The position numbers and the translations under genes are program-made. Shown piece by piece: positions 1 to 64,000 of a stretch of DNA of 64,000 nucleotides (the stretch's first letter is position 1; every line of letters starts with the position of its first letter). The notes under the pieces are model-generated. The model was not told the origin of the DNA and ran no database searches. It saw only the letters and a list, made by a program, of their open reading frames with translations. The stretch is from Ferriphaselus amnicola (GTDB lineage Bacteria; Pseudomonadota; Gammaproteobacteria; Burkholderiales; Gallionellaceae): positions 1,426,001 to 1,490,000 of the forward strand of contig NZ_AP018738.1 of assembly GCF_000974685.2 (NCBI RefSeq). The letters are read 5' to 3'.

Positions 1-104
1 CAGCCATCATAGGTACCGTAGCTATCCACAGCGCGCATCTGCTTGGACATCTCCTTGATGAAATCGGTGCTCAACAATGGGTCTTGCTCGACTGCCTGAT
101 TCAT
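1..104 (-). CDS. NifX-associated nitrogen fixation protein (DUF269), N-terminal part
   Basis: Only the first 34 or so codons are in the window; the gene runs off the left edge. The visible start reads MNQAVEQDPLLSTDFIKEM and then KQMRAVDSYGTYDGW, which resembles the start of DUF269 proteins encoded next to nifX (phenylalanine-lysine-glutamate helix, then R-A-x-D-x-Y-G). Family members are small soluble proteins thought to assist cofactor maturation; the exact role is unknown. The ATG overlaps the stop of the upstream RseC-like gene in an ATGA arrangement, so it is probably translationally coupled in the nifENX operon. Confidence 0.72.
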   Translation of the reverse strand, partial: MNQAVEQDPLLSTDFIKEMSKQMRAVDSYGTYDG

Positions 105-535
105 GGTGTAACTCCTTCGGTTGAATGATTCGTTTTGTGTGCTGACAAAGTGGGTGCCCAGCCGGTCCATCGTGCCAGCAGGAATGCGATGCAAAAACCG
201 GCGACGGCGCCCAATACTGCCCCCACATCGCCCCCGCCCAAGGTGGTGGCGATGCCCGCTCCCACCAGCGCCATGACACTCGGCAGCAGATAGGCCAGCA
301 GGCCAGCCTTGAATAGATCGCCTTCGCTCATGCTCAATTGCAACTCTTCACCAATGGCGACAGGGACATCGCAGCGAATCTCGATTGCGGATCGCGTGCT
401 GGAAAAATACTTCCCCAAGCCCGACACGCCGCAGCTACTGCGCGATTTACAGCCGCCGCATCCCGACTCAGTGGCAGGTTCGACCCGAACCACGCCGGAC
501 TCAGCGGATACCACTCGGGCAGAGGTCTCTATCAT
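101..535 (-). CDS. RseC/MucC-family membrane redox protein in the nif operon
   Basis: A protein of about 144 residues. The N-terminal soluble part carries a cysteine cluster (CGGCKSRSSCG, near residue 26-36), and two hydrophobic helices follow (LLAYLLPSVMALVGAGIA and AVLGAVAGFCIAFLLA). This layout is that of RseC, a component of the SoxR-reducing (Rsx/Rnf-linked) system. I chose the ATG at 535 because it overlaps the nifX stop as ATGA and has AGGA just upstream; a TTG at 544 is an alternative. Its place between nifX and the DUF269 gene suggests a part in membrane electron supply or redox control for nitrogenase. That role is inference. Confidence 0.72.
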   Translation of the reverse strand: MIETSARVVSAESGVVRVEPATESGCGGCKSRSSCGVSGLGKYFSSTRSAIEIRCDVPVAIGEELQLSMSEGDLFKAGLLAYLLPSVMALVGAGIATTLGGGDVGAVLGAVAGFCIAFLLARWTGWAPTLSAHKTNHSTEGVTP

Positions 536-945
536 TCCTGCCAAGCCTCGTCGTCCGCAAAGCGGCTGGTATCCGATTGCTTTTTAAGATGTTTCGCCAA
601 CCACACCGGCGTATCGCTGACCAGATTCTTTTGCAGGCCGCTCAACAGCACCTCGATCGCAGAACCTTCATCCACTCGCATCGGCTGGATGCCCTTGGCC
701 AGCAATTGCTGGATGGCGGATGCACCCGCCGCGTTGCAATACACCGCCGCGCAATCCAGCAGCAGCTCGATCTTGGCCGCGAGCTTGCCCTCATGGCCAT
801 CCATCGCAGTCTCGATGAACTCAGCCACCTCGACCAAGTGTGCAGAGCATTCATCCACCTCGTAGATGGCAAATGCCTCCGCCGCACCAAAGTGCTGATT
901 CACCACGCGGCGGTCGCTCGTTGCAAAGGCGATCTTCACACTCAT
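532..945 (-). CDS. nifX: Nitrogenase cofactor carrier protein NifX
   Basis: 137 residues, the normal size for NifX, beginning MSVKIAFATSDRRVVNQHFG. That opening with N-Q-H-F-G is typical of the NifX/NifB C-terminal/VnfX fold that binds NifB-co and the VK-cluster on the way to NifEN. The ATG at 945 is preferred over upstream codons because it follows GGAG with a short spacer and matches family starts; an in-frame extension would overlap nifN. The 3' end overlaps the RseC-like gene by a few bases. It is cotranscribed with nifE and nifN. Confidence 0.9.
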   Translation of the reverse strand: MSVKIAFATSDRRVVNQHFGAAEAFAIYEVDECSAHLVEVAEFIETAMDGHEGKLAAKIELLLDCAAVYCNAAGASAIQQLLAKGIQPMRVDEGSAIEVLLSGLQKNLVSDTPVWLAKHLKKQSDTSRFADDEAWQE

Positions 946-955
946 ACTTGACTCC

Positions 956-2395
956 TCAATGGGTCTGACCAGCCGCAGATGTCGCACGGACTTCTCCTGT
1001 TCGCTGGTTGTAGATGGAAACATAAGGGGCTGGCTCGTGGTGTCCATGCTCGACCAGCAGATTCGCCAAGTCGAACAGCGTCTGCCGCGTGCCGCGATAA
1101 CCTACCCACAGTCGCTGGTAGCCGCCCAATAGATCGAACTGCGGGAAACCCGCGCGCAACAGCGGTACACCCAAACGGTGCGCGGTCTCGACCGCATGCG
1201 AGTTGCTGATGACAAGTTGGGCGTGCTTGCTGCGCGCTGCGATCTCTAAATCTTCCAGATCGCCGATGGCGACTTTCTCCGCCGCCACCTCACTCAGGAT
1301 GTGGGCACGAGCAGGTGCGACGGCAGCCACCACCTCACCGCCCATGCCCGTCAGCAGCTCGGCAAAACCGAATAGCAAATCTGGATCAGCCGCGATGGCG
1401 ACGCGGGCAAAGCCCAACATGAAATGACTGTCCACCATCGCGTCTTGCAACTGCGCACGCTGGCGTTCGATCTTCTCCGGCACAGGCTTGCCGCTGATCT
1501 CGGCCAAGGCAGCGATGAAGCTATCCACTGCATCCAAGCCCATCAGACTGGCGAAGCGATGATCTGGCACGCCAGTTCGCGCGTTCAACACGTCTGCCGC
1601 ATCAAACAGTGAGCTACCCAACACCAAGGTAGCGATGGATTCGCCCATGCTAGCGATGTCGCCGACCGGCGTACCGCCCACCGTCAGCGGACTGCTCTCC
1701 TGTTCCGTCAAATGACCGTCCAGCGAATCGGCAATGTCCGGCAACACCAGCGGACGCAGACCGAACGCCTCGATCAGCTCCTTGATATGCTCGATGTCGC
1801 CGGGCGTGAGGAAAGAACCTGCCAGCACGTTGACCTGCTTCTTGCGGCGACCGACATTGTTTTTCACGTTCGCCCCCTCGCCCGCTTGCGGGAGAGGGTT
1901 GGGGAGAGGGTCTTTATTCGCCAGCACCGTCTCCAAGATCGCCTTCACCGCCAGCGCATACCCGCTCTCCAAACAGCCCGTGAAGTCCGGCGTGTTCACT
2001 GGAACCACAGGGATGTGCGCATACTCGGGATGCTTGGTATAAAAATCCTTCACCAGCCGCTTGATGTCCGTTCCCTGCGTCTCGGATAGACCTGTCGTCG
2101 GCAGACCGATCAGCGCAGGCTTGCTCTTCTCACAGACCGCCTTCAAGCCTTCGATCACATTCTCATCCGCATTCATCACGGTCGAGACCTGATCCATCGC
2201 GGTAGTCTGCAAAGGGATGGGCTCACGGAAGTGGCGCACGAAATACACTTTGCCAAAGGCAGTGCACCCCTGCGAACCGTGCATCATCGGGATCGCTTTG
2301 CTGATACCGAGGAAAGCCAGCGAAGCGCCAACCGGCTGGCTGGCCTTGAGTGGATTCACCGCGAGTGCTTTGTTGCGTTTCAGGATCTCAGCCAT
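956..2395 (-). CDS. nifN: Nitrogenase FeMo-cofactor scaffold subunit NifN
   Basis: 479 residues. It starts [20 protein letters not shown] and continues with the family motifs [29 protein letters not shown] and [19 protein letters not shown]. NifN pairs with NifE to form the scaffold on which the FeMo-cofactor precursor is matured. It starts one base after the nifE stop. An unusual feature lies around residues 160-175: the peptide [14 protein letters not shown], encoded by a dispersed palindromic repeat, sits between the VLANK segment and the conserved [14 protein letters not shown] stretch. The frame is open throughout, so the gene is probably functional. Confidence 0.95.
1875..1898. repeat. 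Palindromic repeat inserted in frame in nifN
   Basis: Two 11-bp arms (CCCTCGCCCGC and GCGGGAGAGGG) with one mismatch surround a 2-base loop, followed by a purine-rich tail GTTGGGGAGAGGG. This is the core of a repeat found widely in proteobacterial intergenic DNA, whose translation [12 protein letters not shown] is a familiar artefact-like peptide. Here it lies inside nifN without a frameshift or stop. Confidence 0.8.
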
Positions 2396-2396
2396 G

Positions 2397-3803
2397 TCAT
2401 GCTCCCAATTCGATGCCAGGCACCGTTGACTTCGCCCAAGGCGCAGGTTTTCTCACCGCTGCCCACACGGGACTCTGCAACGTCAGTGCCAGTTGCCGAG
2501 CCAGCTCAGTCATACCGCTGTAGCCTTCGTAGCCGAATTCGCGCTCCTGATTGATATCCAAGAATGGCAGCTTCGCTTTTAGCGCGGTGTACATGTTGCG
2601 GCCACCCGCGATCAGAATATCGGCCTGATACTCTTTCACCACACCGAGCAGCGCCTTGGGGCTGCCATCGGTGATCATCTTGGTCTTCTCGCCCATGATC
2701 TCGCGGATGCGCGCCTTGTCTTCTTCGGTGGATTTATTCGTGCCAGTCGCAACGACTTCCAGCCCCAGATCCTGCAAGGCGGAAACGATAGACCACGACT
2801 TCACGCCGCCGGTGTAGAGCAGCACGCGTTTGCCGCGCAACTTGTCGCGCCAAGGTTCGAGTTCAGCATTGATCTTGGCTTCCTCGCGCACGATCATCGC
2901 CTCAGTGCGTTCGGTAAGTGACGGGTCTTTGAGCAGGCGCGCGAAATCACGGAAGGCTTGCGAGGTATCGGTCACGCCGTAGAAACTGCCTTCAAAGAAC
3001 GGGATCTTGTAATCGGTTTCCAGCTTGCGCGCCACGTTGAGCAGCGCCTTGGCACACACCACCATATCGGCTTCGGCACGGTGCATGGTCTGCACATCGT
3101 GAAAGCGCGCATCGCCGGACAAAGTACACAGGATGCGCAAGCCGAGTTCGTCGAACAGCGGCAGCACGTTCCAGAATTCACCCGCGATGTTGTATTCGCC
3201 GATGAGGTTCACGTCATGCACGGTGATGCCGGGACGTTGCTGCTCCGGCAGCAGCGGCAACGGCTCCGCCGTACCCACCACATACTTGAACATGGCCTCG
3301 CCCGCAATGCGGTTGCCGAGGTTCTTGGTGCCGTAAAAACCGGCGCAATCAACCGGCACCACTGGCACGCCGCATTTTTCGGCGGCAGCTTTGCATACCG
3401 CGCTGATGTCGTCGCCGGTGAGCGCGGGTACACAAGTGTTGTAAACGAAGACCGCCTTGGGCGCGTAGCCGTCCACGGCTTGCTTGATGGCATGGAACAG
3501 GCGCTTCTCGCCGCGTCCCATGATCACATCTTGTTCGGTGAGGTCGGTGGTCATGCCGATGCGATACAGCGTGGGGCCGGAAGAGCGCGTACCACGGTTG
3601 TCCCACGAACTGCCCGCGCAGGCGATGGGGCCGTGAACGATATGCGCCACATCGGCGATGGGCAGCAAAGCGATCTGCGCCCCGTCGAAAGAGCAGCCAC
3701 CCGCCGTCGCGCCCGGCTTAGGGCGCGCGCAACCGGACTTCTCCTTCTTGTTATGTGTGCAGGCCGGTTCGTTAAGTAACTCGGCGATGTCTTTGGCGTG
3801 CAT
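2397..3803 (-). CDS. nifE: Nitrogenase FeMo-cofactor scaffold subunit NifE
   Basis: 468 residues, the usual length. Visible NifE features are the CSFDGA segment near residue 37, [20 protein letters not shown], the [16 protein letters not shown] stretch and [21 protein letters not shown]. Conserved cysteines in these segments are the expected cluster ligands. NifE forms an alpha2beta2 scaffold with NifN for FeMo-co maturation. It is the first gene of its transcription unit here, because nifHDK are not immediately upstream. A sigma-54 promoter about 35 bp before the ATG and a NifA site support its own nitrogen-regulated start. Confidence 0.96.
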
Positions 3804-3837
3804 GGCATTGACTCACAGGTAATGACACCCATGTATC

Positions 3838-3853
3838 TGCAAATGCCATGCCA
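3838..3853 (-). promoter_or_regulatory. Sigma-54 (-24/-12) promoter of nifENX
   Basis: On the minus strand the sequence reads TGGCATGGCATTTGCA, matching TGGCAC-N5-TTGCA with a single change in the -24 box. The expected transcription start is about 25 bp before the nifE ATG. The rest of the interval up to ccdB (about 3854-4096) holds the NifA site below and no gene that I can see. Confidence 0.82.
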
Positions 3854-3897
3854 GACGACAGCGGATTGATTTATTGGAAATTTATTGAGAGGGAATT

Positions 3898-3913
3898 TGT
3901 AGCAAAGCAGACA
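3898..3913. promoter_or_regulatory. NifA upstream activator site for nifENX
   Basis: TGTAGCAAAGCAGACA is an exact TGT-N10-ACA match. It lies about 45 bp beyond the -24 element of the nifE promoter. NifA bound here would contact sigma-54 RNA polymerase by DNA looping. Confidence 0.7.
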
Positions 3914-4096
3914 AAACGGACGGGGACGACAAATCTGTGGCGCAGGGTGGGGAGCTGGAGGCGAGGCATCTTCATTGCGAACCTGAGCTAATTATTTCTC
4001 CATCCTAACGACAAAAGTTACGATTGTTGTCGATAGCACCTAGCGCTACCATTTGCCATGACCAAAAAGTCACCCAACACAATTCGAGCTTTCATC

Positions 4097-4250
4097 TTAC
4101 TTCCACGCCTGCGTCAGCAATTCATCCAGCGCATCAGTAATGCGATTACCTTCGCCGGAAATTATCATAAAGCGACGACTGCACCACAACAACAAACGGT
4201 ATATGTTGCTGTTGACGTCCAGTGTTACGGTAAATATCGAACTGAGCCAT
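4097..4250 (-). pseudogene. ccdB toxin remnant (internal deletion and frameshift)
   Basis: From the ATG at 4250 the frame reads MAQFDIYRNTGRQQQHIPFV and then VVVQSSLYDNFRRR before a TAA at 4148-4146. This is a good CcdB N-terminus (MAQFxxYxN...PFxxxxQSxL). A different frame then gives NRITDALDELLTQAWK, ending at 4097, which looks like a CcdB C-terminus. About half of a normal 100-residue CcdB, including its middle, is missing. It begins 3 bp after the ccdA stop, as in intact ccd operons. A gyrase poison is unlikely to be made from this copy. Confidence 0.75.
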
Positions 4251-4253
4251 ATT

Positions 4254-4505
4254 TTAAAGTGTGGAATACTCATCAGCGAACGAACCTGACTGTGCATTGA
4301 ATCCGTTCCACATTCCTGCAACTTGATTTGCTTGCTCCTGACGGACCTGCTTTTCACGCTGTATCTGCACAACATAGCTAGACAATAGTGTCTCAACCAC
4401 AGCCGACAGGTTTGGCGTCAGCGCTTTAGCTTGAGCGACGATATCCTCATTTAATGTCAAATTCACTGCGCGCTTACGAACAGAATTAGTTTGTAATTTC
4501 GTCAT
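4254..4505 (-). CDS. ccdA: CcdA-type antitoxin (orphaned)
   Basis: 83 residues. The N-terminal ribbon-helix-helix region (KRAVNLTLNEDIVAQAKALT and NLSAVVETLL) would bind the operator. The C-terminal tail, which ends GSFADEYSTL, matches the toxin-binding tail of CcdA (GSFADE). The reading frame is intact although the adjacent ccdB is destroyed. A perfect inverted repeat just upstream is the likely autoregulatory operator. It may be a leftover, or it could act as an anti-toxin for other ccd loci; the sequence cannot tell which. Confidence 0.85.
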   Translation of the reverse strand: MTKLQTNSVRKRAVNLTLNEDIVAQAKALTPNLSAVVETLLSSYVVQIQREKQVRQEQANQVAGMWNGFNAQSGSFADEYSTL

Positions 4506-4529
4506 GATTTATGGCCACAGAATATGTAC

Positions 4530-4544
4530 GCGCATTATATGCGC
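4530..4544. promoter_or_regulatory. Inverted repeat upstream of ccdA, candidate operator
   Basis: GCGCATTATATGCGC is a perfect palindrome with 6-bp arms and a 3-bp centre. It lies 25 bp before the ccdA start, where ccd operons are bound by CcdA. The central TATAT could also serve as a -10 element. Confidence 0.45.
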
Positions 4545-4580
4545 ATGCATATTCAAGTGGAAATCGGTTGAACACTAGTG

Positions 4581-5990
4581 CGCGCATTCCCCTTGCTAGG
4601 TGAGTACCGAACCGGCCTTGCACCAGCAGGGGGTCAAGCGGACGGTTTTGTATTTGACTTGGCATTTGCTGCTGACTTTCTTGTGTGCTCAGTTGTACCC
4701 TGTGCTTCCACGTATGCTCGAATCGTCTCAAGCGTAGCGCCGCCAACTGAGCCGACGAAGTAGGCCCGATGCCAGAACAATGGCTTGGCATGGTAAAACT
4801 TTACCAAATGTTCGGCAAACCTGTTTCTTGTTCTGCGTGCGCTGGCGGTCTTGAGATTGTTGATTAGTACCGATATATCCAGTGCCGGATGGATATCAAC
4901 CAAGAGGTGCGCATGATCTGGCTCGCCGCCGAATTCAATCAGCTTGCAACGCCATCCATCGAGTATTTCTCCAAAGGCAGTTTTGAGGTATTCCAGCACT
5001 TCCGGCGTAAGTGTTTTACGGCGGTATTTGGTCACAAAAACGATATGTAGCTTAATGTTATAAACTGCGTGAGAACTTGATTTATTATTGTGTTCCATGC
5101 TTGCGCCCTAAGTAGTTGTGGTAGTATATCATCTATGCAAATAGGAAATAAATTTCGTTGTTATCCTACTTCTGCTCAGGAGCAAACCCTGTTGCGGTGG
5201 ATCGGTTGCCAGCGGAATATCTACAATTCCAAGGTGCGCGAAGACCAGTATTTCCGCCGCTTTGCGCAGAAATCTTTGCAGCACGTCGGGCAGTATGCCC
5301 CGATAGACCAACAATACAGCCAGTTCAAAACTGACTTAACGCCATATTTGTCCGAAGTGCCTAGCGTCTTGCTGCGCAATGGCGCGGTGCTGTGGAAGCA
5401 GGCGTATGGTCGTTATTTCTCCAAGCTGGGCGGTCGTCCAGTCATACACAAGAAGCACGGTAAACAAGCTGTCTGGCTTACTTCGGAATTGTTCAAGTTT
5501 GTGCCAGTTACCGATACCGAGACTGGCAAAATCACCGGTCACCAGCTTTATCTCGGAACCAAGAAATTCCCTGTTGGGATTTTGATGTTCAAGGCGCACA
5601 AGGACTACAAACTTCCCGCCTCACTGCACATCAGTATTCATGCAGGGCGTTGGCACGTTTCGTTTAACTACGATGATGGTATTCAGGAACCAACCGACAA
5701 AGACACAACCGACTGGCTAATCCAGTTTGATGAAGCAGAATTGCGCAAGATGACTGCCGGGCTGGATCTTGGCGTTACTTTGCCGTTGGCCGGGAGCGAT
5801 TACCAGCAATTCGGATTTTCAGAAGTTCAAGACAAACGCCTGCTTGCTCAAGAGCGACACAAAAAATGCTGGCAACGCCGTCAGGCGCGCCGAACCAAGG
5901 GGTCTGCGGGTTGGGTCAAGGCGAAGCGCAAGGTAGCGCGTTATCAGCGGTATGGTGCCGATGTGCGCCGGGATGTATCTCATAAGACTA
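4581..5990 (+). mobile_element. IS200/IS605-type element, copy 1, truncated at its tnpB end
   Basis: Divergent tnpA and tnpB, nearly identical to the full element at 45.2-47.25 kb. The tnpA-side end is set by where the two copies stop matching (position 4581 here, 47253 there). The tnpB side is cut by the IS21 insertion, and the rest of tnpB and the right-end hairpin are absent on the far side. This copy can therefore not move by itself, although TnpA may still be made. Confidence 0.85.
4634..5098 (-). CDS. tnpA: IS200/IS605 Y1 transposase TnpA (copy 1)
   Basis: 154 residues, the full family length. The HUH motif is HAHLL (in EPDHAHLLVDI, about residue 62), and the catalytic tyrosine lies in the helix ETIRAYVEAQG near residue 128. 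TnpA is a single-strand transposase that nicks and joins ends through a 5'-phosphotyrosine. It differs from the second copy at only three residues that I can see (H/Y, T/A, N/I). The 5' end overlaps the region where tnpB begins on the other strand. Confidence 0.93.
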   Translation of the reverse strand: MEHNNKSSSHAVYNIKLHIVFVTKYRRKTLTPEVLEYLKTAFGEILDGWRCKLIEFGGEPDHAHLLVDIHPALDISVLINNLKTASARRTRNRFAEHLVKFYHAKPLFWHRAYFVGSVGGATLETIRAYVEAQGTTEHTRKSAANAKSNTKPSA

Positions 5991-5992
5991 GC
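5135..5992 (+). pseudogene. tnpB (copy 1), 3' part lost at IS21 insertion
   Basis: The first 285 or so codons of a TnpB match the copy at 45.2-46.7 kb. The likely start is MQIGNKFRCYPTSAQEQ. RuvC motif I reads GLDLGV, the usual form. The frame ends after RRDVSHKTS, where the IS21 terminus begins. RuvC motifs II and III and the zinc ribbon are gone, so no active guide-directed nuclease can be made. Confidence 0.88.
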
Positions 5993-6060
5993 TGTTGAAT
6001 TGCACCCAAAACTGACCCACCTAGCGCAGTAAATTGCATCCAAATTTGACCCACGTATAG
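5991..6060. repeat. IS21 left terminal repeats
   Basis: Two related blocks, CTGTTGAATTGCACCCAAAA followed by CTGACCCACC, and TTGCATCCAAATTTGACCCA. They form the multiple-repeat terminus typical of IS21 elements, to which the IstA transposase binds. Confidence 0.8.
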
Positions 6061-6099
6061 ATACTGTCCTGCTCAATATTTGAGCGGGAACAAACAGGA

Positions 6100-7623
6100 G
6101 TGATCAACGTGGCGATATTAAGCAGCATCAGGCGCTGGCATTTGCGCGACAACATGCCCATCAGAGAGATCGTTCGAAGGACCGGACTCTCCCGCAACAC
6201 CATCAGGAAGTATTTGACCAACAAAGTCGTTGAGCCCAAGTACCCCAAGCGTAAGACCCCCAGCAAGCTCGACGACTATGCCGTCAAGCTAACTGCATGG
6301 CTAAAGACCGAAGCTGGCAAAGGACGCAAACAGAAGCGTAGTCTCAAGCAACTGCACAGCGACTTGGTGCAGCTAGGCTTCACAGGCTCCTACGACCGAG
6401 TGGTTGCCTTCGCTAAACGATGGCGACAGCAACAACAAGAACAGGCGCAGACGGCGGGACGCGGCACCTTCATTCCGCTCATCTTTGCACCTGGTGAAGC
6501 CTTCCAGTTCGATTGGAGCGAAGACTGGGCCGTCATCGCGGGAGAACGCACCAAACTTCAGATTGCTCACTTCAAACTCAGTCACAGTCGAGCCTTCTAT
6601 CTGCGTGCCTATCCGTTGCAGACACACGAGATGCTGTTCGACGCACACAACCATGCCTTCGCTGTCTTCGACGGCGTGCCTGCGCGTGGCATCTACGACA
6701 ACATGCGCACCGCAGTAGACAAGGTCCGACGCGGCAAACAACGCGACGTCAATATCCGCTTCTCTGCCATGGTGAGCCACTACCTGTTCGATGCTGAATT
6801 CTGCAATCCAGCTTCCGGTTGGGAGAAAGGACAGATTGAGAAAAACGTACAAGATGCAAGGCATCGCATCTGGAACAAACTCCCCGCGTTTGGGAGTCTG
6901 CATGAACTCAATGACTGGCTACATCAACGCTGCCTGTCGCTCTGGAAAGAACTCCCTCATCCCCTACAATCGGAACGTCGTATCGCAGATGTCTATGCGG
7001 ACGAACATCCTTGCCTGATGGCGCTGTCCTGCCCATTTGATGGATTTGTTGAACACGTCAAACGCGTGTCGCCGACTTGCTTGGTCATGTTCGAGCGTAA
7101 CCGCTACAGTGTTCCGGCCTCCTATGCCAACCGCCCCATCAGCCTGAGGGTGTATGCCGACAAGCTGTTGTTCGTAGCTGAATCTCAAATCATTGCCGAG
7201 CATGTGCGGATGATTTCGAATAAGCATGCTCATGGTCAGACGATCTACGACTGGCGTCATTACCTGAGCGTGCTTCAACGCAAGCCAGGTGCATTGCGCA
7301 ACGGTGCACCGTTCGCTGAACTACCCGAAGGCTTCAAGCATTTGCAGAACATCTTGCTCAAGCGACTGGGTGGAGATCGGGAGATGGTAGAAATCTTAGC
7401 CCTCGTCTTACAGCACGATGAAGCTGCCGTGCTCACAGCAGTCGAGTTGGCCCTAGAGAGCGGTGTGCCATCCAAGCAGCATGTGCTCAATCTGCTGACG
7501 CGACTGATTGAGCCTGCACCACCAGCCCCTGTTGATACGCCGGCCCATCTGACGCTCGTGGTCGAGCCGCAGTCTAACGTTAGCCGCTATGACCAATTGA
7601 GGGAGGTGCGCCATGCAGCATGA
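6100..7623 (+). CDS. istA: IS21 transposase IstA
   Basis: 507 residues. An N-terminal helix-turn-helix ([20 protein letters not shown]) recognises the ends. The DDE catalytic core shows [12 protein letters not shown] (first Asp, about residue 146), [12 protein letters not shown] (second Asp, near residue 200) and [11 protein letters not shown] (Glu, near residue 245). A beta-rich C-terminal domain follows ([20 protein letters not shown]). The stop overlaps the istB start by a few bases, giving coupled translation. It appears intact. Confidence 0.95.
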
Positions 7624-8389
7624 AGCCATGATCACCACGCTCAAGAGCATCAAGTTATACGGCATGGCGCAGGCGGTGGATGAACTGGCTAGCCAAGGTT
7701 CACCTGCCTATCAGAGTGCACAAGTGATGTTGAGTACCTTGCTCAAGGCCGAGATGGCGGAACGCGAGGTACGCTCTATCGCCTACCAGATGAAGGCATC
7801 CCGTTTCCCAGTCTACCGTGACTTGGCGAGTTTCGACTTCAGCCAGAGCGTGGTGAACGAGGCACTCATCCGGCAGTTGCATCGATGCGAGTTCTTGGAT
7901 CAGGCACACAATGTGGTGCTGGTCGGAGGCCCTGGCACGGGCAAGACGCATCTGGCGACGGCACTCGGTGTGCAGGCGGTGCAACATCAGCATCGTCGAG
8001 TCAGGTTCTTCTCGACCATTGAGTTGGTGAATGCGTTGGAGTTGGAGAAGGCTGCGGGCAAACAGGGGCAGATTGCTAACCGGATGATGTATGCCGATCT
8101 GGTGATTCTGGATGAGTTGGGCTATCTGCCGTTCAGCCAAGCGGGAGGTGCATTACTGTTCCACTTCATTGGCAAACTCTATGAGCGCACGAGTCTTGTG
8201 ATCACGACCAACTTAAGCTTCGCTGAATGGGGCTGTGTGTTCGGGGATGCAAAGATGACAACGGCGTTGCTCGACAGGTTGACGCACCACTGCCACATCG
8301 TGGAGTCCGGCAACGACAGTTACCGCTTCAGAAACAGTTCAACTCAATCGGGAAAGGAGGGCAAAAACAGAAAACTATCCACAACTTGA
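7613..8389 (+). CDS. istB: IS21 helper ATPase IstB
   Basis: 258 residues of a DnaC-like AAA+ ATPase. Walker A is [12 protein letters not shown] (near residue 103), Walker B is LVILDELGY (near residue 164), and the sensor region is [13 protein letters not shown]. IstB remodels target DNA and delivers it to IstA. The normal ending of the family is reached, and the right terminal repeat follows within about 20 bp. Confidence 0.95.
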
Positions 8390-8410
8390 AACGTTCAGAG
8401 ATAATTCAAG

Positions 8411-8465
8411 GGTGGGTCAAAGTTCAATGCAATTGGTGGGTCAGTTTTACACGCAATTCAACAGC
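8411..8465. repeat. IS21 right terminal repeats
   Basis: The inverse complement of this end reads CTGTTGAATTGCGTGTAAAA then CTGACCCACC, with an inner copy TTGAACTTTGACCCACCC. It mirrors the left terminus. Confidence 0.8.
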
Positions 8466-8811
8466 ACTAACACTTGCCAGCAATCTGAAGGCCTACAGCC
8501 CACCGGAGATTCAACTCCTACATAAGATGATTAATCATTCGGCAGTAAATCCTTTGCATAACTTGGCTTCGGTTCAGTACGAATTACAAATTGACGATTT
8601 GCCGTCACCTCTTGATGTGCAGAACACGGCGCTTGAGCTTCTCAGTAAATCAATCACTTTTGAATTTGGAGATCCAAAAAACCCAAGTTGGTGCTCAACG
8701 AAAATTCTCCAAGAATTTTCCATTTGCAGTGGGAAGTTTAGTTACAGCTTCTGCCCCACTTTTGCCAAATTCTCTCGATCTGCTTGGCTACATGACATGA
8801 TAAGTCGATAG
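8466..8811 (+). pseudogene. 3' remnant of an unidentified gene (possibly a plasmid Rep_3-type initiator)
   Basis: After the IS21 end a frame stays open for about 115 codons to a stop at 8809-8811, with no credible start. The sequence includes YSPPEIQLLHKMI, LPSPLDVQNTALELLSKSI and LQEFSICSGKFSYSFCPTF. The last parts loosely resemble the winged-helix of Rep_3 initiators (a leucine-rich helix, then an FSxxxGxxxYxFxPxF strand pair). It is not the missing half of tnpB. I see nothing else up to 8860. Confidence 0.3.
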
Positions 8812-8860
8812 ATGTAGCAAAGCACTCATGTCCACGGTATGAGTCCGTGGACAGATCAGA

Positions 8861-9826
8861 TCAGACCGAATACGGTGACGCCACCCAAGCTTTTATCAGC
8901 GCCACTTCCGTCTCCGGCAGGTAGCTGAAGCCTGCCTCTAGGTCACGTGCTACCGAGTAAGCGATCTTGGCTGGGGTGATACTTCCGGCAACCAGATGAA
9001 AATACCAAGCTGATGGATAGCCCGCTGCGCGATCGAAGGCCTGCAACTGTGCGCTCATCTCTACACCGGACAGTTCAACGTTCCAATGGAAAGGCTTGAG
9101 TGCTCGGGCATGACGTGAGATGAGCGAGGCGGTAAGCACAGGATTACGGTAGCGATCCAGATGTTCGCGCAGAGCAACGATCCAATGATCGCTTAAGTGG
9201 CCGCGTGCCGCTGCACTGCTCAACTGCCACTCGGCAAACAGACGCGTCAGTCCTGCGGTATGCCCGTCATTGGACGCGACGCGAGCAAGGATCTGACGCA
9301 TATCGAGCAGGCGACGGAAGCGGTAATGTGGCGCGCCCACCGGCTGGGCCTCGATCACATCGGGCATCAATGGCTCGGTCAACTCCTGCCAATCATGAGG
9401 TGGCCGCTCGACATCGATCAACTTGCGATCCAATACTTCCTGCAATTCTTCCACTTCGAGCTGCAAAAAGTCGGTGGGAGCTAGGCCATACGATGCGACA
9501 AGGTAGTGGGTACGTCCAGAGTGACGCGTCACTAGCAAGCCACTGTCAGCATAGCGCTCCACCAACTCGTCCATTTCGCCGCCGCACGATTCCAGTTCAG
9601 CTTTCGCCCAACTTTCCAAATGACTCGCAATACGCTCACCATCACTGGCAAGCACTCCACCTGGACGATACCAACCACCCCGATTGAGCGCATAACGGAA
9701 AGAACACCCCGGACGGATGCGTTGCGAGATTTCTAGCAAGACGCTGTGATGCGGGCGCGGTGGAGTAGCTTCGATCTCAGCCGCCAATTTGAACAGGGTG
9801 ATTTCATCCATCGTATAAAGACTCAT
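8861..9826 (-). CDS. Conserved nif-associated protein of unknown function
   Basis: 321 residues, soluble, with no signal peptide or membrane segment. It starts MSLYTMDEITLFKLAAEIEA. A region near residues 120-200 is rich in acidic and aromatic residues (TDFLQLEVEELQEVLDRKLI, ALREHLDRY). I do not recognise a catalytic motif. It is translationally coupled (ATGA) to the upstream LRV gene and shares its sigma-54/NifA promoter. Proteins in this position beside the LRV gene and nifE are known in Azotobacter-type nif clusters, but their role is unknown. Confidence 0.75.
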   Translation of the reverse strand: MSLYTMDEITLFKLAAEIEATPPRPHHSVLLEISQRIRPGCSFRYALNRGGWYRPGGVLASDGERIASHLESWAKAELESCGGEMDELVERYADSGLLVTRHSGRTHYLVASYGLAPTDFLQLEVEELQEVLDRKLIDVERPPHDWQELTEPLMPDVIEAQPVGAPHYRFRRLLDMRQILARVASNDGHTAGLTRLFAEWQLSSAAARGHLSDHWIVALREHLDRYRNPVLTASLISRHARALKPFHWNVELSGVEMSAQLQAFDRAAGYPSAWYFHLVAGSITPAKIAYSVARDLEAGFSYLPETEVALIKAWVASPYSV

Positions 9827-10596
9827 TTACTATCCTCGTGCAAATACTGAGTTAGCCGCTGGCGCACCACACTGCGCACATCGGGCTCGACATCATCCAC
9901 TAACTCAGCGATTAATTCCACCGGAGCACGCTGTGCTGCTTCCAGTCGCACCACCCAATCCTCATCCGCCAATAACCTGCCTGCATCATCCGGCAACATG
10001 CGTGCCGCGATGATGCGACGGACTTCAGCATCCTCATCTTTGACCAATATGCCCAAAGCAAAAGGTGGCATGCGCCTAGCCACCTCCTTACGCACCTCTC
10101 GGTCAACATCATGCACCATGCGCCGCAACTGACCGTGCGGTAACCGTTTAGCCACCTGCAAACGCACCAGATAATCCACATCGCTCAGCAAGGCCACCAA
10201 GCGCTCCGGCGCGATGCGCTCGGCCACTGTCATGCGCACTTCACGGTCGGTATCGTGCAAATAGTCGTCCAGTTCGTCGATAGGCAAACGGCTCGCCACC
10301 ACGCGACGCACCACCTCGTCGATATCCGGCGCCAACTGCCGCACCACCGGCAACGGTGCATAGCGCACCGCAATGGCGCGTCGCTCCCAGAAGCCATCTG
10401 CCAAGCAGCCCTCGGCAAACTCAGGGTTGCGGCGCAAAAAACGGTCGATCTGTCGCCCGCTCTGTGCCACCAAGCACACATCGCCCGGCACACACCGCCC
10501 CGCCGCCAGCACCGCCCGATGCGGACAGCAGGTGCAATCCGCGCTCACGACGCCCACCAACGGCGACGCCCCAGCCTGCCGCTCCGCCATAGCCAC
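9823..10596 (-). CDS. 4Fe-4S-binding leucine-rich-repeat-variant (LRV) protein
   Basis: About 257 residues from a GTG at 10596; an ATG two codons downstream (10590) is equally possible, and GGAG at 10601-10604 serves either. The N-terminus has clustered cysteines (CTCCPHRAVLAAGRCVPGDVC), the 4Fe-4S module known from the Azotobacter vinelandii LRV protein. At least six helical repeats of about 24 residues follow, each with a D-x-x-x-x-V-R motif (DREVRMTVAERI, DYLVRLQVAKRL, DREVRKEVARRM, DAEVRRIIAARM). The function is unknown; the nif-type promoter points to nitrogen fixation. Confidence 0.88.
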   Translation of the reverse strand: MAMAERQAGASPLVGVVSADCTCCPHRAVLAAGRCVPGDVCLVAQSGRQIDRFLRRNPEFAEGCLADGFWERRAIAVRYAPLPVVRQLAPDIDEVVRRVVASRLPIDELDDYLHDTDREVRMTVAERIAPERLVALLSDVDYLVRLQVAKRLPHGQLRRMVHDVDREVRKEVARRMPPFALGILVKDEDAEVRRIIAARMLPDDAGRLLADEDWVVRLEAAQRAPVELIAELVDDVEPDVRSVVRQRLTQYLHEDSK

Positions 10597-10626
10597 CCCA
10601 CTCCATTGAAATCTAAAACGAGATGG

Positions 10627-10642
10627 AGCAACTTATGTGCCA
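10627..10642 (-). promoter_or_regulatory. Sigma-54 promoter of the LRV operon
   Basis: The minus strand reads TGGCACATAAGTTGCT, a full match to TGGCAC-N5-TTGCW. The predicted start of transcription is about 20 bp before the gene. Confidence 0.88.
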
Positions 10643-10696
10643 TAGGCCAAACGACCCGCCAAGGCCGTCTAAATATCAATCAGCCACACAATGAAT

Positions 10697-10712
10697 TGTC
10701 GGGAGTGCGACA
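10697..10712. promoter_or_regulatory. NifA upstream activator site of the LRV operon
   Basis: TGTCGGGAGTGCGACA is an exact TGT-N10-ACA site about 55 bp upstream of the -24 box. Together with the promoter it shows that the LRV operon is under nif control independent of nifENX. Confidence 0.75.
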
Positions 10713-10795
10713 AATGTAGGCTACGAGCAAGTTGAACGGGGCTCCCGAGCCAACAACGACCAAACTGCCCTGCCGCAACGTATCAATCGGTCTGT

Positions 10796-12742
10796 CTAAT
10801 CGAGGCGAGTCGGCAGTCCTATCGCATAACCCTGATAGCCATCCACCCCCAGTTGCTTCAGTAGATCAAGCTGGCCAGCGGTTTCCACACCATGGGCGAT
10901 GGTCATCACCTCCAGCGGACGAGCGATCTTGACCACCGATGAGATGAAGAATTGATTCTCTGGGCTGGAGTCAAGCGCGTTGACATAGGAGGTATTGAGT
11001 TTGATATAGGCAGGACGCAGCGATTGAAGATACTCAAACGCGGAATGATGAAGGCCAAAGTTGTCCACCGCAAAGTTCGCTCCCAGCTTACGCACCTTGA
11101 TTACGAAGTCGCTTGCGGCTCGCAGATCCTGAACGATCGAGAACTCCGCAAATTCGAATACCAGCCGCTTCGCTAATTCAGGTTGCGCTTTGAGCTCACC
11201 AAGCAACCAATCCACCAAGTTTGGATCACTGATCGAACGAATCGATAAGTTGATCGCGATTTGTCCCTCAAAGGAAGGACGTGCCAGCAACAAATGGAAC
11301 AGTTTTTCCATAAGTTTGCGATCGATCGCGGCAACAAGTTGATGGCGACTTGCCATCATCATGAACTGAGCTGCAGGAATGATCTCGCCGCTCTCCGCGC
11401 ACAACCGCCCCGTCACCTCGTTCTGAAGCACCTGTCCATTATTAAGCAACGATTGCACGGGTTGAACAAATAACGCGGTCCGCCCTTGGCTCAAGGCACT
11501 CAAAATGAACTGTTTCCAGTACTGCGAGCCTTTCACCACGTCAGCCTGCTCGACACGATGTTCGGTGAGTATCAATTCCTGAGCTTCGCTCGCTTGGAGC
11601 ATGGCCGAATCAGCCTCTGCCATGAGCTTCGCCAGCTCCATACGTTCGCTGCCGAAATACACCCCGCCACAGGAAAAACGATGGTGCTCACCCCCAGTTA
11701 GGTACGCCGTCTTGATATGCTCAACCAAGTCACTGCCTAATGACTCGGCTTGCGACTTCGATAGATTGAAGCTGGCCACAATAAAAGTGACACCACCGAT
11801 ACGTGCCGTCATCAACTCTTGTCGAGCCGGAACAGAGACCAGAGCTTGTGCCAGATCGACCAGCAACTGATCGCCTTTGACATATCCTTGTTCGACATTG
11901 AACTCCTCAAAATTCGGCAGATGGATCATGAACAGCACGCCAGACTCGACATCCACAGGAGACTCAAGGATGGTATGGATCTGCTGCTCGAACCCGCGAC
12001 GATTATTCAGCTTAGTGAGGGGGTCCTGATAGGCCTCTTGACGGAAGTGCTTGGCGATCTCGACTTCCTTGCTGATGAAGTCTCTGATCTTGTTTGACAG
12101 TGAGTTGATCGCGCGTACGACACTACGAAGCTCTCTGGCGCGAGGTGTATTTGTGACCGTCTTGAAGTCGCGCTCACTGATAGATTCAGCGACTGCTTCG
12201 ATCGCTCTCAACGGACTCAAAATGGTCCTAAGGAAGAAGTGCAACAGCACAAGGCTGAGGAGATACAGGCAAAGCAGCCAGATCGTGGCCGATTGTGTAG
12301 TTGCCCAAAGCTGCTTATACGCAAAGTTTGGGTGACTCGACACAATCACTCGGCCCATTTGTCGCCACCCCTTGGTGATCAGCGATTCCGCCGAAGGCAC
12401 CTCCAGATTGACCCACTGCGCAAACCAACGAGGCACCTCGGGTGGCAACGGGGATAACTCCCTCAGCACTAGGGTGTCGCCCTTGATCGACACGACACGG
12501 ATAGATTGATAAAACCCTCGATCGAATACCGCACCGACAATGGTCTGCGTCTTGATCTCATCATGCTCATCCAGCGCCGATGGCAAAACTAGGCCCAGTG
12601 AGGTAGCCACATCCTGAGAGTGGGAGGTCAATTGCTCCTGTAGATAAGCCCGCGAGCTATGAATGTAGGTTGCCTCGATGACCACCATCAACATCAAAAA
12701 CAGGATGGAGACCGCAATGAATAACTGGCGAAATAACGTCAT
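10796..12742 (-). CDS. lapD: LapD-type c-di-GMP receptor (degenerate GGDEF-EAL)
   Basis: 648 residues. TM1 is near residues 8-28, a periplasmic LapD/MoxY-like domain spans about 30-150, and TM2 is near 155-175. HAMP, GGDEF and EAL domains follow. The GGDEF signature is degenerate (RIGGVTFIVASF), and the EAL motif reads NEVTGRL with other catalytic positions changed (FAVDNFG, YIKLNTSYV). It should therefore bind c-di-GMP rather than make or cut it. LapD sequesters the protease LapG when c-di-GMP is high. lapG lies just upstream in the same direction, 12 bp away. Confidence 0.9.
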   Translation of the reverse strand: MTLFRQLFIAVSILFLMLMVVIEATYIHSSRAYLQEQLTSHSQDVATSLGLVLPSALDEHDEIKTQTIVGAVFDRGFYQSIRVVSIKGDTLVLRELSPLPPEVPRWFAQWVNLEVPSAESLITKGWRQMGRVIVSSHPNFAYKQLWATTQSATIWLLCLYLLSLVLLHFFLRTILSPLRAIEAVAESISERDFKTVTNTPRARELRSVVRAINSLSNKIRDFISKEVEIAKHFRQEAYQDPLTKLNNRRGFEQQIHTILESPVDVESGVLFMIHLPNFEEFNVEQGYVKGDQLLVDLAQALVSVPARQELMTARIGGVTFIVASFNLSKSQAESLGSDLVEHIKTAYLTGGEHHRFSCGGVYFGSERMELAKLMAEADSAMLQASEAQELILTEHRVEQADVVKGSQYWKQFILSALSQGRTALFVQPVQSLLNNGQVLQNEVTGRLCAESGEIIPAAQFMMMASRHQLVAAIDRKLMEKLFHLLLARPSFEGQIAINLSIRSISDPNLVDWLLGELKAQPELAKRLVFEFAEFSIVQDLRAASDFVIKVRKLGANFAVDNFGLHHSAFEYLQSLRPAYIKLNTSYVNALDSSPENQFFISSVVKIARPLEVMTIAHGVETAGQLDLLKQLGVDGYQGYAIGLPTRLD

Positions 12743-12754
12743 CTAAGTCTTCCC

Positions 12755-13471
12755 TTACATTCTTTGTTCTTTATCCATCTTTTCGATCAATCCGCGCCAT
12801 AAGCGAATCTGGCTAGACTTCCCTGCCTTGGCCGCGCTGCCTGCCGTCCATAAGTCATCATCATTGAAGCTGTAGATCGGCTCAAGGTCACGGCGATCAG
12901 AAGCCACGTCAATACGATCGGTCAGGTTATCCAAGATATATGGCTCAGAATCGGGCTCAGGGTAGTAAGCCAATACCATGTGAGGCTCATTCCACCGCAA
13001 CGCACGAACATAGGTGATACGCATCTTAGAAACAGGTACGCCGAGCTCTTTCAAGGTGAAATATTTTGCGATCGCATAATCTTCACAGTCGGCATGGTTG
13101 ATGCCCATCACCTCGACTGGGGTCGCCCAATAATCATCCATCCCCCAGTTGGATTGGTCTGATAGATAGGGAACCCCCGCCCATAGTCGATTGGTGGCAT
13201 ACACAGGAGATGAGCGACTATCTGGATCGACCGCTCGGTTTTCTCGGCGCTGCTGCTGCAAAGTGACGAAGTTGCTCCAACCCTTTAAACGCTCCTCTGC
13301 TCCGCCTCCCCAACGACTCGCCACATAGCTCAACAGTCTTGGAGATAGATCGATGGCACCGGCATACACCCAAGGTAAGCAAACAACCATAGCTAGGCTG
13401 AAGCTCAGCCAACGGACAAGCTTGGCGCTTATGGAAAACGAATTGAACGAAGCTCTGAACAGACCCGACAT
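12755..13471 (-). CDS. lapG: LapG-type periplasmic cysteine protease (BTLCP)
   Basis: 238 residues. A hydrophobic export segment near residues 20-38 (WLSFSLAMVVCLPWVYAGA) is followed by the transglutaminase-like fold. The catalytic triad is Cys in NHADCEDYAIAKY (about residue 131), His in EPHMVLAYY and Asp in ILDNLTD. LapG clips large surface adhesins near their N-terminus unless LapD holds it. No LapA-type adhesin gene is visible in the window, so the substrate must be elsewhere or be different. Confidence 0.9.
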   Translation of the reverse strand: MSGLFRASFNSFSISAKLVRWLSFSLAMVVCLPWVYAGAIDLSPRLLSYVASRWGGGAEERLKGWSNFVTLQQQRRENRAVDPDSRSSPVYATNRLWAGVPYLSDQSNWGMDDYWATPVEVMGINHADCEDYAIAKYFTLKELGVPVSKMRITYVRALRWNEPHMVLAYYPEPDSEPYILDNLTDRIDVASDRRDLEPIYSFNDDDLWTAGSAAKAGKSSQIRLWRGLIEKMDKEQRM

Positions 13472-13602
13472 ATCACACTAGAAAAACGACTCAGCTCCAC
13501 TCATCGTCACATTACCAAATATCTGTAGCCAGTTTCGTATGGACTTTCCATCGCCAACAAACAATCTCGTCCACCGATCTGACTCACCCGAAAAATATGG
13601 GT

Positions 13603-13636
13603 AAAAAAAAGCCCTGACATTCGACAGGGCTTTTTT
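13603..13636 (-). terminator. Rho-independent terminator
   Basis: The stem GCCCTG/CAGGGC with an 8-base loop is flanked by A8 on one side and T6 on the other, so it can work in both directions. On the minus strand it directly follows the repetitive secreted protein gene. The remaining gap to lapG (13472-13602) shows no gene. Confidence 0.85.
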
Positions 13637-13650
13637 GAGAGACGCTAGGA

Positions 13651-14142
13651 TCAAGCGCCGCTAACTGGTGTACCGCCGCCACCGCCTGCTGGGATCGGTG
13701 TGATAGACAAGCTAGAGCGGCTGAATCCACCTGTTGGTGAGAAACCACCGTTTCCACCATTACCACCCGCTGCAGAAGCTTGAGTGATGGTTGTCGGGTC
13801 AGCACCTGCGCCAATTGCTGCAGCAACAGCCACTTGCGTGTCCGTACCGGCAGAAATAGCAGCATTCACGATTTCTTGCGCATTACCACCAGCCACGATT
13901 GCTGCTGAAACAACCTGAGAAGCATCAGCACCAGCTGCGATCAGAGCACTCACCAAAGCTGCCAGATTCGCAGTACCTTGAGTCGAAGCAGCAGTAGAAA
14001 CCACTGTGCCTGCACTCATGCCACCTGTGAATTCCGCAACCATGTCAGCGGTAGTCGAGGATGCCGTGATTTGAGCCACAGCGACCGACGACAGCCCTAA
14101 CATCACTGCCAACGCAACTGCCTTGAATTTAAAGTTTTTCAT
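13651..14142 (-). CDS. Secreted Ala/Gly-rich repeat protein, unknown function
   Basis: 163 residues. A clear signal peptide (MKNFKFKAVALAVMLGLSSV, cleavage after AVAQ or nearby) is followed by about five repeats of 14 residues with the pattern (Q/E)-x-V-x-x-A-x-x-x-A-G-x-D/N (for example QVVSAAIVAGGN, EIVNAAISAGTD, AVAAAIGAGAD). A glycine/serine/proline-rich tail ends GGGGGTPVSGA. There are no cysteines and no PEP-CTERM anchor. It is monocistronic, with a strong terminator. The position between lapG and the EPS genes suggests a matrix or surface component; that is inference. Confidence 0.8.
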   Translation of the reverse strand: MKNFKFKAVALAVMLGLSSVAVAQITASSTTADMVAEFTGGMSAGTVVSTAASTQGTANLAALVSALIAAGADASQVVSAAIVAGGNAQEIVNAAISAGTDTQVAVAAAIGAGADPTTITQASAAGGNGGNGGFSPTGGFSRSSLSITPIPAGGGGGTPVSGA

Positions 14143-14229
14143 ACCAGCACCCTCGCAAAAATAATTCTTAATTAACTTACTAACAATTGGCGGCGACTTT
14201 ACTTCATCGATCTCTGTCAGTCAACCGAT

Positions 14230-14874
14230 TTAACCCACTTCCAAGCCCAACAACACTGCATTTCTTTTTGCAGAATCAAATAACTGCCGTTCTTCATCAC
14301 CCAATACAGGGTAATACTTAGAACCCACCACCAAGATTTGCCTCAACACTCCACGTTCCCAGGGAGCCAGTTGAATCGCATGCTTCATTGCTGCCATCAT
14401 CTGCTCCCACTGCGGATCAGAGGTAACTGAAGCAACCGTCTTATCTTGCAGCGTCGCAAGTAGATGCATGACCGTCATCTTCCCAGCCCATAGATAGCCT
14501 GAGTTCGGTCTCAACTCCAACGCAAGCCCATATTCTCTCAATGCATCGTGCAAATAATTTCTTTGCAACTCTTTATCAAAACCTGAATAGCCTGCCCGAA
14601 TATACGAAACCTGAGCCAAATATTCAGGAATGATCGGATTCTTCGCATCAATATGCCTGACCAAGAGCAATCTTTCCCTAGACCTTGCCAGTCGCTCCAT
14701 CGACAGCCTGGCCTTACCTTGATTAAGCTGATCGATGTAGGTTGTCGGCTCCAATCGCAAAAAGTCCGCCAATCCAACACGACCGATAAAGAAGGCCACT
14801 GCCAGCAACACCACCGTCAAGAAACTCTTGATCAAAAATCGGGCTGGGCTCCGCTGCTCATCCTTAAGCACCAT
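14230..14874 (-). CDS. VpsP-like membrane-anchored polysaccharide biosynthesis protein
   Basis: About 214 residues from the ATG at 14874, which has GGGAAG at good spacing; an in-frame TTG at 14901 is a weaker choice. One N-terminal membrane helix (FLTVVLLAVAFFIGRVGLA) precedes a mostly helical, probably periplasmic domain with TPR-like character (ALREYGLALELRPNSGYLW). It resembles VpsP-family proteins of exopolysaccharide loci. Neighbours glmS and wzc support such a role. The family assignment is tentative. Confidence 0.55.
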   Translation of the reverse strand: MVLKDEQRSPARFLIKSFLTVVLLAVAFFIGRVGLADFLRLEPTTYIDQLNQGKARLSMERLARSRERLLLVRHIDAKNPIIPEYLAQVSYIRAGYSGFDKELQRNYLHDALREYGLALELRPNSGYLWAGKMTVMHLLATLQDKTVASVTSDPQWEQMMAAMKHAIQLAPWERGVLRQILVVGSKYYPVLGDEERQLFDSAKRNAVLLGLEVG

Positions 14875-14959
14875 CAATTCTTCCCATCGCTTACTAAGCA
14901 ACTACCTTGCCAAAGAGAGAATAGATACGAGTAAGCAATCATCACATTGATTATACGTA

Positions 14960-16786
14960 CTATTCTACCGTCACCGATTTCGCCAGATTTCTTGGTTTAT
15001 CGACATCTGTGCCCTTTTGTAGGGCAACGTAGTACGACAATAGCTGTAGAGGTATGGTGTGCAAGATCGGGCTCAGGTATCCAGCATGCTCGGGCATCTG
15101 CATCACATGAATCCCTTCAGTGGATTCAAAGCGCGTTTCAGCATCGGCAAACACATACAACTCGCCACCGCGCGCTTTGACTTCCTGCAAGTTGGATTTC
15201 AACTTTTCCAACAGCGCGTCATTCGGAGCCACTGCCACGACTGGCATATCCTTGTCCACCAAAGCCAACGGGCCATGCTTGAGTTCGCCCGCCGCATAGG
15301 CTTCAGCATGAATATAGGAAATCTCCTTGAGCTTCAACGCCCCCTCCATCGCAATCGGATAGTGCAGACCACGTCCAAGGAACAAGGCGTTATGTTTGTC
15401 GGCAAAACGTTCGGCGAGCTTGGCGATCGCGGGCTCCAAGCGCAACACGGCTTGGATTGCACTCGGCAAGTGGCGCAACTCATGCAGATGGCGCTGCTCG
15501 GCAGCGTGATCCAGTCTGCCACGCTGCTTCGCCAGCACCAGTGTCAGCAAAAATAGCGCAGCCAACTGTGTAGTGAATGCCTTGGTCGAAGCCACGCCGA
15601 TCTCGGGGCCGGCGCGCGTAAGGAAACGCAACTTGGAGTTTCGGATCAACGCACTTTCCGGCACATTGCAGATGGACAATGTCTTATCCATACCGGTTGA
15701 CTTGGCATAGTTCAATGCCGCCAAGGTATCTGCCGTCTCACCTGATTGGGAGATAGTCACCACCAAGGTCTTTGGATTCGGCACACTGACACGATAGCGG
15801 TATTCACTCGCGATCTCGACAGAGCACGGAACACCTGCGATCTCTTCGATCCAGTAGCGTGCCACCATCCCCGCATGACTACTCGTACCACACGCCAAGA
15901 TCAGCACACTTTCAATGTCAGCAAAGATCGCCGCAGCCTCAGCACCAAAGATGCCTGGAATCAACGACTGGCTGTTGCACACAGCTTCCAGCGTATTCGC
16001 CACGGCCTGTGGCTGCTCGTAGATCTCTTTCTGCATGAAGTGGCGGTACTCACCCAGTTCCACACTTTCATTACTTAACTCGCTGGTATGGATAGCACGT
16101 TCGACTAAGTTTCTGTTGGAATCGAAGATGCGATAGCCCATCAGTCCGATCTCGGCAACGTCCCCCTCCTCCAGATAGATCACTCGCTGCGTCACAGGCA
16201 GTAGCGCTGACATATCTGAAGCGATGAAGTGCTCCTGCACGCCTACTCCTAGCAAAAGCGGACTGCCTTTACGTGCGCAGATCAAGTGATCTGGATCATC
16301 CGCTGCAATGACTCCGATCGCATACGCACCGACCAACTCGCCTAGCGTTGCCAGTACCGCGTCCAACAAAGTATTTCCAAGGGCGTAATGACTATGAACC
16401 AAGTGCGCAATGACTTCCGTATCGGTGTCGGAAGTGAATTCGTAACCTTGCGCGGTAAGCTGGACACGCAACTCTTCGTAGTTCTCGATGATGCCGTTGT
16501 GCACCACCGCGATCTGTTCGCGGCTGAGATGCGGATGTGCATTTCGAATACTGGGCACCCCGTGCGTCGCCCAGCGAGTGTGTGCGATGCCGAGCAAGCC
16601 CTGCGTATCAACGGACTTTTCGAACAGTTCAGCCACACGGCCCGTGCTACGCACCCGCTCCAGCTTCCCATCCTTGACCACGGCCACACCCGCCGAGTCA
16701 TAGCCGCGATACTCCAGCCTGCGCAGACCTTCCAGCAAGATAGGTACAACGTTACGCTGAGCAATAGCTCCTACAATTCCACACAT
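14960..16786 (-). CDS. glmS: Glutamine--fructose-6-phosphate aminotransferase GlmS
   Basis: 608 residues, full length. The N-terminal glutaminase domain begins [20 protein letters not shown] with catalytic Cys2. Two SIS isomerase domains follow ([44 protein letters not shown]), and the end is [12 protein letters not shown]. It makes glucosamine-6-phosphate, the entry to UDP-GlcNAc, in the cytoplasm. Its place inside the EPS operon suggests precursor supply for an amino-sugar-containing polymer. Confidence 0.97.
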
Positions 16787-16804
16787 AGTTACACTCTCTA
16801 GATA

Positions 16805-17524
16805 TTAATGAAGCCCAAGGATACGCGCAGGCGTAGTTTCCAATAGCCGCGTCGCCAACACCGACTTGCCACGCGCAAGCAGATAGTCCTTGGCCAAAGA
16901 TAAATTAGGAGGCCGATTCAATGCATCGTGAGCATCCGTCGCCAACACACTGACCCAGTTCTGCTCCAAAAAATACTCGGCCGCTTTCTGCGCCGAACTA
17001 CCGAACTGCCCCACGAGCGATCCGGCCGTCACCTGCAGCAGGCATCCCAAATTCACGAAGGGTTCGATCTTTGCATGCGTACGCATGACATCCTTATTGC
17101 GCTCAGGATGGGCGATCAGCGGACGTATCTTCTGCGCCAACAACCACTGAACCAACTTATCTGCCCCCACAGGGATCTGCGAGTGAGGGAATTCCAGCAG
17201 CATGATCCGATAGCCATCGAGCACGCCCAAAAATGGAGCCTCACCACTCGCCACCAAGTCCATGACATCCGCATTCAGCCGCACCTCACCTGCAGGAACG
17301 ACCTTCAACGCGATACCCTTATGCTCAAGCACTTTCTGGAATGCCTCAGTATTCTTAACGATCGAGGATTGAAAATTCTCGTAACGCCCTACATGCACAT
17401 GAGGCGTCATTGCGGCGACCGTAATGCCATCGGCTACTGCGAGTCGAGCAAGCTCCAATGCCTGCTCGATATTCTCAGCCCCATCATCGATACCCGGCAG
17501 AAAGTGGCAATGCAGATCGATCAT
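16805..17524 (-). CDS. CpsB/CapC-family tyrosine-protein phosphatase (PHP domain)
   Basis: 239 residues. The PHP metal-binding motifs are visible: MIDLHCHFLPGIDDG, AMTPHVHVG, AHPERNKDV and ATDAHD. Enzymes of this family dephosphorylate the tyrosine-rich tail of BY-kinases that control polymer length and export. The cognate kinase gene lies immediately upstream in the same operon (24 bp away), which fits well. Confidence 0.9.
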   Translation of the reverse strand: MIDLHCHFLPGIDDGAENIEQALELARLAVADGITVAAMTPHVHVGRYENFQSSIVKNTEAFQKVLEHKGIALKVVPAGEVRLNADVMDLVASGEAPFLGVLDGYRIMLLEFPHSQIPVGADKLVQWLLAQKIRPLIAHPERNKDVMRTHAKIEPFVNLGCLLQVTAGSLVGQFGSSAQKAAEYFLEQNWVSVLATDAHDALNRPPNLSLAKDYLLARGKSVLATRLLETTPARILGLH

Positions 17525-17548
17525 CGCCCTACCCTAGCGCATGTATGA

Positions 17549-19741
17549 TCAAGTTTCCTTGGTGTAATAGCCATCATAGCCATACTTACCATAACCTGTA
17601 TAAGCGCCGTAGTACGACTCAGCCTTTCTGAAATCTAGCTGATTCAGCGTCACCCCAAACAAGGTCGCCTCGGCTTCCAGCAACGTCTTGATGCAACGTC
17701 TAGCCACTTGATGAGGCGTCGAGTCCGCTTTAACCACAAACACCACACCAGTCGCCATCGTGGAAAGCACCACTGCATCACTAACCAGCTGCACGGGCGG
17801 CGAATCGATGATCACCATGTCATACTTTTCTGACAGCGACTTCAGCAACTCTTCAAACTTATTCGACAGCAACAGTTCGAGCGGATTGGGTGGGATGCTA
17901 CCCGCCGTCACCACATGCAAGGTCGAACCCTCGATGGTTTGGGTACACTCCTCCAGCGTAGCCGTGCCTGTTACCAGCGCAGACAAGCCCTGTTTCGCCA
18001 TGTCCAAGTTCATTACCTTGGCCACGGAAGGTCTGCGCATATCCGCATCGATCAATAGAACACGCTTGGTTTGTGCATGAGACAGCGCCAAATTGGACGA
18101 AACCGTCGTTTTACCTTCTCCGGGCACAGACGAAGTAATTACCAAAATTTTGTTGGGGCAATCGATCGCCGACAGCAACACACCTGTGCGTGCAGTCCGC
18201 ACACTCTCAGCAAACACGGAACGTGGCTCATCCAAGTAATAGCGCCCCATGTGCTGATCGTCATTACCCTCTAAGAGCGGCAGTGTGGATAAGATAGGTT
18301 GCCCCAACTTCAACTCAGCATCTTCAGTCGAACGAACCGTGTTATCCAGACGATCCAACAAGAGCGCCACAGCCACACCGAGCAATAGACCCAAAACGAA
18401 TGCCACCGCGATGACCATACCTTTTTTCGGCTTGATCGGAGACACTGCCGGTGTCGCTGGATCAATCACACGCCCCACCAAAGCACCTGAATCACCAGTC
18501 GCACTCGTTTCCTTGAAGCGACTAAGGAATGTGTCATAAATCTGCTTATTGGTTGCGACATCACGCTCCAGTGACGACAACTCGAAGCCCTTTTTATTCG
18601 CACCTTGAATCGTACCTTTGGCCTCAGCCACCGCGCCCGCCAACGCACCCTCGTTCGCCCGTGCAACCTCATACTCTCGCTGCAAGCCAGCAACCACCAC
18701 GTCCACATGACGCCTCAAACCATCACGCGCCTGATCCAAATCAGCCTGAGCCTGGATCATCTTGACGTGTTCTTTACCATATCGATTGGCAAGTTCCGAA
18801 ACCTTACGCTCCTTCTCTGCCACGACCTCCTTCAGCTTTGCCGCCAATGGATCTTTCTGAACCACGGGCAAAGACTCTAGCGAATCACCCGCATTCTTCA
18901 CTTGTTTGTAGGCACTCTCAGCTTGAGCGCGGTTCATCCTCGCATTGACCAAGCTTGCCAACAAACCTTGCAACTGATTGGAGGCACCGCTCAGCTCAAG
19001 ATTTCCTGCATCAACGATATGTTCGCGATCCCGATACTCCTGCAACGCTTGCTCTGACTTCTGCAGATCAACTTTCAAACCAGCCAAATGCTCATTCAAC
19101 CAGTTACTGGCGCGTTGAGTCATCTGGAACTTAGCCTCCATATCGCTTTCCACGAAAGCTTCTGCCACCGCATTGGCAACCTTAGCGGCCAATTGGCTAT
19201 CGGGCGAGTCAAAGCTGACTTTGATCAACTGACTCATCTTCACGGGCTCGACTGTCAAGCTATTAGCCAATCTCGCTGCCACCGCATCACGAATCTCAGC
19301 TTCCGTAGGCTCCTTACCTGATGCGCCAAGAGTGGCTAGCAGTGAATGCAACCATGATGTATTGACACGCGGATCGAACTCGGGATGCTTGGTCAGTTTC
19401 AACTTATCGACCACTACCTTAGCCAACGACAGCGACTTGATGATCTCAGACTGGGTCTGGATATATTCCTTGCCTTGCCCGATACCGCTATACACATCCT
19501 CGATCGAGACCACCTTGGTCTTGTTCTGTTCGATCAAGATCGTGACGGTCGAACGATAGATCGGAGTCATCATAAACACCACGACCGCCGCCAACAGCGT
19601 CATCGCAGCAGCCAAACCCAAGATGCTCCACTTACGCTTTACGACGCTACGCCAGTAAACCAGCAACTCCAACTGATCATCCGTCTGATGAGCCGCACTT
19701 GGAATCGAGTGATGTTTTTCGCTATGCAAGACTTCGCTCAT
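17549..19741 (-). CDS. Wzc-type polysaccharide co-polymerase and tyrosine autokinase
   Basis: 730 residues. A Wzz-type chain-length domain has TM1 near residues 38-60 (SILGLAAAMTLLAAVVVFMM). A long coiled-coil periplasmic part runs to about 430, and TM2 is near 437-462 (VIAVAFVLGLLLGVAVALLL). The cytoplasmic BY-kinase has Walker A SSVPGEGKTT, Walker A' VLLIDADMRRPS and Walker B MVIIDSPP. The C-terminus is a tyrosine cluster (SYYGAYTGYGKYGYDGYY) for autophosphorylation. The start codon overlaps the stop of the export gene by one base. Confidence 0.95.
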   Translation of the reverse strand: MSEVLHSEKHHSIPSAAHQTDDQLELLVYWRSVVKRKWSILGLAAAMTLLAAVVVFMMTPIYRSTVTILIEQNKTKVVSIEDVYSGIGQGKEYIQTQSEIIKSLSLAKVVVDKLKLTKHPEFDPRVNTSWLHSLLATLGASGKEPTEAEIRDAVAARLANSLTVEPVKMSQLIKVSFDSPDSQLAAKVANAVAEAFVESDMEAKFQMTQRASNWLNEHLAGLKVDLQKSEQALQEYRDREHIVDAGNLELSGASNQLQGLLASLVNARMNRAQAESAYKQVKNAGDSLESLPVVQKDPLAAKLKEVVAEKERKVSELANRYGKEHVKMIQAQADLDQARDGLRRHVDVVVAGLQREYEVARANEGALAGAVAEAKGTIQGANKKGFELSSLERDVATNKQIYDTFLSRFKETSATGDSGALVGRVIDPATPAVSPIKPKKGMVIAVAFVLGLLLGVAVALLLDRLDNTVRSTEDAELKLGQPILSTLPLLEGNDDQHMGRYYLDEPRSVFAESVRTARTGVLLSAIDCPNKILVITSSVPGEGKTTVSSNLALSHAQTKRVLLIDADMRRPSVAKVMNLDMAKQGLSALVTGTATLEECTQTIEGSTLHVVTAGSIPPNPLELLLSNKFEELLKSLSEKYDMVIIDSPPVQLVSDAVVLSTMATGVVFVVKADSTPHQVARRCIKTLLEAEATLFGVTLNQLDFRKAESYYGAYTGYGKYGYDGYYTKET

Positions 19742-20805
19742 TAGAAAAAGCTTTCTTCAACGGTAATGGTATCCCCCGGCCAAACCGAGGAGTTCAAATC
19801 GACTTTGCTCGACGCATTGGCAGCATCGCCCTCACGCACCACAAATATCTTGCTGGGTGAGGCCCGCTCACGGAAGCCACCCGCAATAGAAACCGCTTTA
19901 CGCACATTCAAGCCATGCAGGTAAGGATAACTACCTGGGCGCTCCACCTGTCCATAGATGAAGAAGGGGCGATACTCCACGATGGTCACGGAAACTCGCG
20001 GATTCACTAGGAACGCACCGCGCAATCCATCGGCGATCTTCAATTCCAGCTCACCGACGGTCATCCCGCGCACCAACAGATCACCGAACGGGAACGAAAC
20101 CATGCCGGTATCCGAGATGCGCAGCTTATCTCGGCTCATATCATCTTCACCGTACACGCTGATGTTCAAAATATCACCAGCACCGAGACGATATCCGCTT
20201 AAATCGGTGTGTTTCTCCAACACTGCTGGCTGAGCCATCGGCTGCACCGCTTCCGCGACCACTTCCTTCGGCTTTTCCACCACGGTCGGTTTTTCCACCA
20301 CGGCTACAGGCTCTTGGCTCGCCGCCCTCGCCATAGCGAACTCCTTCTCGGTCAGGGTGACTTCCGACACCACCTTCCAGCGCCCGTTCAAGTTCATCCA
20401 AGACAATCGCTTCCGGTCCAACGAATCGAACGCACCGGAATGGAACTCCTGCAAAAAGTAAGCATCGATCCGACCACCACTTTGAGCAACGATAAATAGA
20501 TTGGACAGTTTCACACTGATGGACTTAGCACGGCGGAATGAATCCTTGCGGCGAGTTTCCCATGCCGTACGCCCCAACCCATCCTCAGGCTCGAAGGAAC
20601 GATCATAACTATCTAGGAATGCAACGGTATCGCGCGCAGACCAAGCCGACGCCCAAGCATCGACTGCAACTCGCACCTCACCTTGTTGCCGACTGAATGC
20701 CGATGTCTGAGCAACCGTAGCCGACGCCCCCACACCCGCATCAGCTTCCGCCCAGCTCAGGTTGGAACAGAACAACAGACCAAGCAAGAAAACGCTCTTC
20801 ATCAT
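19741..20805 (-). CDS. Wza-type polysaccharide export protein with N-terminal NTF2-like domain
   Basis: 354 residues from MMKSVFLLGLLFCSNLSWAE, a signal peptide; upstream in-frame codons are less likely. No proper lipobox is seen (LLFC), unlike classical Wza. Residues about 40-150 form a Cds6/SnoaL-like NTF2 domain (AWASAWSARDTVAFLDSYD, QEFHSGAFDSLDRKRLSW, GRWKVVSEV). A linker with repeated VEKP follows, then the Poly_export domain (YRLGAGDILNISVYGEDDMS) and an SLBB domain (FIYGQVERPGSYPYLHGLNV). It would form or contact the outer-membrane exit channel. Confidence 0.9.
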   Translation of the reverse strand: MMKSVFLLGLLFCSNLSWAEADAGVGASATVAQTSAFSRQQGEVRVAVDAWASAWSARDTVAFLDSYDRSFEPEDGLGRTAWETRRKDSFRRAKSISVKLSNLFIVAQSGGRIDAYFLQEFHSGAFDSLDRKRLSWMNLNGRWKVVSEVTLTEKEFAMARAASQEPVAVVEKPTVVEKPKEVVAEAVQPMAQPAVLEKHTDLSGYRLGAGDILNISVYGEDDMSRDKLRISDTGMVSFPFGDLLVRGMTVGELELKIADGLRGAFLVNPRVSVTIVEYRPFFIYGQVERPGSYPYLHGLNVRKAVSIAGGFRERASPSKIFVVREGDAANASSKVDLNSSVWPGDTITVEESFF

Positions 20806-20942
20806 GTATCTACCCATCAATCCCTCAATCCATCTGACATAAAACGCATCCAACCCAAAACAAAGGCGCCCTGCCGACTAACAACCTAGCGACATCACTT
20901 ACCGATGCCACCTTGTCCGCAAGGCGCCCGTCACCCAAGAAG

Positions 20943-22151
20943 TTATAGTGAACTCTCAAGCGTGAACATCACAATATTCCTGCCATAGGTATAAAGCGCA
21001 TTGGTCGAATTACGATTCTGACGTTGCAACTCGACTCCGCCTCGCAACCAGCGTCGCATCGAATACGACACTTTTGCGCCAACATTGTTGCGTTGATCCA
21101 CGCGATTGACACCCGAGAAGGTGTCTGTCGCATTGCTATAAGTGAGCGCAGTCTCAATACCATGCGCCCAATTGTGATTCCAAGCAGCCCCGAAATCACG
21201 CACGATGATGTAGTTACCCACGTCCATCGTTTCCGTAAAATTCCGCCCCCCCGAAACTGCAACTGTTGAATAAGTGAGCGGTTCCCACTTCATATCTACA
21301 TCCCATGCAAAACCACGGCCCTGACTAACCACGCCAGAATCAAATTTCTTGCTCATCGAACCGACCATCACCGAACCACTGGTCTTAGAGGTTGCATCCC
21401 AACTCACACCCGCTTGTATCTTTTGCTCGGTGCTGTTGCGTCCGAAAGAGATCGGGTTCTGATAGTCATTGCGTCGTTCGGCCAATCTAAAGTTAGCATG
21501 CGTAGCTGCGCCCAACTTATACAAGAACTTACCCGACATATCGCGGATGTCTCTATCGTAGGCGACGGTCAACGCACGATTGGTCGTGTAACGCTTAGAA
21601 GCCATGCCCGCCTCGAATTCCAACTGCCCGGTCGCCTCAGGTGCGCCGTAATGCACAGCGCCCTGTGCAGAAGGCATCTGCCAATGCTCAGGTGCTGCGC
21701 CCAAACGGAAGGCATTTCTTGGATCGTGACCTGCCACATAGTCAGCCTTGAAGCGCGTATTCAAACGCCCAGTCCATTCATTCTCAGCTTCAGCGCCCAC
21801 CTTGTTGTCATTGAAATTATCTTTAGAGCTCGAAGCATAGCGAGCCCAGTTGCCGGTGTAATACACGCTATAGCGCTTCATCGCGCCTTCAGCAACGACA
21901 GAAAGATTAGGGTTGACTACCACCAAGCTGGAAGAGACAGGTGCCGTATTCGACAAGCCCACATTGCTATCCCGACCGTAAGCCAGTCCCAACCAAGGAG
22001 TGACCACGAAGGGTTCGGCCTTGATACCGGCTGGATCCCAGTGGGTCACGGGAGCATATCCGCCCACGTTACGCTTAACCTCTACCGCGTGCGCAGCATT
22101 CATCGCTGACAATGCGCCCAACACCAAACAACTAAGAACAGACTTATTCAT
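20943..22151 (-). CDS. Outer-membrane beta-barrel protein of the EPS locus (EpsL-like)
   Basis: 402 residues with the signal peptide MNKSVLSCLVLGALSAMNAA. Many alternating amphipathic strands follow, ending in a typical barrel C-terminus (RNIVMFTLESSL). It resembles the EpsL/BBP2 putative porins found beside exopolysaccharide genes in betaproteobacteria. It probably helps the polymer or an associated factor across the outer membrane. A weak inverted repeat (GGCGCCCTGC near 20867 with GCAAGGCGCC near 20919) lies in the 88-bp gap downstream. Confidence 0.72.
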   Translation of the reverse strand: MNKSVLSCLVLGALSAMNAAHAVEVKRNVGGYAPVTHWDPAGIKAEPFVVTPWLGLAYGRDSNVGLSNTAPVSSSLVVVNPNLSVVAEGAMKRYSVYYTGNWARYASSSKDNFNDNKVGAEAENEWTGRLNTRFKADYVAGHDPRNAFRLGAAPEHWQMPSAQGAVHYGAPEATGQLEFEAGMASKRYTTNRALTVAYDRDIRDMSGKFLYKLGAATHANFRLAERRNDYQNPISFGRNSTEQKIQAGVSWDATSKTSGSVMVGSMSKKFDSGVVSQGRGFAWDVDMKWEPLTYSTVAVSGGRNFTETMDVGNYIIVRDFGAAWNHNWAHGIETALTYSNATDTFSGVNRVDQRNNVGAKVSYSMRRWLRGGVELQRQNRNSTNALYTYGRNIVMFTLESSL

Positions 22152-22180
22152 GATTCACCCTTGGATAATTAAATTATTCT

Positions 22181-23803
22181 TTATGCGTCCGATTGTACCT
22201 TGATACCAACCCCGCCACCAACACCATGGGGATTGCTCTGCCTATTTCGGCTCAATGACTTGACATCCATACCCGCAACCAGATACGGCAGACTCAGCAC
22301 CACCAAAAACAACGCTGCATTCGTTAGATTTTGCAAATTGAAGTCCACACTACTGTGCATCAGTAACTCAACCACTGCCATCAATGAAGCAAAAGCCATA
22401 CCCTGTACAAACTGATCCTGGTTGCGATCAAGCAGTAAACGGATTGATCGATACACGCTGTGCGCCACCATCAGTACTAACAACAGCGCTCCCAGCGCTC
22501 CGACCTCGACCACGAACTCGATAAAATCATCGTGTGCATGGTCATAAAATCCGCCTACATCCTGCGGCCGGTATGGAAAGTAGGCCAGATGGAACGTCCC
22601 ACCCCCCGTCCCCAGCACGGGGAAATCTTGCACCATCTTGAGCGCCCGCAACCCCGGCCCGACACGCTCTTCCAGCGATTCTTCGCGGTAGCCGATGCGC
22701 GAACGGCCTTCGACCACATCGCCCGACACGCGGGTACGCAGTTGCTCAGCCTCCTCCTTTTCGAGCACATGCAGGTTGGTCGCCTCGATTCGGTGCATCA
22801 CCTTCTCGATGCCGACCACGCCGCCCACGATCACGACATCCAGTACCACTACACTCGCGATGAACAACATCAGCGCTCGAATCACATTCGACCGCCCACC
22901 GATATGGCGGAACGACATCAGCGCCAATCCGCCAACTAACAGCAAGCTCACAAAGAACGCCGAATTACCCATGCGAGAACGGCTTGCGATCAGCCCGATC
23001 ACCATCACGATCAGCATCAAACGTAAGATCGCCTTGCCGCTCACCAACAGACTCAGCCAGCCATGTGCACGCTTACGCCAACCTTCCACGCGCCGACCAT
23101 CCAATTTACCAATCATTAGACCGATGCCGATCGCTAGGATCATCTCTAGGTAGCCCGCAAAATGATTGTGATAGACGAACGTCCCCTTGGCTCGCATCCC
23201 ATGTTCGATCTCTACGAAGAACAGCGAATAATGCGCACCGACCGCGAACAACACCACCGCCAGCAACGCCTGCAACACACCTGAGAATATCAGCGTCTTG
23301 ACCAACCACTCTACCCGCTGCCGACTATCGACCAAGCGCAACACCAGCCAGAACAACACCGCCAGCACCCACGCCCGCACCCCATAGATCTGACTCGAAT
23401 AGGGATCGACAGACAACGGAGCCGCCGCACCAGACAAGACCGGAAATCCATCCGCCGGATTCCGATCAAGCAGACTGTGCCAAGCATGCGGCAGCGGCAA
23501 CACCTGCGCCACCAATACCAGTAACCAGCCCGCCATCAACCACAAGGGAACACGCGCTAGGCTCACCGGACTCGACTCGCGCGGACGCATCGAGGGCGTA
23601 GCCCACAAATGCCAGATCGCCAAGAAACTGACCATCAACGCCAACAGCGCCAGCGCCCAAGTCCGATTACTCGCCAACGGCAAAGGCATATAGACAAACA
23701 GCGCCAGCAAAGCAAAGAACTGCCATTTTTCAGCAGTTCCTTGTCCCTTGCGGCGTGCCCCTTGCGGCGTGCCCCTAATACCTTGTCCCCGCTCAATAGA
23801 CAT
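22181..23803 (-). CDS. O-antigen ligase / Wzy-type polymerase family membrane protein
   Basis: 540 residues with about 12 membrane helices. The O-antigen-ligase signatures are FVYHNHFAGYLEMILAIGIG and, in the large periplasmic loop, FYDHAHDDFIEFVVEVGALG. The N-terminus before TM1 contains an odd basic peptide (IRGTPQGARRKGQGT) encoded by a tract of six heptamer repeats. The start overlaps the end of the wcaJ-like gene by 11 bp. It probably polymerises the lipid-linked repeat unit in the periplasm. A second polymerase candidate occurs at 32.9-34.3 kb. Confidence 0.85.
   Translation of the reverse strand: MSIERGQGIRGTPQGARRKGQGTAEKWQFFALLALFVYMPLPLASNRTWALALLALMVSFLAIWHLWATPSMRPRESSPVSLARVPLWLMAGWLLVLVAQVLPLPHAWHSLLDRNPADGFPVLSGAAAPLSVDPYSSQIYGVRAWVLAVLFWLVLRLVDSRQRVEWLVKTLIFSGVLQALLAVVLFAVGAHYSLFFVEIEHGMRAKGTFVYHNHFAGYLEMILAIGIGLMIGKLDGRRVEGWRKRAHGWLSLLVSGKAILRLMLIVMVIGLIASRSRMGNSAFFVSLLLVGGLALMSFRHIGGRSNVIRALMLFIASVVVLDVVIVGGVVGIEKVMHRIEATNLHVLEKEEAEQLRTRVSGDVVEGRSRIGYREESLEERVGPGLRALKMVQDFPVLGTGGGTFHLAYFPYRPQDVGGFYDHAHDDFIEFVVEVGALGALLLVLMVAHSVYRSIRLLLDRNQDQFVQGMAFASLMAVVELLMHSSVDFNLQNLTNAALFLVVLSLPYLVAGMDVKSLSRNRQSNPHGVGGGVGIKVQSDA
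23736..23777. repeat. Six-heptamer repeat tract inside the polymerase gene
   Basis: On the minus strand the units are TAGGGGC, ACGCCGC, AAGGGGC, ACGCCGC, AAGGGAC and AAGGAAC: 42 bp, a multiple of three, so the reading frame is kept. The units match the AAGGGGC heptamers around 40.5 and 40.95 kb. Confidence 0.85.
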
Positions 23804-25196
23804 TCTTACCCACGAACCCTTTGAACACCGTCATCAAAATAATCTTGAGATCCACCCCGATCGACCAATTGCGGATGTACTCCAGATCGTAGTCGATACG
23901 CTTTTGCATCTTATCCAGCGTATCCGTCTCGCCCCGCCAGCCATTCACCTGTGCCCAGCCCGTGATGCCGGGCTTCACCTTATGCCGCAGCATGTAGCCG
24001 TGGATCAAGCGGCGATACTCCTCGTTATGCGCCACCGCGTGCGGACGTGGCCCCACGATAGACATACGACCTTGTAGCACATTGATGAACTGCGGCAACT
24101 CATCCAGCGATGTCCGGCGCAGGAATGCACCAAAGGGAGTAATGCGAGCATCACCACGCTTCGCCTGCACCACGGTATCCCCGTCATCGCACACCGTCAT
24201 ACTACGGAACTTCCACACCTCGACCAGCTCGCCATTCAAACCATAGCGCCGCTGTTTAAAGAGCACCGGCCCCGCCGAAGTGAATTTGACACCTACCGCG
24301 ATGAGCGTAAGCAAAGGCAAGATCAGCAAGGTGATCAACCCACCGATCAGCAGATCCTCTGCGCGCTTCCACGTCCCATCGATGCCATAGAACGGACTCT
24401 CATAGATGCTAACCACCGGCATCCCAGCTACTTCTGCCCAACTAGCATTCTTCAAATCGAACACAAAGGAATCCGGCACCACGTACACCGATGCCGTCGT
24501 ATCGGCCAAAGCATCCACCAACTCGATGATGCGTTTTTCAGCGTACATCGGCAGCGTGATATAGACATAATCCAGCCGTCCCTCGTGGGCATCTTTCAGC
24601 ATCTGAGTGGTGCTGCCGATCAACGATAACTTATTCAAAGCTAAGCGACTCACGTGTCGGTCATCATAGACACCCGCAACTCGAATACCCATCCAACTAG
24701 CCGCCGCAAACTGTGTCGCCATTTTTTTGGCGGTATTTCCAGCCCCCACGAACGCCAACGTCCGCGTATTCAACCCCCGACGGCGTGCAAAATAGGCTTG
24801 CGTCCGCACAACCCAACGAATACCGCCGATGATGATCGGCACGATCACCGACCACTGACCAACCAATTTTCGCGAGTAATCGGTTGATATTTTGAACATG
24901 AAAGCCAGCACGATCAAACCGACCACCGCCAAGCTCCACACGACCAACACTTCTTTGATCTCACTCCAAGTCGAGCGCGTACGCCACGACCCGTAAATAC
25001 CTCGCAACTCACCGAGCAACAGATACAGAGAGATAGCCAGAGTCAACGCCAGCAGATAAGGCTCCGTCATCGACTGGCCCTCCCACCATACCAGCCAGCC
25101 CATCACGGCAAATATCACGGCAGAATCGACCAAGCGCAGCAACCCCGCGATCTCAGCCGAATAAGGACGCAACATCCCAGAAGATTTTATTTCCAT
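23793..25196 (-). CDS. wcaJ: Undecaprenyl-phosphate glucose phosphotransferase (WcaJ family)
   Basis: 467 residues from the ATG at 25196, which has GGTGA at proper spacing and gives the family's usual length. Four or five N-terminal membrane helices and a CoA-binding-like middle domain (RTLAFVGAGNTAKKMA) are followed by the catalytic bacterial sugar transferase domain (KFRSMTV, RRTSLDELPQFINVLQGRMS, VGPRPH, KPGITGWAQVNGWRG). It transfers a hexose-1-phosphate to undecaprenyl phosphate, starting each repeat unit. The frame also stays open upstream to about 25397 and encodes one extra hydrophobic helix; see findings. Confidence 0.93.
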   Translation of the reverse strand: MEIKSSGMLRPYSAEIAGLLRLVDSAVIFAVMGWLVWWEGQSMTEPYLLALTLAISLYLLLGELRGIYGSWRTRSTWSEIKEVLVVWSLAVVGLIVLAFMFKISTDYSRKLVGQWSVIVPIIIGGIRWVVRTQAYFARRRGLNTRTLAFVGAGNTAKKMATQFAAASWMGIRVAGVYDDRHVSRLALNKLSLIGSTTQMLKDAHEGRLDYVYITLPMYAEKRIIELVDALADTTASVYVVPDSFVFDLKNASWAEVAGMPVVSIYESPFYGIDGTWKRAEDLLIGGLITLLILPLLTLIAVGVKFTSAGPVLFKQRRYGLNGELVEVWKFRSMTVCDDGDTVVQAKRGDARITPFGAFLRRTSLDELPQFINVLQGRMSIVGPRPHAVAHNEEYRRLIHGYMLRHKVKPGITGWAQVNGWRGETDTLDKMQKRIDYDLEYIRNWSIGVDLKIILMTVFKGFVGKNVY

Positions 25197-25397
25197 AACT
25201 TCACCAACACCAAGGTAGCCCGGAAAATGCCAACGGCGCGCATTATCCGCCACTATCCTCAAGCAAACTATAAGCCAACAGACTAGACCACCCAAGAAAA
25301 AGATATAGGTAAACCACACCAAAAAGGTAGGGTTTACTGAGTCAATCGGCTCAGGAGGCCAATCAGAAGATGAATCACCTACCAAGCTGGGCAACAT

Positions 25398-25566
25398 CCC
25401 TGTCAGTGCGATAACCAATCACTTGGCAGCTTGCCAACTTATAACCAGCGACTTGTCAGCGTGCTGACTTAGTCGATTGGCTAGTCGTTTCATCAGGAGC
25501 GCAGCGACGCGGCAATCCAGATGCCTCTATCAAAAGGCTGTTGCCTTTAAACCACTAGAACAACAA
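25398..25566. repeat. Mosaic of dispersed intergenic repeats
   Basis: Contains CAATCACTTGGCAGCTTGC, GATTGGCTAGTCGTTTCATC and GCGACGCGGCAATCCAGATG. All recur at 26.0-26.2 kb, and parts recur at 49.7-49.9 kb. No gene is seen. Confidence 0.75.
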
Positions 25567-25857
25567 CTACACAATCTCATCAAACAAATCACGCCAATCG
25601 GGATTTTTCGCCTCGATCAACTGCAACTTCTTTTTCCTTGATCCTGCTTTAAGCTGCTTCTCTCTTTCAATAGCAGCAAACATATTTTCACCCAGCTCAA
25701 AATACACCAGGTTATGCACACCGTAACGCTTTGAAAAACCCTCAACCAAATCGTTTTTATGCTCCCAAACTCGGCGCACTAAATCAGAGGTCACACCCAC
25801 ATACAGCGTACCGTTACGCTCACTCGCCAAAATGTAAACTGCAGCCTGCTTTTCCAT
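25567..25857 (-). CDS. GIY-YIG nuclease-domain protein
   Basis: 96 residues. The GIY-YIG core is seen as AAVYILASERNGTLYVGVTS, followed by the conserved arginine helix (DLVRRVWEHKN) and the EREKQLKAGSRKKKLQLIE segment typical of the YhbQ/UPF0213-like small family. The natural role is unclear; such genes are often carried in repeat-rich intergenic DNA. It is surrounded on both sides by dispersed repeats and interrupts the EPS gene order. Confidence 0.88.
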   Translation of the reverse strand: MEKQAAVYILASERNGTLYVGVTSDLVRRVWEHKNDLVEGFSKRYGVHNLVYFELGENMFAAIEREKQLKAGSRKKKLQLIEAKNPDWRDLFDEIV

Positions 25858-26193
25858 TGAGCAAAGTCCGCGTCACCACCCAACCTTAGTAAACGCCACC
25901 ATCGATGAAACTGGATTACCACGCTACGCGCGTAATGACAAACCACCACCGCACAGTCATTGCGAGGAGCGTAGCGACGTGGCAATCCAGACGCCTCTAT
26001 CAAAATGCCGTTGCTTCAAAACCACTGGATTGCCGCGCTACGCTCGCAATGACTCAGAAGCCTCTCGCCCCGTCATTGCGATAACCAATCACTTGGCAGC
26101 TTGCTGACTTTGTCGATTGTCTAGTAGTTCTATCAGTGAGATGGCTAGTCGTTTCATCAGTCGCAACGCGACGCGGCAATCCAGATGCCTCCA
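25858..26193. repeat. Repeat-rich intergenic region
   Basis: Several copies of the CATTGCGA...GCGGCAATCCAG palindromic repeat occur in both orientations (for example near 25950-25990 and 26020-26050), with another CACTTGGCAGCTTGC / GGCTAGTCGTTTCATC unit near 26090-26160. I see no gene. Confidence 0.8.
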
Positions 26194-26625
26194 TCAAAAT
26201 GGAAGCCAAGGATCAACCAACACCAGCTCACTAATTTTGCGAAAATCTTTAATGTTGCGGGTAGCCAAGATCAAACCATTGCGCAATGCAATCGCGGCAA
26301 TTTGTGCATCTTCAGTCGAAATTGGCATGCCGAGCTTATTGCGAATGGCAACCAATGCAGCATACTCATGTGCCGCAAACTCATCAAAGGGTAAGCAATG
26401 GCCGACAAAGTCCTGCTCAAACATCTGTTCAACCGCACTCGCAAACGCATCTCTACGTTTACCGTCTGGCAATAACGCCACCCCCAGCAATAACTCAGCT
26501 TGAGTAATAGCACTGGTATAAAACTCGACTTCCTTTTGCTGAGCAAACCAAGCAAGCACAATCGCCGAGGGTTGCGGACGCATCAATTCAGACAGCACGT
26601 TAGTATCCAGCAATACCCCCGGCAT
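26194..26625 (-). CDS. PIN-domain toxin (VapC/FitB-like)
   Basis: 143 residues. The PIN acidic residues are visible: LLDTNVLSELMR (first Asp), AELLLGVALLPDG (Glu) and ISTEDAQIAAIALRNG (Asp), followed by LATRNIKDF. These are Mg-dependent ribonucleases. It follows the antitoxin gene with a 2-bp gap. The closest pattern is FitB, which partners a ribbon-helix-helix FitA. Confidence 0.9.
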   Translation of the reverse strand: MPGVLLDTNVLSELMRPQPSAIVLAWFAQQKEVEFYTSAITQAELLLGVALLPDGKRRDAFASAVEQMFEQDFVGHCLPFDEFAAHEYAALVAIRNKLGMPISTEDAQIAAIALRNGLILATRNIKDFRKISELVLVDPWLPF

Positions 26626-26627
26626 GA

Positions 26628-26873
26628 TCAGCCTTCCATTTCAGGCGGAGTTCTAACATTTTGACGCTGAGGGATAAGCAGAACATCCAGATCCAACGCT
26701 GAAAAATGCTTTTGAATTCGTTGCGCAAAGTCTTGCTTGCTCGGGTTTTGTGAAACAGCCTTTAATAGAATCTCACGAACCTCCTGCTCCATTGAACAGC
26801 CATGCAATGCCGCCCGTATGCGCAAGCGGTTTTTCACTTCATCGTCGATATTTCTAATCGTAAGCGCAGCCAT
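26628..26873 (-). CDS. Ribbon-helix-helix antitoxin (FitA-like)
   Basis: 81 residues from MAALTIRNIDDEVKNRLRIR; the upstream in-frame extension lacks family resemblance. The ribbon-helix-helix (LTIRNID, then AALHGCSMEQEVREILLKAV) matches FitA/StbC-like antitoxins, and the C-terminal tail would wrap the PIN toxin. It is the first gene of the pair and probably represses its own promoter. Confidence 0.88.
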   Translation of the reverse strand: MAALTIRNIDDEVKNRLRIRAALHGCSMEQEVREILLKAVSQNPSKQDFAQRIQKHFSALDLDVLLIPQRQNVRTPPEMEG

Positions 26874-26988
26874 GATCGCCTCCATAATTGATAGCAATGC
26901 AAGCATTGTAATCATTGCTCGATAACTCAACAACCATGAGCCACCCATCCCTAAGCGATGCGCACTAGCCCAGCAAGCTTATCGCCCG

Positions 26989-27759
26989 CTACTTATCAAA
27001 TAGCAACTGCCTCACCGCCCCAATCACAAACAAAGTATTCGTCACCAAATATCGCTTCCACAGCCGTCTTGGTTCAGACACCAAGCGGTAGAACCATTCC
27101 AGCCCGCTATCCTGCATCCACTTCGGGGCGCGTTTGATCGTGCCTGCGTGGTAATCGAACGCAGCCCCTACCCCCACCATCACCGCATTGATGCGGCCAC
27201 GATGAGCAGCCATCCACAGCTCTTGTTTTGGGCACCCCAAGCTCACCCATACCGTACCCGCGCCAGACGCGTTGATCTGCGCCACGATGGCATCGTCCTC
27301 TTCTGCAGTGAGCTTACGGAACGGTGGCGAGATCGCCCCTGCGATCTTCAAGTTGGGGAAAGCAGCCAAGAGCTTGGCCTTCAAAATCCCCAACGTCTCT
27401 TCTGTACTACCGTATAAGAAAATACCGCCGTCATTCCGGCGAAGGCCAGAATCCAGGCCTGAAACCAATTCGCAATACTTCCACATCAGGTCAGGCCCAT
27501 TGATACGCTGCTGATCTGCATGCCCCAACTTTCGCATCATCCAAGCCACCGGCGCACCATCTGGCGTCGCCATATCCGCCTCGTGCACCACACGACCAAA
27601 CTCAGCGTCTTGCGATGCCGTCACCACCGAATGCACATTGCAGATGCACACATAGCGACTTTCGTGATTGGTAGCCCAAGTGTTGAGTTGAGATAGCGCA
27701 CCATCCCATGTGATGACATCAATTGGGACTCCTTGAACTAAAGTTGAGTTCCTAGTCAT
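26989..27759 (-). CDS. WecG/TagA/CpsF-family glycosyltransferase
   Basis: 256 residues. Family motifs are VCICNVHSVVTASQD, ADMATPDGAPVAWMMRKLG, RINGPDLMWKYCE, FLYGSTEETL, VWVSLGCPKQELWMA and VGVGAAFDYHAGTIKRAP. It would add a (N-acetyl)mannosamine-type sugar or similar to a lipid-linked intermediate at the inner face of the membrane. The peptide SGLDSGLRRNDGG near residues 100-112, between the CE helix and FLYGS, is encoded by a dispersed repeat and is absent from the family pattern. It overlaps the next glycosyltransferase gene by 8 bp. Confidence 0.92.
   Translation of the reverse strand: MTRNSTLVQGVPIDVITWDGALSQLNTWATNHESRYVCICNVHSVVTASQDAEFGRVVHEADMATPDGAPVAWMMRKLGHADQQRINGPDLMWKYCELVSGLDSGLRRNDGGIFLYGSTEETLGILKAKLLAAFPNLKIAGAISPPFRKLTAEEDDAIVAQINASGAGTVWVSLGCPKQELWMAAHRGRINAVMVGVGAAFDYHAGTIKRAPKWMQDSGLEWFYRLVSEPRRLWKRYLVTNTLFVIGAVRQLLFDK
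27430..27456. repeat. REP-like repeat in frame inside the wecG-type gene
   Basis: GTCATTCCGGCGAAGGCCAG followed by AATCCAG is a variant of a common proteobacterial dispersed repeat. Its translation on the minus strand is LDSGLRRND, a known repeat-encoded peptide. Confidence 0.8.
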
Positions 27760-28936
27760 CTGAGCGTTGTACCAAAGTTTTTTTCACAACCCCCGCAAAC
27801 CCCATCGCGAACTGCTTCCTGTGTTGCTGATTCGCAATCGCAGCGGTTTGCTCGGCACCTAGCCTTGGCCCAGGTTCTAGCACAGCCCACTCGCGCATCA
27901 ACACCGCCGCAATATCTGCTGAATCATTGGGATTAAAAAACGCTGCCACTCCATCCGCCTGCTCATGATGTATCGGCAAATCAGACAGCAGCATCGGGGC
28001 GCCAACCGCTTTTGCTTCTTCCACTGTTGTGCTCCATCCTTCAAAAAATGAGGGATTCACAACCGCCGCCGAAAGACGCATCAACGGCAAAATATGTTGA
28101 AACGGAATCAAACCTAAAAAAACAAACTTACTTTCTAAGCCATAACTTTTCACCAAATCGAGCACGCGCTGCGGATGTTCAGGATTACGCCCATCCTTGG
28201 CATTACCACTCGCCACTATCACCACATCACTGCCAGCTTGATTTAGCTGATTAAGTGCCTCAATCACATTCAAGTGATTCTTATGCTTCCAGAATTGATT
28301 AGGTAAAAAGTAAAATTTCTCAGGCAATTGGTACAGCCCACGAATCTCTTGCAGCTTAGCTGCATCAACGCCTTTACCCATGCGCACCGCAAAAGGCACA
28401 GCATCAACCCGCCCAATGGATTTTGGATAAAACGTTTCGCAATCGCGCTTTGCATCAAGACTGCTCACCATCAAGCGCGTCGCACAATGGCTCAATGCCC
28501 AATAGCCCACATCACGCCAATAAAAATTAAACTTACTAAACATCATCGGCAAACGGCGATGCTGAAAATCTGCGATCCATGCCAAGGTGGGTATACCGAA
28601 ACGACATCCATACCAAGCGGCATGTTGAAAGACCACCTCAATATTGGCGCGTTTAAATTCACGCTCTGCCAAATAATCCCGCTGTAACCCGAAGCCACAA
28701 ACCAAGCGCGCGATACGCATAGCTTTATCGTTGTTCCAAGCCTTGTTCAAAATGGGTGGTTGCACCAAGTATGGTGCTAATCGTGCCAACACTTTGGGAT
28801 TGGCATCTTCGCCAGCGAACAACACCGCCTCAACTTTGCAATCGGGTTGTTCCGCCACCGCCGACAGTAGGTTTTCTAAATAATTAACGCCGCCTGTCCA
28901 ACCCGAGCCGCCAATCAAAGTAAAGGCAACTCTCAT
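27752..28936 (-). CDS. GT4-type glycosyltransferase
   Basis: 394 residues with a GT-B fold. An N-terminal glycine-rich loop (LIGGSGWTGGVNYLENLL) is followed by a C-terminal nucleotide-sugar half with FYFLPNQFWKHKNHLNVIEA, VVIVASGNAKDGRNPEHPQ, FVFLGLIPFQHILPLMRLS and PSFFEGWSTTVEEAKAVG (the E-x7-E region). The donor and linkage are unknown. It overlaps both neighbours, so it is part of a tight operon. Confidence 0.88.
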   Translation of the reverse strand: MRVAFTLIGGSGWTGGVNYLENLLSAVAEQPDCKVEAVLFAGEDANPKVLARLAPYLVQPPILNKAWNNDKAMRIARLVCGFGLQRDYLAEREFKRANIEVVFQHAAWYGCRFGIPTLAWIADFQHRRLPMMFSKFNFYWRDVGYWALSHCATRLMVSSLDAKRDCETFYPKSIGRVDAVPFAVRMGKGVDAAKLQEIRGLYQLPEKFYFLPNQFWKHKNHLNVIEALNQLNQAGSDVVIVASGNAKDGRNPEHPQRVLDLVKSYGLESKFVFLGLIPFQHILPLMRLSAAVVNPSFFEGWSTTVEEAKAVGAPMLLSDLPIHHEQADGVAAFFNPNDSADIAAVLMREWAVLEPGPRLGAEQTAAIANQQHRKQFAMGFAGVVKKTLVQRSDD

Positions 28937-29874
28937 ACACTCACCAGCCCATTCACTCGCTTAAACCACTCCACGTAATCCGATACCCCAGACTGCCAAC
29001 CCATCTTAGGCATAAACCCCAATGAAGTTGCATGTGCCACATCTGCCACCAAAAACTGCGGATCACCCGCACGGCTCTGCCCACTAAACTCAACTTGAGT
29101 ATCCATCCCCCAAGACGCACATAGCTGCACTGCCACTTGCCGCACCGAAGTTGAAATGCCAGTACCACCATTCACAATTAAACCTTCGGCACACGCATGA
29201 TCTGCAGCCACTTGCAACAGCGCCACTGCATCCGAAATATGAAACCAATCCCGCGCTTCATTACCCGAGCCACCTAGCATCAAGCGGCTAGCATCTTTCA
29301 CCAAACGTCTGCATGAGTCCCATAGCAACTGTTTTTTCAACTCCGTGCCATAAACTGAAAACAACCTCACCATCGCAACATTCAAACCAAAGTTTTTTCC
29401 GTATGACTCAAACAACTCCTCGGCAATACGCTTGTGCGTCCCATAAGGCGAGTAAGGTGACAAGGAATCAGATTCACGGATAGATTGAGTGTGCCCCGCG
29501 CCATATACCGCAGCACTGGAAGCCATAACCAACCTCACCTCTGGCGCAGCCAATCGTGCCCACTCCAACAACTCAGCGGCAGACAAAACAGAACGACGAA
29601 AATCCTCTTCTGGCGCTACCAACGAAGGCCCCACAGAACTACCACCCGCCAAGTGATAAACAACATCAGGCTTGCCCACTTCAGCCTGAACAATATCTAG
29701 ATTTCGTTTAGAGACCTCACCATTCAACCAATAATCCACCCCCCACGCGGCACGCTCAAATTCTGTCCAAGCACCATGCCCCATCCCACACACTTTATAA
29801 CCTTGCTGTTTAAGCGAGTACGCCAGATGCTGGCCGACAAAACCGCGTGCGCCAGTAATTAAGGCAGCCCTCAT
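28933..29874 (-). CDS. NAD-dependent epimerase/dehydratase (extended SDR)
   Basis: About 313 residues from the ATG at 29874; a GTG at 29886 is an alternative. A Rossmann motif (LITGARGFVGQHLA), the active-site S-S (VMASSAAVYG) and YSPYGTHKRIAEE with the catalytic Tyr-x3-Lys place it among nucleotide-sugar SDRs. It most resembles GDP- or UDP-sugar 4-reductases/epimerases; the exact substrate cannot be told. It overlaps the GT4 gene by 4 bp. Confidence 0.87.
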   Translation of the reverse strand: MRAALITGARGFVGQHLAYSLKQQGYKVCGMGHGAWTEFERAAWGVDYWLNGEVSKRNLDIVQAEVGKPDVVYHLAGGSSVGPSLVAPEEDFRRSVLSAAELLEWARLAAPEVRLVMASSAAVYGAGHTQSIRESDSLSPYSPYGTHKRIAEELFESYGKNFGLNVAMVRLFSVYGTELKKQLLWDSCRRLVKDASRLMLGGSGNEARDWFHISDAVALLQVAADHACAEGLIVNGGTGISTSVRQVAVQLCASWGMDTQVEFSGQSRAGDPQFLVADVAHATSLGFMPKMGWQSGVSDYVEWFKRVNGLVSV

Positions 29875-29875
29875 G

Positions 29876-30466
29876 CTATCTCTCACTCTCTGGGATTTCG
29901 CGAATCAGTTTTGCCGGGTTGCCAGCAACGACTGACCATGGAGGTACATCTTTGGTTACTACCGAATTTGCGCCGATAACAGCACCTTCACCGACAGTTA
30001 CGCCCTTAAGCAGACTGCAGCCAAAACCAATCCAAGCCTTATCACCAATTCTTACTGGAGCAACCTTTACGCAGTCCCAAAGCTTAATGCCCTGAAACGC
30101 ATTCATCTCAACGTCATGACTCCGCTCTGAAAATTTAAGGCTATGTGAATTGTGATCAGAAATTGTGACATCCCATGAAATCATCACATCATTGCCGATC
30201 ACCAAACGATCGGCGACTGTAAATAAACCTCGACCCACAAAAGTCCTGTCTCCGATCTCTATAGAAGCGCCTTCCCTTTCATAAACCATCTCCGCACGAA
30301 TAAGGGATTTTTCACCCACCTTAAAAATCCCCCCATGATATGGACGAATGCGCCAGAAATTGACACGACTCCCCTCGCCCACCTCACAAACTTTCAATTT
30401 CCGCGACAGCAATACCCTAAAAATCATCGCCAGAGTATTACGAACAATTTCTTTCAATTTCATCAT
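29876..30466 (-). CDS. Hexapeptide-repeat acyltransferase
   Basis: 196 residues with a left-handed beta-helix of the xenobiotic/sugar O-acetyltransferase type. Visible hexapeptides include [40 protein letters not shown] and [18 protein letters not shown]. The catalytic His is probably in ITISDHNSH-like DHNSH, and the end is [11 protein letters not shown]. It would acetylate a sugar of the repeat unit. Confidence 0.85.
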
Positions 30467-30476
30467 GTCAATAAAT

Positions 30477-31403
30477 CTAAGTAATTTTCCGTAGGCGACT
30501 TACACATTCAGTTCTCAACCAAACCCACGCCCTATTTACCAATCTGTACTGGCCGCTAAGTTGTTTTTTTACTTTTGCGTAACTAACCCTACTGCATTCA
30601 ATAGTTGATGGGTAAACAAATTTTTCAACATTAAATGAGGGAGCGGCGTCTTCTTGGGAGCATTCAATTTTGCAGTGCGTACCCGAACCATCGTGCCCAA
30701 TGTTTTTCACTAATGTTTCAGGCGGATACACGACCAAACCATCCGCACAGAAGACACTGAAGTACCACCGAATCCCCCATGAATCAGATTTACCGTTAAG
30801 TTGCTTCCTTAACCTTCTGCTATATGGGTATGAACCATCTAAGTCGAAAGATTTCTGCCGTTTTGAATCGGAAAAGATTTTGGCAATCTCGACCTCTGAA
30901 ACACCAAAATTCTTCCAAGCCCTACCCCATGTTGCCCACCCCCAAGTGGATGTAATTGGCAATAGCTGTGCTTCATTTTCGCCGCACATTTCAATGGGAA
31001 ACATGTAACCCGAAACCTGCATCACCTTCGCCTCATCGGCATATCGCACCAGCGCAGCATTCAGATAGCTCAAAAACACCGGCGACACTACCAAGTCATC
31101 TTCAACCACAACAACCCGACCAAAACGTTCGCAAAGCTGCGTTACCCCCTCAATCACCGAATTTGCCAATCCCCAATTCCGATCTCGCTCAATCACTGTT
31201 TTATTCGGATGCGGCCAGTCACGCACAAGTTTGCGGGTCTCTTCCACCTGCGCAGCCTCCCCTTCATGCCGCGCCCCATCGCAATAGATAAACAACGGGC
31301 TCTCTAAAAATTCCGCATTCTGCGCCAACGACTCCAACGTCCGCTTCGTGTGTTCGGGGCGTTTGAAGGTAAAAAGGGCAATCGGGGAAAATGAATCAAG
31401 CAT
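30477..31403 (-). CDS. Glycosyltransferase, GT-A fold (GNT-I/GT2-like)
   Basis: 308 residues. It starts [20 protein letters not shown]. Donor-binding motifs are FIYCDGAR and the acidic [19 protein letters not shown]. The characteristic [15 protein letters not shown] block follows near residue 150. The C-terminal part carries [19 protein letters not shown]. The sugar is unknown. The 5' end overlaps the unknown 229-aa gene by 8 bp. Confidence 0.85.
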
Positions 31404-32085
31404 TTATCAAACGCCCCCATGTTCGCTCAAATAACGCAGAAATTGATTCGCCCACATTACCTGCCACTTCATCCCCCACCTCACCTGCCACCTTAGCTCC
31501 TGCTTTTTTAAGAAATGCTTGTACGACAGAGCGAAAGTCAATGCCTTGATATCCTTTGCCACGCAACCTCGTTACCACCTCTGCTCGCTCTTCCTGTGGA
31601 ATCAATGATTCAATTAGATCTGTCAACGCCGATCGCTTGATGCGTGCAACATTTCCCGAGAATGACCCATCGGAGAGATGTCCAAGTTGGCGAATGCGAT
31701 GACGCAAACGATCCATGGTTAATGGATGAGGAACTTCAATCAAATAGATATCTCCATCGCAGGCCAAGAGTGGATTTATTAAGATGTTACGCAATTCCTG
31801 CTTTCCAGCATTTGCGTCACCAGCCTCACGCAAAGCAGCCTGGTAGAGCAATGTTCTAGCTTTCGCTTTAGTAACGCGCAACTTCTCAACCAACTCAAAC
31901 TCGTCTGGCGATTGAGTCAAATACCCCAATTGCTTCAAAGCATTAAAGGCAGCCACTTCATGTTCCACCGCTTTAGAAGCGCCGAACACAGGATTGGCAT
32001 GCGGTGAAAATAGCAACTCAAGTGCCACTCGCATATTCGTAGCAGAGGCATCAGCGATTAATGAATTAATATTTGATGCATTCAT
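31396..32085 (-). CDS. Unknown protein encoded between glycosyltransferase genes
   Basis: 229 residues, soluble, with no signal peptide or membrane helix. I do not recognise a family. The start is MNASNINSLIADASATNMRV. A central region (LVEKLRVTKAKARTLLYQAA) could form a winged or tri-helical domain, and MDRLRHRIRQLGHLSDGSFS follows. The end has a GDEVAGNVGESI helix-like tail. It overlaps both neighbouring glycosyltransferase genes by 4-8 bp, so it is clearly cotranslated with them. A regulatory or adaptor role is possible but unproven. Confidence 0.7.
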   Translation of the reverse strand: MNASNINSLIADASATNMRVALELLFSPHANPVFGASKAVEHEVAAFNALKQLGYLTQSPDEFELVEKLRVTKAKARTLLYQAALREAGDANAGKQELRNILINPLLACDGDIYLIEVPHPLTMDRLRHRIRQLGHLSDGSFSGNVARIKRSALTDLIESLIPQEERAEVVTRLRGKGYQGIDFRSVVQAFLKKAGAKVAGEVGDEVAGNVGESISALFERTWGRLINA

Positions 32086-32939
32086 TTTTTTAGCAACCCT
32101 TTAACAATCACCTTCAGATAGGGCCACGCCCAATAAATCGGCCATAGAACACCCGCATGGCGTTGCGTAAATACACGCCATGAATTCAACGGGAGGCCTT
32201 TTGGGCTAAGCATCTTTTTGAGGCGGATAGACACAGGCAGAGACGCATCATTGAATGAACCCGTCGCTGGGTTGTTTGAACACGTTCCAACATAACCAGG
32301 CATTACCCAAGATGAGAAACCCGCATAATTTGCGCGTAACCCGTAATCCAAATCGCCCATAGCATGAGCGAAAGCGGGTTCCATGCCGCCAATCGCGCTC
32401 GCCACTTCATGCGGGATCAACACGCAATTTCCATTCATCGCTTCGCACTGAACTGGCGTCTCACTTGGTGCAATTAACTTAAAGGCCGTTGGCCTCCATT
32501 TGCTTGGCCGAACCACGCCACCATAAGAAAGCCGCCCACTTACCTCGTCGTGCGTAGAGCCCACAACAATCACGCCTTTATTTACTGATGTAGTGAGCTG
32601 CACTGAGGTGAAAAGTAACGATTTCAGCGCAGTTGGATAAAGCAAAGTATCATCGTTAAGCCACAGATAATAGTCAAATCCCTTGTCTATAGCCGCATCA
32701 AACGCTACTCGCATCCCACCATTCCAGAAAAGATTGCCATCGCCCTTGATGACCGTCACCTGCGGATAGCGCTCACGAACAGCTAGCTCTGTACCATCCG
32801 TGCTGCCGTCATCAACCAAGAAAACGTCAAGTGAGAAACCTTCTGACAGCGTGTTTTGAAAAAGTGCATTCAGGCAGGCCAGTGTTTTGGCTTTGCGGTT
32901 ATGGCAGGAAATTAATGATGCAACTCTCTTCACTTTCAT
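32082..32939 (-). CDS. GT2-family glycosyltransferase
   Basis: 285 residues with a GT-A fold. Motifs are SLISCHNRKAKTLACLNAL, FLVDDGSTDGTE (first DxD region), NLFWNGGMRVAFDAAIDKGF and LWLNDDTLLYP (metal-binding Asp pair). The W-N-G-G-M and L-N-D-D patterns are typical of rhamnosyltransferase-like GT2 enzymes. It acts in the cytoplasm on the lipid-linked unit. Confidence 0.9.
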   Translation of the reverse strand: MKVKRVASLISCHNRKAKTLACLNALFQNTLSEGFSLDVFLVDDGSTDGTELAVRERYPQVTVIKGDGNLFWNGGMRVAFDAAIDKGFDYYLWLNDDTLLYPTALKSLLFTSVQLTTSVNKGVIVVGSTHDEVSGRLSYGGVVRPSKWRPTAFKLIAPSETPVQCEAMNGNCVLIPHEVASAIGGMEPAFAHAMGDLDYGLRANYAGFSSWVMPGYVGTCSNNPATGSFNDASLPVSIRLKKMLSPKGLPLNSWRVFTQRHAGVLWPIYWAWPYLKVIVKGLLKK

Positions 32940-32944
32940 ACCAA

Positions 32945-34345
32945 CTATGAACGCTTAAAATTACTAGGGTTTATAGCGACTTCAGCAAACCTACGGCCTA
33001 ATACATGGCCGAAGAGACGCATTGCCAGATAAAGGTAAAGCAACACGGGCAACACCCCTGCAGTGAAAGTTGACTGACTTGTTATAAGTAATGATAAGAG
33101 TCCAAAGAGCGTAGCCATAAATAACACCCCACGCTCCCCCCTTAGTGTTTTCAGTTTTTTTATCACATACCCTGAAAGTAGCCCGAGCACCAAAATCAGT
33201 GGCATTGCAAAAATACCATATGCAAACCACAACTCGGAAACAATACCTGTCCTAATTCCAAAAGTGGTATTCCAAATTGCAGACCATGCGTGCGCACTAT
33301 CAAGTGAGGTCAGCTCACCTTTATCCAACCCGATAAGCGTCAACATCAAATTGTTCGTCATTGCAGCAATTGTGCTTGTTGCCCAAGAGTAGTTAGCGAT
33401 TTCACCTGGCTCAAAAAAATTAACTGTATAAACAAAGTCTCTAAACTCAACGCCGATGAGCATCATTTTTGAATATGCATCTACATACCTTGCACTATCT
33501 TCCCCAACCCGTAGTAACAAAGTTCCGACGTACATCGTCACTAAAGAATAAGTCAATATCGGCAAAGTCTTAGTCCATGTTTTATGCTGAAGCACACGAA
33601 ATGAAATGCCGATAAGGCCACCAAGCGCAATCATAGCGATGCCGCGCTTACCATCTGCCATGGAAATTAAAATGCACACAAGTGCCAGTAAGCCATACGC
33701 ATACCGCCTAATGAGAACCGCCTCTACCATCGCTTTATAACCAGCATAAAGAATTGAAACAGCAATAATTACTCCATACGGGTACAACGGGCCGTAGCCA
33801 ATTTCATACATTTCATCAACAATGCTACCCCCACTCAGAATAGGGATATAGCCAATTGAAATGTACATAGACAGTAACCATGAAAATGGAAAAACCATCA
33901 GGATAGTAGCTACTATTGGATGAATATTTGGTGATGGATTCTCTCCACCGTAAACAGAAGCATATTTACTTGAAAGCAGCCTCTCAAATAAATACAAACC
34001 CAGAAAGTAAAATACCGTCGCCCATAGATAAATTTGAGTAGCGACACGCATATCTAACTGACTGTAATACCCGCCCAACACCAGCGAGCTAGCAATCGTA
34101 TTCAAAGTGCCAATGCAATACCATGCAAGCCATACATAACCTAGCAAACGGGAGTAGGGACATTTAACTTGCGCGATAACATACCAAGCCAGTAGCCCGG
34201 GAACAAGATTCACAGGTGATGGTAATGTTCCCTCAATTGCATCAGGAAAAATACCCTCAAGAACTAAAGGCCACATCAGGAAGATTAACCCTCCTGCCAA
34301 TGCCAATAGCCACCTTATAAAAACTGAGTTTTTATTAGCACTCAT
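32945..34345 (-). CDS. Wzy-like polysaccharide polymerase (membrane protein)
   Basis: 466 residues with about 11-12 predicted membrane helices and few polar stretches. A periplasmic loop near residues 285-350 includes RVGEDSARYVDAYSKMML and FEPGEIANYSWATSTIAAMT. No enzyme motif is evident, as usual for Wzy. Position between an acyltransferase and a glycosyltransferase, next to the flippase, supports the call. Codon use looks more A+T-rich than flanking housekeeping genes, as is common in variable EPS segments. Confidence 0.72.
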   Translation of the reverse strand: MSANKNSVFIRWLLALAGGLIFLMWPLVLEGIFPDAIEGTLPSPVNLVPGLLAWYVIAQVKCPYSRLLGYVWLAWYCIGTLNTIASSLVLGGYYSQLDMRVATQIYLWATVFYFLGLYLFERLLSSKYASVYGGENPSPNIHPIVATILMVFPFSWLLSMYISIGYIPILSGGSIVDEMYEIGYGPLYPYGVIIAVSILYAGYKAMVEAVLIRRYAYGLLALVCILISMADGKRGIAMIALGGLIGISFRVLQHKTWTKTLPILTYSLVTMYVGTLLLRVGEDSARYVDAYSKMMLIGVEFRDFVYTVNFFEPGEIANYSWATSTIAAMTNNLMLTLIGLDKGELTSLDSAHAWSAIWNTTFGIRTGIVSELWFAYGIFAMPLILVLGLLSGYVIKKLKTLRGERGVLFMATLFGLLSLLITSQSTFTAGVLPVLLYLYLAMRLFGHVLGRRFAEVAINPSNFKRS

Positions 34346-34940
34346 TATTCAACCTTAATAGTTTGGCAGGACAGCCAGCTGCAATTGATTTCTTGGGGAA
34401 AGTGGTCGCCAGAACTGCACCGGCACCAATCACACTGCCCTCACCAATGCTGACACCTTTTAATACAATCGCTCCCGTCCCAATGAATACGTTATCTTCG
34501 ATAATGACTGGAGCACTCTTTATATCTTGCTGATTGTTGTTAAACCTTCTCCCCTCTGGCTTAATTGCGTGAAAGTCGGTATCAGCGATAGTTACATTTG
34601 CGCCTAGCAAACACTCTCGTCCCATCTTCACACTTAGTGCAGCACATATAGATCCACCACTGATTCCCGTATCCTCGCCAATCAAAATTTCTGCATGGGG
34701 TTGTAACGTGCGCAACACCACGGGGTGATTAACACCCAACGCAGTAAAGCGACTATCAGAACATAATGTCGCACGATCCCCAATATAGATGCGTGACTTC
34801 TCAGCCATGCTAACGATAGGCATTCCATAAAAACGAACATTTTTCCCCAGCTCTACCCCAAGCGCACGCAAGCGGATAGGGACCGTGATCTGCCACCATG
34901 TTTTTAATATTTTCAACCAAACTCTCGTGATCAGTTGCAT
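34335..34940 (-). CDS. Hexapeptide-repeat acyltransferase (second)
   Basis: 201 residues. Left-handed beta-helix repeats are seen as IYIGDRATLCSDSRFTALGV, ILIGEDTGISGGSICAALSV and VIIEDNVFIGTGAIVLKGVS, with the C-terminus AAGCPAKLLRL. DTDFHAIKP probably holds the catalytic His. It likely acetylates the polymer unit. It overlaps the downstream Wzy-like gene by 11 bp. Confidence 0.87.
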   Translation of the reverse strand: MQLITRVWLKILKTWWQITVPIRLRALGVELGKNVRFYGMPIVSMAEKSRIYIGDRATLCSDSRFTALGVNHPVVLRTLQPHAEILIGEDTGISGGSICAALSVKMGRECLLGANVTIADTDFHAIKPEGRRFNNNQQDIKSAPVIIEDNVFIGTGAIVLKGVSIGEGSVIGAGAVLATTFPKKSIAAGCPAKLLRLNNEC

Positions 34941-34941
34941 A

Positions 34942-36255
34942 TCAAGTCCTACTCAATGCGGCTTTACGCTTATGTACAAGAACCGCTCTGTATAACAAGA
35001 CACTTAAGATTAGCTCTCCAATCGCAGCTCCCAATACTGCACCTTGAACACCTAACTGCTTCAACAAAAACACTGTGCAAATAATGGCCACGACCGCACT
35101 CCACAGGTTATCAAACATGATGCGTTTGAACTCCTTCATTACCTGTAACACTACACTCGTACCGGCGCGGGAAAATTGAAAAATCAGTACAAGACACCAT
35201 GCCAGTATCAGTGGTGCAATATCTTGGTATTTATTTCCAACAATGATAGCCAGAATTTCGCCCCCCCAAAATGCACAAAACAATGTGTACATCATTGCAA
35301 ATAGAATAAAAGCCAGCGCCACGTATTCGCTTGTCTTGAACATCTTATTAATATTTGTAACGCGAAGTGTGGCTAGTCTTGGCATTAGAATCTGATTTGC
35401 CGCTGTAACTAAAAATAATGCTGGCGTGATCAATAATTTAGCTGCATTTGCCATACCAACAGCCGCAGGCCCCGCAATAAGTGCTGTTACATAAATGTAT
35501 GCTTGTGATTGGCTCCATATCACAACTCCCCCACCTAGCGCCCATACGCCACCGCGCCATGCCTCCTTCCAGTCCAAAATAACCTTATTAGCGGTCACCA
35601 AAGACAATGGCAGTTTGACAAGCAACAGGCCAACAAGCACCCCAACTAGATTACTCATCGCAAAAATCCAAAGCGCACCAGTTGCAGATACGTCAGATGC
35701 GCCGTGATGCCAAACCAATAGTGAAGCAAGCATTACTATCGCAATGGCCGAATTCACAATTAATGCCCAAACCTCTTTCCTCGCTGTATAAGCATGACGA
35801 ACAAAAAAATCTTTTAGCAAGTATGCTAAACAGGATGCTAAAACTGCCACAAGTGAGCCCACATACTCATTCAGCAACGGCCACACCAGCTTACCTACGC
35901 CCAATATCGCAAGCGCTGGCATTGCAGTCAATACACAAAAGATTAGCAATGCAGCCAACATACGCGCTGCATATAGAAGTCTCTCTTCGGGTGCTTTTTC
36001 TGGCACATGTACAACCATTTGAGTCAGAAACAACGCATTACCAACGCCAGCGTAAAAAAGAACAATCGCAAAGCCAATTCCATAAAGACCAAATTCCGTT
36101 GGGGACAACACTCTGACTAAATAGAGCCCTAGTGCGAAGTTGGCACCACTGCTTATCACTTGATTCAGTACGCTAATAGAAAGAGATCGAGCCATGCCAC
36201 TCAAACTAGCCTTTGCGTTTTGTATGGCACGGCCGAATCGACTCAAAGCGCTCAT
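34942..36255 (-). CDS. Wzx-type oligosaccharide flippase
   Basis: 437 residues with 12 or so membrane helices. The opening SISVLNQVISSGANFALGLY, LVRVLSPTEFGLYGIGFAI is typical of the MATE/MOP polysaccharide flippases. It would turn the undecaprenyl-linked repeat unit to the periplasmic side. It starts 4 bp inside the end of the beta-helix gene and sits in the same operon. Confidence 0.9.
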   Translation of the reverse strand: MSALSRFGRAIQNAKASLSGMARSLSISVLNQVISSGANFALGLYLVRVLSPTEFGLYGIGFAIVLFYAGVGNALFLTQMVVHVPEKAPEERLLYAARMLAALLIFCVLTAMPALAILGVGKLVWPLLNEYVGSLVAVLASCLAYLLKDFFVRHAYTARKEVWALIVNSAIAIVMLASLLVWHHGASDVSATGALWIFAMSNLVGVLVGLLLVKLPLSLVTANKVILDWKEAWRGGVWALGGGVVIWSQSQAYIYVTALIAGPAAVGMANAAKLLITPALFLVTAANQILMPRLATLRVTNINKMFKTSEYVALAFILFAMMYTLFCAFWGGEILAIIVGNKYQDIAPLILAWCLVLIFQFSRAGTSVVLQVMKEFKRIMFDNLWSAVVAIICTVFLLKQLGVQGAVLGAAIGELILSVLLYRAVLVHKRKAALSRT

Positions 36256-38240
36256 TGATATTTGATTCCCATATTGCCGCGACTTGCAGCTTCGATGCTT
36301 AAACCTGATTCAGCATCTTTAGTAACCCTGAGGCGAGAGCTGCCGACCACATGATTATTTCGAGCTATGTTGTACTTCGGCATACCCGGCTCATCTTCCA
36401 AAATACTAGATAAGTGGGGGTAACGATCTGTGTAAGGACTTTGCTGGTAAGGCACGGCCTCAAGCCATTTTTGTATCGTATCTTTTTTCTCTACCGAAGC
36501 AGCACGCTTCCATTTCTTTCCGCGTGCATCAAGGTAAATAGATATTTCGCCATTTCGGAACGTGTTGCCCTCAATCAGGTTATCTCGTCCACCTCCGATG
36601 AATACGGATTCGTATAAATCATCGAACTGATTGCCACTCACCTCGATGCCGCTGGCTTGGTCGTCCAGATACACTCCCTTTACTTTCCCCCACAAAACAT
36701 TGTGCGGGATTTCGTATAGGTGATTTTGTGAGATGACGGTGCCGCGTGCTGTCCAATCCCTACCCGTGTAGATAGCGCCTGCATCACCCGTTTCTTGACA
36801 TACGTTGAAAATCTCGTTCTTAGATATCAGGTGATCATTACCTGTAAATAGGATGGCGGTGTGTGCACTGTCTGAAATGGTGTTTCCCACTGCGCGGTTG
36901 CCCACACCAGTTAATAGCACGGCAGGTTGATAGGTGCGCGAAACTTGTGCAAAGCGGCGAATGGAGCTGCGCTCTGTATAAAGATTGGCAGTGGTAAGTG
37001 TTTGACGATCTCCACCTTGTAAAACAATTGCGCCTTCGCCGATATTTTCGATGTGCATGTCGGTGAGGCCATTGTCTTGCCCGCTGATGACGGCAGCTCG
37101 GTTGCCAATGTTGCGGATCGTCGAGTGAGCGATAGTAATGTGATGGCCGCCTTGCACGGTGATGGCATCACCTCGTGCGCTTTGGAGGGTGAGGTTGTTT
37201 AGGGTGATGTGGTGCGCATTGGCAATGACTAGCAGTTTTTCCAGTATCGACGCTTCAATGGATGCACCTGCGTTAATAATGGATGCAGGTGAAACCTCTC
37301 CCGTCACCCCTTGCCACTCACCCGATTGCGGTCGTGAGGTGCTTTGCGCTTCTGGAAGCCAAATGTAGAGGTTGCCTGTGGCAACATCCAAATACCATTC
37401 GCCCGGCTGGTCAAGTTCAGCGACTGCGTTCTGAATGAAGAATCGCTGACCTGCTTTGATGCCATAAGGTGGCTTAGGCTCAGTGAGTGTGATGCGTTTA
37501 TTCGCAATATCGACTGATTGGATGGGTAGCGTAGTATCGGCCCAATTGTTAAACCAGTATCCAGTCGCCAGCAATTGTAGCTCGTCTGCCCAAGAAGCTA
37601 AGTTTGCCTTTTCCACGGTGAGCGTGGCGCCTTTTTCGCCATCGGGTGTGCTTCCGATGTTTGCAAAATCTTCATTGGGCCAGCGCGCGAGCGTCATCGG
37701 TTGGTTATTAAAGGTCAGAGTGAGCGCCGTTTGGTTGCCTGCATCACCGCCAAATCCGTGGCGCGATTGTTTGCCGAAATCTGTAATCCCTTGGTTTATC
37801 AAGCTGGTTTGTAAGACATGAGAGGCCGCCTCGCTTGTCAGTCGCTTCAATACTAGCTGATCGTTGACAGGCACAAAGCCGGACACAGCTCTGCCGCCAG
37901 TGATGATGACTTCGGAGTCGGGTGCGCCTTGAATAATCACGGAATTCAACGCACTTCCGCTGCAAGATTCGTCCAGTTTGATTGTGTCGCTTAGGCGGTA
38001 AATGCCAGATACGAGCTGCAACGTGATGCTTTCTTTGGGCGCGCCCGACACATCTCGAAGCTCAGGTGATTTAAGCAATGCAATAGCGCGCGCGAGACTT
38101 GCTGATACCTTGGGGTCTTTTGCCAAATCATTCAGTGTGGCACTGGCGTTTCCATCTGGACTAACCCGGATGACAATCGCATCAGCAGGGCTCGCAACAA
38201 AAATAGCCACACAGCATAAGGCTCGTAGAACTGCTTTCAT
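36252..38240 (-). CDS. Secreted right-handed beta-helix protein (candidate polysaccharide lyase/epimerase)
   Basis: 662 residues with the signal peptide MKAVLRALCCVAIFVASPAD. A lyase-like entry segment (LVSGIYRLSDTIKLDES, VIIQGAPDSEVIITGG) leads into many beta-helix coils with N-x-(I/V) ladders (HITLNNLTLQSARGDAITVQ, NTISDSAHTAILFTGNDHLI, SGIEVSGNQFDDLYESVFIG). Such proteins in EPS loci trim, modify or epimerise the polymer in the periplasm. Catalytic residues cannot be assigned from sequence alone. Confidence 0.8.
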   Translation of the reverse strand: MKAVLRALCCVAIFVASPADAIVIRVSPDGNASATLNDLAKDPKVSASLARAIALLKSPELRDVSGAPKESITLQLVSGIYRLSDTIKLDESCSGSALNSVIIQGAPDSEVIITGGRAVSGFVPVNDQLVLKRLTSEAASHVLQTSLINQGITDFGKQSRHGFGGDAGNQTALTLTFNNQPMTLARWPNEDFANIGSTPDGEKGATLTVEKANLASWADELQLLATGYWFNNWADTTLPIQSVDIANKRITLTEPKPPYGIKAGQRFFIQNAVAELDQPGEWYLDVATGNLYIWLPEAQSTSRPQSGEWQGVTGEVSPASIINAGASIEASILEKLLVIANAHHITLNNLTLQSARGDAITVQGGHHITIAHSTIRNIGNRAAVISGQDNGLTDMHIENIGEGAIVLQGGDRQTLTTANLYTERSSIRRFAQVSRTYQPAVLLTGVGNRAVGNTISDSAHTAILFTGNDHLISKNEIFNVCQETGDAGAIYTGRDWTARGTVISQNHLYEIPHNVLWGKVKGVYLDDQASGIEVSGNQFDDLYESVFIGGGRDNLIEGNTFRNGEISIYLDARGKKWKRAASVEKKDTIQKWLEAVPYQQSPYTDRYPHLSSILEDEPGMPKYNIARNNHVVGSSRLRVTKDAESGLSIEAASRGNMGIKYQ

Positions 38241-38293
38241 CAGCGCAATTGGTAAGGCATCCAGTGAACATTCGGTTTCGCCATTACTGACAA

Positions 38294-39514
38294 TCAGTCT
38301 TTACCAAACAGATCACGGCTATACACCTTGTCTGCCACATCTTTGATATCGTCGGTGATGCGGTTGGCTACGATGACATCGGCTTCCTGCTTGAATTGGG
38401 CAAGGTCGTTCACGACGCGTGAGTTGAAGAAGTGAGAGTCTTTCAACACGGGTTCATAGACGATGACTTCGATGCCTTTGGCTTTGATGCGCTTCATGAT
38501 GCCTTGAATGCTGCTTGCCCTGAAGTTGTCGGAGCATGCTTTCATGATGAGGCGGTGGATGCCGATGATGGGTTGGCTGGATTGCCGCGCTGCGCTCGCA
38601 ATGACGGCAGCGGCGATGAAGTCTTTGCGCGTGGTGTTGCTGTCCACGATGGCCTGCATGATGTTTTGCGGCACGTCGTTGTAGTTGGCCAGCAGTTGCT
38701 TGGTGTCTTTCGGCAAGCAGTAGCCGCCGTAGCCGAACGAGGGGTTGTTGTAGTGGTCGCCAATGCGCGGGTCGAGGCAGACGCCTTCGATGATCTGTTT
38801 GGTATCCAGACCGTGGGTGGCGGCGTAGGTGTCGAGTTCGTTGAAGTAGGCGACGCGCATAGCCAAGAAGGTGTTGGCGAACAGCTTGATGGCCTCGGCT
38901 TCGGTGCTGTCGGTGAACAAAACAGGGATGTCTTGTTTGACTGCGCCTTGTTGCAGCAACCCTGCGAAAACTTTGGCGCGCTCAGAACGCTCGCCGACGA
39001 CGATGCGTGAGGGGTGCAGGTTGTCGTGCAAGGCGCGACCTTCGCGCAGAAATTCGGGCGAGAAGATTAAATTGCACGTTCCGAGTTCTGAGTTCTGAGT
39101 GCCAAGTGCCGAGTGCTGCGTGAACTGCGCTCTGGTTTTGGCGGTGTAGCCGACGGGGACGGTGGATTTGATGATCATCACCGCCTGCGGGTTGATGGCC
39201 ATCACGTCCTTGATCACGGCTTCAATCGATTTTGTGTTGAAGTAGTTGGTCTCGGGATCGTAGTCCGTCGGGGTGGCGATGATGATGTAGTCGGCACCGG
39301 TGTAGGCTTCGACCTTGTCCAGCGTGGCCTTGAAGTTAAGTGTCTTGTGCGCAAGGTAGTGCTCGATCTCAACATCTTCGATCGGCGATTGCTTGCGGTT
39401 GAGCATCGCCACCTTCTCGGGAACGATGTCCAGCGCAACCACTTCGTGATGCTGCGACAGCAGAATAGCGTTGGAAAGGCCGACGTAGCCGGTTCCGGCG
39501 ATGGCGATTTTCAT
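38294..39514 (-). CDS. ugd: UDP-glucose 6-dehydrogenase
   Basis: 406 residues of the short E. coli-type Ugd. Features are the Rossmann motif [32 protein letters not shown], the catalytic cysteine in [15 protein letters not shown], and C-terminal GSDNFRASS-like [20 protein letters not shown]. It makes UDP-glucuronate. It is longer than the E. coli enzyme because of two repeat-encoded insertions: 14 residues ([14 protein letters not shown]) before CNLIFSPEF, and about 6-10 residues ([10 protein letters not shown]) before [10 protein letters not shown]. Both keep the frame. It overlaps fcl by 4 bp. Confidence 0.95.
38577..38605. repeat. CATTGCGA...GGCAATCCAG-type repeat in frame in ugd
   Basis: CTGGATTGCCGCGCTGCGCT followed by CGCAATGAC is the same palindromic repeat found in intergenic DNA at 26.0 and 49.8 kb. 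In ugd it encodes [10 protein letters not shown] on the minus strand. Confidence 0.82.
39080..39121. repeat. Six-heptamer repeat tract inside ugd
   Basis: On the minus strand the units are ACGCAGC, ACTCGGC, ACTTGGC, ACTCAGA, ACTCAGA and ACTCGGA: 42 bp = 14 codons. It encodes two 7-residue quasi-repeats, TQHSALG and TQNSELG. The family alignment closes up neatly if the tract is removed. Confidence 0.88.
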
Positions 39515-40467
39515 AGTTTGCTCAGCATGTCCTGATACGACAGCGCCACGCCCTCACGCAGTTCGACCTTACGCTTCCAACCTAGAGCGTTGATGCGCGA
39601 CACATCCATCAGCTTGCGCATGGTGCCATCCGGCTTACTGGTATCAAAGCTGAGTTGGCCTGGGTAGCCCACTACCTCCGCCACCAACTCGGCCAGTTCG
39701 CGGATTGAGAGGTCTTCGCCGCAGCCGATGTTGACCAGCGGCGGTTTTTCTTCGGTGAATAGGCTGCTGAGGGTTGCTTCACTTTGCTCTAGCAGGTAGA
39801 TGCAGGCATCGGCCATGTCTTCGCTGTACAGGAATTCGCGCTTGGGCGTGCCGGTGCCCCAAACGACGACTTCCTTCGCGCCGCTGATCTTGGCTTCGTG
39901 CATCTTGCGGATCAACGCGGGCAGGACGTGGGAGTTGTTGAGGTCGTAGTTGTCGTTGGGGCCGTACAGGTTGGTCGGCATCGCGGCCATGTACTTGGTG
40001 CCGTATTGACGGTTGTAGCTGTGGCACATTTCGATACCGGCGATCTTAGCCAAGGCGTACGGGCGATTGGTTTGTTCCAGCGGGCCGGTCAGCAGGCAAT
40101 CTTCGTTCATCGGCTGCGGGGCATCCTTGGGATAGATGCAGGAGGAACCCAAAAACAGCAGGCGCTGGACGTGGTTCTGCCAGGCGCTGTGGATGATGTT
40201 GGATTGGATGACGAGGTTGTCGTGGATGAATTCCGCTGGGTAGGTGTTGTTGGCGTAGATGCCACCTACGCGAGCAGCGGCCAGCAGGACGTAGTCGGGC
40301 TTCTCTTCGGCGAAGAAGCGCGCAACAGCAGCTTGGTCACGCAGCTCCAGTTCGGCATGGGTACGCACCACCAGGTTATGGTAACCCTTGGCTTGTAAGC
40401 GCCGCACTAAAGCAGACCCGACGAGGCCGCGATGGCCGGCGATGTAGATTTTAGAGTTCAGGTTCAA
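39511..40467 (-). CDS. fcl: GDP-L-fucose synthase
   Basis: 318 residues. Motifs are [18 protein letters not shown] (NADP Rossmann), [22 protein letters not shown] and [20 protein letters not shown] (Tyr-x3-Lys), plus [20 protein letters not shown]. It converts the GDP-4-keto-6-deoxymannose made by Gmd to GDP-L-fucose. The only plausible start matching family N-termini is a TTG at 40467 without a clear ribosome site. It lies directly against a heptamer repeat tract, which may have replaced the original leader. Confidence 0.94.
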
Positions 40468-40479
40468 GATTTAGGACTC

Positions 40480-40570
40480 AAGGTTCAAGGTTCAAGGTTC
40501 AAGGTTCAAGGTTCAAGGTTCAAGGTTCAAGGTTCAAGGTTCAAGGGGCAAGGGGCAAGGGGCAAGGGGC
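40480..40570. repeat. Tandem heptamers: nine AAGGTTC then four AAGGGGC
   Basis: Thirteen perfect 7-bp units cover 91 bp between the fcl start and the end of the four-helix-bundle gene. Degenerate heptamers continue toward the fcl start codon. Copy number in such tracts can change by slippage. Confidence 0.97.
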
Positions 40571-40575
40571 AAAGC

Positions 40576-40935
40576 TCATGGTTCATGGGGACGATTTCTT
40601 ATGCTTTGCATCAGTCCATACAACATTTTCGATATTTCCTCGCATGTGGTCAGCCACTGTCTGCCTGTTGTCGGTTCGATATAGCCAATTTCAATGCCAA
40701 TGTATATCTGCGTTCTGAGCTCTCCTGCCGATCCTTTTGCATAGTTCAGGAAATTATTCAATTCCTTATCGGAATTGCGTTCGTAGCCTTCTGCAATGTT
40801 GGATGGAATGGAGAGTCCGGCTCGTGTTATCTGGTCTCGAAATCCATAATCTTTCAGTGGGGCAAGTGCTTGGTAAAGGGCAATACTTAATCGTACCGAT
40901 CGTTTCCATACTTCCAGCTCTTCAAACCTAGCCAT
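40576..40935 (-). CDS. Four-helix-bundle protein (S23/IVP family)
   Basis: 119 residues from MARFEELEVWKRSVRLSIAL; GGAG five bases before the ATG lies in the adjacent heptamer tract. The family pattern is clear: W-x-x-(S/A) opening helix, FRDQITRAGLSIPSNIAEGY, ELNNFLNYAKGSAGELRTQI and the last helix EEISKMLYGLMQSI. The family includes proteins encoded in 23S rRNA intervening sequences and the Avd proteins of diversity-generating retroelements; the function of solitary copies is unknown. It sits between fcl and gmd, flanked by inverted heptamer tracts. Confidence 0.9.
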   Translation of the reverse strand: MARFEELEVWKRSVRLSIALYQALAPLKDYGFRDQITRAGLSIPSNIAEGYERNSDKELNNFLNYAKGSAGELRTQIYIGIEIGYIEPTTGRQWLTTCEEISKMLYGLMQSIRNRPHEP

Positions 40936-40942
40936 GGCCACT

Positions 40943-40963
40943 CCCACTTGCTCCTTGCCCCTT
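40943..40963. repeat. Three heptamers upstream of the four-helix-bundle gene
   Basis: On the minus strand they read AAGGGGC, AAGGAGC and AAGTGGG. The orientation is opposite to the AAGGGGC units at 40543-40570, so the small gene is bracketed by inverted heptamer repeats. Confidence 0.8.
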
Positions 40964-40983
40964 AAATCTAGCCCCTCACTCAA

Positions 40984-42069
40984 TTACTCGTGATAATCCA
41001 TGGTCTTGTAGCCATGATGCTTGACCAACTCGTCGCGCTCGGCAGCCTTGAGGTCTTCGCGCACCATTTCGGTGACCAGTTCTTTGAAGCTGACTTGCGG
41101 TACCCAGCCGAGCTTTTCTTTGGCTTTGGTGGCATCGCCTAGCAGGGTCTCGACTTCGGCGGGACGGAAGTAGCGTGGATCAACGGCGACGATGCATTTG
41201 CCGTTGGCGTCATAGCCCTTCTCTTCTACGCCGGTGCCTTCCCAGCGTACGTGGATGCCCAGTTCTTCGGCCGCTGCGGTGACAAATTCACGCACGCTGT
41301 ATTGCACGCCGGTGGCAATGACAAAGTCTTCGGCTTGCTCTTGTTGCAGCATCAGCCATTGCATTTCGACGTAGTCTTTGGCATGGCCCCAGTCGCGCTT
41401 AGAATCCAAGTTGCCGAGGAATAGGCAGTCTTGCAGGCCAAGCTTGATGCGGGCTAACGCGCGGGTGATCTTGCGGGTGACGAAGGTTTCGCCACGCAGC
41501 GGGGATTCGTGGTTGAACAGGATGCCATTACAGGCGTAGATGCCGTAGGCTTCGCGGTAGTTGACAGTGATCCAGTAGGCGTAGAGCTTGGCCACCGCAT
41601 ACGGGCTGCGCGGGTAGAACGGGGTGGTCTCTTTCTGTGGGATTTCTTGGACTAGGCCGTACAGTTCGGAGGTAGAGGCCTGATAGAAACGGGTTTTCTT
41701 TTCCAAGCCAAGGATGCGGATGGCTTCGAGAATGCGCAGGGCACCCAAGGCATCGGAGTTGGCGGTGTATTCGGGTTCTTCGAAGGAGACGGCTACGTGG
41801 CTCTGAGCGGCAAGGTTGTAGATCTCGTCCGGCTGGACTTGCTGGATGATGCGGATCAAGCTGCTGGAGTCGGTCAGGTCGCCGTGGTGCAGCACGAAAC
41901 GACGGTTCTTCTCGTGCGGATCTTGGTATAGGTGGTCGATGCGGTCAGTGTTGAACAAGGAGCTACGGCGTTTGATGCCGTGCACGATGTAACCTTTACC
42001 CAACAACAGTTCCGCCAGATAGGCGCCGTCCTGACCGGTCACGCCGGTGATTAACGCTACTTTACTCAT
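40984..42069 (-). CDS. gmd: GDP-mannose 4,6-dehydratase
   Basis: 361 residues from [20 protein letters not shown]; the ATG at 42069 follows GGAAATGAAG, and upstream in-frame codons (an ATG two codons earlier, a TTG at 42096) are less likely. Motifs are [51 protein letters not shown] and [16 protein letters not shown] (Tyr-x3-Lys). It makes GDP-4-keto-6-deoxy-D-mannose for Fcl. The two genes are now separated by the four-helix-bundle gene and repeats. Confidence 0.96.
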
Positions 42070-42207
42070 CTTCATTTCCAATCGATTTAAATTCAATTCT
42101 GGGTCGCACTCAAGCCGCTAATACAACGACTTGATGCTTGTTCATTTCAGAAAGCTCCAACACATGGAGTAGCACAACCGCCCCTCCCCCTGCGCAAACC
42201 TTTCATC

Positions 42208-42223
42208 ACTATCCGTGGATAGT
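42208..42223. repeat. Perfect inverted repeat between manC and gmd
   Basis: ACTATCCGTGGATAGT has 7-bp arms and a 2-bp centre. It lies in the 230-bp leader of gmd, downstream of manC. It could be an operator or a small RNA hairpin; there is no U-tract, so a terminator is unlikely. Nothing else is seen in the gap. Confidence 0.4.
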
Positions 42224-42300
42224 AACGCAAACCACTTAATCGACCTAGATTTCTGGAGCTAGATCGATCCATTCTATCCAGTCCAATAATGCCTATCCCA

Positions 42301-43716
42301 TCAACTACGCTTATAAATATCTTCAAATCGCATGATGTCATCCTCCCCCAAGTAGGCGCCTGTTTGAATCTCGATCAGCGACAAGGGAATGTCTCCGACG
42401 TTTTCAAGACGATGCTTGACCCCGACGGGGATATAGATCGACTCATTGGCCGCCAACAGTCGCTTGGAGCGCCCGACCGTCACGTTGGCTAAGCCTTCAA
42501 CCAAGACCCAGTGCTCGGCACGATATTGATGGAGCTGCAATGACAATTTTTGTCCTACGTTCACAACGATGCGCTTGACTTGATAATGCCGCCCTTGATC
42601 GATGCCTTCGTAATATCCCCAAGGACGATAAACTTTGCGATGCACTAAGTGCTCGGTGCGCTCAGCCTGCTTTAGATACTCGACCGCCTGCTTTACGTTT
42701 TGTGAGTGATCTTTGTGGGCGACCAAGACGGCATCGGCTGTTTCGACGATGACCATGTCTTCTAAGCCCATCGCTACGACCATGCGACTTTCGGCTCGAA
42801 TGTAGGTGTTTTTCGTCTCAGGTGCGAACACGTCACCGCGCTTGACGTTGCCATCTTCTCCAGATTCGACGGCATCAGCCAGCGCTTCCCATGAGCCCAC
42901 GTCGGACCAACCGATGTCCACTGACACCATCAACGCCTGCTTGGTGTGCTCCATGACGGCATAGTCGATCGAATCCGACGGGCACGCTGCAAACGCGACT
43001 TCATCGATGCGACAGAAATCCAAGTCACTACTCGCTTGCTTAACGGCTTGCTCGCACGCGAGGTGCATCTCGGGCCGATGACGCTTCAGCTCCTCCAAAT
43101 AGACGGCCGCCTTGAACACGAACATGCCGCTATTCCAACAGTAATTGCCAGTTGCGAGGAAGCTCTCAGCGATTTCTGCGCTCGGTTTTTCAACGAAGCG
43201 CGCGACGGCATAGCTCCCCTCTTCTCCTGCAACGGGTGTTCCTTTTTCGATATATCCGAATCCTGTGGCAGGCGCATCGGGCTGAATCCCGAAGGTCACC
43301 AAACCACCGCGCTCAGCCAAGCGTACCGCTTGCTCGATAGCCTGATGGAACGCTGGGACATTTTCCACTAGATGATCCGCAGGTAACACTAACAGCATCG
43401 CATCGGCATCCTTAGCCAGGGCCGAGAATGCAGCGATGGCGACAGCCGGTGCCGTATTCTTCCCCATCGGCTCTAACAACAGGGAACTGGGCACAACGTC
43501 AATTTTGCGCAGTTGCTCAGAAGCGAGGAAGCGATGGTCGGCGTTGCACACTACGATGGGAGATGCCAGATCAGGCAACCCCGAGAGGCGAAGCACAGTC
43601 TCCTGAAACATCGTAAAACTGGTCACTAATGGCAAAAACTGTTTGGGCAACGCCGCGCGGGACATCGGCCACAGGCGAGTTCCAGAACCACCTGAAAGCA
43701 CTACGGGGAAAAGCAT
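42301..43716 (-). CDS. manC: Mannose-1-phosphate guanylyltransferase / mannose-6-phosphate isomerase
   Basis: 471 residues, bifunctional type II. The N-terminal pyrophosphorylase signature is VLSGGSGTRLWPMSRAALPK, and FVEKPS follows near residue 176. The C-terminal cupin has RPWGYYEGIDQG and QLHQYRAEHWVLVEG. The usual Q-x-H-x-H-R-x-E-H-W metal motif is changed at the second His (HQYR), so isomerase activity may be weak; guanylyltransferase residues look normal. It supplies GDP-mannose to Gmd. Confidence 0.94.
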   Translation of the reverse strand: MLFPVVLSGGSGTRLWPMSRAALPKQFLPLVTSFTMFQETVLRLSGLPDLASPIVVCNADHRFLASEQLRKIDVVPSSLLLEPMGKNTAPAVAIAAFSALAKDADAMLLVLPADHLVENVPAFHQAIEQAVRLAERGGLVTFGIQPDAPATGFGYIEKGTPVAGEEGSYAVARFVEKPSAEIAESFLATGNYCWNSGMFVFKAAVYLEELKRHRPEMHLACEQAVKQASSDLDFCRIDEVAFAACPSDSIDYAVMEHTKQALMVSVDIGWSDVGSWEALADAVESGEDGNVKRGDVFAPETKNTYIRAESRMVVAMGLEDMVIVETADAVLVAHKDHSQNVKQAVEYLKQAERTEHLVHRKVYRPWGYYEGIDQGRHYQVKRIVVNVGQKLSLQLHQYRAEHWVLVEGLANVTVGRSKRLLAANESIYIPVGVKHRLENVGDIPLSLIEIQTGAYLGEDDIMRFEDIYKRS

Positions 43717-43955
43717 CTACAAACTCCAATACGTATTCAGACAAAATGCCTAGTCAAAAACCCAACTAAAACAAGCCCACGATACTCACCAAGCGTAAAT
43801 ATCATGAGGCCTACGACACGCAAGATCTCAGCCACGACCGCAACGTTCGCTCAAGCGACGTGAGAGCACTGAACCACGATGAGATGAGAACTTGGCAACG
43901 GGGATGAGCACAAACCATGCCGCACCGAATTTATCAGATTTGGGGGTGCACAAAC

Positions 43956-43973
43956 ATATGCCTAAGGATATAG
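43956..43973 (-). promoter_or_regulatory. 18-bp motif upstream of manC, shared with 45198-45215
   Basis: The minus strand reads CTATATCCTTAGGCATAT. An identical 18-mer in the same orientation lies 60 bp before the DUF4034 gene. Here it is about 240 bp before manC in a 409-bp gap (43717-44125) that contains no gene I can support. A shared regulator site is likely. Confidence 0.5.
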
Positions 43974-43975
43974 AA

Positions 43976-43995
43976 CTACCTATATAGCAAGGTAG
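43976..43995. promoter_or_regulatory. Inverted repeat next to the 18-bp motif
   Basis: CTACCTATATAGCAAGGTAG has 6-bp arms around an AT-rich centre with TATATA. It directly follows the shared 18-bp motif, so the two may form one control region for manC. Confidence 0.35.
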
Positions 43996-44125
43996 GGTTG
44001 ACGCCAGAGATGGCCTACTTAAAATCTCAACGCAACAGTTAGCCGTTCGGTGTCGCGCTGCGTGATGCGCACCTATACGGGGAAAATTCTTCGCCAAGGA
44101 ACCGATATGGTGCTCCGGTGCTGAG

Positions 44126-45139
44126 TTATGCCCTATTGGCCCAAATCATGCAGTGGGTTCTTAGCTGTGGAGGTGACCATGCGTCGCGCAGATATATTGG
44201 CTCTATCTGCTTTAGAAGCTGTCTGGCTTTGGATTTGTCTTTAGCTAGGCAGGCAAACTTGGCGTAGTGATTAAGGTTCCAAGGGTCTGGATATTTTCTA
44301 ACAATGTCATCGAAGCCACGCCTCATTTGTGGCCACGTCGCTAGTGATTTGACGAATATCTCATTGCTAAACTGAACCTGCGAAGCGTACCAATAGATTC
44401 TCGCGTACATGCCGCTGCCCTCTTGCTGCTGAGTTCTTTTGACCGCATTCTGAGCAAAACTTTCGACTTCGCGGAGTCCACCATGCCACTTTGGTAATAA
44501 ATATTGAAGTGCAGAGAAGTATGTCTGATAAAACAGAGGTTCCTTATCTAGGGCCTCGTTTAGCAAAGCATCAAATTCCCTATACGACCAATTCTCAGCA
44601 CGCGATACGGTCAGCATCGTCACGTACCAGTTGGGATCAGACGCAGCGACTGACTTATGCTGCTCTAGTTCGATTCGTGCTTTAGCAATGTATTTCTTAT
44701 AGGGAGCCCATGACTCCGGCTTAACTGTATCTGCATATCCATCGCCACGATATGCCCATCCATGGCTGATCAGAGCTTGTCCGTAGGCAATATGAGCCGA
44801 CGGTGAGTTAGGGGATTGCCGCATCCATTTCCGGATCTTCTTTTCTAGAGGATGGAATTTCGATTCAGCTTTACCACCCTCTGTTGCAGCGTCAATGGCC
44901 TGCTGAATGCCACAATAAAACATTGTGAGCTTCCAAAGTCCGCTTGAGGTTCGGCTCTTTTCCATTCGATAGATATTTGAAATCCTATCTAATTCGGCGA
45001 AATCGCCGTCCATAAAGCTCTGCTGAGCTGCATAAGAAATTAGGTTGCTTTCCTCTAGATCACTTACGTTTGCGGCATTGGAGTGCTGTACGAACACAAG
45101 GCCGAGAAAGATGGAGAGCCAAATATGAAGAAGCCGCAT
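44126..45139 (-). CDS. Secreted DUF4034-type helical repeat protein
   Basis: 337 residues from MRLLHIWLSIFLGLVFVQHS, a signal peptide. The body matches DUF4034: SPNSPSAHIAYGQALISHGW, AYRGDGYADTV, DPNWYVTMLTVSRAENW, LFYQTYFSALQYLLPKWHGG and GSGMYARIYWYA. It is probably a periplasmic TPR-like protein; the function is not known. It shares an 18-bp upstream motif with the manC promoter region, which suggests co-regulation with the EPS genes. Confidence 0.8.
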   Translation of the reverse strand: MRLLHIWLSIFLGLVFVQHSNAANVSDLEESNLISYAAQQSFMDGDFAELDRISNIYRMEKSRTSSGLWKLTMFYCGIQQAIDAATEGGKAESKFHPLEKKIRKWMRQSPNSPSAHIAYGQALISHGWAYRGDGYADTVKPESWAPYKKYIAKARIELEQHKSVAASDPNWYVTMLTVSRAENWSYREFDALLNEALDKEPLFYQTYFSALQYLLPKWHGGLREVESFAQNAVKRTQQQEGSGMYARIYWYASQVQFSNEIFVKSLATWPQMRRGFDDIVRKYPDPWNLNHYAKFACLAKDKSKARQLLKQIEPIYLRDAWSPPQLRTHCMIWANRA

Positions 45140-45197
45140 GGTGAGCAATTCAGCGAAAGTGACCTGTTCAGTTTCAAGTCAGCAAGCTTGGCTGTCA

Positions 45198-45215
45198 ATA
45201 TGCCTAAGGATATAG
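45198..45215 (-). promoter_or_regulatory. 18-bp motif upstream of the DUF4034 gene
   Basis: Identical to 43956-43973 (CTATATCCTTAGGCATAT on the minus strand) and about 60 bp before the start codon. The IS605-type element is inserted only about 20 bp further upstream. Confidence 0.5.
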
Positions 45216-45220
45216 GCCAC

Positions 45221-46699
45221 CTATGCATCCCATGAATGAAGTCTCCCGCCACTAAGCGCGTAAACGCGTTGTAGTGGGGGGGCTTCTTGGGTCAACGACC
45301 AGAGCGTGGGAGTGTTACCACCACCACGACTTACCAAGGTCTCACCAAGCGTAGGTCGCGTTTCCGCAACCGGTTCGGAGCCTTCCGCCCCTACCTTGAT
45401 CCTTGTGATCCTGCACCGTTTCTTTTCTTTCTGAACACACTTCCCAGACAATAATTGCCGGACACCGCGCATGGCAATAACCTTTGCCGCGTTGTGATCC
45501 GCATGGTCGGTGTTCCCGCAGCTTAGGCAGACGAATTCGGATTGAGATACCCGATTGTCCTGGTGAACGTGGCCGCACGCGGCACATTCCTGCGAAGAAT
45601 AAAACGCTGGCACTTCGATAACCAGCTTGCCTTGACGGCGAGCCTTGTACTGCAAATATAGCCTCGTCTGTCCCCATGTGGAAGCCAGAATGGATTTGTT
45701 GAGGCCCGACTTGGCCGCAGCGCCATTCTTAATCCAGCGACCTTGCTCATCCTGCTTTGGCTTGGCCTTCGCGGTCATGTTTTTGACCTTGAGCGCCTCG
45801 AACACGAACAGTTTATAGCGTGGCTCGGCAGCAAGAATATGACTGGTCTTATGAGCTACATCCCTCCGCACATCGGCACCATACCGCTGATAACGCGCCA
45901 CCTTGCGCTTCGCCTTGACCCAACCCGCAGAACCTTTGGTTCGGCGCGCCTGACGGCGTTGCCAGCATTTTTTGTGTCGCTCTTGAGCAAGCAGGCGTTT
46001 GTCTTGAACTTCTGAAAATCCGAATTGCTGGTAATCGCTCCCGGCCAACGGCAAAGTAACGCCACGATCCAGCCCGGCAGTCATCTTGCGCAATTCTGCT
46101 TCGTCAAACTGGATTAGCCAGTCGGTTGTGTCTTTGTCGGTTGGTTCCTGAATACCATCATCGTAGTTAAACGAAACGTGCCAACGCCCTGCATGAATAC
46201 TGATGTGCAGTGAGGCGGGAAGTTTGTAGTCCTTGTGCGCCTTGAACATCAAAATCCCAACAGGGAATTTCTTGGTTCCGAGATAAAGCTGGTGACCGGT
46301 GATTTTGCCAGTCTCGGTATCGGTAACTGGCACAAACTTGAACAATTCCGAAGTAAGCCAGACAGCTTGTTTACCGTGCTTCTTGTGTATGACTGGACGA
46401 CCGCCCAGCTTGGAGAAATAACGACCATACGCCTGCTTCCACAGCACCGCGCCATTGCGCAGCAAGACGCTAGGCACTTCGGACAAATATGGCGTTAAGT
46501 CAGTTTTGAACTGGCTGTATTGTTGGTCTATCGGGGCATACTGCCCGACGTGCTGCAAAGATTTCTGCGCAAAGCGGCGGAAATACTGGTCTTCGCGCAC
46601 CTTGGAATTGTAGATATTCCGCTGGCAACCGATCCACCGCAACAGGGTTTGCTCCTGAGCAGAAGTAGGATAACAACGAAATTTATTTCCTATTTGCAT
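45221..46699 (-). CDS. tnpB: TnpB (RNA-guided nuclease family), copy 2
   Basis: 492 residues from MQIGNKFRCYPTSAQEQ. RuvC motifs are GLDRGV (I), FVFEALKVKNM (II) and HADHNAAKVIAM (III), with a zinc ribbon CAACGH...CLSCG. TnpB enzymes of this family cut DNA guided by an RNA from the element's right end. Motif I has Arg where copy 1 and most relatives have Leu/Ile after the catalytic Asp. The frame runs through the right-end hairpin and stops about 15 bp outside the element. Confidence 0.92.
   Translation of the reverse strand: MQIGNKFRCYPTSAQEQTLLRWIGCQRNIYNSKVREDQYFRRFAQKSLQHVGQYAPIDQQYSQFKTDLTPYLSEVPSVLLRNGAVLWKQAYGRYFSKLGGRPVIHKKHGKQAVWLTSELFKFVPVTDTETGKITGHQLYLGTKKFPVGILMFKAHKDYKLPASLHISIHAGRWHVSFNYDDGIQEPTDKDTTDWLIQFDEAELRKMTAGLDRGVTLPLAGSDYQQFGFSEVQDKRLLAQERHKKCWQRRQARRTKGSAGWVKAKRKVARYQRYGADVRRDVAHKTSHILAAEPRYKLFVFEALKVKNMTAKAKPKQDEQGRWIKNGAAAKSGLNKSILASTWGQTRLYLQYKARRQGKLVIEVPAFYSSQECAACGHVHQDNRVSQSEFVCLSCGNTDHADHNAAKVIAMRGVRQLLSGKCVQKEKKRCRITRIKVGAEGSEPVAETRPTLGETLVSRGGGNTPTLWSLTQEAPPLQRVYALSGGRLHSWDA
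45249..45277 (-). ncRNA. Right-end hairpin and probable 3' part of the TnpB guide RNA
   Basis: CCACTAAGCGCG and CGCGTTGTAGTGG pair around a TAAA loop. In IS605-family elements the guide (omega/reRNA) scaffold spans the tnpB 3' end and this hairpin, and the guide is copied from the flank just outside. Here the guide would come from the DUF4034 promoter flank. The RNA itself is inferred. Confidence 0.45.
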
Positions 46700-46735
46700 A
46701 GATGATATACTACCACAACTACTTAGGGCGCAAGC

Positions 46736-47200
46736 ATGGAACACAATAATAAATCAAGTTCTCACGCAGTTTATAACATTAAGCTACATATCGTTTTTGT
46801 GACCAAATACCGCCGTAAAACACTTACGCCGGAAGTGCTGGAATACCTCAAAACTGCCTTTGGAGAAATACTCGATGGATGGCGTTGCAAGCTGATTGAA
46901 TTCGGCGGCGAGCCAGACCATGCGCACCTCTTGGTTGATATCCATCCGGCACTGGATATATCGGTACTAATCAACAATCTCAAGACGGCCAGCGCACGCA
47001 GAACAAGAAACAGGTTTGCCGAACATTTGGTAAAGTTTTACTATGCCAAGCCATTGTTCTGGCATCGGGCCTACTTCGTCGGCTCAGTTGGCGGCGCTAC
47101 GCTTGAGACGATTCGAGCATACGTGGAAGCACAGGGTACAGCTGAGCACACAAGAAAGTCAGCGGCAATAGCCAAGTCAAATACAAAACCGTCCGCTTGA
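46736..47200 (+). CDS. tnpA: IS200/IS605 Y1 transposase TnpA (copy 2)
   Basis: 154 residues, full length. It has the same HUH motif (DHAHLL) and catalytic-Tyr helix (RAYVEAQG) as copy 1, from which it differs at three positions. It is probably active and may act in trans on related ends. Confidence 0.93.
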   Translation: MEHNNKSSSHAVYNIKLHIVFVTKYRRKTLTPEVLEYLKTAFGEILDGWRCKLIEFGGEPDHAHLLVDIHPALDISVLINNLKTASARRTRNRFAEHLVKFYYAKPLFWHRAYFVGSVGGATLETIRAYVEAQGTAEHTRKSAAIAKSNTKPSA

Positions 47201-47306
47201 CCCCCTGCTGGCGCAAGGCCGGTTCGGAACTCACCTAGCAAGGGGAATGCGCGGACAAGCATTCAGCGAACACACCCAATAGAAATTGCGCGTTTTGCAA
47301 CACATC

Positions 47307-48410
47307 TCAAGGACAAAACCCAGGCGTCCGAGATCGTGCTAAAAGCTGCTCTGACATTGGCCTAGAAAAAACTTGCACCCGCGCCGTTTCTAGTTGAGCC
47401 GGAACTCTCCTTGCTCGCCCCCGAGAGTTTAGCCGTGCACTGTATCTATTCGCACACGCGGTAGATGCATGACCCAAAAACTCCGAAACCTCAGTGGTGG
47501 ATGCCCCAAAAGATCGTAAATCTGACGCCACGCCACATCGGAATGCCTTTGGAGTTATCCCAATACCAAACAGGCGTTCCGACAGATTGGTAATCGTCTG
47601 TCGAAAGTTGTTCTTCGCTTTTCTTTCGGCACAGGCTCGCTCCCAATTTGTCATGTCCTCGGTAAAAGGAAGCGAGAGCCGAACCGTGCCAGCGAGCGAT
47701 CTCAGTCTTGAATCAGATGTGCGTATATACCTCATCGAGGTTGAGTCATCCCCTGCCCGCATTTTTGCGGTTTTCACTCCGAGAATGCAATCCCCTGACT
47801 CAGTCAAAGTAATGACAACCCCACTCAACAATTCTTCAGTTCGACACCCACAAATTGACTGAACTAGGACGCAATCGTAATACTTAGATCGAGACATTTT
47901 CTTGACCAACTCTTCACGCCAATTTGGGTGGTAACGCTCCAGCAGAGCGAGCTTTTCTCGCCAAAAATCGAATGGCTTTTCCTTCTCGGAGTCGATCTTT
48001 TTATGGCTAGATTTCAATTCACTAACAATCCGAAAGTCGGTGGCAATCGAGTCGCGGATTCTAGCCAGCGCTACTGCATCCGAGATCAGAACTGCTCGCT
48101 TAGTTCTTAATAATATGTACCGTTCAATCGCAGCCACAACGACGTTTCGGGAGCTTTGATTTTCGACATAGTAGTGAAACTCTGTTCCTGAAAGTCGAGC
48201 CGATTCCCGGGCGGCTGCGTAGTGCCGGTATGCACTCTGGTAAGTCAACAAAGTTGATCGCTTGATCTCGCTTTGCAGATGCCATTCGATCTCTTTTTTT
48301 CGGATAATCTCAATCGCAGTATCCAACTTCTGCCGCTGATGAGAATCGCCCACCTGCTCTTCTTGATGAGCAGCGTTTAGAGAAAATATTCCATCATCGT
48401 ATGATGACAT
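47307..48410 (-). CDS. Atypical tyrosine recombinase / integrase
   Basis: 367 residues. An N-terminal SAM-like core-binding region (KRSTLLTYQSAYRHYAAARE) precedes the catalytic domain. Arg I is in SICGCRTEELLSG. The HxxR box is PKAFRCGVASDLRSFGAS, with Lys in place of the first His. The second His is in FLGHASTACANRYS, and the nucleophile is that Tyr. Such integrases catalyse site-specific recombination. It may mark an old integrative element whose other parts are gone. It lies next to the IS605-type copy 2. Confidence 0.72.
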   Translation of the reverse strand: MSSYDDGIFSLNAAHQEEQVGDSHQRQKLDTAIEIIRKKEIEWHLQSEIKRSTLLTYQSAYRHYAAARESARLSGTEFHYYVENQSSRNVVVAAIERYILLRTKRAVLISDAVALARIRDSIATDFRIVSELKSSHKKIDSEKEKPFDFWREKLALLERYHPNWREELVKKMSRSKYYDCVLVQSICGCRTEELLSGVVITLTESGDCILGVKTAKMRAGDDSTSMRYIRTSDSRLRSLAGTVRLSLPFTEDMTNWERACAERKAKNNFRQTITNLSERLFGIGITPKAFRCGVASDLRSFGASTTEVSEFLGHASTACANRYSARLNSRGRARRVPAQLETARVQVFSRPMSEQLLARSRTPGFCP

Positions 48411-48968
48411 TTACGGACACCTCACAATTATTGCAACTCGTATTAATTTATTCGAGCTGCAATTTTTTTGAAACTCATTTCTTGTGACCTTAGTTGAAGT
48501 CGATAGGCACCTCGAGAAACAAAGCCTCTGCATCTGCTAGTTGATGGATGAGTTTTTTGGATATGTTCCAGGTGAGCGACAGCCGCCTGTTTCTGGATCA
48601 GACGTCGATCAACACGTGCATGAAACGGCTGATTGCGGTGTCGGCCAATGACCGCATCCTTGATGCGCGGCGAATGAGCAACTGGCTCGTCAAGGCGTTG
48701 TCATTCGATGCGAGCAGTTGGTTGAACCGAGTCTGGTCACAGAGACGAACCAGCCGATTGGGCAAGTAGAAAATATCGTCGTGGAGCAGATCTCAACACA
48801 GAGGGACTGGCGTCCAGAGATGCGTCTCGAATGGGCGAAAAAACTGAGTGCTGACGTGTGCAGATACCGCTTACTTCGGAGCCATCAGTGAGCTAACGCG
48901 CCATCCCATGAGATGGCATCAATGGGCGCGTTCAGCACTTGCAAGGATATCGACTCCGCATTGATGAA
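48411..48968. other. Gene-poor stretch with decayed coding sequence
   Basis: No convincing gene. On the plus strand, from about 48540 to 48890, two frames give plausible but interrupted peptides (MDEFFGYVPGERQPPVSGSD, later VEQISTQRDWRPEMRLEWAK then a stop). A third frame gives a 73-codon open stretch from 48548. This looks like a gene broken by stops and frameshifts; I cannot name it. Confidence 0.4.
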
Positions 48969-49385
48969 TTACTCGACGAACCAGTTTTGCACCCGTAGGT
49001 TTTCAAAGTGAGCGAAGTCATTTACATTGCGCGCAACCAAAGTCAACTGACTAGCAAATGCAATCGACGCTATTTCGCCATCCGCAAAGGGAATCGCAAC
49101 GCCCTGTTTTGACAACCTGCCTCGCTCTTGCGCCAACCATTCCGCTGCATTTTTCTCATATGGCAAAATATCCAAACCAGCCACTTCAAGAGAATTTAAA
49201 TACCCAGATAAATTTGTCTTGCGCTTTGAGTCAGCCATGCGCGCAAACCCAAAATGGAGCTCATGCCAAACCGTCACCGCAGTACAAAACTGACCACTAT
49301 GTTGGCTCAACTTTTCCAGTACATTTTGATTAGGTTCCGCTTTTGCAGGTTCGGAAAAAATATTAGTGTCCAACAAAAACTTCAT
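48969..49385 (-). CDS. PIN-domain toxin (VapC-like)
   Basis: 138 residues from MKFLLDTNIFSEPAKAEPNQ; the ATG overlaps the antitoxin stop (ATGA). PIN acidic residues lie in LLDTNIFSEP, WHELHFGFAR and IPFADGEIASIAFA, then LVARNVNDF. It is a predicted Mg-dependent ribonuclease held by the Phd-type partner. A second PIN toxin with a different antitoxin class is encoded at 26.2 kb. Confidence 0.88.
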   Translation of the reverse strand: MKFLLDTNIFSEPAKAEPNQNVLEKLSQHSGQFCTAVTVWHELHFGFARMADSKRKTNLSGYLNSLEVAGLDILPYEKNAAEWLAQERGRLSKQGVAIPFADGEIASIAFASQLTLVARNVNDFAHFENLRVQNWFVE

Positions 49386-49654
49386 TCCCAAACAAAATCT
49401 CGCGCAGGCGAACGATCACGCAAACTGTCAACTTCATCACTCGTCAAATCTAGACTTGTATTCGACTCTCGCCACCTCATCATGGCTGAGAACACACCCT
49501 TGCCAGCCTGAAAATGCTGCTGATAGCGCTCGACAGAAACCAGAATCGCCACCACTTTCCCATGCCGAGAAATTCGAACATCCTCCCCAGCCTCGGCGGA
49601 ATGAATCAATTTAGGCAAGTGGTTTTTTGCCTGTGCAATCGTGCTAATTTCCAT
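49382..49654 (-). CDS. Phd/YefM-type antitoxin
   Basis: 90 residues beginning MEISTIAQAKNHLPKLIHSA. That opening, with EAGEDVRISRHGKVVAILVS, is the Phd/YefM DNA-binding fold. The C-terminal part (SLDLTSDEVDSLRDRSPARD) would bind the toxin. It is the first gene of the pair, as usual, and probably autoregulates it. Confidence 0.88.
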   Translation of the reverse strand: MEISTIAQAKNHLPKLIHSAEAGEDVRISRHGKVVAILVSVERYQQHFQAGKGVFSAMMRWRESNTSLDLTSDEVDSLRDRSPARDFVWE

Positions 49655-49727
49655 AGAAACCTCCGCCGAGATAAGTTATAGCCACATGATAGTTATCCAA
49701 TCCAGCAATGTAAACACATCAATCGCT

Positions 49728-49886
49728 CCGCTGTCATTGCGATGACCAGTCACTTGGCAGCTTGCATAAAACCACTGGATTGCCGCGTTGCACTCGCAAT
49801 GACAAACCGAACCTAAGCTCAATAAAATCCCTCACTACGCTGGCAGAAGCAATCACTTGCCGCATATTTACGGCTTAGTGAGATGG
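49728..49886. repeat. Dispersed intergenic repeats
   Basis: Contains GTCATTGCGATGACCAGTCA, CACTTGGCAGCTTGC, AAAACCACTGGATTGCCGCG and GTGAGATGGCTAGTTCG, all close to units at 25.4-26.2 kb. No gene is seen. Confidence 0.72.
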
Positions 49887-50408
49887 CTAGTTCGCTTCAA
49901 CGAATGCGGGCACGGCGCCTAAATTAATAAGTAGCGTTCCACTCAAACGTCTGGCCTCGGTTTGCTCAGCCGAACTCATGCGCAGTCGCACGACTTCCCG
50001 ATCCCTCGCCAAGATTCTAGCCAGCTCGGGCTTGGATTCGTGTTTGATCGCAAGCGTGAACCAAGCGAATGCCGCAGGATCGTCCCACATCGGCGAGCCT
50101 AGTTCTGAGTGAAGATAAGCCAGTTCGACCTCAGCTAAGTGGCTCCCCTTCTGCGCTGCGGCAAAAAAATGTGCGGCTGCTTCTTCGTATTTCCCCTCAT
50201 TCCTGAGACTGATGCCGCGCTGATAAACAGCCGAGGGCGAATCCGATTCGGTGGACGTGACCGGCGAAGTGCTCGGGCTCTTCTCCTGCTTCGACTCGCC
50301 CAAAGTTGCCGAGCCAGTTGTTTGAAGTGGAGCCTCCGCTGCCAAGGCGTTGTCCGCCAAGAACATCATCCAAGCGCAGACGCAAATGATCGATCGCAAG
50401 CGGCTCAT
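49887..50408 (-). CDS. Secreted Sel1-like repeat protein
   Basis: 173 residues with the signal peptide MSRLRSIICVCAWMMFLADN (cleavage near ALAAEA). A Ser/Thr-rich linker precedes two Sel1/TPR-type helices (YQRGISLRNEGKYEEAAAHF, AEVELAYLHSELGSP, DPAAFAWFTLAIKH). It is probably a periplasmic scaffold protein; the partner is unknown. It overlaps the start region of nothing else but lies 4 bp into the end of pepD, so the two may be cotranscribed. Confidence 0.78.
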   Translation of the reverse strand: MSRLRSIICVCAWMMFLADNALAAEAPLQTTGSATLGESKQEKSPSTSPVTSTESDSPSAVYQRGISLRNEGKYEEAAAHFFAAAQKGSHLAEVELAYLHSELGSPMWDDPAAFAWFTLAIKHESKPELARILARDREVVRLRMSSAEQTEARRLSGTLLINLGAVPAFVEAN

Positions 50409-51880
50409 AGTCTAGCCTCTGGCTTCGCAAGTGCCTGTAGCACAGCCTTAAGCAAGGTCCAACACTGTGCTACCGAAGCGATCTCGACACGCTCCCCTGG
50501 CGCATGCGCTCCACGGATGTCTGGGCCGAACGAGATCATGTCTAGGTGTGGGTGGCTCGCAGCGAGCAGGCCACATTCAAGTCCAGCATGGATCACTTGC
50601 AGTGAAGCGGGCTGACCGAACTCTGTCGAGTAAACTTTTTGGCACAAAGCAAGCAAGTCCGAAGATGGATTCGGCGTCCAGCCCGGATAGGCACCGTCCT
50701 TCCGTGCTTGCAAACCAAATTGAGCGGCATGCTCGACCAGCTCATCGGCAAATCGACTGGCGCGAAGGTCATGCAAGGAGCGGACTTTGAACGTCGCGCC
50801 GAACGCGCCCTGCTCCAAGGTCACCACACCGAGGTTGCTCGACGTATCCGTGACCCCGAGGAAATCATCACTGCGACGCGCTACGCCATTGGCGACGGAT
50901 TCGATGAAATTCAGCAGGCGGTGACTTTCCTGCGCATCGAGCGCTGCCTCTCTCGAGCTGTCGAGCAAGTCAGCACGCAACGCTAGCGCGGGCTCCACCT
51001 CGGCATAACGCGGCTGCCAGCCATCCAGCAACTGACGGACAAACTCATCCAGTTTAGCCACATCAACGGCAGGCATAGCACACACGGCAAACGCCTCACG
51101 CGGGATCGCATTCCTTGCGGTTCCGCCCCGCAGCTCGATCAAGCGCACATCGGTAAGCTTAGACAAAGCGCTTAGCGCCTCGGCCAATAACTTGATGGCA
51201 TTGCCGCGCCCGAGGTGAATATCGATCCCTGAGTGACCGCCACGCAAGCCAGACAGCTCCAGCCGTACCGCGATATAGGCAGAGGGCAAATCGTGCAGCG
51301 GAGATGCATGGTGAACCTCCACGTCCACGCCACCCGCGCAACCCAAATAGAAATGCCCCCACTCCTCTGTGTCTAGATTGATGAGCTGCGTGCCTTGCAA
51401 GGTGCCGGGCACCAGTCCACGCGCGCCGTCCATGCCTGATTCTTCATTGATGGTGAGCAACACTTCAAGTGGCGGATGAAGCAAATCTGGCTCTTCCAGC
51501 GCAGCCAGTGCAAGCGCCACGCCGATGCCATTGTCCGCGCCCAGCGTCGTTTGTTCTGCGATCACCCAGCCATCGCGCACAACGGCATGGATGGCGTCAC
51601 GCTCGAAGTCATGCTCCGTTCCGCGATTGGCTTGGCACACCATATCGAGATGGCCCTGCAAGACAACGCCTGGCACAGACTCATATCCCGGACTCGCGGG
51701 CTTCCGCAAGATCAAGTTCCCTACGCTATCGACGACCGTTTCGATGCCGCGTTCCTGTGCCCAACGAATCAAATGATCGCGCAGCGTCGCTTCACGCAGG
51801 GAGGCACGCGGGATCGCACATAACGTAGCGAAGTGGGCCCAGACCGGGCGAGGTTGTAAGTTTTCAAAGGAAGATGACAT
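50405..51880 (-). CDS. pepD: Aminoacyl-histidine dipeptidase (Xaa-His dipeptidase)
   Basis: 491 residues of the M20 metallopeptidase family. Metal-binding motifs are LQGHLDMVCQ, TTLGADNGIGVALALA, INEESGMDGARG and LDTEEWGHFYLGCAGG; LRGGHSGIDIHLGRGNAIKL marks the dimerisation/lid domain. It is cytosolic and splits carnosine-like and other dipeptides. Length and domain order are those of E. coli PepD. Confidence 0.95.
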   Translation of the reverse strand: MSSSFENLQPRPVWAHFATLCAIPRASLREATLRDHLIRWAQERGIETVVDSVGNLILRKPASPGYESVPGVVLQGHLDMVCQANRGTEHDFERDAIHAVVRDGWVIAEQTTLGADNGIGVALALAALEEPDLLHPPLEVLLTINEESGMDGARGLVPGTLQGTQLINLDTEEWGHFYLGCAGGVDVEVHHASPLHDLPSAYIAVRLELSGLRGGHSGIDIHLGRGNAIKLLAEALSALSKLTDVRLIELRGGTARNAIPREAFAVCAMPAVDVAKLDEFVRQLLDGWQPRYAEVEPALALRADLLDSSREAALDAQESHRLLNFIESVANGVARRSDDFLGVTDTSSNLGVVTLEQGAFGATFKVRSLHDLRASRFADELVEHAAQFGLQARKDGAYPGWTPNPSSDLLALCQKVYSTEFGQPASLQVIHAGLECGLLAASHPHLDMISFGPDIRGAHAPGERVEIASVAQCWTLLKAVLQALAKPEARL

Positions 51881-51891
51881 ATTCGATCCTG

Positions 51892-52644
51892 CTAGATGGT
51901 CAGCGTCCCAGCCGAGCAGGCCGGTTCCACTTCAAGTTTGTCCAGCATCGGCTGGAGATCAAGGCCGGTGCGAGCTTCGAACGCTTTCGCTCGCTCCTTC
52001 AGCTCTGCGAGAGTTAGTTTGACCTCGTCGCCTGTTGCAGCGATTGCGATGGTGTTGCCACTCTTGCATTTTGGAAATCTCACCGCACGGCCCTCGAATG
52101 CAGATTCGATGTAAGCGTAACCGCCTTTGTAGTTGTGACTCAGGCCGATGAGATTGACCACCAAGAGCCCTTGGTCGCTCAGGCGAAGACGGCAATTCTG
52201 ATAAAACGGCTGGGTATTCAAATCGCCAGGATGGGCGAACTCATTGAAACCATCCACCAAAATCAAATCGTAGGGTGTTCCAGCGAGTTGGACGAAGTCA
52301 ACGCCGTCACCCACGACGATGTTCAATCGTGTCGGATCATCCGGCAGTTCAAAATGCTCACGCGCCGCCGCCACGACGCGCGGTGATATTTCCACCACGG
52401 TCAAATGGGCTTGCGGGCAGTGTCGATACAAGAACTTGGTCAGCGAGCCCGTCCCCAAGCCGATCAGCAATATACGGCGTTGTGACTTTGCTTCACGCAG
52501 GAGCAACGCGGCCATCATCACTTGCGTGTATTCGAGCACCAGATCCCACGGCTGGGCGATGCGCATCGCACCCTGAACGCACTTCGACTCGAAGCACATC
52601 GTGCGCAGTCCGTCCCGCTCTTGTATGTCGATGATGAATTCCAT
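51892..52644 (-). CDS. Spermidine-synthase-like (SpeE-fold) protein
   Basis: 250 residues with a Rossmann methyltransferase-type fold. Motifs are RRILLIGLGTGSLTKFLYRH, LTVVEISPRVVAAAREHF, IVVGDGVDFVQLA and YDLILVDGFNEFAHPGDLNT. The N-terminal beta domain is short, and the canonical substrate residues of true spermidine synthase are not obvious. It could be a polyamine aminopropyltransferase or a related enzyme of unknown substrate. Confidence 0.78.
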   Translation of the reverse strand: MEFIIDIQERDGLRTMCFESKCVQGAMRIAQPWDLVLEYTQVMMAALLLREAKSQRRILLIGLGTGSLTKFLYRHCPQAHLTVVEISPRVVAAAREHFELPDDPTRLNIVVGDGVDFVQLAGTPYDLILVDGFNEFAHPGDLNTQPFYQNCRLRLSDQGLLVVNLIGLSHNYKGGYAYIESAFEGRAVRFPKCKSGNTIAIAATGDEVKLTLAELKERAKAFEARTGLDLQPMLDKLEVEPACSAGTLTI

Positions 52645-52674
52645 AGGCTGCGGATTATCCTGTGTGCCGTAAAA

Positions 52675-52694
52675 CCCCGCCGTTCAGGGCGGGG
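52675..52694. repeat. Left-end hairpin of the third IS605-family element
   Basis: CCCCGCC, loop GTTCA, then GGGCGGGG. Such subterminal hairpins are bound by TnpA. Confidence 0.75.
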
Positions 52695-52740
52695 AAATAA
52701 GGCGCGGATGCCATAGGCATCCTTGCTTTTTAGTTGTTTC

Positions 52741-53154
52741 CTAAATTGGCGATTCCTGTTGTTCGATATATTGCTTGATGATGCTGATTGGAGCGCCGCC
52801 ACATGAAGAAGCAAAGTATGAGGGCGACCACAATACATTTTTCCAGTATCTCCTTTTCAAGTCTGGCCTCTCCTTGCGCAGCAATCGGCTGGACACACCT
52901 TTCAGGCTGTTCACCAGCACAGACACCGCCAGCTTTGGCGGATACTCCACCAGCAGATGCACATGGTTGTCTTCTCCATCCATTTCCACCAAGGACGCCT
53001 CCATGTCTTTGCAAACCTTGCCGAACATTCGGCGCATCCGGTCTATGGCATCGCCGTCAAACACCTCGCGGCGGTATTTCGCCACAAAGACCAAGTGGAC
53101 ATGCATCTTGAAAACGCAATGCCTGCCATGTCTAATTTCGTTGTCTTTTTCCAT
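52741..53154 (-). CDS. tnpA: IS200/IS605 Y1 transposase TnpA (third element)
   Basis: 137 residues from MEKDNEIRHGRHCVFKMHVH; an in-frame extension upstream would overlap the tnpB start. The HUH motif is DNHVHLLVEYPP (about residue 65), and the catalytic Tyr lies in SIIKQYIEQQ near residue 130. It is the right size for a functional enzyme. Confidence 0.92.
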   Translation of the reverse strand: MEKDNEIRHGRHCVFKMHVHLVFVAKYRREVFDGDAIDRMRRMFGKVCKDMEASLVEMDGEDNHVHLLVEYPPKLAVSVLVNSLKGVSSRLLRKERPDLKRRYWKNVLWSPSYFASSCGGAPISIIKQYIEQQESPI

Positions 53155-53174
53155 AGACCAAGTATAATTTAGCC

Positions 53175-54389
53175 ATGAAACGCTTGCAAGCATTCAAATT
53201 CGAGTTGCAGCCCAATGGCGAACAAGTCCGCTCTATGCGTCGTTTTGCCGGGAATGTTCGCAAGGTTTGGAACCTTGCGCTGGACAAGCAGCAGAAAAAT
53301 CATGACGCAGGGGAAAAGTTTTCCAATGCCTTTGGGATGAATAACTGGCTTCCAGCATGGAAAGCCGAATATTCATACCTAACGGAATCCCCATCTCAAA
53401 CACTTCAGCAGGTCACGGGCGATCTGGCGCGTGCCTATAAGAATTTCTTCGAAAAGCGTGCAGCCTTCCCAAGATTCAAGAAGAAAGGCCAATCCGATAG
53501 CTTCCGCTTTCCGCAAGGGTTCAAGATTGACCAGGTCAACAGCCGCATCTTCCTGCCGAAACTCGGCTGGATTCGCTATCGCAACAGTCGGGAGATTCTA
53601 GGTGTAGCCAAGAACATCACGGTGTCGGCCAACGGCGGCAAGTGGTTTGTGAGCATCCAGACCGAGCGCGAGGTTGAACAGCCAATGCATCCGGCCGCAC
53701 GCATCGTCGGCATCGACGTGGGTATCGCGCGTTTTGCAACCTTGTCCGATGGTAGCTACATCGAACCGCTCAACATCTTCAGGAAGCACCAGCAAAGGCT
53801 TGCCCGGTATCAACGGGCCATGTCTCGCAAGACGAAGTTCAGTAGCAACTGGAAGAAGGCGAAAGCCCGCGTCCAGAAGATTCACACGCGCATCGCCAAT
53901 GCTCGCCGCGACTTCCTGCACAAGACCACGACCACAATCAGCAAAAACCACGCGATTGTGTGCATCGAGGACTTGCAGGTACGGAATATGTCCAAGTCCG
54001 CAGCAGGCAGCAGCGATTCGCCAGGGCGCAACGTGAAGGCTAAATCTGGCCTGAATAAATCCATCCTCGATCAGGGGTGGTTCGAGTTCAGGCGGCAATT
54101 GGAATACAAACAGGTTTGGCTGGGCGGCGACGTGCTGGCGGTTCCCGCACGCAACACCAGTCGGACGTGTCCGGCCTGCGGCCATGTATCGGCAGATAAT
54201 CGCCAGACACAAGCCAAGTTTGCGTGTGTGGATTGCGGCTATGAGAATAACGCCGATATGGTCGGCGCTATCAATGTTTTAGAGCGAGGGCATCGCTTGT
54301 TAGCCTGTGGAGAATTGGCGCAGTCAGGCCGTTCCGTGAAGCAGGAACCCGCCGAAGTGACTCAGGAGGTGGCTCAATGCCACGCCTGA
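53175..54389 (+). CDS. tnpB: TnpB (RNA-guided nuclease family), third element
   Basis: 404 residues, the usual TnpB length. An N-terminal WED/REC-like part begins MKRLQAFKFELQPNGEQVRS. RuvC motifs are RIVGIDVGIARFATLSDG (I, about residue 178), IVCIEDLQVRNMSKSA (II) and NNADMVGAINVLERG (III), with a zinc ribbon CPACGHVS...CVDCGYE. All three acidic residues are present, so guide-directed cleavage is plausible. Confidence 0.95.
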   Translation: MKRLQAFKFELQPNGEQVRSMRRFAGNVRKVWNLALDKQQKNHDAGEKFSNAFGMNNWLPAWKAEYSYLTESPSQTLQQVTGDLARAYKNFFEKRAAFPRFKKKGQSDSFRFPQGFKIDQVNSRIFLPKLGWIRYRNSREILGVAKNITVSANGGKWFVSIQTEREVEQPMHPAARIVGIDVGIARFATLSDGSYIEPLNIFRKHQQRLARYQRAMSRKTKFSSNWKKAKARVQKIHTRIANARRDFLHKTTTTISKNHAIVCIEDLQVRNMSKSAAGSSDSPGRNVKAKSGLNKSILDQGWFEFRRQLEYKQVWLGGDVLAVPARNTSRTCPACGHVSADNRQTQAKFACVDCGYENNADMVGAINVLERGHRLLACGELAQSGRSVKQEPAEVTQEVAQCHA

Positions 54390-54402
54390 GCGCAGTAGGA
54401 AT

Positions 54403-54432
54403 CTCCGGCATTCATGCCGGGGAGGACGTCAA
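54403..54432 (+). ncRNA. Right-end hairpin / predicted 3' end of TnpB guide-RNA scaffold
   Basis: CCGGCATTCATGCCGG followed by GGAGGACGTCAA. By analogy with other IS605 elements, the scaffold begins inside the end of tnpB and the guide starts right after CAA, in the leader of the yheS gene. The RNA is inferred from family knowledge. Confidence 0.45.
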
Positions 54433-54488
54433 GCCGTATTCCTGCTGCGTCTGGCTGCGCTTGCCCTGCCCTCTGTTATCATCGCGCC

Positions 54489-56336
54489 ATGCTCAACATC
54501 CAGAATCTGTCCTTCCTTCAAGGCGGCGTGCCGCTACTCCAAAATGTGAATCTACAGGCGTTCGCCAACCAGCGCATCGGGCTAGTTGGCCACAACGGCT
54601 GCGGTAAATCTACCTTGTTCCGCCTGATACGCGGCGAACTCAAACCCGATAGTGGCGAGATTTCCATGCAATCAGGCAAGACCATCGCCTTTGTGGAACA
54701 AGAGATCGCTAACTCAGAGATGCCCGCGCTGGAGTTCGTGCTCGACGGCGATGTAGAGCTGCGCCACCTAGAAAAGATATTGGCACAGGAGAATCATGAC
54801 GCGGCTTGGTTCGACGCCCAGCAACGCTATGAGGCCATCGACGGCTACGGTGCCAAAGCTCGCGCCGCACAACTACTGAACGGGCTGGGCTTCGCCAACG
54901 ACACGCTGGAACGCACCGTCGCCAGCTTCTCCGGTGGATGGCGGATGCGCCTGAACCTCGCTCGCGCGCTGATGCACCGCGCCGACCTGTTGCTGCTGGA
55001 CGAGCCCACCAACCACCTCGACCTCGAAGCCATCCTTTGGCTAGAACAATATCTGGCACGCTATCCTGGCAGCATCTTGCTCGTCTCACATGACCGGGAG
55101 TTCCTCAACGCTTGCGTGAACAGGATCGCGCATGTGCATGATATGACGATAGATTGCTATAGTGGCGACTACGATGCTTTCGAGCATGCCCGTGCCGAAC
55201 GCCTCGCGCAGCAGCAGCAAGCGTTCCAAACTCAACAGGCGAAGATTGCCCACTTAGAAGATTTCGTGCGCCGTTTTCGCGCCAAGGCAACTAAGGCCAA
55301 ACAGGCGCAGAGCCGCGTCAAGGCATTGGAACGCATCACCCGTATCGCCCCTGCACACACCACCGACGGCCATTTCGAATTGGAGATCGAAGCGCCGGAA
55401 CGCGGCCCCGATCTGCTGTTGCGCGCAGAAAAGATGGGGTTCGCCTATGGCGAGAAGACGCTGTTTCGCAACATCGACTTGATGCTGCGCGCAGGTGCAC
55501 GCATCGCTCTGCTCGGCCCTAATGGTGCAGGTAAATCGACGCTCATCAAGCTGTTTGTCGGCGAACTGAAAGCGACGGTGGGCAAGTTGGAATTCACGCC
55601 GGACATCCGTATCGGTTACTTTGCGCAGCACCAACTAGAGAATTTGGACAGCGCCGCCACGCCCTTGCAGCACATGGAACGCATCGCCCCCAAGGAGACC
55701 ACGCTATCGCTGCGTAGCTTTCTGGGACGCTTCGGGCTGGCGGGTGATAGCGAGGATCGACCGGTGGCCAGCTTCTCCGGCGGTGAAAAGAGCCGTCTTG
55801 CATTAGCACTCTTGGCCTGGCAGAAACCGCACCTCCTCCTGCTTGATGAACCGACCAACCACCTCGATCTCGATATGCGCGATGCGCTCACTATCGCTCT
55901 AGAGGAATACACCGGCGCGGTAGTTATCGTTTCGCATGACCGCAGCCTGATCCGTGCCGTAGCCGACGAGCTATGGTTGGTCGCAGATGGCGAGGCTCAT
56001 CTGTTCGACGGTGACTTGGAAGACTACAAGAGTTGGATAGAGAACCGCCGTCCGCGCGAAGCTGCCGCTCAGCCCAAGGCAGAGAAACCGCGCGAGAAAA
56101 CACCCCCTAAGCCGAATCTTAAAGCCTTGCAGGCCAAGCAAACCAAGCTTGAAACCGCTCTGAATGCGGCGCAGGCGGAGCTGACTGCGGTCAACCAGCA
56201 ACTTGCTGATCCCGCTACCTATACGAATCCTGACCGAGATAAACTCACGCAGCTTAATGCGGACCGCGCCAAGCTAGAGTCAAAAGTGGCCGAACTGGAA
56301 GAAGCCTGGCTAGAGTTGGAAATGGCGAAAGAGTGA
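54489..56336 (+). CDS. yheS: ABC-F family ATPase YheS
   Basis: 615 residues from MLNIQNLSFLQGGVPLLQNV; longer in-frame starts reach into the IS right end and lack homology. Two ABC domains: Walker A LVGHNGCGKST and LLGPNGAGKST, signatures SFSGGWRMRLNLA and SFSGGEKSRLALA, Walker B LLLLDEPTNHLDL twice. The ABC-F linker has FRAKATKAKQAQSRVKALER. The C-terminal coiled coil starts near residue 540. Such proteins act on ribosomes. The order of segments closely follows E. coli YheS. Confidence 0.93.
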   Translation: MLNIQNLSFLQGGVPLLQNVNLQAFANQRIGLVGHNGCGKSTLFRLIRGELKPDSGEISMQSGKTIAFVEQEIANSEMPALEFVLDGDVELRHLEKILAQENHDAAWFDAQQRYEAIDGYGAKARAAQLLNGLGFANDTLERTVASFSGGWRMRLNLARALMHRADLLLLDEPTNHLDLEAILWLEQYLARYPGSILLVSHDREFLNACVNRIAHVHDMTIDCYSGDYDAFEHARAERLAQQQQAFQTQQAKIAHLEDFVRRFRAKATKAKQAQSRVKALERITRIAPAHTTDGHFELEIEAPERGPDLLLRAEKMGFAYGEKTLFRNIDLMLRAGARIALLGPNGAGKSTLIKLFVGELKATVGKLEFTPDIRIGYFAQHQLENLDSAATPLQHMERIAPKETTLSLRSFLGRFGLAGDSEDRPVASFSGGEKSRLALALLAWQKPHLLLLDEPTNHLDLDMRDALTIALEEYTGAVVIVSHDRSLIRAVADELWLVADGEAHLFDGDLEDYKSWIENRRPREAAAQPKAEKPREKTPPKPNLKALQAKQTKLETALNAAQAELTAVNQQLADPATYTNPDRDKLTQLNADRAKLESKVAELEEAWLELEMAKE

Positions 56337-56391
56337 GGACTCTGGATGAGGTGATGCTTTACGCACACCCCATCCAGCCGACCAAAGCGGC

Positions 56392-57192
56392 TTAGGCCCG
56401 CTTGTCTTTCTCGATCAGCGCATAAGCGGAATGGTTGTGGATGGACTCGAAGTTCTCGGATTCGACGACATAGGCCGTGATGCGATCATCTGCATTGAGT
56501 ACCGCAGCCACATCTCGCACCATGTCTTCGACGAACTTCGGATTGTCGTACGCACGTTCAGTAACGTACTTCTCGTCTGGACGCTTGAGCAAACCAAACA
56601 GTTCGCAGGATGCTTGCTCCTCCGCATAACGCACCAACTCTTCGATCCACACGGGGCTGCCCGTGCGCACAGTCAGCGTGACGTGTGAACGCTGATTATG
56701 CGCACCACGCTCAGAGATCTTTTTCGAGCAGGGGCACAAGCTGGTGACAGGGACCAGCACTTTCATGGTGAAGCGATACTCGCCCTCGATGATCTCGCCG
56801 ATGAACGTCACATCGTAATCCAGCAGACTTTGCACTTCAGAAACGGGGGCTGCCTTGTTGACGAAGTACGGGAAACTCATCTCGATGTAGCCAGACTGAG
56901 CCTCTAGCTTTTCAACCATCTCGCGCAGGATGCTCTCGAACGACTCGACCGAAATCTCACGGCCATGCTGATTGAGAATCTCGACGAAGCGAGACATGTG
57001 CGTGCCTTTGAAATTGTGCGGCAGATGCACGTACATGTTGAACGTGGCGACGGTGTGTTGCACGCCGACACTTTTGTCACGGACGACCACTGGATGGCGG
57101 ATGCCTTTGATGCCGACCTTGTTGATTGCCAGTTGGCGGGTGTCGGCACTGTTCTGTACATCGGGAATTGCGCTAGTTGAGGCTGAGTTCAT
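56392..57192 (-). CDS. folE2: GTP cyclohydrolase FolE2 (type IB)
   Basis: 266 residues. FolE2 features are [36 protein letters not shown], the metal-binding Cys in [20 protein letters not shown], and [16 protein letters not shown] at the end. It makes 7,8-dihydroneopterin triphosphate for folate (and queuosine) and works with varied metals, often when zinc is scarce. No zinc-regulator site was recognised upstream. Confidence 0.96.
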
Positions 57193-57242
57193 GCTTGTAT
57201 CTCACAGCTAAAAGTAGAGTGCGGCGATTATAGCCGATTAAT

Positions 57243-59087
57243 TCACTCGGGATATTTTTGACGTACTGAAGCGACGATACCCGCCGCATCCAGCCCACAC
57301 TCGGACAACATCTTAGCGGGATCGCCATGTTCGATGAAAGCGTCTGGCAGACCGAGCAACATCACCGGATTCGTCAAACCATGTTGCGCTAGACACTCCG
57401 ACACGGCACTGCCCGCCCCTCCTTGGATCACGTTTTCTTCAACCGTCACTAACAGGTCATGCTCGCGCGCTAGTTGCTGAATCAATGCTGTATCCAGCGG
57501 TTTGACAAAACGCATGTTGGCGACCGTCGCATCCAGCGTTTCAGCAGCGCTGAGCGCCGGAGCCAGCATGGAGCCGAACGCCAGAATAGCGATCTTCTTC
57601 CCACTGCGGCGGAGCTCGCCTTTGCCGACGGGTAGCGCGACCATCTCGGCTCGCGGCTTAAAGCCGGGGCCGACACCGCGCGGGTAACGCACGGCTGTCG
57701 GAGTATCCATGCGATACGCGGTGTAAAGCATCTGCCGGCACTCGTTCTCATCGGCGGGAGTCATCACCGTCATATTCGGAATACAGCGCAAGAAGCTCAG
57801 GTCAAAACTGCCGGCATGGGTCGCACCATCCGCACCGACCAAGCCACCACGGTCGATCGCCAACAGCACCGGTAGATTCTGAATGGCGATGTCGTGGATA
57901 AGCTGGTCGTATGCGCGCTGCAAGAAGGTCGAGTAGATCGCCACTACTGGCTTGTAGCCGTCGCAGGCCAAGCCGGCGGCGAATGTCAGCGCATGTTGCT
58001 CGGCGATGCCGACATCGAAATAGCGCTCGGGGAAGCGCTCCGAAAACTCGACCATGCCTGAGCCTTCGCACATCGCGGGAGTAATGGCGACCAGCTTCTC
58101 ATCCGCCGCTGCCATATCGCACAACCAGTCACCGAACACATGGGTGTAGGTCGGCTTGGCTGCCCCTTTAGGCTGGATACCACTGACCGGATCGAACTTG
58201 CCGACGCCGTGATAGAGGATGCAATCCTGCTCGGCGCGGATATACCCCTTACCCTTCTGCGTAACGATGTGGAGGAACTGCGGGCCTTGCAATTGGCGGA
58301 TATTTTGCAGCGTGGTGACCAGCACATCCAGATCGTGCCCATCGATGGGTCCGATGTAGTTGAAACCGAATTCTTCGAACAGCGTACTCGGCGTGACCAT
58401 GCCTTTGACGTGTTCCTCGGCGCGCTTGGCGAACTCCAGCATCTGCGGCATCCCCTTGAGGATGCTCTCGCTCTTGCTGCGCACTTTGGCGTAGAAGCGC
58501 CCCGACATCAGCTTGGCGAGGTAATTGTTCAGCGCACCCACCGGTTTGGAGATAGACATGTCGTTGTCGTTGAGGATCACCAACAGATTGGCATCCATGG
58601 CTCCGGCATTATTCAGCGCCTCGAATGCCATGCCGCCCGTCATCGCGCCATCGCCAATGATCGCCACTGCACGGCTCTCGGAACCCGCCAACTGTGCTGC
58701 CGCCGCCATACCTAAAGCGGCCGAGATCGAGGTACTAGAATGGCCGGTGCCGAAGGTGTCGTACGGACTCTCGCTGCGCTTGGGGAAGCCCGAGATGCCG
58801 CCCGCCATGCGCAAGCCCTTCATCGCCTCGCGTCGGCCTGTGAGTATTTTATGCACGTAGGTCTGGTGGCCGACATCCCACACTAGCTTGTCTTGCGGCG
58901 TGTTGAATACGTAATGCAGCGCAACCGTCAACTCGACTGTTCCCAAGTTAGACGACAGATGTCCGCCCGTTTTACTGACCGATTCAACCAAAAACGCACG
59001 CAGTTCACTAGCCAATTGCGGCAGTTGTTCTGGTGTTAAACCACGCAGGTCTTCAGGAGTGTTGATCTTTTCCAGCAGTGTAGGCAT
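57243..59087 (-). CDS. dxs: 1-deoxy-D-xylulose-5-phosphate synthase
   Basis: 614 residues, full length. Thiamine-diphosphate motifs are [17 protein letters not shown] and [19 protein letters not shown], with [18 protein letters not shown]. The transketolase middle domain has [20 protein letters not shown] and [20 protein letters not shown]. It catalyses the first step of the MEP isoprenoid pathway. It begins one base inside the end of ispA, so ispA-dxs are coupled. Confidence 0.97.
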
Positions 59088-59977
59088 CAGAACTTTCGCA
59101 ATACGATGAAATCCGCCAGTTCACGCAGGCGTTGTGCGGGTGCACCAAGGTCAGCCAAGGTATTCAGCGCCTCACGATGCAGGTCGGCGGCCATTTTCTT
59201 TGCGGCAACCACACCTAACAAAGTGACGTAGGTCGGCTTGTCGTTGTCAGCATCTTTACCTGCCGTCTTACCCAAGGTGGCAGTATCCGCCTCAGCATCC
59301 AAGATGTCATCCACCACTTGAAATGCCAACCCTACACACTTGGCAAAGTGATCAAGGCGAGCTAACGACTCTTCACTTGCTTCACCGCAATTAGCACCCA
59401 ATAAGACGGCGGCACGGATCAATGCACCTGTCTTGTGAATGTGCATGAATTCGAGTTCGGTGACACTCAGTTGTTTGCCCACGCTATCCAGATCGATAGC
59501 CTGTCCGCCCGCCATGCCCCGCGAACCTGAAGCTTGTGCCAGCAGGCGCACCATCGCTATCTGACGCAGGGGATGATCGCTCAACACGGGGTCACTTAAA
59601 AAGTGGAAGGCTAAGGTTTGCAGGCTATCCCCCACCAGCAAGGCCGTTGCCTCGTCGAATTGGACATGGCAAGTCGGCTTGCCGCGACGCAGCACGTCGT
59701 CGTCCATGCAGGGCATATCATCGTGCACTAATGAATAAGCGTGGATCAGCTCGACTGCCGCCGCCGCATAATTGACACGCTCCAACTCCGCACCTACCAG
59801 CTCACCCGCAGCGAAAGCCAGCAAGGGGCGCACCCGCTTACCGCCATCCAGCACCGAATAGCGCATCGCCTGATGCAAACGCTGGGGAGCCACGTCAGAC
59901 GGTGGCAACCATTGCTTCAACACGTCTTCGAAACGCAACTGATGGGCGCTAGCCCAATCTTGAAATGCCAAGGTCAT
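59087..59977 (-). CDS. ispA: Farnesyl diphosphate synthase (short-chain polyprenyl synthase)
   Basis: 296 residues. The first Asp-rich motif is [17 protein letters not shown], preceded by [18 protein letters not shown]; the second is [13 protein letters not shown]. These bind the allylic and isopentenyl diphosphates through Mg. It overlaps xseB and dxs at its ends, forming the common xseB-ispA-dxs operon of proteobacteria. Confidence 0.96.
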
Positions 59978-60207
59978 TTATCATCGTCCACTGCAAACGG
60001 TTTAAGGGCGCCCTCTTCCAGCACGCTCACCTGCTGCTGCACAGAATCCAGCTTGCCACGACAGAGTTGCAACAACTCCGCACCACGCTTATAAGCAGCC
60101 AGCGAATCCTCCAGGGACAACTTGCCAGACTCCATATCGGCCACCACTTGTTCTAGCTCGGCGAGTGCCGCCTCGAAGCTTTGCCCCTTATGGGATTTTG
60201 CAGTCAT
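59974..60207 (-). CDS. xseB: Exodeoxyribonuclease VII small subunit
   Basis: 77 residues from the ATG at 60207 (MTAKSHKGQSFEAALAELEQ); the frame is open further upstream without homology. The family signature continues with VVADMESGKLSLEDSLAAYK and RGAELLQLCRGKLDSVQQQV. XseB chains decorate the XseA subunit of the single-strand exonuclease. The stop overlaps the ispA start. Confidence 0.94.
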   Translation of the reverse strand: MTAKSHKGQSFEAALAELEQVVADMESGKLSLEDSLAAYKRGAELLQLCRGKLDSVQQQVSVLEEGALKPFAVDDDK

Positions 60208-60362
60208 CACTGATCTCGTTCGCGAAAGAGGCGCATTGTACCGAATGGCTCTATACCTAGACAATCGCTACAACGACATAGGTTCACCCTATATCTCATG
60301 GTAGGGTGCGAATTAAGCCTAAATTCGACATCCCCGCACACTCACTCTTGCTCCGACGCGGG

Positions 60363-60368
60363 TATAAT
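60363..60368 (+). promoter_or_regulatory. -10 element before the aminotransferase gene
   Basis: A perfect TATAAT lies 8 bp before an ATG at 60377. Transcription would start about at that ATG, which argues for translation from the later TTG at 60401. No convincing -35 box is seen at 16-18 bp. Confidence 0.5.
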
Positions 60369-60400
60369 CCGCGCCCATGACCCACCCGCAAGGAACTATC

Positions 60401-61591
60401 TTGGAACTCTCCACCCGCGTACAAGCCATCAAGCCCTCTCCCACCCTAGCCGTCAATGCTCAAGCAAACAAGCTGAAAGCCGAAGGCAAAGACATTATTG
60501 GACTTGGCGTTGGCGAGCCAGATTTTGATACTCCGCAACACATCAAGGATGCAGGCATCGCGGCCATCAACAAGGGTTTCACCAAGTACACGGCCGTCGG
60601 CGGCACCGCCTCGCTGAAACAAGCGATCATCGCTAAATTCAAGCGCGACAACGGACTAGATTACAAGCCGAACCAGATCCTAGTTTCCTGTGGTGGTAAA
60701 CAAAGCTTCTACAATCTGACCCAAGCCACGATCAATAAAGGCGATGAGGTCATCATCCCCGCACCGTTCTGGGTATCCTATCCAGACATCGTGTTGCTGG
60801 CCGAAGGTGTACCGGTGATTGTCGAAGCCGGTATCGAGCAAGGTTTCAAGATGAGCGCCGAACAACTGGCTGCCGCCATCACACCCAAGACCCGCATGGT
60901 CGTCATCAACAGCCCGAGCAACCCGACGGGCGCGGTCTATACCGCTGCCGAATTGACTGCTTTGGGTGTCGTGCTGCGCCAGCATCCGCACGTGTTGATC
61001 GCCAGCGACGATATGTACGAACATATCCGCATGGACGACACACCCTTCGTCAACATCCTCAATGTCTGCCCTGATCTCTACGATCGCACGCTGGTGCTGA
61101 ACGGCGTTTCCAAGGCTTACGCCATGACCGGCTGGCGCATCGGCTATGCGGCTGGGCGCGCCGACATCATGGCGGCGATGGAGAACATTCAGTCCCAGAG
61201 CACGTCCAACCCAACGTCGATCTCGCAAGTCGCGGCAGAAGTGGCGCTGAACGGCGACCAAAGCTGCATCACACCGATGCTGACTGCATTCCGTGAACGC
61301 CACGCTTATCTAGTGGATGCACTCAACGCGATCCCCGGCCTGAAGTGCGTGCCCAGTGGCGGCGCGTTCTACGCCTTCCCCGATGCCAGTGCTGCCATCA
61401 CCAAGCTGCATGCAGAAGGTAAGCTGAAGGAAGCCAACGACCTAGCTCTGGCCGAGCGTCTGCTGGAGTTCGGCGTGGCGCTGGTTCCCGGCTCGGCTTT
61501 CGGTAGCGAGGGCTGTATCCGCCTGTCGTTCGCTACGTCGATGGATAATCTGAAAGCGGCGGTCGCCCGCATCGCTGCGGCGCTGGCCTAA
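60401..61591 (+). CDS. Class I PLP-dependent aminotransferase (aspartate/prephenate type)
   Basis: 396 residues from TTG at 60401, reading (M)ELSTRVQAIKPSPTLAVNAQ, which matches family starts and follows AAGGAAC at good spacing. An ATG at 60377 adds eight residues. Motifs are LGVGEPDFDTPQHIKDAG, KYTAVGGTASLKQAI, INSPSNPTGAVYT, SDDMYEHI, the PLP lysine in VLNGVSKAYAMTGWRIGYAAG, and C-terminal CIRLSFATS. It transfers amino groups between aspartate/glutamate and 2-oxoacids. Confidence 0.93.
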   Translation: MELSTRVQAIKPSPTLAVNAQANKLKAEGKDIIGLGVGEPDFDTPQHIKDAGIAAINKGFTKYTAVGGTASLKQAIIAKFKRDNGLDYKPNQILVSCGGKQSFYNLTQATINKGDEVIIPAPFWVSYPDIVLLAEGVPVIVEAGIEQGFKMSAEQLAAAITPKTRMVVINSPSNPTGAVYTAAELTALGVVLRQHPHVLIASDDMYEHIRMDDTPFVNILNVCPDLYDRTLVLNGVSKAYAMTGWRIGYAAGRADIMAAMENIQSQSTSNPTSISQVAAEVALNGDQSCITPMLTAFRERHAYLVDALNAIPGLKCVPSGGAFYAFPDASAAITKLHAEGKLKEANDLALAERLLEFGVALVPGSAFGSEGCIRLSFATSMDNLKAAVARIAAALA

Positions 61592-61594
61592 GGG

Positions 61595-62599
61595 ATGAAG
61601 ATTGCCGTTTGTAGCGCCCACCCGTATGACCGGCAATTCTTACAAGAAGCCAACGCCACCTTTGGTCACGAACTGAGCTTCTTCGATGCACGCCTGAACG
61701 AAGAGACACGGCAGATGGTGGCGGGCTTTCCCGCCATCTGCGCTTTCGTCAATGACACGCTGAATGAGGCCGTGCTGCAAGCCCTAGCGCAACAAGGAAC
61801 CCAGTTGATCGCTCTGCGCTGTGCTGGTTTCAACAATGTCGATCTAGCCGCCGCCGCACGTCACGGCATACGTATAGTACGCGTCCCCGCCTACTCTCCG
61901 CATTCGATCGCCGAACACACGCTGGCGCTGATCCTGACGCTAAACCGCAAGACCCACCGTGCTTATAACCGGGTTCGCGACGGCAATTTCTCACTCGATG
62001 GACTGCTAGGCTTTGAGTTGCGTGGTCGCACCATCGGCATCATCGGCACTGGACGGATCGGTCTTGCCACGGCTGAAATTCTGCGCGGCTTCGGCTGTCG
62101 TCTGTTAGCACACGACCCCTACCCGAATCCTGAATGCTTAGCACTTGGCGCACGCTATGTGACGCTGGATGAGTTGTACCGCGAAAGTGATCTCATCACC
62201 CTGCACTGCCCGCTCAATCAGGAAAGTTTCCACCTCATCAACGCTGCCGCAATTGGCAAGATGAAGCGCGGCGTGACGATCATCAACACCAGTCGTGGAG
62301 CCGTCATCGACACGCCCGCCGTTATCGCCGCCCTCAAGTCTGGCCGTATCGGCGGACTTGGCTTGGACGTGTACGAACAGGAAGGCGACCTCTTTTTCCA
62401 AGATTTGTCCTGCCAAGTCATTCAGGACGACATGTTCGAACGCTTACTTTCCTTCCCTAATGTGCTCATCACCGGCCATCAGGGATTCTTCACCGCCGAA
62501 GCACTGGCCAGCATCGCTCGCACTACGCTCGACAACGTGCGTGTATTCGAGCAAAGCGGGCTATGCCCTAACGAAGTCACTACAGCATTGGTACGTTAA
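61595..62599 (+). CDS. ldhA: D-lactate dehydrogenase (2-hydroxyacid dehydrogenase)
   Basis: 334 residues. The NAD motif is TIGIIGTGRIGLATAEILRG. Substrate/catalytic Arg lies in IINTSRGAVIDTPAVIAALK, with Glu in YEQEGDLFFQD and His in LITGHQGFFTAEAL. The VYEQEGDLFF feature is characteristic of LdhA-type enzymes. It starts 3 bp after the aminotransferase stop, so the two are one operon. Confidence 0.92.
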   Translation: MKIAVCSAHPYDRQFLQEANATFGHELSFFDARLNEETRQMVAGFPAICAFVNDTLNEAVLQALAQQGTQLIALRCAGFNNVDLAAAARHGIRIVRVPAYSPHSIAEHTLALILTLNRKTHRAYNRVRDGNFSLDGLLGFELRGRTIGIIGTGRIGLATAEILRGFGCRLLAHDPYPNPECLALGARYVTLDELYRESDLITLHCPLNQESFHLINAAAIGKMKRGVTIINTSRGAVIDTPAVIAALKSGRIGGLGLDVYEQEGDLFFQDLSCQVIQDDMFERLLSFPNVLITGHQGFFTAEALASIARTTLDNVRVFEQSGLCPNEVTTALVR

Positions 62600-62603
62600 A
62601 ACT

Positions 62604-63821
62604 ATGGATCACTCTTTCGATATCGCCATCATTGGCGCAGGCGCCGCTGGCCTGATGTGCGCGCTGACCGCCGCTCAACGCGGACGCTCGGTCGTGCTGC
62701 TGGATCACTCCGCCAAACTGGCTGAGAAAATCCGTATTTCCGGCGGCGGGCGCTGCAATTTCACCAACCTCGATGTCAAGCCGGAAAATTTCATTTCCGA
62801 CAATCCTCACTTCGCCCGCTCGGCACTGGCACGTTACACGCCGCAACACTTCATCTCATTGCTGGACGAGAATGGCATCAGTTGGAGCGAGAAGGAACTC
62901 GGGCAGTTGTTCTGCGATGACAGCTCCGAAGCCATCATCAAGCTACTGAAAGACGAGTGTGAAGCCGCGAACGTGCGCCGTTACATCTCATGCGAAGTGC
63001 ATGAGATCAAGCCGCTGCACAATACGCCTTCGACTAAAAACAAGGCTGGCGAACTCAACAAGGAACGCTTTGTAATCAAAACATCACGCGATACTTTTCA
63101 TGTCAGTTCACTGGTGATCGCCACCGGCGGACTATCTATCCCCAAGACTGGTGCAACCCCCTTCGGCTACAAGATCGCCGAGCAATTCAATCTGCCTATC
63201 GTCAAACTCAGGCCGGGACTGGTGCCGCTCACGTTCCGCCCCGACGAATGGGAGCCTTATGCTGGGTTGTCTGGGCTATCGTTCCCAGCGGAGGTCAGCT
63301 TCGGCAAGCAGAGCTTCCGCAATGAGTTACTGTTCACGCATCGCGGATTGAGCGGGCCAGCGATCTTGCAGATCTCCTCGTACTGGGAACACGGTCAGCC
63401 GCTATCCATCGACCTATTGCCTGGACGCGACCTGAACGCACTATTTGAGGAACACCGTAGCAGTAAGATGCTGATGAGCAATTTCATCGGACAATATCTG
63501 CCCAAACGCTTTGCCGAGGCATGGTTACCGCAATTCGGCGAAAACCTGCCCGTCAACCAGTGGTCACCCAAGAAGTTGCTCGCCATTGCGGAGCAACTCC
63601 ATCACTGGCGCATCACCCCCTCTGGGACTCAGGGCTACACCAAGGCCGAGGTCACTTGTGGCGGTGTGGATACCCGCGCACTTTCGTCCAAGACCATGGA
63701 GGCCAACGAGATACCCGGACTGTTCTTCATCGGCGAAGTCGTCGATGTCACTGGCCAATTGGGCGGCTACAACTTCCAGTGGGCATGGGCTTCGGGCTAT
63801 GCAGCCGGTATGGCAGCTTAA
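62604..63821 (+). CDS. YhiN/HI0933-family flavoprotein
   Basis: 405 residues from the ATG at 62604, 4 bp after ldhA; a longer frame overlapping ldhA is spurious. FAD-binding motifs are DIAIIGAGAAGLMCALTAAQ, KIRISGGGRCNFTNLDVKP and VIATGGLSIPKTGATPFGYK, with the C-terminal LFFIGEVVDVTGQLGGYNFQ and WAWASGYAAG. These are NAD(P)/FAD-dependent oxidoreductases of undefined substrate. It is the third gene of the aminotransferase operon. Confidence 0.92.
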   Translation: MDHSFDIAIIGAGAAGLMCALTAAQRGRSVVLLDHSAKLAEKIRISGGGRCNFTNLDVKPENFISDNPHFARSALARYTPQHFISLLDENGISWSEKELGQLFCDDSSEAIIKLLKDECEAANVRRYISCEVHEIKPLHNTPSTKNKAGELNKERFVIKTSRDTFHVSSLVIATGGLSIPKTGATPFGYKIAEQFNLPIVKLRPGLVPLTFRPDEWEPYAGLSGLSFPAEVSFGKQSFRNELLFTHRGLSGPAILQISSYWEHGQPLSIDLLPGRDLNALFEEHRSSKMLMSNFIGQYLPKRFAEAWLPQFGENLPVNQWSPKKLLAIAEQLHHWRITPSGTQGYTKAEVTCGGVDTRALSSKTMEANEIPGLFFIGEVVDVTGQLGGYNFQWAWASGYAAGMAA

Positions 63822-63913
63822 CTAAACATGGCTATAATCAGCTCCAGACGGAACCTCAGACGCCGATGACCGTCATATCGTCTGTTCGTCAACCCGACAT
63901 TGAAAGGAATATC

Positions 63914-64000
63914 ATGAAACTGCTACTCACCACGGCACTGCTCGCCAGCCTGACTACCAGCGTCGCTTACGCCTGCCCCACACCCGATGCCGACCACTGT
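63914..64000 (+). CDS. Exported protein, N-terminal fragment
   Basis: The gene runs off the right edge after 29 codons. A good ribosome site (AAGGAA) precedes MKLLLTTALLASLTTSVAYA, a signal peptide with likely cleavage after AYA; the mature part begins CPTPDADHC. A TATAAT near 63833 with TGGCAG upstream may be its promoter. The function cannot be told from this fragment. Confidence 0.65.
   Translation, partial: MKLLLTTALLASLTTSVAYACPTPDADHC

Follow-up and report, generated by a model that had tools for sequence, protein, structure and literature searches.

The window, the whole 64,000-nucleotide stretch of Ferriphaselus amnicola DNA analysed here (G000:C1:1426001-1490000), contains the minus-strand genes gmd, encoding GDP-mannose 4,6-dehydratase (40984..42069; TIGR01472, 599 bits), and fcl, encoding GDP-L-fucose synthase (39511..40467; NF047922, 491 bits). 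They are separated by a third minus-strand gene that has gmd as its upstream operon neighbour. The intervening gene (40576..40935) starts with ATG and encodes a 119 aa member of the S23/IVP protein family (S23, 23S_rRNA_IVP or four helix bundle protein), matching PF05635 with 114.5 bits (cut-off 33.8; 3.5e-33), TIGR02436 with 113.2 bits (cut-off 24; 6.6e-33) and NF008912 at 4.8e-49; an alternative in-frame TTG start upstream at 40983 would extend the product to 135 aa. The solved relatives 2GSC and 2RLD were also matched with profile A1. This is the single S23-family gene in the complete 2.72 Mb chromosome. Family searches found the S23 domain alone, with no transposase, recombinase or reverse transcriptase domain in the gene, and no PADLOC family matched it at E<=0.01, which gives no ground for calling it a defence component.

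Read directly from the sequence, the gene forms the centre of a cassette (40446..40977, minus strand) in which it is flanked by two heptamer arms. The 5' arm (40936..40977, minus strand) consists of six heptamers in register with the ATG, GAGGGGC-TAGATTT-AAGGGGC-AAGGAGC-AAGTGGG-AGTGGCC, whilst the 3' arm (40447..40588, minus strand), picked up by tandem-repeat and lag-7 scans, holds about 18 heptamers in the opposite orientation: on the sense strand four GCCCCTT-type units, about nine GAACCTT-type units and then degenerate units as far as the start of fcl, whose TTG start codon itself lies within heptamer-like sequence. An earlier note on this DNA had described an S23-family gene splitting gmd-fcl between inverted heptamer tracts, and both the gene and every unit listed there were found as described, i.e. 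four plus-strand copies of AAGGGGC at 40543-40570 and, on the minus strand, AAGGGGC (40957-40963), AAGGAGC (40950-40956) and AAGTGGG (40943-40949). The 3' array is longer than was claimed, with some nine GTTCAAG units ahead of AAGGGGC and degenerate heptamers running into the fcl start codon. The period-7 array at 40456-40585 is the top tandem repeat of the 64 kb (score 141) and the lag-7 segment at 40478-40588 scores 84. AAGGGGC as such is not over-represented in the window (11 copies observed, 7.25 expected); what departs from chance is the way the units are arranged, in tandem and inverted. The inverted match between the arms has a score of 16, whereas none of approximately 1,500 random pairs of equal spacing exceeded 14. 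As in an intervening sequence (IVS) of rRNA, an S23 ORF is enclosed by terminal inverted repeats; since the cassette lies between gmd and fcl and not inside a 23S rRNA gene, it is IVS-like, not an IVS in the strict sense.

Period-7 arms are widespread among S23 genes. When S23 loci were scanned in 60 relatives, almost every lag-7 array was located no more than about 100 bp from the S23 gene, and most S23 loci had a heptamer sequence of their own. A census of 80 S23 loci from a genome-wide collection covered, judging by record titles, Proteobacteria, Bacteroidetes, Planctomycetes, Acidobacteria, Verrucomicrobia, Chloroflexi, Patescibacteria, Clostridia and others. A locus was counted as a hit when the lag-7 score reached 12 in the 150 bp on either side of the gene. 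The enrichment over control genes that the earlier note had made a test of its proposal was evident: 52/80 S23 loci were hits, compared with 49/420 control genes on the same contigs (p=1e-22), while 7 loci scored at lag 8 and 0 or 1 at lags 4-6 and 9-13. In a replication sample of 29 loci, drawn solely by HMM from 204 class-level genomes, lag 7 was found at 21 and each other lag from 4 to 13 at none. The 5' and 3' flanks matched in inverted orientation at 77% of census loci and 93% of replication loci, whereas the census controls gave 10% when arms from different loci were combined, 17% at control genes and 18% when the flanks were compared in direct orientation; the purine-rich arm was the 5' arm in 92/104 loci. 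At one locus (L016, 1867-1980) tracts of both orientations lie on one side of the gene. Heptamer sequence is not conserved between loci; period and inversion are. The degenerate pattern AAGNNNN was discarded as a marker because a reversed control gave nearly equal matches, and no other recurring cargo was found between inverted heptamer arms, compact paired units holding either S23 or nothing.

The neighbours of the cassettes, named by eye unless a family search is cited, are mostly consecutive genes of one operon, with junctions that include guaB-guaA, thyA-folA, dnaK-dnaJ, sdhA-sdhB, carA-carB, groES-groEL, pyruvate dehydrogenase E1-E2 and fadB-fadA, as well as gmd-fcl again in two other lineages (L161, L204). 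Where both neighbours share a strand, S23 is in the sense orientation in 47 cases and antisense in 4, a count based on crude ORF calling in which at least two of the four antisense cases look like shadow ORFs. An antisense cassette lies at the nrdB/nrdA junction of Nostoc edaphicum (L382). The sense bias fits a promoterless element that uses host transcription, and counter-selection against antisense copies would look alike.

Five cassettes are nested within protein genes whose own reading frame continues without a stop across both arms and S23, the hosts being a DNA methylase (L128), a hybrid histidine kinase (L133), the error-prone polymerase DnaE/dnaE2 (L178) and the BREX-1 protein PglX (L181, L188). 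The host frame is always +2 relative to the nested S23. The idea that S23 is selected to keep its +2 frame open, which would prepare it for nesting, was considered and rejected, stop depletion being similar in control genes (0.82 vs 0.86). S23 cassettes were also seen in or beside defence genes (L181, L188, L141, L164, L128, L381, L352), namely BREX pglX/brxL, DNA methylases, a type I-D CRISPR locus and an hsdS-like gene. The classical location was found as well: a 23S rRNA gene (L355) carries an S23 insertion with arms CATCAGAAGACAGA... and ...TCTGTCTTCTGTCTTCTGATG, in which the S23 ORF has decayed and contains two stops. Given these arms, and the variable number of tandem heptamers ahead of the S23p start codon in the Coxiella IVS (PMC4990558), the rRNA IVS is one case of the heptamer-arm/S23 unit.

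The distribution of cassettes at homologous sites bears on whether they move. Among 30 gmd loci the cassette of the window is present solely in F. amnicola and in one member of another genus (G033), so that it is not vertically fixed at gmd-fcl, the outcome that the earlier note had named as a refutation. An orthologous site lacking the cassette, also called for there, exists in a member of the same genus (G001), where gmd and fcl are 9 bp apart; this empty site is approximate and does not define the borders at the window site exactly. In two further genomes (G022, G032; loci L047, L056) the gmd-fcl gap holds another small gene, ORF6N/KilA-like by eye and decayed in one of them, and the junction looks like an insertion hot spot. 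At guaB-guaA and dnaK-dnaJ, about 20 relatives display S23 with arms, gene-less inverted heptamer hairpins, a decayed S23 flanked by arms (G020) or no element at all. The heptamers at these two junctions vary between genomes and in some genomes are common to both sites. Some dnaK-dnaJ gaps without a heptamer element (L271 in F. amnicola, L273, L285) contain other palindromes, GATGGGTT...AACCCATC and GGGGCGCATGCGCCCC.

The clearest comparison comes from cyanobacterial plasmids. Trichormus and Scytonema plasmids carry an S23 cassette at a site where six plasmids, approximately 97% identical, have none. The three empty sites that were read have AAAAAGTAATTAACAAATAA, and the filled site reads AAAAA-GTAAT-[arm S23 arm]-GTAAT-TAACAAATAA, i.e. 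with a 5-bp direct repeat, which is clear at this one site and not at others. For this plasmid relative of the window cassette, the arms plus the gene account exactly for the difference between the filled and the empty state, as expected of a transposable element. The same site also occurs with a one-arm relic (Nostoc C052) and with a gene-less hairpin (Brasilonema), and with relics in these more distant homologues, absence of the cassette may represent precise loss rather than the state before insertion; the cassette borders are exact under either reading. In two of the loci (L380 and L383) one arm differs by two heptamers. An Aulosira plasmid has a related cassette (82.5% identity) in different surroundings, and the homology does not extend past the cassette borders. 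Gene-less copies with the same arms occur in several other contexts, one of them interrupting an S23 gene in Nostoc N6 and another being an internal-deletion derivative that keeps both S23 ends. Cyanobacterial plasmids also carry a 170-200 bp gene-less repeat with heptamer arms and a shared core (L394-L397; CAATCAGTC...ACTGATTGAAGACC...). At a second locus, the junction of an integrase gene and a hypothetical gene in Calothrix, there are three empty homologues.

Heptamer arrays also occur away from S23 genes. On S23-bearing contigs, with runs of N left out, approximately 50 lag-7 arrays lay more than 1.5 kb from S23, compared with about 4 of other periods per 577 kb (a roughly tenfold excess), and 19/51 of these distant arrays were within one mismatch of the S23 heptamer of their contig, versus 4-5% for other contigs. 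In genomes of the family, arrays away from S23 number 5 in 726 kb where S23 is present and 1 in 295 kb where it is absent, a density too low to establish genome-wide spread in trans. A genome-wide heptamer excess tied to the presence of S23, in the family or the class, was likewise dropped as the association is weak. S23 is present in 3/4 genomes with GGGANTC arrays, a small number, compared with 40/204 overall. The F. amnicola chromosome contains five matches to a gene-less core motif and none to its controls. The earlier note had taken tracts in ugd and in a polymerase gene as traces of the unit. This holds as to type for the latter, a one-arm tract of AAGGGGC/AAGGGAC type at the N-terminus of a 540-aa membrane protein (23740..23795, minus strand), and fails for ugd, whose in-frame tract (39078..39122, minus strand; repeat and lag-7 scans) encodes 14 protein letters and is of another type, ACTCRGM. 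A second ugd (G000:C1, ~110.0 kb; L106) has an in-frame ACTCRGM tract at the matching place (10017-10057) and a further heptamer tract (10547-10576) about where the first ugd has a 10-letter peptide. That in-frame peptide insertion (38570-38615, minus strand) is distinct from the heptamer tract of the same gene and appears to be a further dispersed element that is translated with its host gene.

The best explanation, given a probability of roughly 0.7, is that the S23 gene and its two inverted heptamer arms form one IVS-like mobile cassette of about 0.5 kb. The proposal of the earlier note that protein and heptamers are one spreading unit is accordingly supported in its main point, by exact filled and empty sites, by the occurrence of one related cassette in two different settings and by derivatives that lack the gene, with movement deduced from comparison of present-day sequences. 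The cassette is filed here as a putatively mobile, or formerly mobile, element with heptamer-array ends, a class wider than the classical IVS. Such a cassette would insert in the same direction as host transcription, usually where two co-transcribed genes meet; insertion in frame within a protein gene would be rarer, and the classical form would be the one located in 23S rRNA. S23 would be read from the host operon transcript. The arms would act as terminal inverted repeats at the DNA level, and S23, a solved relative of which is a homopentameric four-helix bundle, may bind the arms or their single-stranded form; that it acts on the arms of its cassette is our inference. It could then assist insertion in cis, and in trans for gene-less hairpins, with insertion itself presumably depending on host repair or recombination and not on a transposase or reverse transcriptase of the element. 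The arms appear to change sequence quickly, probably through slippage within an arm and homogenisation between arms, so that heptamers differ between genomes and are partly common within one. Counting against this explanation, the empty plasmid sites may stem from loss, a clear direct repeat is confined to one site, heptamer density away from S23 is but weakly raised in S23-bearing genomes of the family, S23 is found on 42/72,556 plasmid records and no S23 match was found among 50,697 phage records. The S23 gene at dnaK-dnaJ has a dN/dS of 0.03-0.04, and this purifying selection counts on both sides: it implies that the protein is needed for something, and at that junction the strongly constrained gene looks vertically inherited, which suggests a host function or domestication.

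An RNA-level role without mobility was weighed against this explanation: the arms would pair in the operon mRNA and RNase III would release the S23 segment, the arrangement being kept to separate or tune expression of the flanking genes. RNase III excision is known for the Coxiella IVS (PMC4990558), the cassettes lie in operons in the sense orientation, the arms in the window fold into a long stem and S23 is under purifying selection. The proposal is nonetheless unlikely, since exact empty sites and copies in unrelated contexts require movement, the fold as a whole is of unremarkable stability (z=-1.5), and excision would break host proteins that the in-frame insertions leave open. Arm mismatches on the sense strand have no G-U bias (105 G-U vs 123 A-C, p=0.26). 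Selection to maintain an RNA stem is therefore not visible in the arms, which favours a role or homogenisation at the DNA level. A somewhat poorer prospect is that S23 is a domesticated host gene with a conserved cellular function, its arms neutral or regulatory leftovers and its patchiness mostly loss. The low dN/dS, placement at dnaK-dnaJ conserved in several genera, and empty plasmids that may be losses given the relics in more distant homologues all agree with this. Against it, S23 is carried by only 19/60 relatives and 40/204 class genomes at many unrelated sites, inverted arms accompany nearly every locus, and loss alone hardly explains nested copies and gene-less derivatives.

Retroelement-like copying, with S23 acting like Avd and the cassette RNA copied by a reverse transcriptase supplied in trans, draws on the relatedness of S23/IVP and Avd (PMC10053308) and on an Avd-like TIGR02436 match that adjoins a reverse transcriptase gene in one genome (G016); that Avd-like locus (L027), however, has no lag-7 array. 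No RVT_1 gene, such as a diversity-generating retroelement would need, was found in the complete F. amnicola genome or in S23-bearing G006, G014, G022, G023, G025, G027, G031, G033 and G046, several of which are incomplete; this argues against such a mechanism with a resident reverse transcriptase and makes the explanation very improbable. Last in likelihood is neutral microsatellite growth, in which slippage makes heptamer arrays in any intergenic region and S23 merely happens to be located there. Heptanucleotide repeats are over-represented in bacteria (PMC4692102, PMC4679880) and the two-heptamer difference between L380 and L383 is of the kind that slippage makes, yet far fewer arrays occur at control genes of the same contigs, inversion and arm-to-arm matching are not products of slippage, and homology between copies ends at the cassette borders. 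Neutral growth is already contradicted by the control-gene, inversion and replication results.

The mobile-cassette reading ties together three loose ends, namely the attachment of the widespread, crystallised and functionless S23/IVP proteins, the origin of rRNA IVSs and the bacterial heptanucleotide excess. Until now the S23 unit has been described solely inside ribosomal RNA genes; here it is found between and inside unrelated genes across many phyla, including a gene residing within others, a DNA polymerase gene among them, in a second reading frame. Arms plus S23 make a concrete and testable unit, with empty sites known in cyanobacterial plasmids. More tentatively, and with the odds somewhat against it, the cassettes may constitute a phylum-spanning class of autonomous mobile elements with a four-helix bundle as their sole protein and with ends specified by an inverted 7-bp period instead of a sequence, S23 building, reading or moving those ends by a new mechanism, so that rRNA IVSs and part of the heptanucleotide excess would be its visible tips.

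The nearest known relatives are the 23S rRNA IVSs of Coxiella, Leptospira and Brucella, which encode the same S23p/IVP protein family as the window cassette, although the latter lies in a protein operon with S23 intact, and the unit is elsewhere nested in frame in protein genes and has gene-less derivatives. In the literature searched, with subscription journals mostly outside it, the Coxiella IVS (PMC4990558) was the one case found in which S23 genes had been connected with heptamers. Dispersed heptanucleotide repeats resemble the cassette in period 7, inverted pairs and operon junctions: Xanthomonas has approximately 70 inverted GGGAATC pairs per genome, mostly between aligned ORFs (PMC4692102), Beggiatoaceae have dispersed TAACTGA repeats (PMC4679880), and a 2007 survey, as cited in both papers, found a heptanucleotide excess in bacteria. 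In Xanthomonas, as here, a purine-rich arm comes after the stop codon of the preceding ORF and a pyrimidine-rich arm ahead of the start of the next. Neither paper mentions S23; the readings offered are quadruplex or regulatory ones, and no general link of the GGGAATC arrays to mobile elements was reported (PMC4692102); X. campestris encodes the crystallised S23 protein Xcc0516 (2GSC). Avd of diversity-generating retroelements is a related four-helix-bundle family (PMC10053308), but unlike Avd the F. amnicola protein has no reverse transcriptase in its genome. Like MITEs and REP/RAYT systems, the cassettes include short gene-less inverted-repeat elements between genes beside a gene-bearing version, together with internal-deletion derivatives, whereas their ends are conserved in 7-bp period and inversion alone and S23 has no RAYT or transposase domain. 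Rickettsia palindromic elements are palindromes inserted in frame in protein genes; the cassette differs from them in that its insert encodes a second protein in another frame.
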